Below are positions 1-64,000 of a stretch of 64,000 nt of DNA, piece after piece. This stretch comes from an uncultured Bacteroidaceae bacterium (GTDB taxonomy: Bacteria; Bacteroidota; Bacteroidia; Bacteroidales; Bacteroidaceae), in assembly GCA_905235285.1 (NCBI GenBank), contig CAJOLI010000001.1, positions 58,265-122,264 on the forward strand, written 5' to 3'. The notes under the pieces were generated by a model. The model was not told where the DNA came from and did not search any database. It saw nothing but the letters and a program-made list of their open reading frames with translations. Positions within the stretch are counted from its first letter, which is position 1. Each line of letters starts with the position of its first letter. A program made the position numbers and the translations under genes.

Positions 1-1539
1 GACGGTTCCGTCATGATAACCTATTCTGCCGACGACTATGGTTCATACGGCTATCTACATTTCTATCCTGCAGCACATCATGCTAAAGGGGAGATGAGAG
101 CTCTTTATGACTATGAAACAAATAATTACCTTGGAGAAATACCCGAAGCAGAATACACATACAACGTCATCGGCCAGATTAATGAGCATCAGCTCGCCAT
201 TATGGAAACGACCTTCGGCGGACGCGAAGAGCTCGTAGACACAACCGGACTCCTTGACTACGGTTCACTCATGTACTTGACACTTCAGCGGGCCCGTACG
301 GCACGTGAAGCTATCGACGTGTGGACAACGCTCGTAGACACCTATGGCTATGCTTCGGAGGGCGAGAGTATAACCTTAGCAGACCCCAATGAGGTCTGGG
401 TGCTCGAGATTATTGGAAAAGGACCTGGACGTAAGGGCGCCGTATGGGTCGCACGACGTCTGCCGGACGATTGCATCACGGGACATGCCAATCAGGCTCG
501 CATCACGACCTTCCCGCTCAAAGATAAGAAAACTTGCCTCTATTCAAAAGATGTAATCTCTTTCGCACGTGAGAAAGGTTTCTTTACAGGAAAAGACAAA
601 GACTTCTCATTCCGCGATGCTTATGCTCCAAACGATTTCGGAGCCCGACGCATCTGCGAAGCACGCGTATGGAGCTTCTTTAACCGTTGCGCCAGCGGTA
701 TGGAGAAATATATCTCATATATCCAGGGTATAGAAGAAGTCACAGAGGAGATGCCATGGTGTATTCGTCCAGACAAGCCTGTGACCCTGAACCAAGTCAA
801 ACAGGCCATGCGCGACCATTTTGAAGGAACTCCACTTGACATGACTTCGGACATTGGTGCAGGGCCTTGGGAAGCGCCTTACCGCCCCACCCCGCTCTAC
901 TTTGAAGTCGACGGCAAACGCTATTTCAACGAGCGTCCAATCTCCACTCAACAGACGGCTGTGACCTATCTTGCTCAGCTACGTTCTTGGTTGCCTGACC
1001 ACATCGGAGGAGTCCTTTGGGTCGGTTTTGATGATGCCAACATGGTAGCATACACACCCGTCTACTGCTGCGCCACTATGTGCCCCGAGCCGTATGCCGA
1101 AAAAACAGCTGACCCTTTCACCTTTTCTCTCAAGAGCGCCTATTGGATGGCAAATGCACTCTCCAACTTTGTTTACCCACGCTATAGTCAACTCTTCCCT
1201 GAACTGCAGGCCGTAAGAGACAAACTCGACAGCGAGTTTGAGTCTCTGCAGACGAAGGTAGATAATGAAGCCAAGAACATGCAACGCGAGCAAGCAATTC
1301 AACATCTTACAGCCTACACTACACGCTCAGCAAGCCTCATGATGGACCGCTGGCGTCAGCTCTTCGAGCGTCTCATCGTGAAATACAACGATATGGCTAT
1401 CAAGCCTGAGGCTGATGGAAAGTATAAGAAAACTGCTGGTGGCGAACACGTACCTCTCATCCGCACCGGCTACCCTAACCGCTATAGGAAAGCTATCGTC
1501 GATGCGACAGGCGACCGCTACCTCGCCCCAGCCAAATAA
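1..1539 (+). CDS. C69-family dipeptidase, 5' end truncated by window edge
   Basis: Frame stays open to base 1 (DGSVMITYSADDYGSYG...), matching the interior start of secreted C69 dipeptidases; ORF track begins at an internal Met. Confidence 0.85.
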   Translation, partial: DGSVMITYSADDYGSYGYLHFYPAAHHAKGEMRALYDYETNNYLGEIPEAEYTYNVIGQINEHQLAIMETTFGGREELVDTTGLLDYGSLMYLTLQRARTAREAIDVWTTLVDTYGYASEGESITLADPNEVWVLEIIGKGPGRKGAVWVARRLPDDCITGHANQARITTFPLKDKKTCLYSKDVISFAREKGFFTGKDKDFSFRDAYAPNDFGARRICEARVWSFFNRCASGMEKYISYIQGIEEVTEEMPWCIRPDKPVTLNQVKQAMRDHFEGTPLDMTSDIGAGPWEAPYRPTPLYFEVDGKRYFNERPISTQQTAVTYLAQLRSWLPDHIGGVLWVGFDDANMVAYTPVYCCATMCPEPYAEKTADPFTFSLKSAYWMANALSNFVYPRYSQLFPELQAVRDKLDSEFESLQTKVDNEAKNMQREQAIQHLTAYTTRSASLMMDRWRQLFERLIVKYNDMAIKPEADGKYKKTAGGEHVPLIRTGYPNRYRKAIVDATGDRYLAPAK

Positions 1540-1542
1540 TTA

Positions 1543-2040
1543 ATGGAACAGTCATTCACATACCCTACAACGCTCGGCAAGGATGAGCTATATAAAGCCT
1601 TCCTTGCCGACTATACCCTTTATATTGAAGGCGAGACTGATCTCATAAGCACATTCGCCAATACCTCGGCGGCCCTGCGCGAAGCCTTCGGTTTCTTTTG
1701 GGTGGGTTTCTATATCGTACACGACAACGAATGGCTACACCTCGGACCATTCCAAGGCACTGCAGCATGCACGCGCATTCGCCGAGGTCGCGGAGTCTGT
1801 GGCACCGCCTGGGATAACGACCATACGCTAGTAGTCTCAGACGTCGAACTATTCCCCGGACACATCGCATGCAGCTCGGCTTCACGGTCGGAAGTCGTCA
1901 TACCTGTTCACGACAAACAAACAGGTGCCATCATTGCCGTTCTCGACATCGATAGCACCAGTCTTAATGCTTTCCCAGACGAACTCGTTGAGATGCTTGA
2001 AGCCGTCGTTCAAGCTCTACAGAGTCTCACATTCTGCTAA
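1543..2040 (+). CDS. GAF-domain free methionine-(R)-sulfoxide reductase (fRMsr)
   Basis: 165 aa GAF domain with FFWVGFYI, GVCGTAW and HIACSSASRSEVVIPV motifs carrying the fRMsr cysteines. Confidence 0.9.
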   Translation: MEQSFTYPTTLGKDELYKAFLADYTLYIEGETDLISTFANTSAALREAFGFFWVGFYIVHDNEWLHLGPFQGTAACTRIRRGRGVCGTAWDNDHTLVVSDVELFPGHIACSSASRSEVVIPVHDKQTGAIIAVLDIDSTSLNAFPDELVEMLEAVVQALQSLTFC

Positions 2041-3978
2041 CCAAGTATCACGGCTCGCATCACTCGGCATACGCCAGTCACCACGCGGCGAGAGACTTAC
2101 GCTTCCCACCTTAGGCCCATCAGGCATGCACGAGCGCTTAAACTGCTGCGAGAAGAAACGCCGGTAGAACGTTGACAGCCACTTCTTTATCACATCGCCG
2201 TCATACTTACCAGCAAACGCCAGAGTGGCAAGGAAATAAATCTTCGACGGACGGAAGCCCCAACGCATTACATAATAGAGGAAGAAATCGTGTAGCTCAT
2301 AAGGGCCAACCAAGTCCTCTGTTTTCTGCGTAATATTTCCCTCGCTATCAGCAGGTATAAGCTCTGGGCTGATTGGAGTGTCAACGATGTCAAGCAGAAT
2401 CCTCGACGCTACCGTCCCCACATTCTCCGAAGTGCGGCTGGCATTAGCCCCGCTGGCAACCCATTTGACCAAATGTCGAACCAGTGTCTTCGGTACCCCC
2501 GCATTCACGCCATACATCGACATGTGGTCGCCATTATATGTGCACCATCCAAGCGCCAGCTCTGACAAGTCACCCGTGCCTACGACCAACCCGCCCAGTT
2601 GGTTTGCCAGATCCATCAGAATCTGCGTACGCTCACGAGCCTGCGAGTTCTCATAAGTGACATCGTGCTGGCGAGGGTCGTGGTCGATATCATCGAAATG
2701 CTGCATCACAGCCTTTCCTATATTGATTTCCTGCATCGTGATGCCAAGAGCATGCACCAAGTCTACAGCATTATTATATGTACGTTCGGTAGTGCCAAAG
2801 CCGGGCATCGTAACGCCAACTATACCATGACGATCCAACTGCAGCATATCAAAGGCCTTGACCGTCACCAGCAGAGCCAACGTCGAATCTAAGCCACCCG
2901 AGATACCTATCACCACCGTTGTCGTATTCGTGTGCAGCAAGCGCTTTGCCAAGCCCTCTGCCTGAATCGCAAAAATCTCTTCACAACGTGCATCTAAGTC
3001 TGAGCCTGAGCTGACAAAAGGCAAAGGGTCAAAACTCCGGCTGATTTCGAAAGGATGCTGACCAATAAGTGCCGTGTCAATGAACGTATATTGCTGCTCA
3101 CCTCTTTGCGACGAAATAGCGGCCGTGGCACCGAAGGTCGTGTTCTGACGACGCTCTGAACGCAGACGCTCCATATCAATCTCGCTTTCCACTATCTGAG
3201 GCTCTATCGAGTGGCGACGAGCTTCTGCCAGGATCTTGCCGTTCTCGATGATGAAAGCCTTACTGCTGAAGACAAGATCCTGGCTGCTCTCGCCGAAACC
3301 TGCAGAACAATAGACATAACCGCAGATTGCCCGAGAGCTCTGCTGAACAAGCAGGCTCTTCAGATAGCTCAACTTTCCGACGACATCATCGTCAGCGCTC
3401 AAGTTAAACACCACCTCAGCGCCGTTCAACGTCTGATAGGTCGAAGGGGGAAGAGGCGACCACAAATCTTCACAAAGCTCAACACCAAACGTGCACGTGG
3501 GTGTTCGGAACAGCTGACGAGTGCTCAGCTTCACCAATTGACCGCACATCCACACTTCGGCATCAGCATTCAAGGCCGAGCCACTCGCAAACCAGCGGAC
3601 CTCATAGAACTCACGATAGTTTGGCAGATAAATCTTTGGTACAAGACCGAGTATTTTGCCCTTTTGAAGCACTGCAGCGCAATTAAAAAGAGAACCTTTA
3701 TAAGGAACTGGAAGGCCTACAATAATTATTATGTCCAGCGAGCGGGAGAAGTTCATCAGATGAATAAGACCCATCTCGGCCTCGTCAAGCAACAGCTGCT
3801 GGGCAAACAGATCGCCACAGCTATACCCCGTAAGAGACAACTCTGGCATACAGATGACTTCTATGCCACGACCTTCTGCCTGAATGACAAGGCTCTCGAT
3901 AGCCTGAACATTAAATTTTGGATCAGCGACGCGCACCTCGGGCACGCCTGCAGCCATTTTAACAAATCCGTAGTTCAT
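2017..3978 (-). CDS. nadE: Glutamine-dependent NAD+ synthetase
   Basis: N-terminal nitrilase-like glutaminase domain (MPELSLTGYSCGDL, GVELCEDLW) plus SGGLDSTLALLV ATP-pyrophosphatase loop. Confidence 0.95.
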   Translation of the reverse strand: MNYGFVKMAAGVPEVRVADPKFNVQAIESLVIQAEGRGIEVICMPELSLTGYSCGDLFAQQLLLDEAEMGLIHLMNFSRSLDIIIIVGLPVPYKGSLFNCAAVLQKGKILGLVPKIYLPNYREFYEVRWFASGSALNADAEVWMCGQLVKLSTRQLFRTPTCTFGVELCEDLWSPLPPSTYQTLNGAEVVFNLSADDDVVGKLSYLKSLLVQQSSRAICGYVYCSAGFGESSQDLVFSSKAFIIENGKILAEARRHSIEPQIVESEIDMERLRSERRQNTTFGATAAISSQRGEQQYTFIDTALIGQHPFEISRSFDPLPFVSSGSDLDARCEEIFAIQAEGLAKRLLHTNTTTVVIGISGGLDSTLALLVTVKAFDMLQLDRHGIVGVTMPGFGTTERTYNNAVDLVHALGITMQEINIGKAVMQHFDDIDHDPRQHDVTYENSQARERTQILMDLANQLGGLVVGTGDLSELALGWCTYNGDHMSMYGVNAGVPKTLVRHLVKWVASGANASRTSENVGTVASRILLDIVDTPISPELIPADSEGNITQKTEDLVGPYELHDFFLYYVMRWGFRPSKIYFLATLAFAGKYDGDVIKKWLSTFYRRFFSQQFKRSCMPDGPKVGSVSLSPRGDWRMPSDASRDTWLAECETL

Positions 3979-4073
3979 TTCTTCTTTGGCTTATGTTTAC
4001 GACCGCAAAGATATACCAAAATGTGAAAAGTTGAAAAATATTTCACTTCTTTTTTACTTTTTCCTCTTTTCTC

Positions 4074-4104
4074 TTTTGCAGTTTACATTTTTAATCTATC
4101 TTTG
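4074..4104 (+). promoter_or_regulatory. Putative Bacteroidetes -33/-7 promoter upstream of rubrerythrin
   Basis: TTTTG, 18 nt, TATCTTTG. Confidence 0.55.
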
Positions 4105-4167
4105 CGATGCTATAGTTATATGACAAGATAAATTTTGTTTAACCCTAAACCAAGTACAAAAACAATT

Positions 4168-4716
4168 ATGACTAAGAAATTCGTTTGCACCGTATGTGGA
4201 TATATCCACGAAGGTCCTGAGCCCCCCGAACGCTGCCCTCAGTGTAAAGTTCCAGGAAGCAAGTTCAAAGAGCTGAAAGAGGATGGCAACCTTGAGTTTG
4301 TAACTGAGCACGTCATTGGTGTTGCAAAAGGCGTAGATCCTGAAATCCTTGCCGGTCTTCGTTCTAACTTCGAAGGCGAATGCAGTGAGGTTGGAATGTA
4401 TCTGGCCATGGCACGTCAAGCCGACCGCGAAGGATATCCCGAAATCGCTGAAGCGTTCCGTCGCTATGCTTTCGAAGAAGCTGACCATGCTAGCCGCTTT
4501 GCCGAACTGCTGGGCGAATGTGTCTGGGACACCAAAACCAACTTGAAGAAGCGCATGGAAGCTGAGGCTGGCGCATGTGCAGGCAAGATGGATATCGCCA
4601 AGAAAGCTAAGGCTCTGGACCTTGATGCCATACACGACACCGTTCATGAGATGGCTAAGGACGAAGCGCGTCACGGAAAGGGCTTCGAAGGGCTCTACAA
4701 ACGTTACTTCGGATAG
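4168..4716 (+). CDS. Rubrerythrin with N-terminal rubredoxin domain (reverse rubrerythrin type)
   Basis: [32 protein letters not shown] rubredoxin-like domain followed by a four-helix diiron domain with EGECSE and [11 protein letters not shown] at 4168 chosen over 4135. Confidence 0.9.
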
Positions 4717-4725
4717 TAACAAGTC

Positions 4726-5106
4726 ATGACTGAGGGCTTCAGAGTCCGGAGATATAACGTCCCCGTCAAGCGCTACTGCCAGACGATGGACCTGCGAGAC
4801 GACCCAGACCTCATCAAGGAATATCGGCGCCGACACAGCCAAAGCGAAGCCTGGAAAGAAATACGCGACGGCATACGTCAGGTAGGTATTCTGGAGATGG
4901 AGATTTACATTCTCGGGACGCGATTGTTCATGATCGTAGAAACACCGCTCGACTTCGATTGGGACACGGCGATGGCTAAGCTTGCCACCCTTCCACGACA
5001 ACAGGAATGGGAAGATTATATGGCCATCTTCCAGCAATGCCGTGTAGGAGCCACGAGCGACGAGAAGTGGCAAATGATGGAGCGGATGTTCTATCTTTAT
5101 GATTAA
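4726..5106 (+). CDS. L-rhamnose mutarotase family protein
   Basis: 126 aa, KRYCQTMDLRDDPDLIKEYRRRHS...ILGTRLFMIVET...W pattern of the rhamnose mutarotase family. Confidence 0.8.
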   Translation: MTEGFRVRRYNVPVKRYCQTMDLRDDPDLIKEYRRRHSQSEAWKEIRDGIRQVGILEMEIYILGTRLFMIVETPLDFDWDTAMAKLATLPRQQEWEDYMAIFQQCRVGATSDEKWQMMERMFYLYD

Positions 5107-5166
5107 GAACACACCTTCGCTTGACCTTTGGTCGCTCAACACTTCAAGAACTCAAAACGATAAATG

Positions 5167-5206
5167 AAAAGCGCGGATGCCGACTTGGCATCCGCGCTTT
5201 TTATTT
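5167..5206. terminator. Rho-independent terminator
   Basis: AAAAGCGCGGATGCC-GACTT-GGCATCCGCGCTTTTTATTTT hairpin between convergent genes. Confidence 0.85.
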
Positions 5207-5236
5207 TAATCTCTAATATCTTCGCTCTGCGAAGCA

Positions 5237-7801
5237 TCAAAGGAACCACTTCACGTAGGAGAAGTCCTGACGGTGAGGCAGCAAATCGTTCTTCGGGAAG
5301 AGGCGATAAGCTATCTTGAAAGCACCGGCATTATTGATGGTGTGAGTAACGTGGAAGGTGTAGAGATTGCCTTCACGCTTCACAACCTCTAAGGGTTCTA
5401 CATTATATATATGGTCCTCACCTTTCTTGTCGGTTGTCAGGGTTACAAGTTCCATACCTATGGCGTTGTCCAGACCGGCCTCATCAACCACGATGTTAAT
5501 GTCGTACTTCTTACCAGCCTCGACGTAACCGTTAATCAGTGCATCACACTTCTCGGTGCTGACGATGCGGATGCTGTCCCAGCGCTCGGCTACAGCTTCT
5601 TTCCACAATGCTATCTCCTTTGCCATCGCATAGTTGTTGGCCTGAAGTTTCTTGTAACGAGCTGCCATTGGTGTGTAGAATTTAGTGTAGTAGTCGTCCA
5701 GCTGGCGCTTCATAGTGTAGTGAGGAGCTATACGGGCAATGGAATTCTTGATGACCTGAATCCACGAGGGGCTGTAGCCCTTTGAGTTACGGGCGTAATA
5801 CGTAGGCATGATCTCGTTCTCGAGCAGGCTGTAGATGGTGGCGGCATCGAGCTGATCCTGGAAGGTCTGGTTCTCGTAGGTACGTTTTTCCGTAAGAGCC
5901 CAGCCGGCACCCTCGCGATAGCCTTCCAGCCACCATCCGTCGAGCACACTCAGGTTCACGACGCCGTTCATCAGAGCCTTCTCGCCACTGGTACCAGAAG
6001 CCTCCAACGGACGCGTCGGCGTGTTCATCCAGATGTCAACGCCCGATATGAGACGGCGAGCCAGCTGCATGTCGTAGTTCTCTAAGAAGATAATCTTACC
6101 GAGGAACTCGGGGCGCTGAGATATCTCATAGATTTTCTTGATAAGGCCCTGACCTGCACCATCGGCCGGGTGTGCCTTACCGGTGTAGAGGAACTGAACG
6201 GGATAGTTGGGGTTATTGACTATCTTCTCCAAACGCTCCAGGTCGGTGAACAGGAGGTGAGCACGCTTGTAAGTAGCAAAGCGGCGGCCGAAGCCTATCA
6301 GCAGAGCGTTCGGGTTAATCTTGTCCATAAGGCTTACTACGCGCGAGGGGTCGCCCTGATTCTTCAACCACGAGTCGCGGAACTGCTCGCGTATATAGTC
6401 CACCAGCTTAGTCTTCAGCTGCATACGCGTCTTCCATATCTCGGCATCGGGCACCTCGAAGATGGCGTGCCAGATATTCTCATTGCTCTGGTCTGAAAGG
6501 TGCTCCGGGGCAAAATGCTTGGAATACAGCTTGCGCCACTCCGTAGCACACCACGTCGGGAAGTGAACGCCATTCGTCACGTAGCCTACATGACTCTCCT
6601 CCGGGAAGTAACCCTTCCAGATATTCTGGAACATCTTCTTGCTCACTTCGCCGTGAAGCCAGCTCACGCCGTTGACTTCCTGACACGTGTTGCAAGCAAA
6701 CGTGCTCATGCAGAAGCGCTCGCCATGGTCGTCCGGATTTTGACGGCCCATGCCTATGAATTCATCCCACGTAATACCGAGAATCTGAGGATAACCGCTC
6801 ATATACTTCCCGAAGAGGCCTTCGTCGAAGTAATCGTGACCAGCCGGTACCGGAGTGTGAACGGTGTAGAGCGACGACGCGCGCACCAGTTCAAGAGCCT
6901 GATTGAAGGTAAGACCTTCATTCACGTAGTCTGCCAGACGCTGCACGTTGCAGAGTGCAGCGTGACCCTCGTTGCAGTGGTACATATCCTTCTTGATGCC
7001 CAGTTTCTTCAGCAGAAGCACGCCGCCGATGCCAAGGAGAATCTCCTGCTTCAGGCGATTCTCCCAGTCACCGCCGTAGAGGGCATGGGTGATGGAACGG
7101 TCGTATTCCGAATTGAGGTCGTTGTCGGTATCTAAGAGATAGAGCTTCACGCGACCTACATTGACTCGCCACACGTAAGCATGAACCTGATAGTTCATAT
7201 AAGGCACGTCAATCACCACGGGCTTGCCCTCGCTGTCCAGCTGCTGCTCTATGGGCAGGCTGCCGAAATTTTGGGCCTCATAGTTGGCAATCTGCTGGCC
7301 ATCCATTGACAGTGTCTGAGTGAAATAGCCGAAACGATAGAGAAAACCTACGGCCACCATATCGACATTAGAGTCGCTCGCTTCCTTAATATAGTCGCCG
7401 GCAAGGATGCCCAGGCCACCGGAATAAATCTTGAGTACCTGGTTCAAACCATACTCCATGCAGAGGTAAGCCACGCTCGGGCGGTCCGTGCGGGGCTTCA
7501 CGTCCATATAGGTGCGGAATTCCTTGTACGTGTCATTCATGCGCTTAAGGATATCCTTGTCCTTCGAGAGCTCTGACAGCTTCTCGTAGCTGATGCGCTC
7601 AAGCAGCAGCACGGGGTTCTGACCGCATTCTTCGTAGAGTTGCGGATCAAGATGCGAGAATAGGCTGCGTGCACTATGATTCCACGCCCACCACATGTTG
7701 TGAGCCAATTCTTCTAACTTCTGAAGCTCCTCGGGAATGTTGCTCTTGACGACAACTGGTTTCCATTGAGCATCGTTGGAGTTGCTTGCTTTGATTTTCA
7801 T
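5237..7801 (-). CDS. glgP: Glycogen/alpha-glucan phosphorylase
   Basis: 854 aa; [66 protein letters not shown]. Confidence 0.93.
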
Positions 7802-7841
7802 AAATGAAATGTTATAAATATATATAATAATGTTATAATCT

Positions 7842-9566
7842 CTAGTCTCTAATCTCTAATCGCAAAAACCGCTCGCGGGCATTGCGCAGAGCTATGTCGT
7901 AGGCTTCGTAGTAGTAATCAATGAAATATCTCCATTGCGCCTTTTCGGCCAGCTGGCGGGCTGCCTTACGGGCTTGCTCCACGGCCTTGCTGTCGAGGTT
8001 GGCAAAACCTATAATCTCGTTAGAGATGCGCTCGGCAACTTCATCATAGTTGTAGTCCGAACGCTGAACGACCTCCACTCCATCTTCATCAAGGAAACAT
8101 TCGTCGGCATCCTTGTTTTGAGCTGCTTTCTGCTCATTTGCCCACATTCCGAAGCCCGCAAGTGTCGTTGTGATGCAAGGAACGCGGAACGCCAGGCTCT
8201 CAAGCGGAGTGTAGCCCCAAGGTTCGTAGTAGGAAGGATATACTGTGAGGTCCAGTCCCAGCAGCAGGTCGTAGTACGGCATGTTGAAGATACCATCGGC
8301 CCCATCGAGATAACAGGGCACAAACATAATCTTTACCCGGGCGCTCTCGCGATTGCTGACGCCGTGCCTGTAGAGCATCTGCGTCACCATATCGCAACCA
8401 GGCTCATACAGCTTATGCGTCACGAAAGGATTCGGAAGCCTGTTTGAAAGCCCTTCACGGGTGAGGGACGTCGGCTGCTTCTCCATGGCCTTCAGCCGCT
8501 CCTGTAAATCCTCGCGCGGACCTGATTGCCAAGCCGGCACCTCTATAAGTGCCAGCACCTGACGGCTGAGGCTACTGTTGTGCAGTGTCCTGCAAAGCGC
8601 CTCTGTGAAGACATCAATGCCCTTGTTCTTCCATTCGTAGCGGCCGCTGGTGCCCACGATCATCGTGTCCGCATCGAAGTGAGTGCCCATCAGCGCTGAT
8701 GCCACCTCGAAAATCCGTTGGCGAGCCTTGCGACGGCGGTTGACGAAACTGACGCCCTTCGGCACAAAGTCCATCTCGAAACCGTTCGGAAGCACTACAT
8801 CCACGCGTTTGTCAAGCAGCTCCTCACACTCTCGAGCCGTCACTTCAGACACCGTAGTAAAGCAGTCTACATAGTGAGCCGTCTGACGCTCAATGCTATG
8901 CTTCGACTGTACGTTCAGCTCCTCAGCCATCTGAGTGCCGTTGTAAGCCCAAAGATAGTCGTACAGTGGCTTGCCGTTGCCTGCTATGCTGCGACCTATC
9001 GTCGTGGCATGAGTAGTGAAGATGGTTGCTATGGCCGGAACGAACCTTTGCAGATACAAGGCGCCAAGGCCCGTCATCCACTCGTGAGCTTGATAGACAA
9101 CACGCTTTGTCTCGTCGAGGAAATAATTGTAGAAACTCTGAACAACGCGACCGGCGGCAAAAGAGAACATCGACGCCTCGTCGTAGTCACCGTAAGCATG
9201 CAGGCTGTCAACCTGATACTCTGTCCACAGCGTACCGTAGATGTCATTCTTCCTCGCAAAATATGGTTTAAAATCTACAAGCACAACCAAAGGCTTGCCG
9301 GGAACCTGCCAGCGACCTATGCGGACGCCTATTGATTCACGTGCGGCCTCGCGACGCCAGTCTGCCCAAAAATTACGGTCTTCCACAAAGAGTGGATTTT
9401 CCTTATCCTGCCAAAAATCGGGACCTATGAACACGACACGGTCAGGGAAAGTCTCCTGCAACGTCTTGGCGCGAGTCGACAAAACCGTGTAGATGCCGCC
9501 CACCTTGTTGCAGACTTCCCAGCTCGCTTCGAATATATAATCGGGGGTTAATCTTTCTTCAATCAT
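7842..9566 (-). CDS. Glycogen synthase, GT3 (eukaryotic-like) family
   Basis: 574 aa; [51 protein letters not shown]. Confidence 0.9.
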
Positions 9567-9633
9567 TATCTGTATTTTCCTGAAACTGGCCTCATTGACA
9601 AGGTTTTAGACCTTTCCCTAATGTTTTCGGGTG

Positions 9634-9664
9634 CAAAAGTACAACATTTCTTGCATTTAGCCAA
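9634..9664 (-). promoter_or_regulatory. Putative -33/-7 promoter for the glycogen synthase gene
   Basis: Minus strand TTGG, 19 nt, TACTTTTG. Confidence 0.65.
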
Positions 9665-10181
9665 CATTTTACATAATTTTATTTCACAATAAGTATTAAA
9701 ACCGATTGTTCATTGGGCTGTCACGCTCTTGCAACCATTACATTTCATCCGCCTTTTCTCGCCATAGCTGCCATTTCCACCCGGTAATGTAACCCCTTTG
9801 CCCAACCTTTGGTCGCTCCATACTGAGGAACTCCTTTACTCCTTCCTCCTTGCGCGCTATTCTGCTTTATAGGTGTCCGCTAAAAATCATTGGTGCTTTC
9901 GGCAATCATTAATTCCCCGGACAGCCGTTGACACTCCTTAAGGAGGGGCTTGTCTAATGCTAAAAGGCACGTGAGTTCGGTATAAGAAATATGCCTGGGA
10001 AATTACAGGAGTGCGAATTAGTTTGTACCTTTGCAGCTGCGAAACAACGAGTTACGGTTAATCTCTTTGCGAGGCTTATTGCATACAATCTACTGCCAAT
10101 GAAACCAGAACATTTAAATCTTTGGCAAAAACATATTAGTTGCATAGAGCTAACCCCCTGCTTACGTTTGATTATGGAGCT

Positions 10182-10225
10182 AATAGTTTTAGGTGTCCCA
10201 CCTAGGCGGGACACCTAAAACTATT
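10182..10225. repeat. 44-bp near-perfect palindrome
   Basis: AATAGTTTTAGGTGTCCC-ACCTAGGC-GGGACACCTAAAACTATT, one mismatched pair around a CCTAGG centre. Confidence 0.95.
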
Positions 10226-10226
10226 G

Positions 10227-10336
10227 GTTGAATTCGCCATTTCAACCAGTTGTATTTGCCATTTCAACCGGTTGAGTTGAGCGTTTCGACCGGTTGAGTT
10301 GAATGTTTCGGCCAGTTGTATTCGCCAAATAAACAT
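10227..10336. repeat. 22-bp tandem repeat, 4 full units plus a partial fifth, each junction a dyad
   Basis: Units at 10227, 10249, 10271, 10293, 10315; junctions CAACCAGTTG, CAACCGGTTG, CGACCGGTTG, CGGCCAGTTG. Confidence 0.9.
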
Positions 10337-10530
10337 TCAAAATTATGGGTGTCCGCTAAACGTACTTTTGTGCCTAAACTTACGGCTTTTAGCATAAGAC
10401 AAGCCTCCCTAAGAAGTGTCAACGGCTGCCCGAGGAATTAATGATTGCCGAAAGCACCAATGATTTTTAGCGGACACCTATGATTTAAAATCCAACCTCA
10501 TTTTGGATAAAAGGCCCTTTTTGAGGGTTT

Positions 10531-10625
10531 ATCTGTCACCAAAAGGGGTATCTGTCACCCATCTGTCACCGCCTACTCGCAAGATAATCAGCACCTTGCA
10601 AGAGCGGTGACAGCGTGACAGATAA
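10531..10625. repeat. TCTGTCACC motif cluster with inverted copies
   Basis: ATCTGTCACC at 10531 and 10561, TATCTGTCACCC near 10550, and inverse GCGGTGACAGCGTGACAGAT at 10604-10623. Confidence 0.75.
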
Positions 10626-10861
10626 TTTCGGCAAATTTACGTGAAAAATAATCCGCAACACCTGTTTATGGGCAATGCGGACGATGATTATTGCGCATCT
10701 GAGTTTTAGCGGACAGCAATAATTCTGTTTATAGACAAAATCTATAATTGGAAGTTATACGTTAACGACCGATTCCCTCTATAAATAGCAAGAAGCCTTT
10801 ATTATTCAAGGGGAGTAAAGGAAATGCTTTATATGAGTTTGGGTTAAAATTTCTTTATAAA

Positions 10862-10893
10862 TTTTGCCGTTCAAAGATACTATACTAAATTTG
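10862..10893 (+). promoter_or_regulatory. Putative -33/-7 promoter
   Basis: TTTTG, 19 nt, TAAATTTG upstream of the 10941 CDS. Confidence 0.6.
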
Positions 10894-10940
10894 CACCGAA
10901 TATTATACGACTACAGTTTCGCAATTATTAACTATCAATT

Positions 10941-11360
10941 ATGAAAAGACTTTGTACAGCATTTCTCTTGGCATTGTGTATGCTGCAAAATGTCACCGCA
11001 GGCGAGCCCTTCAAAGGTACGTTTGAATGCTGCGACTTTAAGATTAAGCTCGTCGTTGATCTCTACGAAGAGAGCATCAACGTTCCCGGAATGAGCATGT
11101 TCGGGCCCTTGAACGGATACCTCAACGGCAATGATCTCTACTGCACATGGTACGTTTCTACAGTCCGCGAGACGGACGACAACAGCGCCATCGTCAATTT
11201 CTCCAATGAGTTGGGCTCCGAGACGCAGACCGTTGAACTCTCGCTCAAGAACGATTCAACACTCACACTTCGCCAAAAAGGAGGCAATACCTTAAAGAAA
11301 GTTGTAGGTAAAAAATTGCAGAAGCTCCCCTCTGACCTCACTTTCAAGCGGACTAAATAG
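10941..11360 (+). CDS. Hypothetical secreted protein
   Basis: 139 aa, signal peptide MKRLCTAFLLALCMLQNVTAG, promoter upstream. Confidence 0.75.
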   Translation: MKRLCTAFLLALCMLQNVTAGEPFKGTFECCDFKIKLVVDLYEESINVPGMSMFGPLNGYLNGNDLYCTWYVSTVRETDDNSAIVNFSNELGSETQTVELSLKNDSTLTLRQKGGNTLKKVVGKKLQKLPSDLTFKRTK

Positions 11361-11393
11361 TATAAAGCAATAATTTAAATAAAAATATTTAAA

Positions 11394-14327
11394 ATGAAAA
11401 GATTCAACACCTTACTCATTGCAGCAGTTTTAGCCTTCATAGGCTTCACTTCCTGCAACCGCCAGGACTACGAAACCGTCAAGGGCGACCCAATGAAGAC
11501 GCGCATCTATACACTCAAAAACGGACTCAAGGTATATCTCTCTGTCAACAAGGACGAGCCCCGCATACAGGCCAATATCGCCGTTCGTACAGGTTCCCGC
11601 AACGACCCCGCCGAAACCACCGGCCTCGCCCATTACCTCGAGCACCTGATGTTCAAGGGCACTAAGCTGTTCGGCACTACCGACAGCACTGCCGAAGCTC
11701 CCCTGCTCGACGAGATAGAACAGCGCTTCGAGACATACCGTAAGCTCACAGACCCCGCTGCCCGCAAGCAGGCGTACCACGAAATCGACAGTGTCTCGCA
11801 GTTGGCTGCTACATACAATATCCCCAACGAATACGACAAGCTGATGGCCCTCATCGGCAGCGACGGCACTAATGCCTACACGAGCTTCGACCAAACCGTT
11901 TATGTGGAGAACATCCCCTCTAATGAGATCGAGAACTGGGCACGCATCCAGGCCGACCGCTTCCAGAATATGGTCATCCGAGGCTTCCACACCGAGCTGG
12001 AAGCCGTCTATGAGGAGTACAACCTCTACCTGAGCGACGACAGCGAGAAGATGCTCAACGCCCTCCTCTACAAGCTCTTCCCCAACCACCCCTACGGCAC
12101 GCAAACCACCATCGGCACGCAGGAGCATCTTAAGAACCCCTCAATCACCAACATCAAAAACTATTTCCGCAACTACTACTGTCCCAACAACTGCGCCATC
12201 TTCATGGCTGGCGACTTCGACCCCGACAAGACCATTGCCATACTCGAGAAATACTTTGGCAACTGGCAGCCCAACCCCGACTGCAAGCGACCGGAATATG
12301 ATGAGCAGCCCGCCTTGACAGCCGCCGTGGACACAGCCGTCGTCGGCATCGAAGCCGAAAGCCTCTTCCTCGGATGGGCATTCCCGGCAGCCAAGGACGC
12401 AGCCTGCGACACACTCTCGCTCATCAGCGAAGTGCTCAGCAACGGACGTGCCGGTCTTATTGACCTCGACATCAACCAGAAGATGACGATGCTCGAAGCT
12501 TCGGCCGGTGACTACCAGCTCTGCGACCACAGCATCTTCTTCATGGGCGGTTCGCCACGAGAGGGTCAGACGCTCGAGGAGTGCCGAGACCTGCTCATCT
12601 CTGAGCTGAACAAGCTCAAGAGCGGCGACTTCCCAGACGACATTCTGCCTGCCATCATCAACAACATGAAGCTGCGCGAGATGCGGGCTATGGAAAACAA
12701 CCGGGCACGCACGAGAATGTTTGAGCAGTCGTTCATCAATGGCATCGAATGGCAAGAGCTTGTAGGGCGTATCGACCGCATCGCCGCCTTGACAAAGGAA
12801 GACATCGTGGCTTTTGCACAAAAGCACCTGACCGACAACTTCGTCACCGTGTTCAAGCGTCAGGGCGACGACCCGAACATCAAGAAGATCGACAAGCCCG
12901 AGATCACTGCCATCCCCGCCAACCGCGACCAGATGAGTTCCTTCGTCAAGGAGATTCAAGACACCGAAGTCGAACCGATTCAGCCCCGCTTCGTGGACTT
13001 CAAGAAAGACCTGACCGAAGCCAATTGGACATCTAAGATTGATGATGCTCCCGAACACAAGCTGCCCCTCATCTATAAGCAGAACACCGAGAACGGTATC
13101 TTCTATCTCGTCTTCCGACTCCCCTTTGGCACAGCTGCCGACAAGCGCATCGATGCAGCCAGCGATTACCTCGACCTCCTCGGCACCGACTCGCTGACTG
13201 CCGAACAAGTACAGCAGAAGTTCTACGGCCTCGCCTGCTCCTTCGGCGTGGGCTCAGGTCCCTACCAGACCACCATCACACTCTCCGGTCTCGACGAGAA
13301 GATGCCTGAAGCATTAGCTCTGCTGGAGAACGTGCTGAAGAACGTGCAGGTAGACAGCACGGCTTACGCAGCTTACGTAGCTAATGTGGCAAAGGCACAA
13401 AACGATGCCAAACTGGAACAGCGCCAGTGCTTCAACAGTCTGCGCGCATACGGAGTCTATGGTCCGCGCAACAGCCAGCGCGACATCATGACTGCCGCCA
13501 TGCTCGCTCAGACTAATCCTCAAGAACTCGTTGACATCCTCCACACGTTGACCAGCTACGAGCACACCATCCTCTACTACGGCCCACGCTCGATAGGTGA
13601 CCTCACCATCCTGCTGGGACAGGAGCACCGCCTGCCTGCCGAACTGAAGGCTCCCCTCACCTTCGAGGAGTATATGGAACAGGAAACGCCCGCGACTGAG
13701 ATTCTGCTGGCGCCCTACGATGCCAAGAACATCTACATGATGGCCATCAACAACGACGGCACTCAGTGGCGGCCCGAGAAGACTCCCGTTGCTGCCCTCT
13801 TCAACGAATACTTCGGCGCTGGCATGAACGGCATCGTCTTCCAGGAGCTACGCGAGAGCCGCGGCCTGGCTTACAGCGCACGCGCCTACTACGACCAGAT
13901 GCCCGACCGCAAGGGACACCCTGAAACAAGCTACACCTACATAATCTCGCAGAACGACAAGATGATGGACTGCATTCGCACCTTCAACGAGATTCTCGAC
14001 ACCCTGCCGCAAAGCCAGAGCGCCTTCGAGATTGCCAAGCAGAGCCTGACGAAGCAGTTGGCGGCCCAGCGTACCACCCGCTTTGCCGTCCTTAATGCCT
14101 GGATGACTGCTCAGGACCGCGGCATCGACTATGACATCAACGAGAAGATCTACAACGCCCTGCCCGAAATCACCCTCGACGACGTAGTGAAGTTTGCCAA
14201 CGAACGCATGGCTGCCAAGCCCCGCCGCTACGTCATCCTCGGCAATGAGAAGGAACTCGACCTCGCCAGCCTGCTTAGCGTAGGGCCTGTCAAGAGGGTA
14301 AGTCTGGAAGAGGTGTTCGGGTATTAA
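11394..14327 (+). CDS. M16 family metallopeptidase (insulinase-like), predicted lipoprotein
   Basis: Lipobox FTSCNRQD; HYLEHLMFKGT zinc motif; two M16 halves over 977 aa. Confidence 0.93.
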   Translation: MKRFNTLLIAAVLAFIGFTSCNRQDYETVKGDPMKTRIYTLKNGLKVYLSVNKDEPRIQANIAVRTGSRNDPAETTGLAHYLEHLMFKGTKLFGTTDSTAEAPLLDEIEQRFETYRKLTDPAARKQAYHEIDSVSQLAATYNIPNEYDKLMALIGSDGTNAYTSFDQTVYVENIPSNEIENWARIQADRFQNMVIRGFHTELEAVYEEYNLYLSDDSEKMLNALLYKLFPNHPYGTQTTIGTQEHLKNPSITNIKNYFRNYYCPNNCAIFMAGDFDPDKTIAILEKYFGNWQPNPDCKRPEYDEQPALTAAVDTAVVGIEAESLFLGWAFPAAKDAACDTLSLISEVLSNGRAGLIDLDINQKMTMLEASAGDYQLCDHSIFFMGGSPREGQTLEECRDLLISELNKLKSGDFPDDILPAIINNMKLREMRAMENNRARTRMFEQSFINGIEWQELVGRIDRIAALTKEDIVAFAQKHLTDNFVTVFKRQGDDPNIKKIDKPEITAIPANRDQMSSFVKEIQDTEVEPIQPRFVDFKKDLTEANWTSKIDDAPEHKLPLIYKQNTENGIFYLVFRLPFGTAADKRIDAASDYLDLLGTDSLTAEQVQQKFYGLACSFGVGSGPYQTTITLSGLDEKMPEALALLENVLKNVQVDSTAYAAYVANVAKAQNDAKLEQRQCFNSLRAYGVYGPRNSQRDIMTAAMLAQTNPQELVDILHTLTSYEHTILYYGPRSIGDLTILLGQEHRLPAELKAPLTFEEYMEQETPATEILLAPYDAKNIYMMAINNDGTQWRPEKTPVAALFNEYFGAGMNGIVFQELRESRGLAYSARAYYDQMPDRKGHPETSYTYIISQNDKMMDCIRTFNEILDTLPQSQSAFEIAKQSLTKQLAAQRTTRFAVLNAWMTAQDRGIDYDINEKIYNALPEITLDDVVKFANERMAAKPRRYVILGNEKELDLASLLSVGPVKRVSLEEVFGY

Positions 14328-14381
14328 GTATCTATAGTTGCTATAAGAGTATTAAAATGACACTATAGAGAACTATCACTC

Positions 14382-17300
14382 ATGAAAAAAGTTCTGTTAG
14401 CCTTTGCATTAGCCGCAACTTCTGCTGCGGCTAATGCCTTTACACCCCTGTGGCTCCGTGCCTCAGCATTATCCCCAGACGGCCACACCATTGTTTTTGC
14501 CTACAAGGGCGACCTGTTCACCGTGCCAGCTACCGGCGGGCAGGCCCACCAGCTCACAAGCAATGCCGCCTGGGATGGCTCACCCATATGGAGCCCGTCA
14601 GGCAAGAAGATTGCTTTTGCCAGTGAGCGCGAAGGAAGTTTGGATATCTACGAGATGAACGCTAACGGCGGCGAACTCACCCGCCTGACGACTCACTCCG
14701 GTGCAGAAGTTCCCCTGGTCTATCTGAATGAAGATGAAGTGCTCTTCAACTTCGCAGGATTGCCTACGACGGTCAACCGGCAGTTCCCATCCGCCAGCTA
14801 CAGCCATTTATATAAAGTACGCACGCGCGCAGGAAGCCGTCCCGAACGTGTCAACGACCTCACGGCAGGGAACGTCACGCTGGGCCCAGGAGGAACACTC
14901 ATCTACGACGCCATCAAAGGCTACGAGGACGCTATGCGCAAGCATCACACCAGTTCCATCGCCCGCGACCTATGGCAGGTAACTATACCATCGGGCAAAC
15001 TGGCAAACAAGGCTCAACCCGCACGCCCAACCTTCCGCCAACTCACCACGGCCAAGAGCGAAGACCGCTGTCCCGTCTACGTCGGACAGACGAACACACT
15101 CTATTGGCTGTCTGAAGAGGACGGCACTATGAATGTGTGGAGCCGGGAACTGCGCGATGGCGCCAAAGCCAAGCAGCTGACAAGTTTCAAGGAAATGCCC
15201 GTGCGCTACCTCACCGCTTCAGCCGACGGCACCCTCTGCTTCTCCTGGGACGGCGAGCTATATACGATGAAAGCGGGCAATAGCCCTAAGAAGGTGAAGA
15301 TAGACCTCATCACTGACACCAACGAGAAGGATGCCCTCCACTTTGTCTCCACCGGCGGTGCCACGCAGGTCTGCCATTCTCCCAAAGGCAAAGAGATAGC
15401 CTTCGTAATGGGCGGAGACGTATACGTCACCAGCCTCGACTATAAGACGACGAAACAAATCACAAACTCGCCCTCGCGGGAGCGTCACGTCACATTCAGC
15501 GAGGACGGCCGCAGTCTGGTCTTCGACAGCGAGCGTGGTGGGCGGTGGGCGCTCTACCGTGTCAGCATCAAGGACAAAGACGAGAAACAGTTTGTCTACG
15601 CAACCGAACTGATTGACGAAGAGCGCCTGACACCCGAGGACCAGACGTGCTTCGAACCCGAATACTCGCCCGACGGCAAGAAGATTGCCTTCCTGCGAGG
15701 TCGCCACGAACTATGCGTTCTTGATGCCAAGACAAAAGAGATTACCACCGTCATGCCCGCCAAATACCAGTATTCCTACAGCGACGGCGACCAGACTTTC
15801 TCGTGGGCTCCAAACTCCAAGTACCTACTTTCGGAGTACATCGGCTCCGGCGGCTGGAATTTGGACGATGTAGTGCTGGTACCGGCAGACGGCAGTGGTA
15901 AGCTGGTGAACCTGACCAACTCTGGCTATAGCGAGGGTAACCCGCGCTGGGTGCTCGGCGGAAAGGCTTTCATTTTCCAAAGCGACCGAGCCGGTATGCG
16001 CAGTCACGGCTCGTGGGGCGCTGAACGCGACCTCTACATCACCTTCCTCAGCGACGAGGCCTACGAGCGCTTCAACATGAACAAGGAGGAGCGCGAACGT
16101 TTTGACGAGGCCGAGAAGGAGCGTAAGGACAAGGAGAAGAAAGCTAAAGAAGAAGCTGACAAGAAAGAAAAAGAGAAGAAAGAGAAGGCCGACAAAAAGC
16201 GTGGGAAAATGAGCGAGGAGCAAAAACGCAAGGCCGATGAGAAGGATGCTAAAGACAAAAAAGAACGTGAAGAGAAAGAGCATAAGGCCGACAGCATCAA
16301 GGCTCTGAACCCCGAACTCAACCTGGCAGACCTGGAGCTGCGCACCGTGCGGCTGACCTTCAACAGCGGCAACATCGGTGATGCCGTTGTTAATAAGGAA
16401 GGCACCAAGCTCTATTATGTTGCCTCCAACTACCCCAACGGCAACGCTCTCTGGGAGCGCGATCTCGATAAGGGTTCCACAACCATCAAAGCTCAGGGCG
16501 TAGCCTTCACCAGCTTCGACCTGGCCGATGAGGGCAAGACGGCATATTACGCTCAGGGCGGTAAGATAAAGAAGCTTGACATCGCCGGCGGCAAAATCAG
16601 CGACGTGGACTTCGAGTGCTTCCACAACGACTACCCGTCCGGCTGGCGTAAGGAGACTTTCGAGCACATCTGGCATCAGACCCACGAGAAGCTCTACGAC
16701 CCGGGCATGAACGGTGCCGACTGGTCGATGCTTCACTCTCGCTACGCCCGCTTCCTGCCGCACATCGGCAATACGCGCGACTTCGCTGAGATGTGCTCGG
16801 AGCTGCTCGGCGAGCTCAACGTCTCACACACCGGTTGTCGCTACCGTCCAGCCAGTGGCACGGGTAATACTCTGACAACAGCCTCACTCGGAGCCTTCCT
16901 CGACGATGATTACGAGGGCGACGGACTTCGCATATTGGAACTGCTGCCCGGCACTCCACTAACGCGCCAGAAAGGCATCGGCACTGGCTCTGTTATCACA
17001 CACATTGACGGACAGAAGATTCGTGCCGGCGAAGACTACTTCCCGCTGCTCGGGGGTAAGGCCGGGCGCTACACCCGCCTGACCGTCAAGAGTGCCAATG
17101 ACGAGACAAAGGACTATACCGTGCGACTCACGACCTCCGATACTGACGCCCTCTACCGCCGATGGATTGAACGCAACGAACAGCTCGTCGACAGCCTCTC
17201 GAAGGGACGTCTGGCCTATGTTCATATCAAGGCGATGAACACGGCCAGCTTCCACGAGCTCTACCGCAAGTTGCTCTCTGAGAAGAACCGCACGCGTGAT

Positions 17301-17753
17301 GCCGTCATCGTGGATGTCCGCCACAACGGCGGAGGATGGCTGCACAACGACGTCTGCGAACTGCTCTCAGGCACGGCAGCCGCCACCTACACGCCGCGCG
17401 GACAGTATATAGGAGACGACCCCTATAACCGATGGACCAAGCCCTCTTGCATGCTCATCTGCGAGGACGACTACTCCAACGCCCACGGCACCCCATGGCT
17501 ATACAAAGAACTCGACATCGGACCACTCATAGGTGCACCTGTCCCAGGTACGATGACCGCCGTGTGGTGGGAAACGATTGACGACATAGTCTTTGGTATC
17601 CCGGAAGTAGGCATGAAAGACCGCCAGGGACGTTACCTCGAGAACCAGCAGTTGGAGCCCGACCTCCTCATCATCAGCCAGCCCGCCGACCTCCTCTATG
17701 GCCGCGATGTGCAGCTGGAGGAAGCCGTAAGCCTGATGCTGAAGAATAAATAA
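14382..17753 (+). CDS. Tricorn-like S41 family protease with beta-propeller and PDZ domains
   Basis: 1123 aa; signal peptide; WD40-like repeats (SPDGKKIAFLRGR), PDZ-like segment, RNGGGW-type S41 core (VDVRHNGGGWLHND). Confidence 0.88.
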   Translation: MKKVLLAFALAATSAAANAFTPLWLRASALSPDGHTIVFAYKGDLFTVPATGGQAHQLTSNAAWDGSPIWSPSGKKIAFASEREGSLDIYEMNANGGELTRLTTHSGAEVPLVYLNEDEVLFNFAGLPTTVNRQFPSASYSHLYKVRTRAGSRPERVNDLTAGNVTLGPGGTLIYDAIKGYEDAMRKHHTSSIARDLWQVTIPSGKLANKAQPARPTFRQLTTAKSEDRCPVYVGQTNTLYWLSEEDGTMNVWSRELRDGAKAKQLTSFKEMPVRYLTASADGTLCFSWDGELYTMKAGNSPKKVKIDLITDTNEKDALHFVSTGGATQVCHSPKGKEIAFVMGGDVYVTSLDYKTTKQITNSPSRERHVTFSEDGRSLVFDSERGGRWALYRVSIKDKDEKQFVYATELIDEERLTPEDQTCFEPEYSPDGKKIAFLRGRHELCVLDAKTKEITTVMPAKYQYSYSDGDQTFSWAPNSKYLLSEYIGSGGWNLDDVVLVPADGSGKLVNLTNSGYSEGNPRWVLGGKAFIFQSDRAGMRSHGSWGAERDLYITFLSDEAYERFNMNKEERERFDEAEKERKDKEKKAKEEADKKEKEKKEKADKKRGKMSEEQKRKADEKDAKDKKEREEKEHKADSIKALNPELNLADLELRTVRLTFNSGNIGDAVVNKEGTKLYYVASNYPNGNALWERDLDKGSTTIKAQGVAFTSFDLADEGKTAYYAQGGKIKKLDIAGGKISDVDFECFHNDYPSGWRKETFEHIWHQTHEKLYDPGMNGADWSMLHSRYARFLPHIGNTRDFAEMCSELLGELNVSHTGCRYRPASGTGNTLTTASLGAFLDDDYEGDGLRILELLPGTPLTRQKGIGTGSVITHIDGQKIRAGEDYFPLLGGKAGRYTRLTVKSANDETKDYTVRLTTSDTDALYRRWIERNEQLVDSLSKGRLAYVHIKAMNTASFHELYRKLLSEKNRTRDAVIVDVRHNGGGWLHNDVCELLSGTAAATYTPRGQYIGDDPYNRWTKPSCMLICEDDYSNAHGTPWLYKELDIGPLIGAPVPGTMTAVWWETIDDIVFGIPEVGMKDRQGRYLENQQLEPDLLIISQPADLLYGRDVQLEEAVSLMLKNK

Positions 17754-17846
17754 GCAAGTAAGATAGAAGGAAAGTGCGAAAAAATGTGCTTTCCTTCTTT
17801 CGTTTCGATAAAAACCATTATCTTTGCAGCGCAAAGCATAAGAGCG

Positions 17847-18455
17847 ATGAAACTAATACTTCTCTCTACATCCGATTTCTTTGTCGAAGAAGACACCATC
17901 GTCAATGCCCTCTTCGAGGAAGGATTAGACTTGCTGCACCTGCGCAAACCCCACTCCGAGCCCGTCTACTCCGAACGACTGTTGACGCTGCTCCCCGAGC
18001 AGTGGCATTCGCGCATCGTTGTCCATGAGCATTTCTACCTGAAAGAAGAATTCAACCTGAGGGGTATACATCTCAGCGACCAGACACCCGAGCCGCCAGC
18101 GGGCTACAGCGGGCAACTTAGTTGTTCGTGCCACAGCTTAGAAGCCCTGAGCGCCATTCGTGGGCGAATGGACTATGTCTTCCTCTCACCCATTTTCGAC
18201 AGCATATCTTACCCTGACAGAAAGTCTGGGTATACGGAGGCCCAACTCTATACAGCCGCTCGTGCAGGCCTTATCGACCGTAAGGTAATGGCCGCCGGGG
18301 GCATCAATGCTGACACGCTGCCGCGGCTCTCAGACTACGGTTTTGGCGGTGCCGTCGTTTTGGGTGACCTCTGGACGCGCTTCAACATACACTCCGGCCT
18401 CGACTACAAAGAGGTAATAGCACATTTCCGCAAGCTGCGCAAGGCGGCAGGGTGA
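17847..18455 (+). CDS. Thiamine phosphate synthase family protein (ThiE/TenI-like)
   Basis: GLDLLHLRKPH, RGIHLSDQ, SCHSLEAL, DYVFLSPIFDS, AAGGINADTLPRL; ATG 17847 after a TATCTTTG box. Confidence 0.85.
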   Translation: MKLILLSTSDFFVEEDTIVNALFEEGLDLLHLRKPHSEPVYSERLLTLLPEQWHSRIVVHEHFYLKEEFNLRGIHLSDQTPEPPAGYSGQLSCSCHSLEALSAIRGRMDYVFLSPIFDSISYPDRKSGYTEAQLYTAARAGLIDRKVMAAGGINADTLPRLSDYGFGGAVVLGDLWTRFNIHSGLDYKEVIAHFRKLRKAAG

Positions 18456-18552
18456 AAAGAAATTCAGGAGCCAACCCCCACTTACCCTCAGGAAGTGCCT
18501 ATGGAAATTATAGCATTACAATTATCCACTTTCAAATATATGCATCTTCACA

Positions 18553-19482
18553 ATGAATAACTTCGTCGTTTTCTCTGGCACAGCGACGCGCTACCTGACA
18601 GAAAAAATCTGTCTAAGCCTTGGCCGGCCTATGGGCAACTGCACCGTTACTCACTTCGCCGATGGGGAGTTCTCAGTTTGCTACAATGAAACCGTGCGCG
18701 GTCGTGATGTCTTTCTGGTTCAGAGCACTTTCCCAAGCAGCGACAACCTCATGGAGTTGCTGTTGATGATTGACGCGGCAAAGCGAGCCTCTGCAAGAAG
18801 CATCAATGCCGTCATACCTTACTTCGGTTGGGCTCGTCAGGACCGCAAAGATCAACCTCGGGTCGCTATCGGCGCCAAGCTGATAGCTGATATGCTCAGT
18901 GTTGCTGGCATCAGCCGCGTCATCACGATGGACTTGCATGCAGACCAGGAGCAAGGATTCTTTAATGTACCGGTTGATCATCTCTATGCATCAAGCGTAA
19001 TGCTACCCTACATTGAGAACCTGAAACTTCCCAACCTGGTCATCGCCACGCCAGATGTAGGTGGCTCTAAGCGTGCATCCGCATACTCGAAGTACTTCCA
19101 GTGCCCTCTGGTACTCTGTAACAAGATTCGACACAAACCTAACGAGGTTGCATCAATGCAGATTATTGGTGATGTCAAGAATGCTGATGTCGTTCTTATT
19201 GATGATATGGTAGACACGGCTGGTACAATCACAAAAGCGGCTGACCTGATGATAGAGAACGGAGCACGCTCGGTACGCGCCATAGCAAGCCACTGCGTCA
19301 TGAGTGGCCCGGCTAGCGAACGCGTGCAGGCTAGCAAGCTCGAGGAGATAGTCTTCACCGACAGCATCCCTTACACGGCTCGATGCGCGAAAGTGAAGCA
19401 GATTTCCATAGCCGACCTGATTGCCGAAACTATACGCCGAGTAGAACAAAACGAAAGTATTTCAGACCAATATCTCCTCTAA
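18553..19482 (+). CDS. prs: Ribose-phosphate pyrophosphokinase
   Basis: IPYFGWARQDRKDQPR, ITMDLHADQEQGFF, DVVLIDDMVDTAGTI PRPP loop. Confidence 0.95.
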   Translation: MNNFVVFSGTATRYLTEKICLSLGRPMGNCTVTHFADGEFSVCYNETVRGRDVFLVQSTFPSSDNLMELLLMIDAAKRASARSINAVIPYFGWARQDRKDQPRVAIGAKLIADMLSVAGISRVITMDLHADQEQGFFNVPVDHLYASSVMLPYIENLKLPNLVIATPDVGGSKRASAYSKYFQCPLVLCNKIRHKPNEVASMQIIGDVKNADVVLIDDMVDTAGTITKAADLMIENGARSVRAIASHCVMSGPASERVQASKLEEIVFTDSIPYTARCAKVKQISIADLIAETIRRVEQNESISDQYLL

Positions 19483-19546
19483 ACCATTTGAGGAGGCTCA
19501 TATCTAAGATTATAAGTTTAACCCTTTAATTAAACACAGTAAAACA

Positions 19547-19867
19547 ATGAAGAAGACAATGGTTATCTGTGCATTGGCAATTGCTATGTTCCAGGCACAA
19601 GACATTCGAGCAAACATCGTCATCGACGACGACACCCCCAACACACTCGTCCAACAGGCTGAAAAGAAGATCAAGGAGCAAGAGGACATCATCCGCGACC
19701 TCAAGAAGAAACAGCGCGACCTCGAGAGCAACCTCAAGGACGTCAAGAGCCGCATTAAGTCTGCACAGACTGAGGTTAAGGAAGCCAAAGCTGTCATCAA
19801 GACTCAAAAGGCTCACGCTAAGGCTCAGCAGAAAGCTGCCGAAGCCGCTAATGCTTTCAAGAACTAA
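19547..19867 (+). CDS. Small secreted coiled-coil protein, unknown function
   Basis: 106 aa, signal-peptide-like N-terminus then Lys/Glu/Asp-rich heptads. Confidence 0.7.
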   Translation: MKKTMVICALAIAMFQAQDIRANIVIDDDTPNTLVQQAEKKIKEQEDIIRDLKKKQRDLESNLKDVKSRIKSAQTEVKEAKAVIKTQKAHAKAQQKAAEAANAFKN

Positions 19868-19890
19868 CGACATTTTGTCAATAACTGAAA

Positions 19891-19928
19891 AAGGGACGTG
19901 ACATTCTTTAGGTTGTCACGTCCCTTCT
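19891..19928. terminator. Hairpin terminator, probably bidirectional
   Basis: AAGGGACGTGACA-N-TGTCACGTCCCTTCTT between convergent genes. Confidence 0.85.
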
Positions 19929-19952
19929 TAATTTCTTAGTTGCTGCAGAGGG

Positions 19953-20510
19953 CTATTTCAGACTGCGGATGGTGCGGCAAGGGTTTCCAGCAGCGACGAC
20001 GTCGTCGGGTATGTCGCGTGTGACAACAGAACCGGCACCAATAGTGACGTTATTTCCAATGGTGACACCGGGTAGAATAGTGACGTTGCCGCCTATCCAC
20101 ACGTTGTTGCCGATACTGACAGGGCGTGCCCACTGCATGCAGCTGTTGCGGAATATGGGGTCCGTACTGTGGCAAACCGTATAGATACTCACGCTGGGGC
20201 CGATGAAGCAGTCGTCGCCAATCGTAACATATGCCTCATCAAGGATGGTGAGGTTGAAGTTGGCAAAGAAACGACGACCCACACGTATATGTTTGCCGAA
20301 GTCGCAGAAGAATGGTTGGTTGATGAACACGGCATCATCGCCAACCTCTCCAAGCAGATCCTTGAGCATTTCGCATCGACCAACGAGGTCCGTCGGCTGC
20401 AGATTGTTGTACTCGCGCAGACGATCCTTCGTGATGTTAAGCTCGTGGCGCAACTCTTCGTCATTAGCAAGATATATCTCGCCCGCCAACATTTTCTCTT
20501 TTTCCGTCAT
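19953..20510 (-). CDS. Sugar O-acetyltransferase (hexapeptide repeat, maltose acetyltransferase-like)
   Basis: MTEKEKMLAGEIYLANDEEL N-terminus; VWIGGNVTILPGVTIGNNVTIGAGSVVTRDIP. Confidence 0.92.
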   Translation of the reverse strand: MTEKEKMLAGEIYLANDEELRHELNITKDRLREYNNLQPTDLVGRCEMLKDLLGEVGDDAVFINQPFFCDFGKHIRVGRRFFANFNLTILDEAYVTIGDDCFIGPSVSIYTVCHSTDPIFRNSCMQWARPVSIGNNVWIGGNVTILPGVTIGNNVTIGAGSVVTRDIPDDVVAAGNPCRTIRSLK

Positions 20511-20525
20511 AAATTAACAAATTAA

Positions 20526-22148
<1,623 letters not shown>

Positions 22149-22340
22149 TTATCAAGTTGAGTGCTGATAGTTGAAACGTTTATTAATATATTGCATTTTG
22201 CCGGCGCAAAGGTATAATAATTATCTGATGTTTCTATCTTTTACGTAAATTTTTATGCGCCTTATCACCATCGATTGTTGTTACCGAGACAGAAAAATGA
22301 AAATTAATTTGAATCACCTCATTCATTTAGCTCCTTTTAT

Positions 22341-22424
22341 GACGTAAGAACGGGCGTCAAAGGTCCTCAAGCCTGTCTGTCTCTGCGGGCTACCGGGCTG
22401 TTCGACCCAGTGCAATGCTTGAGG
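22341..22424. other. Intergenic region with two nearby inverted repeats, possible structured RNA
   Basis: TGACG...CGTCA near 22340-22359 and CCTCAAGC (22365-22372) paired with GCTTGAGG (22417-22424). Confidence 0.35.
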
Positions 22425-22499
22425 AATGATTGTCAGAATAAATTTCTTCTTTTCTCGAAAAATCTTCGTCTATCATTCTTTATTCTTCATTATTCTTCA

Positions 22500-22507
22500 T
22501 ACCTTTG
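22500..22507 (+). promoter_or_regulatory. Putative -7 box upstream of dsbD
   Basis: TACCTTTG 35 bp before the ATG. Confidence 0.45.
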
Positions 22508-22541
22508 CCGCGGAGAATATACTTAATTATCGAATTCATAT

Positions 22542-24635
22542 ATGAAAAGACTTCTGAAATCTATCCTTCTCTTTTTTACTTACTTGATTGCAAGCCAAAC
22601 ACTTTACGCCCAAATAATTGACCCTGTGAAGGCCTCCGTTGAGCAGAAAGCGGTCAGCGGCAAGGATGACGTCGTCGATATAGTCTTTACCTTCGTCATC
22701 GACGAAGGCTGGCACGTCTATGGTCCCGACAACAGCGGTGGCCCTACCCCCATGACAATCAAGTTCGAGTCTGTCGAAGGAGCTCAACCCGAAGGTTCCC
22801 TGCGCCTCTCCCCTGCCCCACAGCGCATTATGGACCCTATCTTTGAGTGCGAAGTGACATTCGTTGAGAAACGTGCAACTGCTACGCAGCGACTGAAGCT
22901 AAAGGATGGTGACTGGAAGGCCGACGGCTACATCACCTACGGTGCCTGCAACGACGAGAATTGTATGCCGCCAACGAACGTGGAATTCAGCTTTAAAGGC
23001 ACCAAAGCAACACCCACCCCCAAAGCAGAGAAACCTTCAGAATACAAAACAGTGGCTGTGCCCAACGAAAACACCATCGAACCATACGATACCCTTCAAC
23101 CCGACTCTGCCGCACAAGCACCCACCCCAGGACCCGATCTCGGCGACAACCCACAGCTCGGCGCCACTGACCTTTGGACGCCCGTCATCGATGAACTCCA
23201 TGCCCTCGATGCTCAGAGCGACACCAGCTCCCGATCCCTATGGGGCATCTTCCTGCTCGGAGTACTAGGCGGGCTCATAGCACTGCTCACACCATGCGTC
23301 TGGCCTATCATACCTATGACCGTGTCCTTCTTCCTCAAGCGCTCAAAGGACGATAAGCAGCAAGGCATCATCGACGCCATTCTCTACGGACTCTCCATCG
23401 TCGTCATATATGTCGGCTTAGGCCTACTCGTAACGCTCATCTGGGGGCCTTCCTCCCTCAATGCACTATCCACCAATGCCATCTTCAACCTCTTCCTCTT
23501 CGCCCTCTTGCTCATATTTGCTGCCTCGTTCCTCGGAGGATTCGAACTGACCTTACCATCGTCATGGTCCACGAAGATGGATGAGAAAGCCTCCTCTACT
23601 ACCGGCGTGATTTCTATATTCTTCATGGCATTGACGCTCGTGCTCGTATCCTTTTCGTGCACCGGGCCAATCATCGGTCTGCTGCTCGTTGACATGGTGA
23701 CGAGCGGTTCCGTCGTAGCGCCTACCGTAGGCATGCTCGGATTTGCACTCGCTCTCGCAGCTCCGTTCACGCTCTTTGCCATGTTCCCGACATGGCTTAA
23801 GTCCGCGCCTAAGAGCGGCAATTGGATGAACGTCATCAAGGTCGTCCTGGGCCTCGTCGAACTCGCCTTTGCGCTAAAGTTCCTCTCCGTGGCCGACCTT
23901 GCCTACGGCTGGCGACTGCTCGACCGCGAGACATTCCTCTGTCTTTGGATCCTCATCTTCGCCCTCATGGGATTTTACCTACTAGGCTGGATTCGTCTGC
24001 CGCACGACGAGGACGAATACGACGACGAAGGCAATGTCGTTGCACACCCTAAGATTGGCGTCACACGATTCCTCGCAGCACTCTGCGTCCTCGCCTTTGC
24101 CCTCTATATGGTTCCAGGCCTTTGGGGAGCACCCTGTAAGGCCGTCAGCGCTTTCGCCCCCCCTATGTGGACTCAGGACTTCAACCTCAACACCAACACC
24201 GTAGAGGCCGTATACACCGATTATGAGCAGGGCGTCGAGGCTGCTCGCCGTGCCGGCAAACCAGTCATGCTGGACTTCACCGGGTTCGGATGCGTCAACT
24301 GCCGCAAAATGGAAGCCGCCGTTTGGCCAGACCCACGCGTCCGCCAACTGATGACCGAGAACTACGTGCTCGTTAGCCTATACGTTGACGACAAGACGCC
24401 ACTGCCCACCACCGTCCAAGTGACCGAAACCGATGGCACTGTACGCAAGCTACGCACCGTGGGTGACCATTGGAGCTACTTGCAACGCACTAAATTCGGA
24501 GCACAGACGCAACCATTCTATGTTCTCATCGACCACCAAGGACGGCCGTTAGCAGGCTCTTATAGCTACAAGGAGGACGTCCCCGCCTTCGTCTGTTGGC
24601 TCGAGAGCGGCCTCAAGAGGTTCAAGGCGAAGTGA
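22542..24635 (+). CDS. dsbD: Thiol:disulfide interchange protein DsbD
   Basis: N-terminal DsbD-alpha-like domain, multi-TM core with LLTPCVWPIIPMT, C-terminal thioredoxin GFGCVNCRKME. Confidence 0.93.
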   Translation: MKRLLKSILLFFTYLIASQTLYAQIIDPVKASVEQKAVSGKDDVVDIVFTFVIDEGWHVYGPDNSGGPTPMTIKFESVEGAQPEGSLRLSPAPQRIMDPIFECEVTFVEKRATATQRLKLKDGDWKADGYITYGACNDENCMPPTNVEFSFKGTKATPTPKAEKPSEYKTVAVPNENTIEPYDTLQPDSAAQAPTPGPDLGDNPQLGATDLWTPVIDELHALDAQSDTSSRSLWGIFLLGVLGGLIALLTPCVWPIIPMTVSFFLKRSKDDKQQGIIDAILYGLSIVVIYVGLGLLVTLIWGPSSLNALSTNAIFNLFLFALLLIFAASFLGGFELTLPSSWSTKMDEKASSTTGVISIFFMALTLVLVSFSCTGPIIGLLLVDMVTSGSVVAPTVGMLGFALALAAPFTLFAMFPTWLKSAPKSGNWMNVIKVVLGLVELAFALKFLSVADLAYGWRLLDRETFLCLWILIFALMGFYLLGWIRLPHDEDEYDDEGNVVAHPKIGVTRFLAALCVLAFALYMVPGLWGAPCKAVSAFAPPMWTQDFNLNTNTVEAVYTDYEQGVEAARRAGKPVMLDFTGFGCVNCRKMEAAVWPDPRVRQLMTENYVLVSLYVDDKTPLPTTVQVTETDGTVRKLRTVGDHWSYLQRTKFGAQTQPFYVLIDHQGRPLAGSYSYKEDVPAFVCWLESGLKRFKAK

Positions 24636-24755
24636 GAGCCGAAAGTTCTTCGCATATAGCAAAGCTTTGTTACCCCAAAGCGGAGTGTTGTATACCTATA
24701 CGCCGCGGAATATATGTCGTCTATACGCAGAAGAACCTGGTAATATAAATAGACT

Positions 24756-24844
24756 TTAAAGAGAGTGTGTCAAAATGAAGTGAACCCCGAAAGTTTATTG
24801 GTCTAACTTTCGGGGTTCACTTCATTTTGACACACTCTCTTTAA
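24756..24844. repeat. Perfect 40-bp inverted repeat with 9-nt loop
   Basis: TTAAAGAGAGTGTGTCAAAATGAAGTGAACCCCGAAAGTT / AACTTTCGGGGTTCACTTCATTTTGACACACTCTCTTTAA. Confidence 0.95.
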
Positions 24845-24887
24845 GAGATAAAAAACCGGTAAACCGGAAGTATGAGTCGTGGCTATC

Positions 24888-25316
24888 TTAGTCGTCCATA
24901 CCGATGAGCACACCTTGATAGTTGAACTTAAGGTCTAGATTGTTGGAGAGCTCTATTTCAATGCCCCAACGCTCTTTGTCGATCTTCGTAATCAGCGTAC
25001 CGGGGAAATTCGTCTGCACATACTTCTTGATAGCCTCGGGGACAATCGCTGTGGGCACGGCCGTCGTCTTGCAGTCTACCTTATCCCAGTTGCCCTTGCG
25101 GTTGAATGTCAGCTCTGTGCCATCGTCTAGGTGGCATTCGTAATCGCCGTAGTCCTTCTCGGCAAAGATTATTTTCTTACCAGGGAAGTTTGCCTGGATG
25201 AACGTTTTGGCTGCTGCGGGCAGAGCATCCGGAGCAATAGGTTTGTCATCGGCAAAAGTTGTGGCCGGAATCAACATACAAACGACGGCCATCAGCATCA
25301 TTTTAATCTGTTTCAT
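24888..25316 (-). CDS. PepSY-like domain secreted protein
   Basis: 142 aa, signal peptide, repeated F-x-GKKI...DYECHLDDGTELTFNRKGNW pattern. Confidence 0.8.
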   Translation of the reverse strand: MKQIKMMLMAVVCMLIPATTFADDKPIAPDALPAAAKTFIQANFPGKKIIFAEKDYGDYECHLDDGTELTFNRKGNWDKVDCKTTAVPTAIVPEAIKKYVQTNFPGTLITKIDKERWGIEIELSNNLDLKFNYQGVLIGMDD

Positions 25317-25418
25317 TGTCTTGGTTTGTTTAAGTTAATAACTAGCGTTTCCATAGCTTCGCTTGATTTGGAAATTCTTCGCAGAGCGAGCTCGGCAACC
25401 CGAAGGGTGACGCTTGAT

Positions 25419-25688
25419 TCAATTGTCTATTTCCATGTCCTTCAATTGGCCGTCCTTATTGAACTCCAGCTCCAAGCCACCGTCGAGGTGCACCTTATAG
25501 GTTGTATTGAAGAGTTCAGCATCTTTCTTTGCAAAAAGAATTGAACGGTCAGCATAATTCTGTTTGAGATATGTTTGAGCAGCCACGGGTAGCTGATCAA
25601 CAGTAATGATGGTGTCGCGGTCGCCGCAAGAGGTGAGAGTCGCCAGACTCAGTAGCGTTGCTACGCATAGGATTGCAAAATGTTTCAT
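25419..25688 (-). CDS. PepSY-like domain protein, short paralogue
   Basis: 89 aa lipoprotein-like (LTSCGDRD), YKVHLDGGLELEFNKDGQL resembles the neighbouring gene. Confidence 0.78.
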   Translation of the reverse strand: MKHFAILCVATLLSLATLTSCGDRDTIITVDQLPVAAQTYLKQNYADRSILFAKKDAELFNTTYKVHLDGGLELEFNKDGQLKDMEIDN

Positions 25689-25851
25689 TTTTCGTGTTTA
25701 TATTAAATAATCAATTGCAAATTTAAGACATTATTTTCATATACAAGCATTTCATTCGTTATTTTTTTTATTTGCAACACAATTTATCAATATCGTAATT
25801 ATTTTGTTACATAATTGCAACATTCGCTAGATAAATACATAAATAAAAATA

Positions 25852-25888
25852 AGGAGGCGGCCGCTATTTCATGTAGCGGCCGCCTCTT
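25852..25888. terminator. GC-rich hairpin terminator
   Basis: GAGGCGGCCGCTA-TTTCATG-TAGCGGCCGCCTC. Confidence 0.75.
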
Positions 25889-25959
25889 GACATAAGCTTG
25901 CTTTTGTAGTAGAGAATGTGTGTCTTAATATGTGTTTGTGTTGTGCTGTGCCTAATTAT

Positions 25960-27327
25960 TCAGATTACCTTCTCCAGCTTGGCGATGTTCTCCGCCACTT
26001 GCTCATCAGTGACCTCATAGTTCTGGAGGTTGCCGCTGAGGTATTGGTCATAGGCGCTCATGTCAATTAATCCGTGGCCGCTGAGGTTAAACAAGATTAC
26101 CTTCTCCTCTCCTGTCTCCTTGCACTTGAGAGCCTCGCGGATGGTGGCTGCTATGGCGTGTGAGCTCTCTGGTGCCGGAATGATGCCCTCGGTGCGGGCG
26201 AAGAGCATACCGGCATCAAAGGTCTCGAGCTGTGGAATATCTACGGCTTCCATCAGCCCGTCCTTCAGCAACTGGCTGACGATTACGCCGGCACCATGGT
26301 AGCGAAGACCGCCCGCATGGATATTTGCCGGCATGAAGTTGTGGCCCAGCGTGAACATCGGCAGAAGGGGCGTATAACCAGCCTCATCGCCGAAATCATA
26401 CTGGAACACACCGCGCGTCAGTTTCGGACACGACGAGGGTTCGGCAGCTATGAAGCGCGTCTGCTTGCCCTCGAGAATATTGTGGCGCATGAAGGGGAAG
26501 GATACACCACCGAAGTTAGAACCACCACCGAAGCAAGCTATCACCACGTCGGGGTATTCGCCAGCCATGGCCATCTGCTTCTCTGCCTCAAGACCAATGA
26601 TCGACTGATGTAGCGCTACGTGGTTGAGTACCGACCCCAGCGTATACTTGCAGTTGGGCGTCGACATTGCCAACTCGATAGCCTCGGAGATAGCCGTGCC
26701 CAGCGAACCCTGATTCATTGGGTCGCGAGTGATAATGTCCTTGCCTGCACGCGTCGACATAGAGGGCGAAGCCTCCACCGTGGCGCCGAACGTCTGCATG
26801 ATAGAGCGGCGGTAAGGTTTCTGGTTGTACGAAATCTTCACCTGATAGACGGCGCATTCCAGACCGAACACCTTGGCGGCATACGACAACGCTGCGCCCC
26901 ACTGGCCGGCACCTGTCTCCGTGGTGATATGCGTCACACCCTGTATCTTATTAAAATACGCCTGCGCGAGGGCCGAGTTAAGTTTATGGCTGCCAACGGG
27001 GCTGACGCTCTCGTTTTTGAAATAGATATGAGCGGGAGTGCCAAGAGCTTCCTCCAGTCCGTAAGCGCGCACCAATGGTGTCGAGCGGTAGAACTTATAC
27101 ATCTCGCGAACCTCTTCTGGGATATCAATCCAAGCATCTGTCTGGTTCAGTTCCTGACGTGCCAGTTCCTCGGCGAATATCGGGAAGAGGTCTTCTGCCT
27201 TCAGCGGCTCTTTTGTTGCCGGATGAATAGGAGGCATTGGCTTATTTGGCATATCAGCCTGTATGTTATACCACTGCGTTGGAATCTCGCGTTCTGGAAG
27301 AAAATAGCGTTTCTGTCTGTCGCTCAT
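25960..27327 (-). CDS. TrpB-like PLP-dependent enzyme (TrpB2 type)
   Basis: 455 aa; SPVGSHKLNSALAQAYFNK, TETGAGQWGAALS, GGGSNFGG. Confidence 0.93.
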   Translation of the reverse strand: MSDRQKRYFLPEREIPTQWYNIQADMPNKPMPPIHPATKEPLKAEDLFPIFAEELARQELNQTDAWIDIPEEVREMYKFYRSTPLVRAYGLEEALGTPAHIYFKNESVSPVGSHKLNSALAQAYFNKIQGVTHITTETGAGQWGAALSYAAKVFGLECAVYQVKISYNQKPYRRSIMQTFGATVEASPSMSTRAGKDIITRDPMNQGSLGTAISEAIELAMSTPNCKYTLGSVLNHVALHQSIIGLEAEKQMAMAGEYPDVVIACFGGGSNFGGVSFPFMRHNILEGKQTRFIAAEPSSCPKLTRGVFQYDFGDEAGYTPLLPMFTLGHNFMPANIHAGGLRYHGAGVIVSQLLKDGLMEAVDIPQLETFDAGMLFARTEGIIPAPESSHAIAATIREALKCKETGEEKVILFNLSGHGLIDMSAYDQYLSGNLQNYEVTDEQVAENIAKLEKVI

Positions 27328-27575
27328 AATGATTTATGCTTTTAAGTTTAGATTTACATCAATGCTTTTTCATTTTTCGGGTACAAATGTAAACTTTCTT
27401 TTGTCAACGACCTAAAACGAGAACCACTTTTCAGTATAAACGGGCAAAAAACAAGCACGAACACCATGGCTCGATAATAATGTTTTTTACACGTAGAACT
27501 GCATCGGTGCTATCAGCACTATCGGCACAACTGGCTCTTAAGGATTCCGCAAGCCCTTAAGGGATTTGCACTGAA

Positions 27576-27607
27576 GTCCCAAGACTTTCGGGGAAAGGTC
27601 TTGGGAC
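27576..27607. terminator. Hairpin, candidate terminator for the upstream minus-strand HAD gene
   Basis: GTCCCAAGACTTT-CGGGG-AAAGGTCTTGGGAC. Confidence 0.65.
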
Positions 27608-27644
27608 GTTTCTGAATAACAGTTGGCAAAGATATCTGTATATG

Positions 27645-28271
27645 CTAACTGGCGAGGCAACGGGTGAGGGCTGCGCGCCAGTCGGCGTTCTTCTCAACTA
27701 GGAGGGTGTGGATGCCGAGGCGGGCGGCGGCTTCGACGTTGGCGGCACTGTCATCGAGAAAGAGGGTTTCGGAGGGGGCTATGGCGGCATCCTCGAGCAT
27801 GTGGCAGAAGATGCCTTCGGAGGGCTTCATGATGCCGACTTCGTAGGAGGTGTAGCACTTGTCCATGAAGCTGCTGAGGGGACGACCATAGGCGCAGAAA
27901 GCGGGGCTCTCGGCCCACTCCTGGACATATGGGTTAGTGTTGGAGAGAAGGAATGTGCGATAGCCGCGACGACGCAGGTCGTCGATGGCATCAAGTCGGC
28001 GGGGGTCTACGGGACCGCCGACGTAACCTAGCCATGCGGAGAGGACTTCGTCGTGGGTGAGCTCGCGATGGCACATGCTACTGAGTTCCCGACGGAAGGC
28101 ATCGGGGGTGATGCGGCCAGACTCAAGTTCTTCGAAGATGCCGCGTTGGTGGTAGCGGTCGAGGCGCAAGTCGGCATCGGCAAGGCCTATGCGCTTGAAG
28201 CTCTCGACGGCTTGTTCATAGGCGAGGTCGAAGATGACGCCGCCGAAGTCAAAGGCTATATTCTTAATCAT
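27645..28271 (-). CDS. HAD-superfamily hydrolase
   Basis: Begins IKNIAFDFGGVIFDL (HAD motif I); LLSNTNP; FLDDSAANVEAA. Confidence 0.88.
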   Translation of the reverse strand: MIKNIAFDFGGVIFDLAYEQAVESFKRIGLADADLRLDRYHQRGIFEELESGRITPDAFRRELSSMCHRELTHDEVLSAWLGYVGGPVDPRRLDAIDDLRRRGYRTFLLSNTNPYVQEWAESPAFCAYGRPLSSFMDKCYTSYEVGIMKPSEGIFCHMLEDAAIAPSETLFLDDSAANVEAAARLGIHTLLVEKNADWRAALTRCLAS

Positions 28272-28277
28272 AATTTT

Positions 28278-29573
28278 TTAGTTCCCATCAGGTTTCTCGG
28301 CTTCGAAGAAGGGGGAGTCGACCCAATGGAAGGTGGTAAGGTCGTCGGGGTGCGCAGGGTTGAAGGGTGCGGCAGCGGGATAGAGTGCTTTGTACTCGGG
28401 CCTGATGGCATCGAAGAGTGAGAGGTTGAGTTGGCGCATGCCCTCGATGACGCATTTGGCTATCTCGTATGCTCCGTAGGGGTTGAAATGTGTGTTATCC
28501 TTGAAGTCGGAAGTCTGGCCAGGATAACTGCCTGCGGGATAGTGGACGAAGGCTCGCTTGCTCCCTTCCTCGCCAAAGGCTTCGAAGAGAGTGCGCGTCA
28601 TGGCGTGGAGGTCGATGAGCGGTACGTTCTCGCGCTCGGCCACCCAAGCCATGGCTTCAGGGTAGTCGGCGTGGGTTTCTTGTATACGTCCGTCGCGGAA
28701 GTTGCGACGTTGCGTCGGCGTGACGAATATGGGCGTGGCGCTTCGAGCGCGCGTTTCATCTATAAATGTCTTCAGGGCAGTGGCGAAGTTGTAGTATGCT
28801 CCCATGCCAGGCCCGCGCTGCTTTTGGTCGTTGTGCCCAAACTCTGCGATGAGGAAGTCGCCGGCTTTCATCATGGACAGTGCTTTTGCCAGTCGTCCGG
28901 CGGCGATGAAGGTGGAGGCCGTCTCGCCACTCTCGGCAAAGTTGGCCACGGCTATCTTATCGCCAAACCAGCGCGTAATCATTTGTCCCCACGATGCCCA
29001 TGGCTCGGTGTCTTGGTCTACTACGGTGCTGTTGCCGCAGAGGAAGAGCGTCGGAACGGCGTCGTCACGTTCGATGCGAATGCGTGAACAGGCAGGAGCA
29101 TCGCCGTTGATCTCGAGGGTGAGACGGTCGTCGAAATTGAGCTTTGTAAGCTCACGCGGCTTTAGGCGTATAGCTCGCTGGGCGTCAATCTGCGGCGAGT
29201 GTTTGTGCACGATGAAGGTGACATCGCGCTGCTCGCCTTTCTTCGTGGCGAGGTTCTCGACGAAGAGGCGACGGCTCTCGGCACGCACGGTGGTAGAGGA
29301 TGCTCGGCGTCGCGAGCCGAGGGTCACAGTGACGCGGTAGTTGCCGTCGGGGACGCGCAGGCTGAAAAAGAAGGGCTCCGGCGCTCCCATCTTTGAGGGC
29401 GAAGGAATGAAATCGAAGCCGTAGGCAGTCTGAGGTGAATAGCGGTCTGAGGTGGCGACGAGGGTAATGCCCACATCGTTGCGCTTGGCCCCAGAGAAAT
29501 CGAAATCCCACGACTGGGCATGAGCGCCGAGCATCAGAGGGAGGAAGGCAATGAGAAAAAGCAAACGGTGCAT
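28278..29573 (-). CDS. SGNH/GDSL esterase, rhamnogalacturonan acetylesterase-like
   Basis: FLCGNSTVVDQD (block I), FGHNDQK, DNTHFNPYGA; start moved to MHRLLFLIAFLPLMLGAHAQ signal peptide. Confidence 0.88.
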   Translation of the reverse strand: MHRLLFLIAFLPLMLGAHAQSWDFDFSGAKRNDVGITLVATSDRYSPQTAYGFDFIPSPSKMGAPEPFFFSLRVPDGNYRVTVTLGSRRRASSTTVRAESRRLFVENLATKKGEQRDVTFIVHKHSPQIDAQRAIRLKPRELTKLNFDDRLTLEINGDAPACSRIRIERDDAVPTLFLCGNSTVVDQDTEPWASWGQMITRWFGDKIAVANFAESGETASTFIAAGRLAKALSMMKAGDFLIAEFGHNDQKQRGPGMGAYYNFATALKTFIDETRARSATPIFVTPTQRRNFRDGRIQETHADYPEAMAWVAERENVPLIDLHAMTRTLFEAFGEEGSKRAFVHYPAGSYPGQTSDFKDNTHFNPYGAYEIAKCVIEGMRQLNLSLFDAIRPEYKALYPAAAPFNPAHPDDLTTFHWVDSPFFEAEKPDGN

Positions 29574-29698
29574 GAGGCGGTGAGTAAGGATTAAGGATTG
29601 ATGTGTAAGGAATGTTATGCAAAAGTAATATATAAGTGTCACGGAGAGGCATTATGGAGAGAAAAAATAGTGTGAAGACAAAAAAAAATGCAACTTTG

Positions 29699-29729
29699 TT
29701 GGACGTTAACGGAAAAAGTGCTACCTTTG
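29699..29729 (+). promoter_or_regulatory. Putative -33/-7 promoter for tRNA-Thr
   Basis: TTGG, 19 nt, TACCTTTG. Confidence 0.6.
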
Positions 29730-29805
29730 CGCTCGGTTTTCGGAAAGAGGGCTGTGTTGATGCACCTGTCACTACATCGCTGTCCACGTTTTCCGGTTAG
29801 TCCAA

Positions 29806-29881
<76 letters not shown>

Positions 29882-29941
29882 TGAACAAACGCAGATATCT
29901 CGCCGCCGTGAGTGTCTGCGTTTTTAAATTTATATTTCGAG

Positions 29942-30967
29942 ATGTCACGGACTCGCAACATACTTTTCGCACTGGCTGCCGTAGCCCTCGTTGGCACTAT
30001 CGCAGCCTTTGTAGCGTGGCGCAGTCTCTTTGCCACTTTTGATATTGATGAGCCCACGAACATCTACGTCCGCCCCACCACCACCGAGGCTGACATACGT
30101 CAACAAATCAGCGACCGCTTTGCACCTGGCTCAATGCTTGGCTGGACAATTCTCAGCCACACATTCCCCTACACTCCACACACGGGCTGCTACACCGTAG
30201 AGCCTACTGATGACCTGCTGAGCGTCTATCGTCGCCTACGCCGCGGCCAGCAGACGCCCGTGCGGCTGACAGTACCCTCGGTGCGCCGTCTCGCGCGCCT
30301 GGCCGGCACGCTGGCCAACTGCCTGATGCTCGACTCTGCCGAGGTGGCCACAGCGTTTGCCGACAGCGCCTTCGCTGCAGCCCAAGGCTACAACACTGCT
30401 TCCCTACCCTCGCTGTTCATCCCCAACACCTACGAGGTCTACTGGGACACGTCACTCGAGCGGCTGATGCAACGTCTGAAGCGAGAGCACGATGCATTCT
30501 GGCAGGCTGAAGGGCGCGACGAGGCGGCCCGTGAGCTCGGGATGACCCGCGAAGAGGTGGCCACCCTGGCCAGTATCATCGACGAAGAAACGAACTACGG
30601 CCCTGAGCGCGCTCGCATCGCAGGCCTCTACATCAACCGCCTGCATCGTGGCATGCCCTTGCAAGCCGACCCCACGGTTAAATTCGCCCTAGGCAACGAC
30701 AGCCTGCGCCGAATCCTCAACAGTCACCTGCGTACGCCCAGCCCCTACAACACATACCTCAACACTGGCCTGCCGCCAGGACCTATTCGCATAGCTACGA
30801 TAGCGAGCATTGACGCTGTGCTCAACGCCGAGAAGCACGACTACCTTTATTTTTGCGCGCGTGAGGATTTCAGCGGTTCGCACAACTTTGCACGTACCTA
30901 TGCCGAGCACATGGCAAATGCCCGACGATACCAGCAGGCGCTAAATGCGAGGGGAATACGGAAGTGA
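29942..30967 (+). CDS. mltG: Endolytic transglycosylase MltG (YceG-like)
   Basis: Single TM; LASIIDEETNYGPERARIAGLYINRLHRGMPLQADPTVKFAL; TGLPPGPI. Confidence 0.92.
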   Translation: MSRTRNILFALAAVALVGTIAAFVAWRSLFATFDIDEPTNIYVRPTTTEADIRQQISDRFAPGSMLGWTILSHTFPYTPHTGCYTVEPTDDLLSVYRRLRRGQQTPVRLTVPSVRRLARLAGTLANCLMLDSAEVATAFADSAFAAAQGYNTASLPSLFIPNTYEVYWDTSLERLMQRLKREHDAFWQAEGRDEAARELGMTREEVATLASIIDEETNYGPERARIAGLYINRLHRGMPLQADPTVKFALGNDSLRRILNSHLRTPSPYNTYLNTGLPPGPIRIATIASIDAVLNAEKHDYLYFCAREDFSGSHNFARTYAEHMANARRYQQALNARGIRK

Positions 30968-31049
30968 AAAGGCGAAGCCACCCGTTGCCACCTAAAGAGG
31001 AGCGTCTGGAAGTATGGAATAGGGATTATAGATTAATATTTTAATAAAT

Positions 31050-33239
31050 ATGTCATCAGCACTTCGTTTTCAAGTAGTAGGAGAAGCCTTCAAGAAACAT
31101 CCCGTGGAGGTGAAGGCTCCGGCAGAACGGCCTTCAGAGTTTTTTGGCAAATACGTCTTCGACCGCAAGACGATGTGTAAGTACCTGCCGGCCGATGTCT
31201 ACTCCAAGATGTTAGATGTCATGGACGGCGGCGCCACCCTTGACCTGGCCACGGCAGACATCGTGGCCGAGGGAATGAAGCGATGGGCCATGGAGCTGGG
31301 CGTGACACACTCCACTCACTGGTTCCAACCTCTCACCGAAGGTACGGCCGAGAAACACGACGGTTTTGTGGTGCACGACGGCAAGGGTGGGATGATAGAG
31401 GAATTCACGGGCAAGCAGTTGGTGCAGCAGGAACCCGACGCCAGCTCGTTCCCCAGCGGAGGCATTCGCTCGACCTTCGAGGCCCGAGGTTATTCAGCCT
31501 GGGACCCAGCATCGCCCGTCTTCGTCATTGGCGACACTCTGATGATTCCCACTGTATTCATCGCCTACACTGGCGAAGCCCTCGACTACAAAGCACCGCT
31601 GAAGAAGGCATTGCACGCTGTGGACATTGCAGCCACGGCCGTAGCTCAGCTTTTCTATCCGGAGGTAAAGAAAGTAGTCTCGAACCTGGGATGGGAGCAG
31701 GAATATTTTCTCGTTGACGAAGGCCTCTACGCCGCACGCCCCGACCTGCTCATGACTGGCCGAACGCTCATGGGCCACGACTCGGCCAAGAACCAGCAGA
31801 TGGACGACCACTACTTCGGCTCGATACCCGAGCGCGTGGCGGCTTTCATGCGCGACCTTGAGATACGAGCTCTCGAGCTCGGCATCCCCTGCAAGACTCG
31901 CCACAACGAAGCGGCACCAAACCAGTTTGAGCTGGCGCCCATCTACGAAGAGACGAATCTTGCCGTCGACCACAATATGCTGCTGATGATGCTCATGAAG
32001 AATGTGGCACGCCACCACGGCTTCCGCTGTCTGCTCCATGAGAAACCCTTCGCCGGCATCAACGGATCTGGCAAGCACAACAACTGGAGCCTGACAACAG
32101 ACACAGGCATACTACTCCACGGCCCCGGTCGCACACAAAAAGACAACCTGCGGTTTATCACGTTCATTGTGGAGACGCTCGTTGCCGTTTGGCGTCACAA
32201 CGGGTTGCTGAAAGCCAGTATCGTAAGTGCCGCCAATGCCCACCGGCTTGGAGGCTTCGAGGCACCACCAAACATTATCTCGAGTTTCTTGGGTGCACAA
32301 CTCTCAGATGTACTCGATCACCTTGAGAAATCAGCCGACGACGACATTCGCTTGGATACCAAGCATGGTCTGCGCCTCGATATTCCACAGATACCTGAGT
32401 TGCTCATCGACAACACCGACCGCAACCGCACATCGCCATTCGCTTTCACCGGCAACCGCTTCGAGTTCCGAGCCGTAGGTTCTGAGGCCAACTGCGCCAG
32501 CGCCATGATAGCCCTTAATGCCGCTGTTGCCGAGGCTCTGATGGACTTCCGCCGCCGCGTCGACGAGCTCACGGCCACGGGCGTCGACGCGATGAGCGCT
32601 GTGCTGAAAGTAGTGCGACAGGACATCTCCCTCTGCCGCCCAATACGCTTCGACGGCAACGGCTACAGCCACGAATGGATGGAGGAAGCCGCCAGCCGCG
32701 GCCTCGACACCGAAGGCTCCGTGCCACTCATCATCGACCGCTACCTCGACGAGGACAGCGTTGCAATGTTTGCTCGCACAAATGTCTTCGAACGTAAAGA
32801 GTTAGAAGCGCGCAACGAGATTAAATGGGATACTTATACCAAGAAGATTCAGATCGAAGCCCGCATCTTTGGAGACCTCTGCATCAACCATATCGTGCCT
32901 GTAGCGACACGCTACCAGAGTCAGCTCATCGACAGCGTGCATAAAATGCTCAACATCTTCGACCAAGAGAAGGCCCGAGCGCTCTCAGCAAACAACACCT
33001 CACTCATAGAACAGATAGCCGAACACACGTCATTCATAACGTCGCACGTAGAACAACTCATAGAAGCCCGGCGCGTAGCAAACCGCATCAAGGACGTACG
33101 CCAGCGGGCCATCGCCTATCACGACACTGTGGCGCCTCTGATTGAGCGAATCCGAAAGCACGTCGACCAGCTGGAGCTCATAGTCGACGACGAACTATGG
33201 CCGCTGCCCAAGTACCGAGAATTGCTGTTTATCAGGTAA
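31050..33239 (+). CDS. glnN: Glutamine synthetase type III
   Basis: 729 aa; FGKYVFDRKTMCKYL, KTRHNEAAPNQFELAPIYEETNLAVDHN, HEKPFAGINGSGKHNNWS. Confidence 0.95.
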   Translation: MSSALRFQVVGEAFKKHPVEVKAPAERPSEFFGKYVFDRKTMCKYLPADVYSKMLDVMDGGATLDLATADIVAEGMKRWAMELGVTHSTHWFQPLTEGTAEKHDGFVVHDGKGGMIEEFTGKQLVQQEPDASSFPSGGIRSTFEARGYSAWDPASPVFVIGDTLMIPTVFIAYTGEALDYKAPLKKALHAVDIAATAVAQLFYPEVKKVVSNLGWEQEYFLVDEGLYAARPDLLMTGRTLMGHDSAKNQQMDDHYFGSIPERVAAFMRDLEIRALELGIPCKTRHNEAAPNQFELAPIYEETNLAVDHNMLLMMLMKNVARHHGFRCLLHEKPFAGINGSGKHNNWSLTTDTGILLHGPGRTQKDNLRFITFIVETLVAVWRHNGLLKASIVSAANAHRLGGFEAPPNIISSFLGAQLSDVLDHLEKSADDDIRLDTKHGLRLDIPQIPELLIDNTDRNRTSPFAFTGNRFEFRAVGSEANCASAMIALNAAVAEALMDFRRRVDELTATGVDAMSAVLKVVRQDISLCRPIRFDGNGYSHEWMEEAASRGLDTEGSVPLIIDRYLDEDSVAMFARTNVFERKELEARNEIKWDTYTKKIQIEARIFGDLCINHIVPVATRYQSQLIDSVHKMLNIFDQEKARALSANNTSLIEQIAEHTSFITSHVEQLIEARRVANRIKDVRQRAIAYHDTVAPLIERIRKHVDQLELIVDDELWPLPKYRELLFIR

Positions 33240-33251
33240 GGGATTATGAAC

Positions 33252-33280
33252 AAAAAGCTGTGCATGTGCACAGCTTTTTT
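33252..33280. terminator. Bidirectional terminator
   Basis: AAAAAGCTGTGCA-TG-TGCACAGCTTTTTT between convergent genes. Confidence 0.9.
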
Positions 33281-33296
33281 ATTTGTGTTGGCATTC

Positions 33297-35402
33297 TTAT
33301 TTGCGTTGCCGTTCTTTTATGATGCCGTGGCGATAGGCGTAGAGAAGTTCCTGCAGCTCGTCAATCTGCTGCTGAATGTATTTACCTTTGTCGGTATCAC
33401 GCACACGAAGGCGCTGCCCGCTCATCTCGACGATGTGCTTGCTCGACTGAATATCCGTGCCTCGGCGAATTGCTTCGTCGACATTCTCGAAAGGCTCATG
33501 CTGTATGAGTTCGAAACCTCGGCTGTGGTAGACGAGGGTATAGCCGGCAATGCCCGTAGTGCCATGGTAGGCCTTACTTAAGCCACCGTCGATGACCATC
33601 AGCTTGCCATCAGCCTTGATGGGACTCTCGCCACCGGCAACGCGGACGGGGACATGACCATTTATGATATGGCGATGGGCGCCTTCAACGCCGAATGCGT
33701 CGAGAATGCGTTCGCAGACGTCAGGGTTGTTGCGCAAAAGGTAGTAGTTGCCCTTACGCTCCTCATGCATTGACTTATCCTTGAGGAAATAACGCTCGAA
33801 AGTGGTCATTCGATCTTTGTCGAAGAGTGGGGAGTCCTGCCCGCACCAGAGGTACCAGAAGTAGTCCTTTGCAAAGCGTTTCTCGGCCGATGGTGTGTCG
33901 GCATTGAAAGCGGAGCGCATGGTCATGCCTATGCGATGGAGCAGCTCTCGACCGCTGTAGCTTTGCCCGTTGAGCTCAACCTCCTTGAGCGTGCCGTCGG
34001 CGTTGAGGGGTACACTGGCGTGGAAGAGCAGGTTGCCGTTGTAGATAGCATACATGCAGCCGTGGGTAAACAAGCATTGAATGTGTTTCTGCAGCTTATC
34101 GCTGACGCGGAATGAGTGATGGAGTTGGCACACGAGTTCGGTCTCCTCGGCGGTAAGCTCAAAGGGGTGAGCCGGATCGAGCGTCGGCAGGAAGCAGTCT
34201 GTCATAGTATACTCGTGGCCGTTGACGACGTAAAGGCCGCGCTCCTTGTCGATATTCTGCAGCACGAGGCGGTCTTGCATGTGCCATTCGGGCCGCCGGA
34301 GTATCATCTGAGACTCGAGCTTAAACTGAATGATGCTGATAGCCTTATGCATCTGCGCAATGAGACGACGTGTCTTCTCGTTGTGGGTAGTATCATCTCG
34401 CTCAAGGCGAGGGCCGAATCTGTCGCAAGGATCCTCGGCATAAGTCTCCATGGCAAAGGTGGCCAAGGGTACGAGATTTATACCATAGCCATCCTCGAGC
34501 GTCTGCATATTTCCGTAGCGCAAGGACAGGCGGAGGACGTTGGCGATACAGCAGTCGTTGCCAGCAGCTGCTCCCATCCAGAGGGCATCGTGGTTTCCCC
34601 ACTGAATATCAAAATTATGGAGCTGCATGAGGAAATCCATGATTATATGTGCTCCCGGTCCTCGATCAAAGATGTCGCCAAGGATGTGAAGCTGGTCTAC
34701 GGCGAGGCGCTGTATTACGCCGGCGATGGCAATGATGAAGGCGTCGGCGATGCCCGTCTGTATGATTGTCTCGACAATGCGGTCGACGTAAGCGTGCTTG
34801 TCGTTATCGGATGTAGACTCGTGGAGCAACTCCTCTATGATATAGGCAAACTCAGGCGGGAGAGCCTTACGCACCTTCGAACGTGTATATTTTGATGATA
34901 CAACGCGGCAGACGCTGATCAGCCGGCTCAGCGTAATAGTGTAGAACGCAGAGAGGCTGTCGGATATATCGTCGCCACTGGCGTCTGTGGCATCGCGCTC
35001 GAGTTCGTTGCGGATAATCTCGAGTTTCTGTTCCGGATAATAAATTATGGTGCATAACTCGCGCAGCTCATCGTCGCTCAGGCTCTCACCAAATAGTTCC
35101 TTGGCCTTGCGTTTGATTCGTCCTGAGGCATTCTTTATGATGTGAAGAAACGCTTCATACTCGCCGTGAATATCAGCCATGAAGTGTTCTGTGCCTTTAG
35201 GCAGGTTGAGGATAGACTCGAGATTGATAATCTCGGTACTGGCGGCGGTGATGTTGGGGAAGGTTTGCGCCAGGAGCTCCAGCACACGTCGGTCGGCATC
35301 AATGCGTTGTTCGAATTCGTTGAATTTCATTCGACCTTTTCTTGCCATGGCAGAATTGATGCGAGCATCATTCTGCTCATCTGGCTTAGCGAAAACGTTC
35401 AT
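33297..35402 (-). CDS. fbp: Fructose-1,6-bisphosphatase class III
   Basis: STEIINLESILNLPKGTEHFMADIHGEYEAF, HILGDIFDRGPGAHIIMDFL; start at MNVFAKP 5 nt after the prmA stop preferred over 35492. Confidence 0.92.
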   Translation of the reverse strand: MNVFAKPDEQNDARINSAMARKGRMKFNEFEQRIDADRRVLELLAQTFPNITAASTEIINLESILNLPKGTEHFMADIHGEYEAFLHIIKNASGRIKRKAKELFGESLSDDELRELCTIIYYPEQKLEIIRNELERDATDASGDDISDSLSAFYTITLSRLISVCRVVSSKYTRSKVRKALPPEFAYIIEELLHESTSDNDKHAYVDRIVETIIQTGIADAFIIAIAGVIQRLAVDQLHILGDIFDRGPGAHIIMDFLMQLHNFDIQWGNHDALWMGAAAGNDCCIANVLRLSLRYGNMQTLEDGYGINLVPLATFAMETYAEDPCDRFGPRLERDDTTHNEKTRRLIAQMHKAISIIQFKLESQMILRRPEWHMQDRLVLQNIDKERGLYVVNGHEYTMTDCFLPTLDPAHPFELTAEETELVCQLHHSFRVSDKLQKHIQCLFTHGCMYAIYNGNLLFHASVPLNADGTLKEVELNGQSYSGRELLHRIGMTMRSAFNADTPSAEKRFAKDYFWYLWCGQDSPLFDKDRMTTFERYFLKDKSMHEERKGNYYLLRNNPDVCERILDAFGVEGAHRHIINGHVPVRVAGGESPIKADGKLMVIDGGLSKAYHGTTGIAGYTLVYHSRGFELIQHEPFENVDEAIRRGTDIQSSKHIVEMSGQRLRVRDTDKGKYIQQQIDELQELLYAYRHGIIKERQRK

Positions 35403-35406
35403 AACT

Positions 35407-36216
35407 TCAATATTTTTGAAAAAGTAGGGCCCGCCAGTCGCCATCGGCTTCGCTGCCAGCGAGCACAAGGCCTTGACCGTTGGCCTTCTCATACAGCAAA
35501 TGTATGTCAGCTTCGTAGAAACCGGAGAGCAGGACGTGGCCGCCAGAGCGTACGTGGGCGACGAACGTGGGCAGGTCGGCTAAGAGGATATTACGATTGA
35601 TGTTGGCCACGAGCACGTCGCACGTGTCAGCAGGCGTGAGCACGGAGCTGTCTCCCAGGCGAATCTCAACGCATGCCGAGGCAATATCGTTGAGGAGAAG
35701 GTTGTCGCGAGCGTTAGCAACGCTCCATTCGTCGATGTCGTAAGCCACGAGATGCGAGGAGCCCATGAGCATTGCAGCAAAGCCGAGGATGCCCGTTCCG
35801 CAGCCTGCGTCGATGACAGTGGCAGAGTTGAGGTCGAGGCTGCAGAGCAGCTTGATCATCATCCGCGTTGTGGCATGCTCGCCGCTGCCGAACGCTTGAC
35901 GCGGGACCACCGTCAGACGCCGCCCTCCCGGCAGGTCGATGGGCTCGAAGCGGTGGTCTTGCTCCCACGCGGTATTCCAGTTTTCGTCTGGAGCCGCTGC
36001 TATGGTATAGCTGATGCCAGTGTCGGGTACGGGAAAGTTCTCGGCAAGCGACGCTACTGCGGTCTCGTCGAGGAGCTCAGTCTGTACGTATGCCTTAAGT
36101 CCATCGGGCGTTGCCAAAAACGTATCAAACCCGATATCAGCCAACAAGGCGGCCAGCACATCGCCAGCCGCCTCGCTGTAGGGGGAGAGATGGAACGAAG
36201 CTTCGCAATACTTCAT
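35407..36216 (-). CDS. prmA: Ribosomal protein L11 methyltransferase
   Basis: FGSGEHATTRMM, VIDAGCGTGILGFAA, LVANINRNILL. Confidence 0.92.
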   Translation of the reverse strand: MKYCEASFHLSPYSEAAGDVLAALLADIGFDTFLATPDGLKAYVQTELLDETAVASLAENFPVPDTGISYTIAAAPDENWNTAWEQDHRFEPIDLPGGRRLTVVPRQAFGSGEHATTRMMIKLLCSLDLNSATVIDAGCGTGILGFAAMLMGSSHLVAYDIDEWSVANARDNLLLNDIASACVEIRLGDSSVLTPADTCDVLVANINRNILLADLPTFVAHVRSGGHVLLSGFYEADIHLLYEKANGQGLVLAGSEADGDWRALLFQKY

Positions 36217-36221
36217 ACCAC

Positions 36222-36836
36222 TTATTTCTTTACCTCGTCCTTCGTTGCTTTCTTCACTTCGGGCTTTGCCTTGTAGCGCTTGTTCAGGCCGGCAACGACC
36301 TCTTTAGTGATGTCGAACTTAGGATTGGCAAAGAGGATATTGTCGCCTTGACGCGCAAGGATATAATCGAACTTCTTGGACTTGTTGTAGGTTTTGAGGA
36401 AGGCCTGAATGGAGTCGCGCAGCTCCTCGTTGAGTTTGGCATTTTCCATGGCCAGCTCATTGGTCAGACGCTGGTCGAGCTCTGCGAGGTCTTGCTGCTC
36501 CTTGTTGAGCTGGTTCTGGGCACGCTCCAACTCGTCGCGGGTGTTGAAGCCGTTGCTCTCGTACTTCTTCTGCAGTGCTGCTGCATGCTGCTGCAGGGTG
36601 CGTTGTTTCTGCTGCAACGTATTGGCGGCGTTCTCGCCTTTCTGGTTGAGCAATAAGGTGTAATCCTTGCAGAACTGATACTGGCTCATAAGGCTGTCGA
36701 CCTGTACATAAGCCAATTTTAGACCTGATCCTTCCACTTCTGAGGTGGCAGCCACCTCTGAGGCAGCATTCGGTTGCTGGTTACAAGCTGTCAGCGTAAG
36801 CAGAGCGCCGAGAGCTACGATAGTAAGTTTCTTCAT
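36222..36836 (-). CDS. OmpH/Skp-family periplasmic protein, predicted lipoprotein
   Basis: Lipobox LTACNQQ; LKLAYVQVDSL then long coiled-coil. Confidence 0.85.
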   Translation of the reverse strand: MKKLTIVALGALLTLTACNQQPNAASEVAATSEVEGSGLKLAYVQVDSLMSQYQFCKDYTLLLNQKGENAANTLQQKQRTLQQHAAALQKKYESNGFNTRDELERAQNQLNKEQQDLAELDQRLTNELAMENAKLNEELRDSIQAFLKTYNKSKKFDYILARQGDNILFANPKFDITKEVVAGLNKRYKAKPEVKKATKDEVKK

Positions 36837-36869
36837 TTATTTGAAATTAGTCGATTATTCAATTTGTGG

Positions 36870-37094
36870 TTATCTGTGCCCATTCTCTGCTGCATGAGGC
36901 TTCGTGGCCTGGCGATGGCGCTCTAAGGCATCCATGCTCTCGACGCAGTGAATACCGCGGTCGCGCATCGCTTTCGACGCTCCGATGTGGGTCATCGGAC
37001 CACTTGCATCTCCCTTCAAGAGAAGCCTGACTGCCAAGCCGAGAACCGCCACGGCAACAAAAGCGAGGGTTAGCAGCAATAATTTAACCATCAA
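36870..37094 (-). CDS. Small single-TM protein, unknown function
   Basis: 74 aa, hydrophobic N-terminus then polar tail, directly upstream of the ompH-like gene. Confidence 0.6.
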   Translation of the reverse strand: MMVKLLLLTLAFVAVAVLGLAVRLLLKGDASGPMTHIGASKAMRDRGIHCVESMDALERHRQATKPHAAENGHR

Positions 37095-37254
37095 TTTCGT
37101 TTATTTATCAGAATTATTTGGCACGGACTGCACTTTTTTGTACTTTTGTCTCCGTTAAAGCTCTGCAAAGATATAGCAAAAAATCTTTAGACATAGCATT
37201 TGAGTATACTTTTACCTAAAATTAACACTCATTTATATTATACTTATCACTAAA

Positions 37255-38712
37255 ATGGAAATCTCAACACTTCAACCGACAAACGTCTTCGAGATGTTTG
37301 CGCGCATTAATGCCATTCCACGTCCTTCAAAGCACGAGGAACGCATGATAGAATTCCTCGCTGACTTCGGCCGCGAACTGGGCTTAGACACCGTTGTTGA
37401 CGAGACGGGCAATGTACTCATCCGCAAACCCGCAAGCCCAGGCATGGAGGATCGTCCTACGGTAATTCTTCAAAGTCACATGGATATGGTCTGCGAGAAG
37501 AATGCCGATGTGGATTTCGACTTCACGCACGATGCCATTCAGACATACATTGATGGCGAATGGATGCGGGCACGAGGCACTACACTTGGAGCCGACGACG
37601 GCATCGGCTGCGCCATGGAGATGGCTATCTTGGCCGACAACAGCCTGCGCCACGGACCTCTGGAGTGCGTGTTCACCCGCGACGAGGAGACAGGACTCAC
37701 GGGAGCTGAAGGCATGCAACCAGGGTTCATGACAGGTTCCATGCTCATTAACTTGGATTCGGAGGATGAGGGAGAGATGTTCGTGAGCTGTGCCGGAGGC
37801 TGCCGCACTACAGCAACCTTCCGCTTCGCACCTGAAGCAACACCCGAAGGTATGTTCTTCCTGCAATTGACAATCAAGGGCTTAACGGGCGGTCACAGCG
37901 GTGATGACATCGACAAGAAACGGGCTAATGCAAATAAACTGCTCGTCCGCTTCCTCTACGATGGCATGAAAGCCTGGGACCTGCGACTGGCCGACATTCA
38001 AGCCGGCGGCCTGCATAATGCGATTCCACGTGAAGCCTCGTGCCTCGTTGCCATACCTAATAAATATAAGGAACAGGCGCGCGCGCAATGGAACATCTAC
38101 GCCGCCGATGTGCAGGAAGAGTTTTATGCCACTGAGCCCTCGATGGAATTTTTGCTTGAATCGGCTGACGCCACGCCCACCGTACTCCCTGAGGATGTCA
38201 GCCACAAGCTCATACTCGCCCTGCAGGCCGTAGACAACGGCGTTTATGCCATGAGCCAGGAGATAGCTCTCGTAGAGACGAGCAGTAATTTGGCCAGCAT
38301 ACGCCAGACAGAGCCAGGCACTATCTTCGTAAACTCCAGCCAACGCAGCTCGTTGCTCTCTAATCGCCTCAACATGGCGCACACCGTAGCAGCAGCCTTC
38401 GAACTGGCAGGAGCAGAGGTGGAGATTGGCGAGGGTTACCCTGGCTGGAAGATGAACCCAAGCAGCGAGCTGCTACGCATCACCCGCGAGCAATACGTCA
38501 AGCTCTTTGGCAAGGAGCCGATCGTAAGAGGCATACATGCTGGACTAGAATGTGGACTCTTTTCAGAGAAATATCCCGGGCTGGATATGGTCAGCTTCGG
38601 ACCAACATTGCGCGGAGTTCACTCTCCAGACGAGCGACTGCTCATCCCCACCGTAGATATGGTCTGGCGTCACCTACTGGCCATTCTTGAGAATGTTTAT
38701 AATGAGAAATGA
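37255..38712 (+). CDS. pepD: Aminoacyl-histidine dipeptidase (M20 family)
   Basis: ILQSHMDMVCEKN, TTLGADDGIGCAM, DEETGLTGA, GGHSGDDI. Confidence 0.94.
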   Translation: MEISTLQPTNVFEMFARINAIPRPSKHEERMIEFLADFGRELGLDTVVDETGNVLIRKPASPGMEDRPTVILQSHMDMVCEKNADVDFDFTHDAIQTYIDGEWMRARGTTLGADDGIGCAMEMAILADNSLRHGPLECVFTRDEETGLTGAEGMQPGFMTGSMLINLDSEDEGEMFVSCAGGCRTTATFRFAPEATPEGMFFLQLTIKGLTGGHSGDDIDKKRANANKLLVRFLYDGMKAWDLRLADIQAGGLHNAIPREASCLVAIPNKYKEQARAQWNIYAADVQEEFYATEPSMEFLLESADATPTVLPEDVSHKLILALQAVDNGVYAMSQEIALVETSSNLASIRQTEPGTIFVNSSQRSSLLSNRLNMAHTVAAAFELAGAEVEIGEGYPGWKMNPSSELLRITREQYVKLFGKEPIVRGIHAGLECGLFSEKYPGLDMVSFGPTLRGVHSPDERLLIPTVDMVWRHLLAILENVYNEK

Positions 38713-38762
38713 AAGTGAAAAGTGAAGAAAGCAGAGTAATGAAGGACTACAGGAGCCATAAT

Positions 38763-40292
38763 ATGAATGTTAACATCTATCGGGAAAGATTCTTGAGAAG
38801 AAGTCTCGGGGGCTTCTTGCTTTGCATCCTTCACCTTTCACTCTTCACACTCTGGTCATGTGACGACTATGACTCGTTTACAACCGACCGCTCTTCAACA
38901 TTGACTTTCAGCACTGACAGTATAGTCTTTGATACACTTATCTCAACTATTCCGTCGGCAACCAAGACGCTGGCCGTCTACAACCGAGCCGACAAAGGGC
39001 TGCGAATCAGTGAGGTGTGGCTCGAAAACGGCAGCAAAAGCCACTTCCGCGTTAACATCGACGGGCAGGACCTCACAGCTACCAAGGCACGGCGTGCCAC
39101 TGATTTCGAGGTACGGCGGCGCGACAGTATCATCGTGCGAGCCGAAGTGACGCTGCCAGAATCAAATTCTGATGTTGCCAATAAGTTTGAAGACGCCCTG
39201 CTCTTCCGTCTCGAAAACGGAATGGAACAACGAGTGCCACTCATCGCTACAGCACTGAACGCATTCTTCATGCGTGGCGTAACGATTCAGGCTGACACAA
39301 CCTTTACGCCGCAACGGCCCATCGTTATCTACGACAGCCTCATCGTTGCTCCTGATGTAACACTGACACTTGAAGCTGGTACTCAACTGCTCTTTCATCA
39401 AGAATCGGGACTGACGGTACGCGGCCGCTTAATAGCCAGAGGGACGATTGAACGCCCTGTCGTCTTTCGCACCGACCGCACCGACCACATCTTCGACTAC
39501 CTGCCCTATGACCGCCTGCCCTCGCGATGGGAAGGCTTGCGTTTCACAGCAGAGAGCTTCGGCAACCAGCTGCAAGGGACTGACATCCATGGCGGTAACT
39601 ACGGAATCATTTGCGACAGCACAGGTCTTGATGACCTAAAACTGACGCTCGTCGACTGCCGCATCCACAACTTCGGAGGCGATGGACTCCATATCACGGA
39701 TGCTCACTGCGTTGTCAGCAACAGCGAGATCTCCAACACCTCAGGCCACTGCGTCAGATTGCTCGGTGGCTCTTACGCCTTCACACATTGCACGCTGGCT
39801 CAGTTCAGTGGATTCGGAGATGCCCTCAACATAGCAAACGTCGACCAAGGAGTATATCATCCGCTCACTGCTGCCACCTTCGAGAGCTGCGTCATCACGG
39901 GATATGCAGAGGATGTCGTCATGGGGTTGTGGATAGACACCTCAGAGCTCTCGTCTGACGAGGCGGCAGCCATAGGCACGGTGGCCGACGCCTTCCTCTT
40001 CGACCACTGTTTCCTTGCCACGGAGATTCCCACCGAGGGCGACTACGCCGATCGTTTCATCAATTGCGTCTACGATGACCCCGAAGCCGAATTCAACCAC
40101 GAGAAGAACTTCACAACCATAGACCGGCGCGCTTTTCTCTATGACTTCACGCCGCTCGAGGAATCGCCCATTCGAGGTACCGCCAAGATGACCTCTCGCG
40201 ACAGCCTGCCAAACGACCTCCGTGGCCATAGCCGCTTCGCAGACGAGCAGCCCGACGCCGGAGCTTATGAATTTGTGAAAGTTGAAAGCTGA
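38763..40292 (+). CDS. Secreted lipoprotein with right-handed parallel beta-helix
   Basis: Lipobox-like LFTLWSCDDYDS; repeated G-x-H/NNxG rungs (GGDGLHITDAHCVVSNSEISNTSGHCV); start uncertain. Confidence 0.75.
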   Translation: MNVNIYRERFLRRSLGGFLLCILHLSLFTLWSCDDYDSFTTDRSSTLTFSTDSIVFDTLISTIPSATKTLAVYNRADKGLRISEVWLENGSKSHFRVNIDGQDLTATKARRATDFEVRRRDSIIVRAEVTLPESNSDVANKFEDALLFRLENGMEQRVPLIATALNAFFMRGVTIQADTTFTPQRPIVIYDSLIVAPDVTLTLEAGTQLLFHQESGLTVRGRLIARGTIERPVVFRTDRTDHIFDYLPYDRLPSRWEGLRFTAESFGNQLQGTDIHGGNYGIICDSTGLDDLKLTLVDCRIHNFGGDGLHITDAHCVVSNSEISNTSGHCVRLLGGSYAFTHCTLAQFSGFGDALNIANVDQGVYHPLTAATFESCVITGYAEDVVMGLWIDTSELSSDEAAAIGTVADAFLFDHCFLATEIPTEGDYADRFINCVYDDPEAEFNHEKNFTTIDRRAFLYDFTPLEESPIRGTAKMTSRDSLPNDLRGHSRFADEQPDAGAYEFVKVES

Positions 40293-40299
40293 AAGCTCT

Positions 40300-40998
40300 A
40301 TGTTCACCGACCTTTTTATAGATTTCGACGATACCCTTTATGACACCCATGGTAATGCGCAAATTGCCCTGGAGGAACTGTTTGAGCAGCAGGACTTCGG
40401 CCGCTGGTTCGCAAACCCTCAACTGTTCTACGACGAATACTGGAAAGCAAACATCGAGCTTTGGCGTCAATATTCCAAAGGCGAGGTGACGCGAGATTTC
40501 CTTATCGTTGAGCGCTTCCGCAAACCTTTGAGCTTCGGCCATGGACTTCAACCTACAGAGCAATTCTGCCGCAACGTCGGCGACCGCTTCCTTGAACTAT
40601 GTGCCGACAAGCCTGGACTCGTCGAAGGCGCTCGCGAACTGATGGACTACCTGCGCCAGCGGGGCTACAGGATGCACATGTGCAGCAACGGCTTCCATGA
40701 AGTACAGTATCGGAAGCTACGTGCCTGTGGGCTCTATGAATACTTCGACACTGTTATCCTTAGCGAAGATGCCGGCTACAACAAACCAGCACCTGAATAC
40801 TTTGAATATGCACTGCGCATCTCAGGAGCTGACCCAACGACAACACTTATGATTGGTGACAACCTACAAACCGACATCCTCGGGGCGCAGAGGGCTGGAC
40901 TTCACGCCGCCTATTTCAATCGCTTTCCTGCCTTCCCCACAAATGTTGAAGTTGACTACGAAGTAACATTGTTGCTTCAGCTAAAGGAAATACTTTAA
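40300..40998 (+). CDS. YjjG-like noncanonical pyrimidine nucleotidase (HAD)
   Basis: FTDLFIDFDDTLYDTHGNA; MCSNGFHEVQYRKLRACGL; LMIGDNLQTDILGAQRAG. Confidence 0.9.
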   Translation: MFTDLFIDFDDTLYDTHGNAQIALEELFEQQDFGRWFANPQLFYDEYWKANIELWRQYSKGEVTRDFLIVERFRKPLSFGHGLQPTEQFCRNVGDRFLELCADKPGLVEGARELMDYLRQRGYRMHMCSNGFHEVQYRKLRACGLYEYFDTVILSEDAGYNKPAPEYFEYALRISGADPTTTLMIGDNLQTDILGAQRAGLHAAYFNRFPAFPTNVEVDYEVTLLLQLKEIL

Positions 40999-41006
40999 CC
41001 CTAAAC

Positions 41007-41042
41007 AGTCTGTTGGTTGTTGCGCACTGACAGACTTTTTTG
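41007..41042 (+). terminator. Rho-independent terminator
   Basis: AGTCTGT...ACAGACTTTTTT. Confidence 0.75.
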
Positions 41043-41205
41043 ACATTTGTTTCACCGCTTATCGTAACAGTGAAGAAACATTGCTCCCTCTATTTGGAAA
41101 AGATTTGTACCATGATAAACCTCCTGAAATGTTTCAGAAACCTATTTATTCGTCTCATTTAACATTTAATAAATGAAATCATGCGCGCACAATAAACTTT
41201 TTCCT

Positions 41206-41213
41206 TAACTTTG
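41206..41213 (+). promoter_or_regulatory. Putative -7 box upstream of xylB
   Basis: TAACTTTG 36 bp before the ATG. Confidence 0.45.
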
Positions 41214-41249
41214 CCCCTGTCTACAGAGAATCCATAAACGAAAAGCAAT

Positions 41250-42722
41250 ATGTACCTACTTGGATATGACATCGGCTCGTCAAGCGTAAAAGCATCGCTT
41301 GTGGAAGTGCAGAGCGGCGCCTGTATCGCCTCGGCTTCTTATCCTAAAAATGAAGCTCCCATAAAAGCCAGACAAATCGGCTGGGCCGAACAAGCTCCCG
41401 ATGACTGGTGGAGATACCTTAAAGCAGCAACGGAAGACATCTTCGAGCAAAGCCTTGTTGCGAAAGCCGACGTGAAAGCCATCGGTATCAGCTATCAGAT
41501 GCATGGACTGGTCTGCGTTGACAAGAACCTACGCCCACTTCGTGATGCCATAATCTGGTGCGACTCGCGCGCCGTGCCTTTCGGGCAGAAAGCTTTTAGC
41601 GATTTGGGCAGCGAGCAGTGCCTAAGCCACCTGCTGAACTCTCCAGGTAATTTCACAGCATCAAAGCTGGCGTGGGTCCGACAGAATGAGCCAGACATAT
41701 TTAATAATATATATAAGGTGATGTTGCCTGGCGACTACATCGCACTGCGGCTCTCTGGTACGCCAGCTACTACGGTCAGCGGCCTGTCAGAAGGCATGAT
41801 GTGGGACTTCGTCGATAATCAGCCCGCTCAGTTCCTGCTCGACTACTACGGCATACCGGCGAACATGATTGCTGATATCGTCCCAACATTTGGACTGCAA
41901 GGAGAGGTGTCGGCCAGCGCCGCTGCCGAGCTGGGCCTTCAGATAGGCACCCCCATCACCTACCGAGCTGGTGACCAACCTAACAATGCTCTCTCGCTCA
42001 ATGTCTTCGAACCGGGCGAAGCTGCTACTACGGCCGGTACCTCTGGCGTCGTCTATGGCGTAATAGGCAGTGTCGCCTACGACCCGCAAAGCCGCGTAAA
42101 CGCTTTTGCACACGTAAACCACAACGCCACAGACCCTCGTCTGGGCGTGCTACTCTGCATCAATGGTACTGGCATCCTCAACTCATGGATGCGGCGCACG
42201 GTAGCCCCTGAGCTCTCTTATCCCGAGATGAACGAACTGGCAGCTCAGGCCCCCATAGGAGCCGACTGCCTCTCGATTCTACCCTTCGGCAACGGTGCCG
42301 AACGCGTCCTCTGCGACCGCGAGACAGGCGCCAATATCCACGGCATCAACTTCAACCGCCATACCAAGGCTCATCTGCTACGCGCAGCACAAGAGGGAAT
42401 AGTCTTCAGCTTCGCCTACGGCATGGAAATCATGAAAGCAATGGGCATGAACCTTCAGACCATACGAGCCGGCAAGGCAAATATGTTTCTAAGCCCCATT
42501 TTCCGCAGCACTTTGGCAGGCGTAACAGGCGCTACCATAGAGCTCTGCGACACCGACGGCAGCGTAGGAGCCGCACGCGGAGCAGGCATCGGAGCAGGCA
42601 TCTATGCCGACCACAGCGAGGCTTTCGCCACTCTCAAGAAAGTGCAGGTCATAGAGCCAGACACTAAGAACGAAGCAGCCTACCGCGAAGCCTTCGAACG
42701 GTGGAAAGTCCTTGTGCCATAA
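41250..42722 (+). CDS. xylB: Xylulokinase
   Basis: FGGY kinase: LLGYDIGSSSVKASL, GISYQMHGLVCVD, AAGDQPNNAL-type motif; followed by xylA. Confidence 0.92.
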   Translation: MYLLGYDIGSSSVKASLVEVQSGACIASASYPKNEAPIKARQIGWAEQAPDDWWRYLKAATEDIFEQSLVAKADVKAIGISYQMHGLVCVDKNLRPLRDAIIWCDSRAVPFGQKAFSDLGSEQCLSHLLNSPGNFTASKLAWVRQNEPDIFNNIYKVMLPGDYIALRLSGTPATTVSGLSEGMMWDFVDNQPAQFLLDYYGIPANMIADIVPTFGLQGEVSASAAAELGLQIGTPITYRAGDQPNNALSLNVFEPGEAATTAGTSGVVYGVIGSVAYDPQSRVNAFAHVNHNATDPRLGVLLCINGTGILNSWMRRTVAPELSYPEMNELAAQAPIGADCLSILPFGNGAERVLCDRETGANIHGINFNRHTKAHLLRAAQEGIVFSFAYGMEIMKAMGMNLQTIRAGKANMFLSPIFRSTLAGVTGATIELCDTDGSVGAARGAGIGAGIYADHSEAFATLKKVQVIEPDTKNEAAYREAFERWKVLVP

Positions 42723-42935
42723 GAAACATTCACCCACAGAAGGAGTTATTAACCAACATGAACAGGTAGTAAATAGTGATAAAACAAAAAGAATAGTTAA
42801 CAAATAAGTATAATCCTTTAAAAGAATGACCCTATAAACTTCCAAGCCTCCCTCGCGCCACTTTCCAAGCCAAGCGAGTCTATAATGGATGTAGGAGCCC
42901 GTGGCGAGGCTCTTTTGGAAGTGGGTCTTGAAACT

Positions 42936-44243
42936 ATGAAACAGTATTTTCCTGAAATTCCCGCCATCAAATTCGAAGGCGTAGCGAGCAAAAATCCCCT
43001 GGCTTACCGTTACTACGACCGCGACCGCGTCGTCATGGGCAAGAAGATGAGCGAATGGTTTAAATTCGCCATGGCCTGGTGGCATACTCTTTGTGCTGAA
43101 GGTTCCGACCAGTTTGGCCCCGGCACCAAGACCTTCCCCTGGAATGTTGCCGCAGACCCTGTTCAGGCCGCAAAAGACCGTGCAGATGCGGGTTTCGAAA
43201 TTATGCAAAAACTCGGAATCGAATACTATTGTTTCCACGACGTAGACCTCGTTGCCGAGGCTGCCGACGTAGAGACCTACGAGAAGAACCTGAAAGAAGC
43301 TGTATCTTACTTGAAGCAGAAGCAGGCAGAGACAGGCATCAAGCTCCTCTGGGGCACAGCCAATGTATTCGGCCACAAGCGCTACATGAATGGAGCCAGC
43401 ACCAACCCAGACTTCGATGTCGTGGCACGCGCCATCGTACAAATCAAAAACGCAATCGATGCCACCATTGAGCTGGGCGGCACAAGCTACGTCTTCTGGG
43501 GCGGTCGCGAAGGCTACATGAGCCTGCTCAACACCGATATGAAGCGTGAGAAGGAGCATATGGCAACGATGCTAACCATGGCTCGTGACTACGCTCGCGC
43601 CAAGGGTTTCAAGGGCACTTTCCTTATCGAGCCCAAGCCCATGGAACCGACGAAGCACCAGTATGATGTCGACACCGAGACCGTCATCGGTTTCCTGCGT
43701 GCCCATGGTCTGGACAAGGACTTCAAGGTCAACATCGAGGTAAATCATGCGACCCTCGCCGGTCACACCTTCGAGCACGAGCTCGCCTGTGCTGTCGATG
43801 CCGGCATGCTCGGCAGCATTGATGCCAACCGTGGCGACTACCAAAACGGCTGGGACACCGACCAGTTCCCAATAGACCACTATGAGTTGACGCAAGCTAT
43901 GATGCAGATCATCCGCAACGGCGGATTCATTGACGGCGGTACAAACTTCGACGCCAAGACACGACGCAACTCCACTGACCTCGAGGATATCTTCATCGCA
44001 CACATCGCAGCCATGGATGCCATGGCTCACGCTCTGCTCAGCGCTGCCGACATTATCGAGAACTCACCCATCTGCGCTATGATCAAGGAGCGCTACGCCA
44101 GCTTCGACGCTGGCGAAGGCAAACGCTTTGAGGAGGGTAAGATGACATTTGAAGAAGCTTACGAGTACGGCAAGAAGGTCGGCGAGCCCAAGCAGACCAG
44201 TGGTAAGCAGGAGCTCTATGAAGCTATTGTCAACATGTATTGA
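42936..44243 (+). CDS. xylA: Xylose isomerase
   Basis: MKQYFPEIPAIKFEG start; FCFHDVDL-like motif, FLIEPKPMEPTKHQYD, VNIEVNHATLAGHTFEHEL; 42885 start rejected. Confidence 0.95.
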   Translation: MKQYFPEIPAIKFEGVASKNPLAYRYYDRDRVVMGKKMSEWFKFAMAWWHTLCAEGSDQFGPGTKTFPWNVAADPVQAAKDRADAGFEIMQKLGIEYYCFHDVDLVAEAADVETYEKNLKEAVSYLKQKQAETGIKLLWGTANVFGHKRYMNGASTNPDFDVVARAIVQIKNAIDATIELGGTSYVFWGGREGYMSLLNTDMKREKEHMATMLTMARDYARAKGFKGTFLIEPKPMEPTKHQYDVDTETVIGFLRAHGLDKDFKVNIEVNHATLAGHTFEHELACAVDAGMLGSIDANRGDYQNGWDTDQFPIDHYELTQAMMQIIRNGGFIDGGTNFDAKTRRNSTDLEDIFIAHIAAMDAMAHALLSAADIIENSPICAMIKERYASFDAGEGKRFEEGKMTFEEAYEYGKKVGEPKQTSGKQELYEAIVNMY

Positions 44244-44309
44244 GATAGTTGGCTCTGCAAATAAGAAATCCTTATTAATCACCTGATTAATACCTACAGA
44301 TTAAAGAAA

Positions 44310-44939
44310 ATGTTAAATAGATTAATTCTAATTATCGTTGTTGCCTTCTCGTCGGCAAGCATGTCGGCCCAAAGCGCCCGCGAGGTTCTTGACGCTACGG
44401 CCGCACGCCTGTCGGCCCCCGGAGGCATAAAGGCAAAATTCAAAGCTACGCAGTTCAACGGTAACACCGCAGAGGGCGAAGCTTCAGGCACGTTGCTGTT
44501 GCGAGGCCGTGCTTATCAAGTCAAGACAAACGAAATGACAACTTGGTACGACGGCCAGACACAGTGGTCGATGATGAACGGGGGCGACGAAGTTAACGTG
44601 ACGACGCCCAGCGAGGCTGAGCAGGCCCAGCTCAATCCCGCCACGCTCATCAATATTTATAAGAAAGGCTACAAGTGCACGATGAATAAGTCTTCGCTCC
44701 GCGGTCACAAATCGTTTGTCGTACATTTGATTGCCAAGAACAAAAATGCGTACTACTCAGATATCTATGTCGATGTAGAACAGGGTACCTATACCCCACT
44801 CTGCTTCCGCGCCAAGCATGACGGAAACTGGATGCGACTCTCTGTGCTCTCGTTTATGTCGGGGCTCGATCTGCCGACCTCTGACTTCACGTTTCCACAG
44901 AAAGACTACCCCAACGTCGAAGTCATTGACTTGCGCTGA
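44310..44939 (+). CDS. LolA-like outer membrane lipoprotein carrier protein
   Basis: 209 aa, signal peptide, LolA-type fold pattern (GTLLLRGRAYQVKTNEMTTWYDGQTQWSM). Confidence 0.8.
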   Translation: MLNRLILIIVVAFSSASMSAQSAREVLDATAARLSAPGGIKAKFKATQFNGNTAEGEASGTLLLRGRAYQVKTNEMTTWYDGQTQWSMMNGGDEVNVTTPSEAEQAQLNPATLINIYKKGYKCTMNKSSLRGHKSFVVHLIAKNKNAYYSDIYVDVEQGTYTPLCFRAKHDGNWMRLSVLSFMSGLDLPTSDFTFPQKDYPNVEVIDLR

Positions 44940-44976
44940 CATTCATCATTCGTAATTCATAATTCGTCTTTCGCAA

Positions 44977-45912
44977 ATGGAACATATAAAACTCCTTATT
45001 CTCGGCAGCGGCCCTGCAGGTTATACAGCTGCCATCTATGCAGGCCGCTCAGGCCTCACACCTGTCATATACGAAGGTCTTCAGCCTGGTGGCCAGCTCA
45101 CTACGACGACCGAAGTTGAGAACTTCCCTGGCTTCGCAGAAGGCATCGATGCCAACGAACTCATGGACAGTATGCGCCAACAGGCACTCCGCTTCGGCGC
45201 CGACATACGCGAAGCCATGGCTGTACGCACCGACCTCAGCGCCGCACCTTACCATATATGGTTCGATGATGCCAGTGAAGTGACGTGCGACAGCCTTATC
45301 ATTGCCACCGGCGCTTCAGCAAAATACCTCGGTCTGGCTGATGAGGAGAAATATCGCGGCCAAGGCGTATCAGCCTGCGCCACCTGTGACGGATTCTTCT
45401 ATCGCAAGAAACGCGTGGCAGTAGTGGGCGGCGGTGATACTGCCTGCGAGGAAGCATCGTATCTCGCTGGCTTGGCCGAGAAGGTTTATCTCATAGTGCG
45501 CAAGCCTTACCTCCGCGCTTCGCAAATCATGCAGGAGCGTGTGCTTAATAACCCCAAGATAGAAGTTCTTTTCGAGCACAACACACTTGGTCTTTATGGC
45601 AATGACGGAGTCGAAGGCGCGCACCTTGTATTTCGCAAGGGCGAAGCTGACGAGCGCTGTTTCGACCTGCCTATCGACGGTTTCTTCCTTGCCATAGGTC
45701 ACAAGCCCAATTCAGGCATCTTCCTGCCGTGGGTCAAGACCGACGAAACGGGGTATATCATCACTGAAGGTGCATCGCCAAGGACAGGTATCCCCGGAGT
45801 GTATTATGCCGCCGGCGACGTTGCAGACCCTCACTATCGTCAAGCGGTTGTAGCAGCAGCCTCCGGCGCCAAAGCAGCCATAGAAGCAGAGAAATACCTC
45901 GCTACGCTCTGA
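44977..45912 (+). CDS. trxB: Thioredoxin-disulfide reductase
   Basis: LILGSGPAGYTAAIYAGRS, SACATCDGFFYRKKRVAVVGGGDTACEEA. Confidence 0.95.
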   Translation: MEHIKLLILGSGPAGYTAAIYAGRSGLTPVIYEGLQPGGQLTTTTEVENFPGFAEGIDANELMDSMRQQALRFGADIREAMAVRTDLSAAPYHIWFDDASEVTCDSLIIATGASAKYLGLADEEKYRGQGVSACATCDGFFYRKKRVAVVGGGDTACEEASYLAGLAEKVYLIVRKPYLRASQIMQERVLNNPKIEVLFEHNTLGLYGNDGVEGAHLVFRKGEADERCFDLPIDGFFLAIGHKPNSGIFLPWVKTDETGYIITEGASPRTGIPGVYYAAGDVADPHYRQAVVAAASGAKAAIEAEKYLATL

Positions 45913-46038
45913 CTCTCTCTCTTAACGTGCCTGAAGCTGCACCTTGACTCACTCCACCTGCGAACCTGATGCTGTTCCTTGACTCTCACATAACCGAGCC
46001 CGCCTGTTCGCCTGCGGCCTCCTTTCCACATCACAATT

Positions 46039-48522
46039 ATGAAACACGTCTCCACCTTCCTTCGCTCGGCATTCATGGCCCTGACTTTTGCTGCCGGTAT
46101 CTCCTCTGCCTATGCACAACTAATCTCTCCGACAGCGTTTGGCACAGCAGAGCCCCTCAACGACGGCTGGCGCTTTCTGCTTGCCGATGACTCCGCTGCC
46201 GTTCAGCCGAGCTTCGATGACAGCCGATGGCAACGTGTAAACATACCTCATGACTGGAGCTGCAAGTTGCCTATGTCTCCAGATGCCGGTTCGTGCCAAG
46301 GCTATCTTCATGGCGGCATTGGCTGGTACCGCTGCAGGTTTGATGTCTCGGCTGCCGAGCGCACGTACGTATATTTCGAAGGTATATACAATCGTGCTAC
46401 TGTCTTCGTCAACGGACACGAGTTAGGCTATCGCCCGAGCGGCTATGCCCCGCAGCTATACGAACTGACGCCTTACCTGAATCCGGCAAACACCTTAGCT
46501 GATGGTTCCGCCCTAAGCCGCGATAATGTTATTAGTGTGCGCGTTGATCACTCTCGCGAGAACGATGCACGATGGTATACAGGTTCGGGCATCAACCGCC
46601 CGGCGTGGCTAATACGTGCAGCCAAGACTCATTTCGCGCCATGGGGCACGACATGGAACGTGAAGTCGATGAACAAGAAGAAAGCCAACGTAGAGGTTAA
46701 CTTAGAACTTAACGATGCCAATGCAAATAATGCCACGACGCAGGTCGAGATTCTCGATGCTGACGGAAATGTCGTAGCCAAGCACAGAGGTGGTCTGACA
46801 CACTCGCTCGTCGTCAATGACCCTCACCCCTGGACCCTCGACAACCCTTATCTTTATAAAATTAGGGCTCGTCTTTACGTCAATGGTAGCGAAACCGACC
46901 TCAGCGAGATTACTTTAGGTCTGCGCACATTCGCCTTCTCGCCCGACCGCGGTTTCGCCCTCAACGGCGAATGGATGAAAGTGAAAGGCGTCTGTGTCCA
47001 CGACGATGCCGGAGTGCTCGGCACGGCCGTGCCTGCAGAGGTGTGGCGCAACCGTTTGCAGACACTTAAGAGTTTAGGAACAAATGCCATCCGCATGAGC
47101 CACAACCCTCATGCGACAGCCGTCTATGCCCTCTGCGACAGCTTGGGACTTCTCGTGATGGACGAAGCCAGCGACGAGTGGGAATTTCCCAAGCGCAAGT
47201 GGCTGAAAGGCTGGAACCAAGGCACCCCCGGATTCGAAGGATCGTTCGACTATTTCGAAGAATGGATTGAGCGCGACGTTGCAGATATGGTGAGGCGCAA
47301 CCGCTGCCATCCCTGCATCTTTCTCTGGAGTATCGGCAATGAAGTAGACTACCCCAACGACCCATACACACATCCTATCCTCGACGGCGGTACGGCTGGT
47401 TTCACTCAGCCTATGTATGGCGGCTATAAGCCCGGCCAGCCTAATGCAGAGCGCATTGGACTCATTGCGCAACGCCTGGCTAATGTCGTTCGCTCGATTG
47501 ACAACTCAAGGGCGGTTACAGGAGCCCTTGCCGGCGTCGTCATGAGCAATGAGACGGCTTATCCCGAGGCAGTTGACGTCGTAGGCTACAACTACACCGA
47601 AAGCCGCTATGCCGAGGACCACCAGCGCTACCCCAACCGCGTCATCTACGGTTCTGAGAACCGCCATGACCTGCTGGCCTGGAAGGCCGTTCGCGACAAC
47701 GAACACATTTTCGGGCAGTTTCTCTGGACAGGCATTGACTACCTTGGCGAGAGCGGAGCGTGGCCTGCACGCGGCTCCGAGGCCGGACTCATTGACATGG
47801 CCGGACACGTGAAGCCTCAAGGCCACTATCGCGCGGCACTGTGGAGCGAGACGGCCGTATGTTATCTCGGCACCTACCAACAGCTGTCGCAAGGTCGCCG
47901 AGGCGGACGTGGCGGACGGAATGCCAATGTCGTCTCGTCGTATGCTCCTGCACTATGGAACTACGATGAAGGTCAGAACGTTCGTGTCGTATGCTACACA
48001 AATGCCGCTAATGCTACTCTATACCTCAATGGCAAGCCAGTTGGCGGAGAAACTAAACGTGACCCACAGACTGACATTCTATATTGGGACGTGACTTATG
48101 AGCCAGGCACCTTAAGCTGCGAGGCTGACAACAAAGCCGTTGCCGAAATAGTGACGAGCGGGCATCCAGTTGTTCTTCGAGCTACGTCTGACAAGAAACA
48201 ACTTGCAGCTGTAGGAGAAGTGGCTATCGTAGAAATAGAAATAGTCGATGAAGATGGTATACTCGTGAGCCTGGCAGACAACAGTATCAGCTGCTACACC
48301 GAAGGTCCGGTGCGCTTGCTCGGACTTGAAAACGGCGACGCTCGCGACACCTCGGACAAGAATGTGCCTTCACGGAGGGCAAAGGCAGGAAGACTCATCG
48401 CCTACGTCGTCAAGACGGCGCAGAGCAATCAATGGCCCGTTCGGGAAACAGCTAATGCTGACGGCCGAGCCGTAATTCACTTCCGTTCGCCATTGCTCAA
48501 AGGCACAGACATAACATTTTAA
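46039..48522 (+). CDS. Glycoside hydrolase family 2 (beta-galactosidase-like)
   Basis: Signal peptide; NIPHDWSCK, KGVCVHDDAGVLG, SHNPHA, IFLWSIGNEVDYP, GQFLWTGIDYLGE. Confidence 0.92.
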   Translation: MKHVSTFLRSAFMALTFAAGISSAYAQLISPTAFGTAEPLNDGWRFLLADDSAAVQPSFDDSRWQRVNIPHDWSCKLPMSPDAGSCQGYLHGGIGWYRCRFDVSAAERTYVYFEGIYNRATVFVNGHELGYRPSGYAPQLYELTPYLNPANTLADGSALSRDNVISVRVDHSRENDARWYTGSGINRPAWLIRAAKTHFAPWGTTWNVKSMNKKKANVEVNLELNDANANNATTQVEILDADGNVVAKHRGGLTHSLVVNDPHPWTLDNPYLYKIRARLYVNGSETDLSEITLGLRTFAFSPDRGFALNGEWMKVKGVCVHDDAGVLGTAVPAEVWRNRLQTLKSLGTNAIRMSHNPHATAVYALCDSLGLLVMDEASDEWEFPKRKWLKGWNQGTPGFEGSFDYFEEWIERDVADMVRRNRCHPCIFLWSIGNEVDYPNDPYTHPILDGGTAGFTQPMYGGYKPGQPNAERIGLIAQRLANVVRSIDNSRAVTGALAGVVMSNETAYPEAVDVVGYNYTESRYAEDHQRYPNRVIYGSENRHDLLAWKAVRDNEHIFGQFLWTGIDYLGESGAWPARGSEAGLIDMAGHVKPQGHYRAALWSETAVCYLGTYQQLSQGRRGGRGGRNANVVSSYAPALWNYDEGQNVRVVCYTNAANATLYLNGKPVGGETKRDPQTDILYWDVTYEPGTLSCEADNKAVAEIVTSGHPVVLRATSDKKQLAAVGEVAIVEIEIVDEDGILVSLADNSISCYTEGPVRLLGLENGDARDTSDKNVPSRRAKAGRLIAYVVKTAQSNQWPVRETANADGRAVIHFRSPLLKGTDITF

Positions 48523-48546
48523 TATTCTGAAAGCTCAATTAATTAT

Positions 48547-49131
48547 ATGGAAACAAAAGGTCGTAAAGTAGCAATTGACCTCGCAAAGGCCAACTTATTC
48601 TCAATAGCTATAATGGCCGCAACTGCAATAGCTCTGTTGGTGCCATTCTTCTTAATATGGCATGGACGCAAACCCTTCGACCAGCTTGTGGGTGGTTTGC
48701 CAGAATGGGAAATAGCACTTGTGCTCATGTTCGTAGGCATCGTTGTTCACGAACTCATCCACGGCATCACATGGGCCTGCTTTGCCAAAAGCGGATGGCG
48801 CAGCATAAGTTTTGGCGTAATATGGAAAATGTTGACTCCCTACTGCCATTGCAACGAGCCTCTTCACATGCGGGCTTATATTTCAGGGGCCATGATGCCG
48901 TGCATCGTACTGGGCATTATCCCCGCTATTGCTGGCCTATGCGTTGGTAGCCTGCCACTACTCGTATGGGGCATTTTCTTCATTGCCGCAGCAGCAGGTG
49001 ACATCTGGATGACGTGGCTCCTGACAAAGGAAGACCCGCGCAGTCTCGTGCTCGACCACCCCTCAGAAGCCGGTTTCTACATCATCGACGAAGACTCAAT
49101 AAACATACCTGAAAATGAACCCCGACAGTAA
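48547..49131 (+). CDS. DUF3267-type membrane metalloprotease-like protein
   Basis: 194 aa multi-TM with HELIHGITW. Confidence 0.75.
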   Translation: METKGRKVAIDLAKANLFSIAIMAATAIALLVPFFLIWHGRKPFDQLVGGLPEWEIALVLMFVGIVVHELIHGITWACFAKSGWRSISFGVIWKMLTPYCHCNEPLHMRAYISGAMMPCIVLGIIPAIAGLCVGSLPLLVWGIFFIAAAAGDIWMTWLLTKEDPRSLVLDHPSEAGFYIIDEDSINIPENEPRQ

Positions 49132-49396
49132 TATCTATTTCACAGCCGCGATCTACCTCATCGTCATCAACGTCATAACTTTCATCGTTTACGGTATCGA
49201 TAAATGGGAAGCTCAGAACAACAGATGGCGTATATCTGAATCGTCGCTCATCACGCTGGCTGTCATAGGCGGTAGCATAGGAGCATGGATTGGCATGAGG
49301 ACTTTTCACCACAAGACTTTCCACAACAAATTCCGCTACGGCATCCCTGCTATCCTGATTATACAACTAATCCTCGTTTCGTTCTTCTTAGGTTAG
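49115..49396 (+). CDS. DUF1294-type small membrane protein
   Basis: 93 aa, YGIDKWEAQNNRWRISESSLITLAVIGGSIGAWIGMRTFHHKT. Confidence 0.85.
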   Translation: MNPDSNIYFTAAIYLIVINVITFIVYGIDKWEAQNNRWRISESSLITLAVIGGSIGAWIGMRTFHHKTFHNKFRYGIPAILIIQLILVSFFLG

Positions 49397-49426
49397 AGGA
49401 AAGGGCGATTAAGAATTGGAGCTAAC

Positions 49427-49457
49427 AAAAAGGCTCCTCTGCGCGAGGAGCCTTTTC
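49427..49457. terminator. Terminator
   Basis: AAAAAGGCTCCTC-TGCGC-GAGGAGCCTTTT. Confidence 0.85.
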
Positions 49458-49469
49458 CGTACCTGAGAG

Positions 49470-49556
49470 CGGAAGCTGGGGGATTCGAACCCCCGGTACG
49501 GTAACCCGTACGTCAGTTTAGCAAACTGGTGGTTTCAGCCACTCACCCAAACTTCC
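49470..49556 (-). tRNA. tRNA-Ser (anticodon GCT)
   Basis: Reverse complement GGAAGTTTGGGTGAGTGGCTGAAACCACCAGTTTGCTAAACTG...GGGGGTTCGAATCCCCCAGCTTCCG with long variable arm. Confidence 0.93.
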
Positions 49557-49699
49557 GAAAACGGTGTGCAATAAGAGTGCTTTTCTTAATTGCGGCACAA
49601 AAGTACAACATTATTCTGTACCGGCCAAACATTTCCTGAAAATAATTTCATTTTTTCGGCATAAAACACTTTTCTTCGTTATTTTTCCGGCTAAAGTTA

Positions 49700-49729
49700 T
49701 TGCTCATTAAGAATAATAAAGTAACTTTG
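49700..49729 (+). promoter_or_regulatory. Putative -33/-7 promoter for the HU/SPOR gene
   Basis: TTG, 19 nt, TAACTTTG. Confidence 0.6.
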
Positions 49730-49734
49730 TAGCG

Positions 49735-50730
49735 ATGATAACACTTTACCAACATATTGAACATTTACTTCTGAGCCACGACTGCGTCGTAGTGCCTCAT
49801 TTCGGTGGTTTCGTAGCTCACGAAGCCGAAGCGCGTTATGTCGAAGCGGAAGCCCTTTTCTTCCCTCCCGTTCGCCTCGTACGCTTCAACCCGGATCTTA
49901 CTATCGGCGACGACCTTCTGCTCAACCACCTCTGCCGATTGTACAACTTTGGCGAGAGCGAAGGCAAACGAGCCATTCAGACGATGGTGCATCAGCTGCG
50001 CGGTCAGTTGCTGGCCGAGGGGCAAGTAGATTTCGGCTCACTAGGCATCTTCTCGCAAGACGAAGATGGCGACATTCAGTTCTCTGCGTGCCAGGCAGGA
50101 GCCATTACGCCAGCCCACTATGGACTCGATGCCTTCAGGATGCCACGACTGGCAGAGCGCAAGCCTACCGCCAAGGGTCATCGCAGGGCTTTAAGCCACG
50201 AGAACCACAAACATGACTTAATCACTTTCAGCATCAGCCGCCGCGCAATACGCAACACGTTGGCAATGGCTGCTGTGCTGCTTGCCGTGGCGCTCTTTGC
50301 CGTACCTTTAAATATCGTGCGACGCCATCAGTTCCAGGTCGCCTCGCTCTTCCCTTCAGATGCCATATCCATTACTCACGACAAAGCTGTGCAGCCTACC
50401 GCCGACGCCATAGTCATGCCGACCACGACCGACGTCAGCGCCCCGGCCACAACTCAAGAAGCTACGACGACTACCCCGCAGGCCGCTGAGCCCGCTGCCG
50501 ATAACAACTTTGCCGTGGTCTTTGCCAGCAACGTCAGTCTGAAGAATGCCGAGCGTTACGTCGCTGAGCTGGCAACAAAGGGTATCGGTGGCGCTCACGT
50601 AATGAAAAGCGGCAAGACCATACGCGTCATCGTAGACGGCTTAGCCACAGAGAACGAGGCTTACAACCAAGTGCGGGAGTTCCGCGCTATGGGCGCTGAA
50701 TTCGCCGATGTCTGGGTGCTGAAGCTATGA
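49735..50730 (+). CDS. HU-like (CCDC81-type) N-domain, TM and C-terminal SPOR domain protein
   Basis: HIEHLLLSHDCVVVPHFGGFVAHEAEA; central TM; C-terminal FAVVFASNVSLKNAERYVAELATKGIGGAHVMKSGKTIRVIVDG. Confidence 0.85.
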   Translation: MITLYQHIEHLLLSHDCVVVPHFGGFVAHEAEARYVEAEALFFPPVRLVRFNPDLTIGDDLLLNHLCRLYNFGESEGKRAIQTMVHQLRGQLLAEGQVDFGSLGIFSQDEDGDIQFSACQAGAITPAHYGLDAFRMPRLAERKPTAKGHRRALSHENHKHDLITFSISRRAIRNTLAMAAVLLAVALFAVPLNIVRRHQFQVASLFPSDAISITHDKAVQPTADAIVMPTTTDVSAPATTQEATTTTPQAAEPAADNNFAVVFASNVSLKNAERYVAELATKGIGGAHVMKSGKTIRVIVDGLATENEAYNQVREFRAMGAEFADVWVLKL

Positions 50731-51341
50731 AACGTATCCGTTGCCCAAAATGCGACAGCTACATAACCTTCGATGAGACACGATACACCGAAGGTCAAAC
50801 TCTTGTCTTCGAGTGCAACGAGTGCCACCGCCAATTTGGCATACGTATCGGAAAGTCCAGATTACTAAACACGCGTAAGGATGAGCGTCGCATCACTGAC
50901 GACCAAGCCCTACAGACAGACATCGGCAAGCTAGACAACGAGGCCGGCTTGCCTGTCGACGAGCAACCAGACTGCGGCCACCTGCTCGTCATAGAAAACG
51001 TTTTCCACTACAAGCAAACCCTACCACTACACCTTGGCGACAACGTTGTGGGCAGATATGTGCGTGGTTCAAAGATCAACACTCCCATCGAAACAGTTGA
51101 CCCCAGCGTCGATACGACTCACTGCGTCATCAATGTGCGGCGCAACCGGCAGGGACAGTTCGTTTACACTCTCCGCGACGCCAGCACCGACGGCACTGGC
51201 ACCTTTGCTGCCAACACATTCCTCAGTTCCTCTGACCGCCTGCGCATAGACGACGGCACCATTATCACAATCGGAGCCACCACCATGATTTTACGCGCCG
51301 CGGGCTGCGACGAAGAAGAGACGACTGCCGAAGAACGATGA
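50727..51341 (+). CDS. Zinc-ribbon plus FHA-domain protein
   Basis: N-terminal IRCPKCDSYITF...FECNECHRQF ribbon; C-terminal VDPSVDTTHCVINVRRNRQGQFVYTLRDASTDGTGTF FHA pattern. Confidence 0.8.
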   Translation: MKRIRCPKCDSYITFDETRYTEGQTLVFECNECHRQFGIRIGKSRLLNTRKDERRITDDQALQTDIGKLDNEAGLPVDEQPDCGHLLVIENVFHYKQTLPLHLGDNVVGRYVRGSKINTPIETVDPSVDTTHCVINVRRNRQGQFVYTLRDASTDGTGTFAANTFLSSSDRLRIDDGTIITIGATTMILRAAGCDEEETTAEER

Positions 51342-51364
51342 AAAATAAAATACGTTGGCAGTGG

Positions 51365-51988
51365 TCAATGGCTGTGAGCTGATTCTGCGTTGCCAGCTTC
51401 ATGCTTATGAACGTGAGGCTCTTTTGGTAGTCTTACGGCGTTGAAAGTGCGCTGGCGTTGGTGGCTGTTCTTGCCTATGATTCTGCTGACAGGCTTTGCA
51501 GCAGGTGGTTGCGACTGCCATGCCGGCCGTTTGTTTGACGGAGCTTTGCGTGCAGGGTGCGGTGCGTGTGAGTGGGTGCGTCTCTTGGCAGCATTCACCT
51601 TGCGCTGAACCATGTTATCAAGACTGAAAAGGCGCGACATCTGCTGAGGAGTGAGTACTGCGGCAAACTCATCAATAAAGCGGAGGCGTATGTCAAGAGA
51701 GCGTTGCTGTAACTGCAAGTTTGTTCGGATGTTATTTGCAGCTTCTTGACTTGTCGAAGGATGCTCGGTACTTTGATATCCCTCCCAAGTTGCTATCATG
51801 GCTTCTGTATAGCGTTGATAGATGGGCGTGAACTGTGCTTTCTGCTCATCATTGAACTTAAGTCGTTCGGCTATTTCTTGGACTTTAGCCTCAAGGAAAC
51901 GCTGCTGCAGCGAGTCGGTCGTCTGCGCTTGGGCTGATGACTGCAAAACAATGAATGCAGAGAATATGGTTAAGAGGAAGTGTTTCAT
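51365..51988 (-). CDS. Secreted Spy/CpxP-like or DUF-type periplasmic protein with basic C-tail
   Basis: Signal peptide MKHFLLTIFSAFIVLQSSAQAQ; helical LKFNDEQKAQFTPIYQRYTEAM. Confidence 0.65.
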   Translation of the reverse strand: MKHFLLTIFSAFIVLQSSAQAQTTDSLQQRFLEAKVQEIAERLKFNDEQKAQFTPIYQRYTEAMIATWEGYQSTEHPSTSQEAANNIRTNLQLQQRSLDIRLRFIDEFAAVLTPQQMSRLFSLDNMVQRKVNAAKRRTHSHAPHPARKAPSNKRPAWQSQPPAAKPVSRIIGKNSHQRQRTFNAVRLPKEPHVHKHEAGNAESAHSH

Positions 51989-52013
51989 TTCTTTGTGTAA
52001 CGAGGATAAGTGG

Positions 52014-52328
52014 TTAGTATTCCGGAATTTCATCTATCATGTAATAGCGGAGCGAGTCTTTCTCTTGATCCGTAAGACTGTCGAGGAAGAGGTCTAGTGG
52101 CGAATCTTGCCGCAGCAGTTCCGAGGCTGCAGCATCTTGCTGCGGCTCATCGGCGGCGGGCGGCCTGCTGATCCAATGCCATATTAAAGCCACAGTTAGA
52201 AGCAATGCGAATACGATAGCAACGATAATCCACCACTTGCCTTTGGCAAATTTCTGCTTAGGCTCAGTGCTATGGTTGATGCTCTTGGTGTCCTGTGGTT
52301 TTGTTGTTTTCTTGTTGTGGTTATTCAT
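52014..52328 (-). CDS. Small single-TM protein
   Basis: 104 aa, one TM segment WWIIVAIVFALLLTVALIWHW, upstream of the Spy-like gene. Confidence 0.65.
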   Translation of the reverse strand: MNNHNKKTTKPQDTKSINHSTEPKQKFAKGKWWIIVAIVFALLLTVALIWHWISRPPAADEPQQDAAASELLRQDSPLDLFLDSLTDQEKDSLRYYMIDEIPEY

Positions 52329-52351
52329 AGGCTGTGTCTTATTTTATGAAG

Positions 52352-52405
52352 AAAAAGCGCCCCACTCTCCATGCTGGTTTGCAAGAAAGAAGTAAGGCGC
52401 TTTTT
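52352..52405 (-). terminator. Possible terminator of the nqr operon (long loop)
   Basis: AAAAAGCGCC paired with GGCGCTTTTT, 34-nt loop. Confidence 0.5.
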
Positions 52406-52425
52406 ATTGGGTTTCATGGCTCTGG

Positions 52426-53715
52426 CTAACCTCCAAAGTTGTCAAAGCGGATCATATCATCTTCGACCCCAAGGCTATGGAGCAGGTCGAGCACGGTCTT
52501 GGCCATCATTGGTGGTCCGCAGAGGTAGTACTCGCAGTCCTCTGGATTCTCGTGAGCCTTAAGGTACGTGTCGCCCATAACAGGTGCAACGAAGCCTGGG
52601 GTATATTTGATGCCAGCTGCGTCGGCCTTAGGATCGGGACGGTCGAGTGCGAGGTGGAAGTGGAAGTTATCGTACTCCTTATCCAGCTGGAGGAAGTCGT
52701 CGAGGAAGGGAACTTCCTCCAAGGCGCGTGCACCATAGAAATAGTGCATGGGGCGCTTACGATCCTCGTCCTTCACGCCGTGGCCCTTGAGCATGTGCAT
52801 AATCTGAGCACGCAGGGGAGCCATGCCAGCACCACCACCGACCCAAATCATCTCGCGACCAGTGCCATACTGAGGACGGAACTCGCCGTAAGGGCCGCTC
52901 ATTACGACCTTGTCGCCGGGTTTCAGCGAGAAGATGTAGCTGGAGGCGATACCAGGATTGACGTCGATGAAGCCGGGACCTTGATCTTTCGGTTTGAAAG
53001 GCGGTGTGGCAATACGTACGTTGAGGGTGATAATGTCGCCCTCGTCGGGATAGTTGGCCATGGAGTAGGCACGGATGGTGGGTTCGGGGTTCTTACACTT
53101 GAGCGGGAAGAGTCCGAACTTCTCCCATGCGGGCAAATAGGTGTCGCCGATGAGGCTCTTGTCGAAGTCCTTGTCGTAGTCGATGCAGTCGAACGCAGGA
53201 ATCCTGATCTGTGCGTATGAGCCTGGCTCGAAGTCCATGTGCTCGCCTGGAGGCAGTGCGACCTTGTACTCCTTGATGAAAGTGGCGACATTCTTGTTGC
53301 CAATGACTGTGCACTCCCACTCTTTGACACCGAGGACACTCTCGGGAACCTTGATGCCGAGGTCGCCCTTGACCTTGCATTGGCATCCGAGGCGCCAGTG
53401 GTCTTTGATTTCCTTGCGGGTGAAATGGCCTTTCTCGGAATCGAGGATCTCGCCTCCACCGTCCGTGACCTGGCATTTGCACTGGCCACAAGAGCCTTTA
53501 CCGCCACAGGCTGAGGGCAGGTAGACGCCTTGTTCGGCAAGCGTGGAGAGAAGGCTAGCACCCTGAGGCACGGACAGCTGGTCCTTGCCGTTCATTGTTA
53601 TGGTGACATTACCACTCGGTGAGAGGTAAGCCTTTGCTACAAGCAGAATGATGACCAACGCGATAATAATCACGAGGAAAACCACAATGCTTGTCAGAAT
53701 TAATGCTGTATTCAT
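52426..53715 (-). CDS. nqrF: Na+-translocating NADH:quinone reductase subunit F
   Basis: SACGGKGSCGQCKCQV 2Fe-2S ferredoxin, FAD/NAD reductase domain. Confidence 0.96.
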   Translation of the reverse strand: MNTALILTSIVVFLVIIIALVIILLVAKAYLSPSGNVTITMNGKDQLSVPQGASLLSTLAEQGVYLPSACGGKGSCGQCKCQVTDGGGEILDSEKGHFTRKEIKDHWRLGCQCKVKGDLGIKVPESVLGVKEWECTVIGNKNVATFIKEYKVALPPGEHMDFEPGSYAQIRIPAFDCIDYDKDFDKSLIGDTYLPAWEKFGLFPLKCKNPEPTIRAYSMANYPDEGDIITLNVRIATPPFKPKDQGPGFIDVNPGIASSYIFSLKPGDKVVMSGPYGEFRPQYGTGREMIWVGGGAGMAPLRAQIMHMLKGHGVKDEDRKRPMHYFYGARALEEVPFLDDFLQLDKEYDNFHFHLALDRPDPKADAAGIKYTPGFVAPVMGDTYLKAHENPEDCEYYLCGPPMMAKTVLDLLHSLGVEDDMIRFDNFGG

Positions 53716-53733
53716 TGTTGTTCTGCTTGTTAT

Positions 53734-54360
53734 TTAAAGGTTAAGACCAGAGAAGCACATGAATGCCATAGCCATGAGACCAACGGTGATGAACGTGATG
53801 CCGAGTCCCTGAAGTGGGCGTGGCACGTTGGTGTAAGCCATCTTCTCGCGAATGGCAGCGAGGCATGTGATGGCCAACAGCCAACCGATACCTGAGCCAA
53901 GGGCATATGCTATGCTGTCCCAAATGCTCAGAATAGCTTGCGAGTTGGTGTCGGGCATGGTGACGCGCTGCTGCATGAACAGCGAGGCGCCCATGATGGC
54001 GCAGTTCACGGCTATAAGTGGCAGGAAGATGCCGAGTGCGTTATACAGCGAAGGGCTGAAACGCTCGACAATCATCTCTACGAGCTGTACGATGGCAGCG
54101 ATAACGGCGATGAAGAGGATGAACGAGAGGAAGCTCAGGTCCACACCCTCAACGAGGCAGTCGGGGCCAAGGACGTACTGCTGCAAGAGGTAGTCCACGG
54201 GCACGGTGATGAGCAACACGAAGGTCACTGCCACGCCGAGACCGAGGGCCGTCTTCACGCTCTTCGAGACGGCGAGATACGAGCACATGCCGAGGAAGAA
54301 GGCGAAGATCATATTGTCCACAAAGATGGAGCGGACAAATAGACTGATTAGATGTTCCAT
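53734..54360 (-). CDS. nqrE: Na+-NQR subunit E
   Basis: 208 aa multi-[32 protein letters not shown]. Confidence 0.95.
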
Positions 54361-54365
54361 AGTTA

Positions 54366-54524
54366 CATTTACTATTTATTGATTTTCCATTTACTATTTA
54401 AATGACTGTACGTCTGTTATTACAATCTGACTATCTAAAAGGACAATATTTATGAGAGTTTTCAGCTCTTGTTGATATTCCCAAGGAGACGAATGTTAAA
54501 TAGTAGATGGTTAAATGGTAAATT
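54366..54524. repeat. Paired short inverted repeats in the nqrE-nqrD gap
   Basis: CATTTACTATTT 54366, CCATTTACTATTT 54387 versus AAATAGTAGATGG 54498, AAATGGTAAATT 54513. Confidence 0.8.
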
Positions 54525-55149
54525 ACTGAAGTTCTTTATTATACGCACGATGTGCCCAGATGACGCAGCCGACGATGATGAGCGACATGGCGGGCATGGT
54601 CATCATACCGTTGTTGACATAACCGTGGTCGTAGCACCACTGAGGAACGACTTGCAGTCCGAAGAGTGTGCCGGAGCCGAGCAGTTCGCGGAAGAATGCT
54701 ACGATGACAAGGATGATGGCATAACCGATGCCGTTGCCTATGCCGTCGAGGAACGAAGGCCAGGGTTTGTTCATCATGGCAAAAGCCTCGAGTCGTCCCA
54801 TGAGGATACAGTTGGTGATAATCAAGCCAACGTAAACCGAGAGCTGCACGCTGACGTCGTAGGCGAAGGCCTTGAGCACCTGACTTACGATGGTCACCAG
54901 GGCAGCCACCACGACCAGCTGAACAATGATGCGGATTCGGTTGGGGATGGACTTGCGGATGAGCGAGATAATCAAGTTTGAGAAGGCGGTGATGATGGTC
55001 ACGCTAAGACCCATCACTATTGCTGGCTCAAGCTGAGCGGTGACGGCCAGTGCGGAGCAGATGCCGAGGACCTGTACTACGATAGGGTTGTTCAGGTTGA
55101 GCGGGTTAGTCAGCGCCTCCATATTTGCTTTGGAAAATAATTGACTCAT
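54523..55149 (-). CDS. nqrD: Na+-NQR subunit D
   Basis: NPLNLNNPIVVQVLGICSALAVT. Confidence 0.95.
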   Translation of the reverse strand: MSQLFSKANMEALTNPLNLNNPIVVQVLGICSALAVTAQLEPAIVMGLSVTIITAFSNLIISLIRKSIPNRIRIIVQLVVVAALVTIVSQVLKAFAYDVSVQLSVYVGLIITNCILMGRLEAFAMMNKPWPSFLDGIGNGIGYAIILVIVAFFRELLGSGTLFGLQVVPQWCYDHGYVNNGMMTMPAMSLIIVGCVIWAHRAYNKELQ

Positions 55150-55181
55150 AGTTGTAAATATACGATTTTACGATTTACAAT

Positions 55182-56364
55182 TTACTTTTTTTTAGTTGTG
55201 CCGCAGCATTCTTTGTCACCCTTGCAGCCAGGCTTGCCGCATGAACCGCTCTTGTCACAGACGCCGCTCTTGCAGCAGTCGTTGCCGCTCTGACACTTGT
55301 GACCGGCAGCCTTCTTCGGGCAACCGCCGCAGCCGTCAGCCTTGGGGCAGCCATTGGCCTTGGGGCAGCCGTCAGCCTTAGCACAGGGGGCTACCTTCTC
55401 ACAAGCAGCGCAAGGGCATTCCTCACGGGCGCAGCATTTGGCATCGCTGGCGCAGTTGCAGGCGGGGTCGCCGCAGCTGCCGTCCTTGCAGGCACACTGC
55501 TTCTTCTCGGCGCAAGTGCAGTCGGGCTTGTCGCAGCACTTCTCTGCCTTGTGGCAGCAGTTGCCGGCGGGTTTGGCACCGCCGAGGGCGTTGACATACT
55601 GCTGAATGCCCGTGAGCACCATCTCGCCAACACCTTTAGAGGTCAGCGTAGCACCGGTGACACCGTCGACCTGAGTCTCGCCTTCACTGGAACCCTTCTT
55701 GACAACGGTCAGAGCGACGTTGCCATCAGGCCCCATGACGGGACGACCAATGAACTTGGAACTTAGCTTCCTTGATGAGAGCACCCAGACCAGCGGTCTC
55801 GCTCTCATGGTCGAAGTAAGCACCGAGCACGCTCTGCAAGTCAGGCGTAACGGCCACATAGCCCCAAAGGCCACCCCATAGGCCACGGCCCTTGAGGGGG
55901 AGCACGAGAGCTTCAGCGCCGTCGGCAGTCTTTGCCTTGTATACGGGGAACTTGTCGCCAATCTCCTTGGTCTGGACGTCGAAGGCGTTAGCGCCATCAA
56001 TGACCTGACCGTCGGGAGTCAGCACACAAGTCTCTTGAATCAATTCGTCAAACTTGCCTTCGACCTCGCTCTTAGCCAGGCCGCGAACATTCAAGGAGGC
56101 AAGTATCTGGGATTTCTTATCAATAGCTACGTTAGCATCCTGAGCAGGCTTGAGAGCGCTGCTGACGAAGGCCAGCAGGAAGGCCACGAGCACCACCAAG
56201 ACTGCGGCATAGCAGATGGTGTAAACATTGCTGTTGGTGTTTATGCCCTTAGGCTTTTCCTCCTTGATGTGGGAGGTGTCAGCGCCGCAGATAGGGCACT
56301 TGTCGGGCATTGATGCGGCTTCAAACGTTTGGCCGCATTGGCTGCATAAAAATTTCTTTGCCAT
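55182..56364 (-). CDS. nqrC: Na+-NQR subunit C with N-terminal rubredoxin-like ribbon and C-terminal Cys-rich tail; +1 frame change near 55745-55775
   Basis: Frame A 55726-56364 (TM and first part of FMN domain), frame B up to 55182 (SKFIGRPVMGPDG, DGVTGATLTSKGV FMN-threonine motif, then 29-Cys tail). Confidence 0.88.
55330..55383. repeat. 18-bp x3 tandem repeat inside the Cys-rich tail
   Basis: CAGCCGTCAGCCTTGGGG / CAGCCATTGGCCTTGGGG / CAGCCGTCAGCCTTAGCA, encoding KADGCPKANGCPKADGC on the minus strand. Confidence 0.9.
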
Positions 56365-56369
56365 ATCTG

Positions 56370-57551
56370 TTACTGTTTAATTGCGCGTTTTGCACGTTTT
56401 GAAATGTTGCGGCTGACGAAGCAGTAGTCGATGAGGGGAGCTGCCAGGTTCATGAGCAGGATAGCGAGCATCATACCTTCGGGGTAACCGGGGTTGAGCA
56501 CGCGTACAGTCACGGCCACGAATCCAATCAGCAAACCGTAAATCCATTTACCACCTTCAGTACGAGCGCTGGTGACAGGATCAGTAGCCATAAACACGGC
56601 GCCAAAGCAGAAGCCGCCGAGCACGAGGTGCTGATACCAGGGGATGTGAGCTCCGATGTTTCCAGGATCAAGGGTGGCATCGTAAAGCATTGCTGTAAGG
56701 GCACCACCCACAAAGACGCTTAGCATGGTCTTCCACGAAGCCACACCTGTGCAGAGCAGCAGGCAAGCACCGATGGCGATGGCGATGACACTGGTCTCAC
56801 CGATGGAACCAGGGATGAGACCACATATCTGATTGCAGAGGCTCGATGTTAAGGCCGAGCCGGCAGCCAGCTCACCAAGAGGTGTAGCAGCAGAGAACGT
56901 GTCGGGCACATTGAAGCCAAGGCCGCAGATGGTGTTCTGAGCCACCCATACGGTGTCGTCACCTGTCATGCTGGAAGGATAGGAGAAAAATAGGAACGCG
57001 CGCGTAATAAGCGCTACGTTGAAGATGTTCATGCCGGTGCCACCGAAGATTTCCTTGGCGAAGATGACGGCGAAGGCGGTAGCTATGGCGAGCATCCACA
57101 GCGGCGTGTTCACAGGCACAATCATCGGGATGATGATGCCCGAGACGAGGAATCCTTCGTGAATCTCCTCGTTCTTCCATTGAGCTACGGTGAACTCTAT
57201 GCCGAGGCCTACGATGTAACTGACGATGATCTTAGGCAGCACAGCGAGGAAGCCGTACCAGAACATCCCCCAGAAAGTAGCCTGCTCGAGTTGTCCGGCA
57301 GCGAGCGCGTTCTGGTAACCGACGTTGTACATTCCGAAGAGCAACGCAGGCACCAGGGCGATGACAACGAGCGACATGATACGCTTGCTGTCGATGGCAT
57401 CGTGCACGTGAGTGCCGGCGCGTCCTGCCGTCGTGTTGGGCACGAAGGCGAACGTATCGAAGCCATCATAAAGCGAACGGAAGGCGTGGAGCTTGCCACC
57501 CTCTTCGAAGTTCGGCTTTATCTTGTCGAAAAATTTTCTTAGACTATTCAT
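56370..57551 (-). CDS. nqrB: Na+-NQR subunit B
   Basis: 393 aa multi-TM; KIKPNFEEGGKLHAFRSLYDGFDTFAFVPN. Confidence 0.95.
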   Translation of the reverse strand: MNSLRKFFDKIKPNFEEGGKLHAFRSLYDGFDTFAFVPNTTAGRAGTHVHDAIDSKRIMSLVVIALVPALLFGMYNVGYQNALAAGQLEQATFWGMFWYGFLAVLPKIIVSYIVGLGIEFTVAQWKNEEIHEGFLVSGIIIPMIVPVNTPLWMLAIATAFAVIFAKEIFGGTGMNIFNVALITRAFLFFSYPSSMTGDDTVWVAQNTICGLGFNVPDTFSAATPLGELAAGSALTSSLCNQICGLIPGSIGETSVIAIAIGACLLLCTGVASWKTMLSVFVGGALTAMLYDATLDPGNIGAHIPWYQHLVLGGFCFGAVFMATDPVTSARTEGGKWIYGLLIGFVAVTVRVLNPGYPEGMMLAILLMNLAAPLIDYCFVSRNISKRAKRAIKQ

Positions 57552-57571
57552 CTTATCATTTACAATTTAAA

Positions 57572-58050
57572 AATTTACCATTTACCATTTGATACCATTT
57601 ACATCTTAATGATTGACCATTTACTATTTCGTATCATGAAAATGCCTGAGCTATTGATCTATCTTGCGACGAATAGCAGTTATCGTGCTAACAGTGATTC
57701 TCAACAACTCCTGACACTCATTATACAATGCTTCCACTCAACTTGGTTTGACCATCTCTGTTACCATGATAATTTCCAACCAATGAGTGTTTCGCCTAAT
57801 TCCTCTTCAACCATCTTCAGCTTGTTCAGGAAATCTTTATCAGACTTTGCAAGAAGAGCTGCCCTGTAATTGGCAGATGGTGACGTACCAGAACGTACAA
57901 TTTGCCTTGCTATGGCATCAGAGGAAATCTTCCGGGGCATTGAATCTACCATTTTAATTATACGGACGGCCATTTCCTTAAACCTTATTTTAAGTTCGTT
58001 GCTATCCATAACATCCAAATGGTAAATAGTAAATGGCTAAATGGTAAATT
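57572..58050. repeat. Nested inverted repeats flanking the four-helix-bundle pseudogene
   Basis: Outer AATTTACCATTT 57572-57583 / AAATGGTAAATT 58039-58050; inner CCATTTACTATTT 57617-57629 / AAATAGTAAATGG 58024-58036. Confidence 0.9.
57651..58018 (-). pseudogene. Decayed four-helix-bundle (S23/IVS-like) protein gene
   Basis: Intact start MDSNELKIRFKEMAVRIIKMVDSMP...RSGTSPSANYRAA...KMVEEELGET, then a 1-nt frame change; continuation WLEIIMVTEMVKPS*VEALYNECQELLRITVSTITAIRRKIDQ* with an in-frame TGA. Confidence 0.85.
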
Positions 58051-59377
58051 AGAGGTTCTCTTTGCGCAGGATATCCAATCCCTCGCGCACGATACGTTGC
58101 AATTCTAGTTTTGAACTGTCTACAAACTCAGCGATGGCGAAGTCCTCAGGAGCCACCTCGTAGATGCCGAGGGCTTCCTGGCGGTCGATGTCACCTGCGA
58201 TGATGGCCTTGACGAGGTAGCCGGCATAGATGTCCATAGGGAACACGCGGTCGTATTCACCCGACATGATGATGTGACGCTCGCCGCCTTTGACACGGGC
58301 ATCCAGGGTGTACTCGGTCTTCTTGGGGCGCAGCCAGCTGAAATAGCTGCGGTTGGTGCTGAACTCCTTGAAGCGGGGTGCAATCCAGCCCAGCATCTCA
58401 AAGACGTCGTCGCCCTCGGGGATAACGGTGACTTCCGTGGCATGAGCGGCCAGGAAACCATCCTTCGAAGCCTTCACGCCCACCATTGGGTTACCGTTGA
58501 TGATGCGCAGGCTCTTCTGCTCATCGAGCTGTCCGGCCAAAATGGCTGCGAGTGGTTGTCCCACGACAGCCTTGATGTACTTAGGCACTTTCACCTCGGA
58601 GCCGGCAACGGCGATGGTGCGTGTAAGGTCGACCTTGCCTGTGAGAGCCAGACGGCCTACAAAAATAACCTCTTCGGCGCCCATTGTCCAGACGACTTCG
58701 CCCTTGTTGATGGGGTCGATGTGGTTAATCTGAACGCCCACGTTGCCTGCGGGTGCGGGGCCGTCGAAGATAGTGACGGTGCAGTCCTTGGCAGCCGTCA
58801 GAGCCTTTGCCGTCTGCTTGTTGCTGACGCCGAGGTTGACCTTGGCAATCTTGCTCAGTAGCGAGAGGCCAGCCTGAAACTCCGCCTCCTGTCCCTTCAG
58901 GACGTACTCAAAGTCCTGAGCCAACGGCATGCTGTTGAATGCGCTGACGAAGATGGCCTTAGGCTTGTCATCGGGGTTAGCCACGACATCGTAAGGGCGC
59001 ATGCGCAGGAATCCAAAGAGGCCGCTCTCCAGCAGCAACTTCAGCGGGTCTTTCTCCGCGAAGGTGGCAGCTGTCTGCTTGCCATCGGCATCAACGCGAA
59101 CGCTCATTACCTTGCGGCGTTCACCACGCTCGACGAGCGCCACGGTGCCGCTGACAGGCGAAACGAACTTCACTTCGGGATGGTTCTTGTCAACAAACAA
59201 GGCATCCCCGACCTTGACAGTATCTCCCTCCTTGACGACGACCTTGGGCTTCATGCCGTAGAAATCATCGGGGACCAGCGCATACTGACCCTCGACTTTC
59301 GTTTGCATGGTTTCCAAGCTCGCCTTGCCCTTCAGGTTTACGTCGAGGCCTTTGCGTAACTTGATTACATTTGCCAT
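58049..59377 (-). CDS. nqrA: Na+-NQR subunit A
   Basis: 442 aa; KLRKGLDVNLKGKA, SPVSGTVALVERGERR. Confidence 0.95.
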   Translation of the reverse strand: MANVIKLRKGLDVNLKGKASLETMQTKVEGQYALVPDDFYGMKPKVVVKEGDTVKVGDALFVDKNHPEVKFVSPVSGTVALVERGERRKVMSVRVDADGKQTAATFAEKDPLKLLLESGLFGFLRMRPYDVVANPDDKPKAIFVSAFNSMPLAQDFEYVLKGQEAEFQAGLSLLSKIAKVNLGVSNKQTAKALTAAKDCTVTIFDGPAPAGNVGVQINHIDPINKGEVVWTMGAEEVIFVGRLALTGKVDLTRTIAVAGSEVKVPKYIKAVVGQPLAAILAGQLDEQKSLRIINGNPMVGVKASKDGFLAAHATEVTVIPEGDDVFEMLGWIAPRFKEFSTNRSYFSWLRPKKTEYTLDARVKGGERHIIMSGEYDRVFPMDIYAGYLVKAIIAGDIDRQEALGIYEVAPEDFAIAEFVDSSKLELQRIVREGLDILRKENL

Positions 59378-59466
59378 ATAAAAATAAGTAATAAAAAATG
59401 GTTTTAGCTAAAAACTGCGCAAAATTAGCAAAAAAAGATAAAATAGGCCGCATAATAACTGAAGAA

Positions 59467-59499
59467 TTTTGCTGAAACTTTTAAAAAAGACTACTTTTG
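59467..59499 (+). promoter_or_regulatory. Putative -33/-7 promoter for tamB
   Basis: TTTTG, 20 nt, TACTTTTG. Confidence 0.6.
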
Positions 59500-59571
59500 T
59501 TCTCACAAAACATCATTTGAGCCATCAAAGCGCTAAGAAATATCATCCGCTTCGCGGTAAGCATCATCATC

Positions 59572-62500
59572 GTGCTCTACCTCGGCATCATTGTCTTCAC
59601 GGCCACCCCTGCTTGTCAGCGCTGGACGGCGAAGAAAGCTGCTGCCGTGCTTTCCGAGCAACTCAAGACAGACGTCAGCATTGGCAGAGCGCGTTTAGGA
59701 CTATTCAGCCGACTCGTGCTCGATGATGTTCTCCTTCTCGACCAAGGCGGAGATACGCTCTTGGCAGCCACGCGTCTGAGCGCTAAGATGAATGTAATGG
59801 AGCTCACACGCGGACGCATTCGCATCGACAACGTGCAGCTCTTCGGCTACGACGTGCGCCTGCGGCGCGACAGCCCCGACGAGCCCTACAATTTTCAGTT
59901 CATCATTGACCGCTTTGCCTCGCAGGACACTACTTCAACGCCGCTCGACTTGGCCATATCGAGCATCGTAGTGCGACGCGGACGACTCTCACACGACCTA
60001 ACCTACGCTCCTTTGGAAGACCGCTTCTCTGCCGCTCACCTGCATATTGACGACCTGCACGTGAAAGCTTCCATTGACTCTCTTACCAACGAAATTATAC
60101 GTCTTTATATTAATGAATTAGGTTTTACTGAGTCAAGGAGTGGTTTAACTTTGGAGAATCTTGCCGGCCGCGCCGATTTACTAAAAGATGAAGTTACCAT
60201 TCACTTCTCGTCCCTCCAGTTGCCGGGCACCAGCATGAGTATCAAGGCTAATGCCAGGAAAGCCCACGACGCTGCATGGACGGACATTGATGCCCTAAGG
60301 GCCGATGTCCAAGTTGGCGGCCACATCACTCCCAGCGATCTTTCGGCACTGGTTCCGCAGGCGAGTGCTATAGACAAAGTTGTCAACTTGTCGGCAGTTG
60401 CCCATCTCGAAGAGAGCTCCGTAGTAGTGCATAAGCTGACAGCCGACGCCGAAGGCCTGGCGCTTATGGCTGTAGGCGAAGGGCATCTGAACACTGCCGA
60501 CAGCACAACGGCCATCCCACTCGACCGTCTGAGCCTCGACGTGCGGCAACTAAGCCTCTCCCACGACTTCTACAGCCCCATATTGGCAGCGCTAAGCAAG
60601 TCGCAACCCGGTGGCGTGCTCAGCGATAACCTCACCACTACGCTTTCGCACTTAGGCGACATCAGCCTTGAGGGACACTTCGATGGCAACGGCAGGCCTA
60701 GCCACGCTAGCATCGACGCTACTGTAGCAACTTCTATAGGCAGTTTAAAGGCCGCTGGTCAGATCATTGATTCAGACCGCTTTGAGATGCGGGCTACATC
60801 TTCTGAGCTGCGTCTGTCAGAGTTGCTGGCTGATGCGTCAACTCTTCCTGTTGACGACCTCACGCTCGAGGTAGACGCCCGGGGAAGCGTCAAGTCACGC
60901 TCGGCAAACGGACATCTCACAGCCGAGCACTTAAACGTCAAAGGTACAGTCCTCGATAATATCGACGCCACGTTCGACCTCTCGCGCACAGCCGTGAAAG
61001 CTCTGCTCCGCCTCTCTGACGACCAATATGCCTTCGGCGCCGACGTCGACCTTTCATCGACACGCGAGCTGGCACTGCAACTGCAAAGCCTCGACCAGTT
61101 GCAAGGGCGTGTAGCGCTCAGCGATGTCAGGGTGAAGACTGCCGACCACGACTTCACCCTTGACCAGCTCGCCATCGCTGCCACAAACGACGACTACGGC
61201 CACCACCTCATAGCCCGTGGCGATTTTCTGGATGCCTACATCGACGGCAACTTCAGCTACCAGCGCCTGCCGGCTACGGCACAAGCCCTCTTACACGCTG
61301 TACTACCCTCGCTGATACCGAAGCCTGCCACTTCGACAACCGACGACAGCGACCAGATGACCTTCTCCCTCAATCTGTGGGACGCAGAGCCGCTACGCGA
61401 GTTTGCAGGCATAGACCTCGTGCTGCCACAGCCCGGATACATCGAGGGCGACATCGACGGCAGCAAGCGCCAGATGAGGGTACAGGCCGACCTGCCGCAC
61501 GTCACCTACGGTGCGGAAGACCTGCGCGCCGTGAGCCTTCTCTTCCGGCAGGCGGAGGACAGCATAACATCATTCCTGACTCTGCAGCGCATGATGGAGC
61601 ATGGACCACTGGACCTGAGCGTTGCTGCCGCGGCTAAGGACGACAAACTGCAGTCAACCTTGACGTGGGACGAGCATAACCTCTCGGTACTGAGCGGGCA
61701 GCTGGCCACGACGACACGTTTCTCGAGCGACGATCAGGGCAAGTTCCGCTTCGACATCGACTTCCATCCCACACAGGTCATCGTCTCTGACACAGCGTGG
61801 AACGTCAGACCATCATCTGTAAGCTTCGCCGACGGCGTGCTCGACGTCGACAGCTTCGAGGTCACGCAGCAAGGGCGCCACCTCCGCGTTAACGGGCGCG
61901 TATCAAAGCAGGCAGCTGACACGCTCTACGCCGACCTGCGCGGCATTGATCTGCAGTACGTCCTCGGACTCATCGACTTCCACGACGTGGAATTCGAGGG
62001 ACAGGCGACGGGCAAAATCAAGGCCCACAGCCTAATGACGAGCATCGCCGTGGACGCAGACCTGCGCGTCGATGATTTCAAGCTCAACGAAGGTCTTCTC
62101 GGAACGGCGTACATCAACGGCGGCTTTGGCCGCAAGGACGACCGCGCAATCGACCTCGACGCACTCGTGCACGAGCCTACTCACGGCGAAATAAGCCACA
62201 TCACGGCAATCATAAAACCCGGACATGAGCCTGGGCGAGGCATCGACCTCAGTGTCAATGCACGACGCATCAACACCTATTTCCTCAACGACTTCACAGA
62301 TTTCATATTCACCGACCTGCAGGGCCAGGCCTCGGGCTACGCTCACCTCTACGGACCATTCAAGCAACTCAACGTCGAGGGCGAACTGGAGCTCGACACA
62401 CTCTCCGTGACAATCGATGCCCTCGGCACTCGCTACCACCTACACCCAGGCGACAGCGTCCACCTACACCCCGGGGGCATACGCTTCAACGACATACACG

Positions 62501-63891
62501 TTTACGACAAGTTCCACGGCACCGACAACCGCAAGCACTACGGTACGCTAAACGGCGAAGTACGCTACAAGCACTTCAAGAACCTGAGCTACGAATTCAA
62601 CATCTCGGCCAACGAGATGCTGGGCTACGATTTCCACGACTTCGGCGACCAGACGTTCTACGGGACCGTCTTTGCCGACGGCGACGTCCGCCTGGCCGGA
62701 CAACCAGGGCAAGTCAACATTGACATTCGCTGCCGTCCACGAACAGGCACCGTATTCACTTACAACGCCTCATCGCCAGAGGCCACTACAGAGAACCATT
62801 TCATCCGCTTCATAGACTCACGACAGTTACCCACGGGCTCCGCCCTGCCAACCGACTCCACTGACGTAGGGCCCGCAATCCTGCCACAGCCCACGACCGG
62901 CAACGAAAAGGAGGAAAGGAGCGACATGCACATCAATTTCGACCTCGACATAACGCCAGAAGCTCAGATGCGACTGCTCATGGACCCGCGTTCTGAGGAC
63001 TACATCACCCTCTTCGGCGACGGGCACATACGCGCGAATTTCTTTAATAAAGGAGAATTCCAGATGTATGGCACCTACCGCGTCGACCATGGCACCTACC
63101 GCCTCTCGCTACAAGACGTCATACGCAAGGATTTCCAGTTCAAGCCAGGCAGCACCATCACCTTCGGCGGCAACCCCATGAAGGGCGACCTCAACCTGCA
63201 GGCCGTCTACACAGTGCCTTCCGTGTCGCTCAACGACCTCACCGTGGGCAGCAACTTCTCGGCCTCCAGCGTGCGCGTCAATTGCCTCATGAACATCGGA
63301 GGCCAAGCCGAGCACCCGCAGGTGTCGTTCGACTTCGACATCCCCAACGTCAACGAGGACGAGAAGCAAATGGTACGCGCCCTCATCTCCACCGAGGAGG
63401 AGCGCAACCTGCAGGTCATCTACCTTCTCGGCATCGGGCGGTTCTACACCTACGGCCTCGCCGCCGACCAGAGTCAGACCAACGCCGCCGTGCAGAGCCT
63501 GCTCTCCTCCACCCTCTCCGGACAGCTCAACAACTTCCTCACCAACGCCATCGGCAACGGAAACTGGAACTTCGGCACCAACTTCTCCACAGGCAACCAG
63601 GGATGGACGAACGTCGATGTCGAAGGCTCGCTCAGCGGCCGCCTGCTCAACAACCGCCTGCTCATCAACGGTACCTTCGGCTATCGCGACACGCCAATAG
63701 CCAACACAAACTTCATTGGCGACTTCGATGTGCAGTGGCTGCTCACCTCCTCTGGCAACCTCAGCCTGAAAGCCTACAGCGAGACCAACGACCGCTATTT
63801 CACCAAGACGGCACTCACCACACAGGGCATTGGCATACAGGTGAAGAAAGACTGGAACAACCTTGGTGAACTGTTCCGACGGAGGAAGTAA
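59572..63891 (+). CDS. TamB-like translocation/assembly module (DUF490); true start possibly ~59524
   Basis: 1439 aa; N-terminal TM, VLDDVLL, C-terminal GIGRFYTYG...LSSTLSGQLNNFLTNAIGNGNWNFGTNFSTGNQGWTNVDVEGSLSGRLLNNRLLINGTFGYRD. Confidence 0.88.
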   Translation: MLYLGIIVFTATPACQRWTAKKAAAVLSEQLKTDVSIGRARLGLFSRLVLDDVLLLDQGGDTLLAATRLSAKMNVMELTRGRIRIDNVQLFGYDVRLRRDSPDEPYNFQFIIDRFASQDTTSTPLDLAISSIVVRRGRLSHDLTYAPLEDRFSAAHLHIDDLHVKASIDSLTNEIIRLYINELGFTESRSGLTLENLAGRADLLKDEVTIHFSSLQLPGTSMSIKANARKAHDAAWTDIDALRADVQVGGHITPSDLSALVPQASAIDKVVNLSAVAHLEESSVVVHKLTADAEGLALMAVGEGHLNTADSTTAIPLDRLSLDVRQLSLSHDFYSPILAALSKSQPGGVLSDNLTTTLSHLGDISLEGHFDGNGRPSHASIDATVATSIGSLKAAGQIIDSDRFEMRATSSELRLSELLADASTLPVDDLTLEVDARGSVKSRSANGHLTAEHLNVKGTVLDNIDATFDLSRTAVKALLRLSDDQYAFGADVDLSSTRELALQLQSLDQLQGRVALSDVRVKTADHDFTLDQLAIAATNDDYGHHLIARGDFLDAYIDGNFSYQRLPATAQALLHAVLPSLIPKPATSTTDDSDQMTFSLNLWDAEPLREFAGIDLVLPQPGYIEGDIDGSKRQMRVQADLPHVTYGAEDLRAVSLLFRQAEDSITSFLTLQRMMEHGPLDLSVAAAAKDDKLQSTLTWDEHNLSVLSGQLATTTRFSSDDQGKFRFDIDFHPTQVIVSDTAWNVRPSSVSFADGVLDVDSFEVTQQGRHLRVNGRVSKQAADTLYADLRGIDLQYVLGLIDFHDVEFEGQATGKIKAHSLMTSIAVDADLRVDDFKLNEGLLGTAYINGGFGRKDDRAIDLDALVHEPTHGEISHITAIIKPGHEPGRGIDLSVNARRINTYFLNDFTDFIFTDLQGQASGYAHLYGPFKQLNVEGELELDTLSVTIDALGTRYHLHPGDSVHLHPGGIRFNDIHVYDKFHGTDNRKHYGTLNGEVRYKHFKNLSYEFNISANEMLGYDFHDFGDQTFYGTVFADGDVRLAGQPGQVNIDIRCRPRTGTVFTYNASSPEATTENHFIRFIDSRQLPTGSALPTDSTDVGPAILPQPTTGNEKEERSDMHINFDLDITPEAQMRLLMDPRSEDYITLFGDGHIRANFFNKGEFQMYGTYRVDHGTYRLSLQDVIRKDFQFKPGSTITFGGNPMKGDLNLQAVYTVPSVSLNDLTVGSNFSASSVRVNCLMNIGGQAEHPQVSFDFDIPNVNEDEKQMVRALISTEEERNLQVIYLLGIGRFYTYGLAADQSQTNAAVQSLLSSTLSGQLNNFLTNAIGNGNWNFGTNFSTGNQGWTNVDVEGSLSGRLLNNRLLINGTFGYRDTPIANTNFIGDFDVQWLLTSSGNLSLKAYSETNDRYFTKTALTTQGIGIQVKKDWNNLGELFRRRK

Positions 63892-64000
63892 GGTCCCCGC
63901 GTCGGATGCTCTCCAGCTTTCGTCTGATTATATATGACTTTTTACGAATCTGGATAAATAGCGTATCACAGCGGGTAAGCAGTCTTTATATTGCGCGCGC

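Follow-up and report, generated by a model that had tools for sequence, protein, structure and literature searches.

Organization of the nqr Locus and its Interrupted nqrC

The window, a stretch of 64,000 nucleotides on a contig of an uncultured Bacteroidaceae bacterium, carries a complete series of nqr genes on its reverse strand (Table 1). The gene order nqrA to nqrF surrounds nqrC, which retains the FMN-attachment motif GAT.T as GATLTSKG, and the cysteine of the NqrF sequence YLCGPPMM aligns with that of YMCGPPMM in V. cholerae NqrF, in the region of the Ag+-sensitive site. In the window nqrC is not a single open frame; it is split by a 5-nt deletion, located by alignment with ten relatives between TTCCA and AGTTCAT (approximately 55756/55757), inside the FMN-binding domain and upstream of the cysteine-rich tail described below; in relatives the frame is intact. 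Owing to the split frame, the FMN_bind profile matches the window nqrC as two pieces, and the sequence is compatible with either faulty assembly or a genuine mutation. One relative with an intact frame (G016) matches TIGR01938 (NqrC) with 170.6 bits (cut-off 144) and PDB 3lwx with an E-value of 1e-37. Since about 30 other species have a homologous tail that continues in frame from the FMN domain, the deletion leaves the standing of the tail intact. Pairwise dN/dS between the window tail and those of relatives is mostly 0.05-0.08, with one pair at 0.18; this visible constraint suggests that any decay of the window nqrC is probably recent.

Table 1. Features of the nqr locus and of NqrC in the window.
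Feature	Coordinates	Strand	Basis or comment
nqrA	59377-58049	-	By position and sequence
Gene for small four-helix protein	58018-57761	-	Between nqrA and nqrB
nqrB	57551-56370	-	By position and sequence
nqrC (whole)	56364-55182	-	Two frames
nqrD	55149-54523	-	By position and sequence
nqrE	54360-53734	-	By position and sequence
nqrF	53715-52426	-	PDB 8a1t_F match, E 3e-122
nqrC 5' part: rubredoxin-like N-terminus, transmembrane helix, start of FMN domain; ends out of frame	55726-56364	-	
nqrC 3' part past the frameshift: end of FMN domain, Cys-rich tail, stop	55182-55760	-	
N-terminal rubredoxin-like domain (RUBY_RBDX), cytoplasmic side	56257-56364	-	PF21349, 36.3 bits, cut-off 26.5
Single transmembrane helix of NqrC	56152-56226	-	Sequence; a relative's AlphaFold model also has the helix
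FMN-binding domain (PF04205), in two frames	55611-55884	-	Contig matches 113875-113970 and 114023-114148
Frameshift junction	55756-55757	-	Window shorter by 5 nt in an alignment with 10 relatives
Cys-rich tail, 132 aa, 29 Cys	Codons 55185-55580, stop 55182-55184	-	Same frame as second half of FMN domain
Tail block 1 (KCCDKPDC...CPCAACEK), conserved Cys module	55395-55541	-	15 Cys columns, mean conservation 0.956
Tail middle: short Cys repeats of variable number (AKADGC/PKANGC type)	55302-55394	-	
Tail block 2 (HKCQSGNDCCKSGVCDKSGSCGKPGCKGDKECCG...)	55185-55301	-	8 invariant Cys

Two further features accompany the operon. The small four-helix protein encoded between nqrA and nqrB resembles the 23S rRNA intervening-sequence protein (PF05635, slightly below the cut-off), and a similar motif occurs near nqr at two other loci (L159 and L162). 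The rubredoxin-like N-terminal domain of NqrC (PF21349) is frequent in the genus and, in a sample of 20 NqrC loci covering other genera of the family, is present in most; one NqrC (G244, L170) carries two such domains in tandem. In a relative, this N-terminus is modeled by AlphaFold with good confidence, and the domain could provide an additional iron or electron site on NQR.

Anatomy and Composition of the NqrC Tail

The frame ending at 55182 reads ...GEMVLTGIQQYVNALG at the end of the FMN domain, followed by GAKPAGNCCHK...KGDKECCGTTKKK and a stop codon, which bears out the earlier count of 132 residues with 29 cysteines (22%) beyond the FMN domain. The tail is attached directly past the last helix of this domain, and its reading as a C-terminal extension of NqrC on the periplasmic side likewise holds. 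It comprises two blocks separated by a repetitive middle. The consensus of block 1 is KCCDKPDCxCAEKKxCACKDGSCGDxACNCASDAKCCAREECPCxxCEK and that of block 2 is HKCKSGNDCCKSGxCDKSGSCGKPGCxGDKACCG; the middle repeats vary in kind and number across relatives, comprising units such as AKAEGC, GQHEGC, CNPCECENCCC and ELPECCKPGADCC.

Across the 32 homologous tails identified in relatives, the composition is 21.1% Cys, 13.6% Gly, 13.5% Lys, 12.8% Ala and 0.2% Phe, with no Tyr or Trp, such that the hydrophobic and aromatic residues of a folded core are almost absent. The first-pass annotation called the tail metallothionein-like and pointed to its many CC, CxC and CxxC pairs. The former description is apt for the composition only, as metallothioneins have about 20-30% Cys and no aromatics; the latter is true as a count, but the pairs do not exceed shuffles of the same composition (CC 170 observed against 182, CxC 121 against 144), and CxxC reaches about half of its expectation (51 against 114). 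Nor does any family in Pfam, NCBIfam or the PDB match the tail, and no metallothionein family is among them. In an AlphaFold model of a relative (from 23 sequences), the tail has a pLDDT of 25-45 compared to approximately 90 in the FMN domain, although the tool performs poorly on such sequences. No second copy of the tail was found in the genome of the window, no homologs were found in viral contigs, and the RnfG of the same genome, part of an RNF complex (RnfD, G, E, A) at G000:C127 (L001), bears no Cys tail.

Distribution of Tailed NqrC

To catalogue NqrC termini, 139 genomes of the genus were searched; the NqrC FMN domain was detected in 125, and 120 NqrC proteins were classed. In 32 of these the tail is homologous to that of the window protein, a further 12 carry other tails with at least 8 Cys, 29 have tails with 2-7 Cys, 9 have a tail with at most one Cys, and 38 have none. 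The homologous tails span about 45-200 residues with 8-45 Cys, and are found in 32 of the 34 members of one NqrC clade (SH support 99), a count which excludes the window's own species. In approximately 30 MAGs from several studies the tail and FMN domain share one uninterrupted frame. A scan of GTDB species genomes with two block-1 patterns returned the same tail in 26 records, several of which are genomes already counted in the genus search; all are MAGs assigned to Bacteroidaceae, Prevotellaceae or Bacteroidales, and many sample names refer to rumen, omasum or reticulum. At 26 loci inspected for Cys-rich reading frames adjoining NqrC, the only coherent one lay in NqrC itself, with the other matches being short frames. 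A weak block-2 match elsewhere (G093:C44, E 1e-3) falls in a short frame within the region of a radical-SAM (YgiQ-like) gene and was judged to be due to chance.

The tail is variable even between close relatives. Block 1 or block 2 is absent from some species of the clade, and among proteins with identical NqrC cores, block 1 has been lost between G118 and the pair G143 and G149, and the repeat number differs between G050 and G073. Outside the clade, the tails of other lineages of the genus are built from different units (CADCTKECKDGK, GGCGMHEGCPKAE, CGQGQ and CPKEDCPMAG) with only Cys richness in common, some of them as arrays of CADCTKECKDGKK, GGCGMHEGCPKAEG or CGQGQ repeats. The occurrence of different Cys-rich units across lineages is in keeping with selection for a large number of thiols and not for a particular fold. 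On the tree, parsimony has the state "at least 10 Cys" change 11 times, although a single origin of all Cys-rich tails is not formally rejected (AU test, p 0.06). In the sample of 20 loci from elsewhere in the family, NqrC stops after the FMN domain or bears a short tail; in one genus (g40), two members have short tails with several Cys, which end near HNVE. A conserved [TN][DN]VEQ-like C-terminus is shared by many short and some Cys-rich tails of the genus (34 NqrC, e.g. L086, L097, L140).

Selection on the Tail

A codon alignment of 29 tails was used to estimate pooled dN/dS, with synonymous sites near saturation. The resulting values are 0.086 for block 1, 0.049 for block 2 and 0.18 for the variable middle, compared to 0.080 for the FMN domain; constraint on the two blocks matches that on the flavin-binding domain in strength. 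All eight Cys columns of block 2 are invariant in the 29 species, and every one of them mixes TGC and TGT codons; block 2 is also conserved at its non-Cys positions, with a mean conservation of 0.92. In block 1, the 15 Cys columns are 95.6% conserved, compared to 83% at other residues. Selection therefore acts on the tail as protein, and on its cysteines above all, with the Cys pattern conserved over some 30 species. It had been anticipated that relatives whose NqrC ends after the FMN domain would argue against the tail; many species of the genus do have such proteins, but in the clade as a whole the tail stays in frame and purifying selection on it is strong, from which we conclude that it is not an artefact.

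Thiol Redox State in the Host Lineage

DsbB was detected in none of the 139 genomes, with positive controls, and VKOR in 11 of 139, both absences being provisional as the MAGs are incomplete; the reductase DsbD was found in 54 of 61 genomes. The window's genome is among those with a VKOR (L191, G000:C59:7744-8109), where it is fused to C39 peptidase-like and thioredoxin-like domains. A LanC-like gene lies next to it, and together they probably serve peptide export, with the VKOR as a dedicated disulfide oxidase. As DsbB was not found and VKOR is rare, the tail thiols are probably reduced, and it is likely, allowing for MAG incompleteness, that the periplasm of these presumed anaerobes leaves thiols in that state. 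Moreover, odd Cys totals are as common among the tails as even ones (23 and 21, respectively), which argues against complete disulfide pairing.

A Possible Metal Buffer at the Sodium Pump

A metal-binding or thiol function is favored by the composition of the tail, by its conservation, by the absence of any fold in the prediction and by how seldom disulfide-forming enzymes were found. Our leading explanation, to which we assign a probability of about 0.5, is that the tail is a metallothionein-like, unfolded polythiol domain that binds metals at the sodium pump and protects NQR. In this view, the polythiol stretch, intrinsically unfolded and continuous with the flavin domain of NqrC in the periplasm, would capture thiophilic ions (Zn2+, Cu+, Cd2+ or Ag+-like) at the pump's mouth, and would thereby buffer metals capable of inhibiting NQR or of attacking its thiols and its iron-sulfur clusters. 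Reduced thiols, metal binding and pump protection are all three inferred here. The enzyme is known to be metal-sensitive: Vibrio NQR is inhibited by Ag+ (IC50 20 nM) and Zn2+ (1 uM) (PMC12682751), and that of P. bryantii, whose NqrC has 210 residues, by micromolar Ag+ (PMC6560451). This sensitivity, together with the retention of the CGPPMM-site Cys in the window NqrF, favors a local metal buffer. Several data weigh against it. Unlike typical metallothioneins, the tail is not enriched in CC, CxC or CxxC over its composition, and it matches no metallothionein family; the known metal-sensitive Cys of NQR lies in NqrF on the cytoplasmic side, such that a periplasmic sink could protect it only indirectly; and most species of the genus and family do without the tail.

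The same thiols might instead serve in redox chemistry, with Cys pairs near the FMN of NqrC receiving electrons from the pump or relaying them to thiol proteins in the periplasm or to small oxidants (oxygen, disulfides, polysulfide), by which NQR would gain a side branch that reduces periplasmic thiols or scavenges oxidants. The placement of many Cys on a periplasmic flavin-carrying domain, the near universality of DsbD-type thiol reductants in the genus and the precedent of flavinylated systems for which coupling to DsbD and to a CxC protein is described (PMC8238504) are consistent with such a role. We nevertheless regard it as unlikely, given that the tail has neither a thioredoxin-like fold nor a conserved single CxxC active site, that CxxC is depleted, and that the number (8-45) and spacing of the Cys vary widely. 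A similarly unlikely alternative is that blocks 1 and 2 are small cystine-rich modules which bind a partner protein, an envelope component or fumarate reductase; the near invariance of block 2 even between its cysteines, their even number and their knottin-like order (C-x5-CC-x4-C-x5-C) speak for such a module. It is hard to reconcile with the scarcity of oxidizing folding machinery, the odd Cys totals of half of the tails, the loss of one or other block in some species of the clade, and the lack of a PDB or Pfam relative or a predicted fold.

The position of the tail invites a mechanical reading. The hydrophilic domain of NqrC lies in the periplasm and shuttles an electron by swinging from NqrB to NqrD-E; it rotates by 26 degrees and acts as an electron switch (PMC10643135). 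As the tail is joined directly to the last helix of that domain, a metal- or thiol-loaded tail, changed in size and charge, might hinder the swing and tune the pump as a responsive brake. This mode of attachment would be equally compatible with any other function, and we consider the brake improbable. Lastly, the frameshift in the window gene and the varying number of short repeats in the middle could be read as neutral repeat drift or as an assembly or frame artefact. With the tail in frame in about 30 MAGs from several studies and dN/dS at 0.05-0.09 in blocks whose block-2 cysteines do not vary, we give that explanation almost no credence. Chance or a frame artefact as the source of the tail as such is ruled out by the in-frame homologs and by the dN/dS of the blocks and of the middle.

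Comparison with Known Systems

In its N-terminal transmembrane helix, periplasmic covalent-FMN domain and nqrABCDEF operon, the protein is a regular NqrC of Na+-NQR (TIGR01938; PDB 3lwx, 7xk3_C). Canonical NqrC ends shortly past the last helix of the FMN domain (210 residues in P. bryantii, 257 in V. cholerae), a feature that is usual rather than strictly defining; the tailed proteins add 45-199 Cys-rich residues, often together with an N-terminal rubredoxin-like domain. With metallothioneins the tail shares very high Cys content (21%), lack of Tyr and Trp, Lys richness and a probably unfolded state without metal. Those are free, small cytosolic proteins, whereas here a membrane enzyme carries the stretch as a tail facing the periplasm, with neither a family match nor CxC enrichment. 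The plant P1B-ATPase HMA4 is another membrane ion pump with a di-Cys-rich C-terminal extension, and its di-Cys motifs bind zinc at nanomolar affinity and are required for function (PMC6255694); yet in HMA4 the metal is itself the transported ion and the tail lies in the cytosol, whereas NQR transports sodium and has its tail in the periplasm, and we draw an analogy without claiming homology. In the DsbD/DUF4266 flavinylated systems (PMC8238504), a periplasmic flavin carrier is likewise associated with Cys motifs, there as one CxC on a separate small protein, here as tens of Cys on NqrC itself.

The first-pass remark that no NqrC of this form is known to have been described agrees with our search of open-access papers: none was found that joins NqrC with cysteine-rich, or nqr with metallothionein. 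We rate the Cys-tailed protein as a new form of NqrC, not described before in the open-access literature searched. It is a speculative, and in our estimate rather improbable, extension that metals or thiols regulate the NQR of these rumen bacteria, whose tail would sense or buffer periplasmic metals and couple their state to electron flow and sodium export; the papers searched describe no such mode of control for NQR or RNF. Overall, these data reveal a core respiratory sodium pump whose mobile flavin subunit has gained a large polythiol domain, which is under strong selection in tens of species. They offer a testable link between periplasmic metal or thiol chemistry and energy conservation in rumen bacteria, for which natural tailed and untailed forms of one enzyme are available for experiments.
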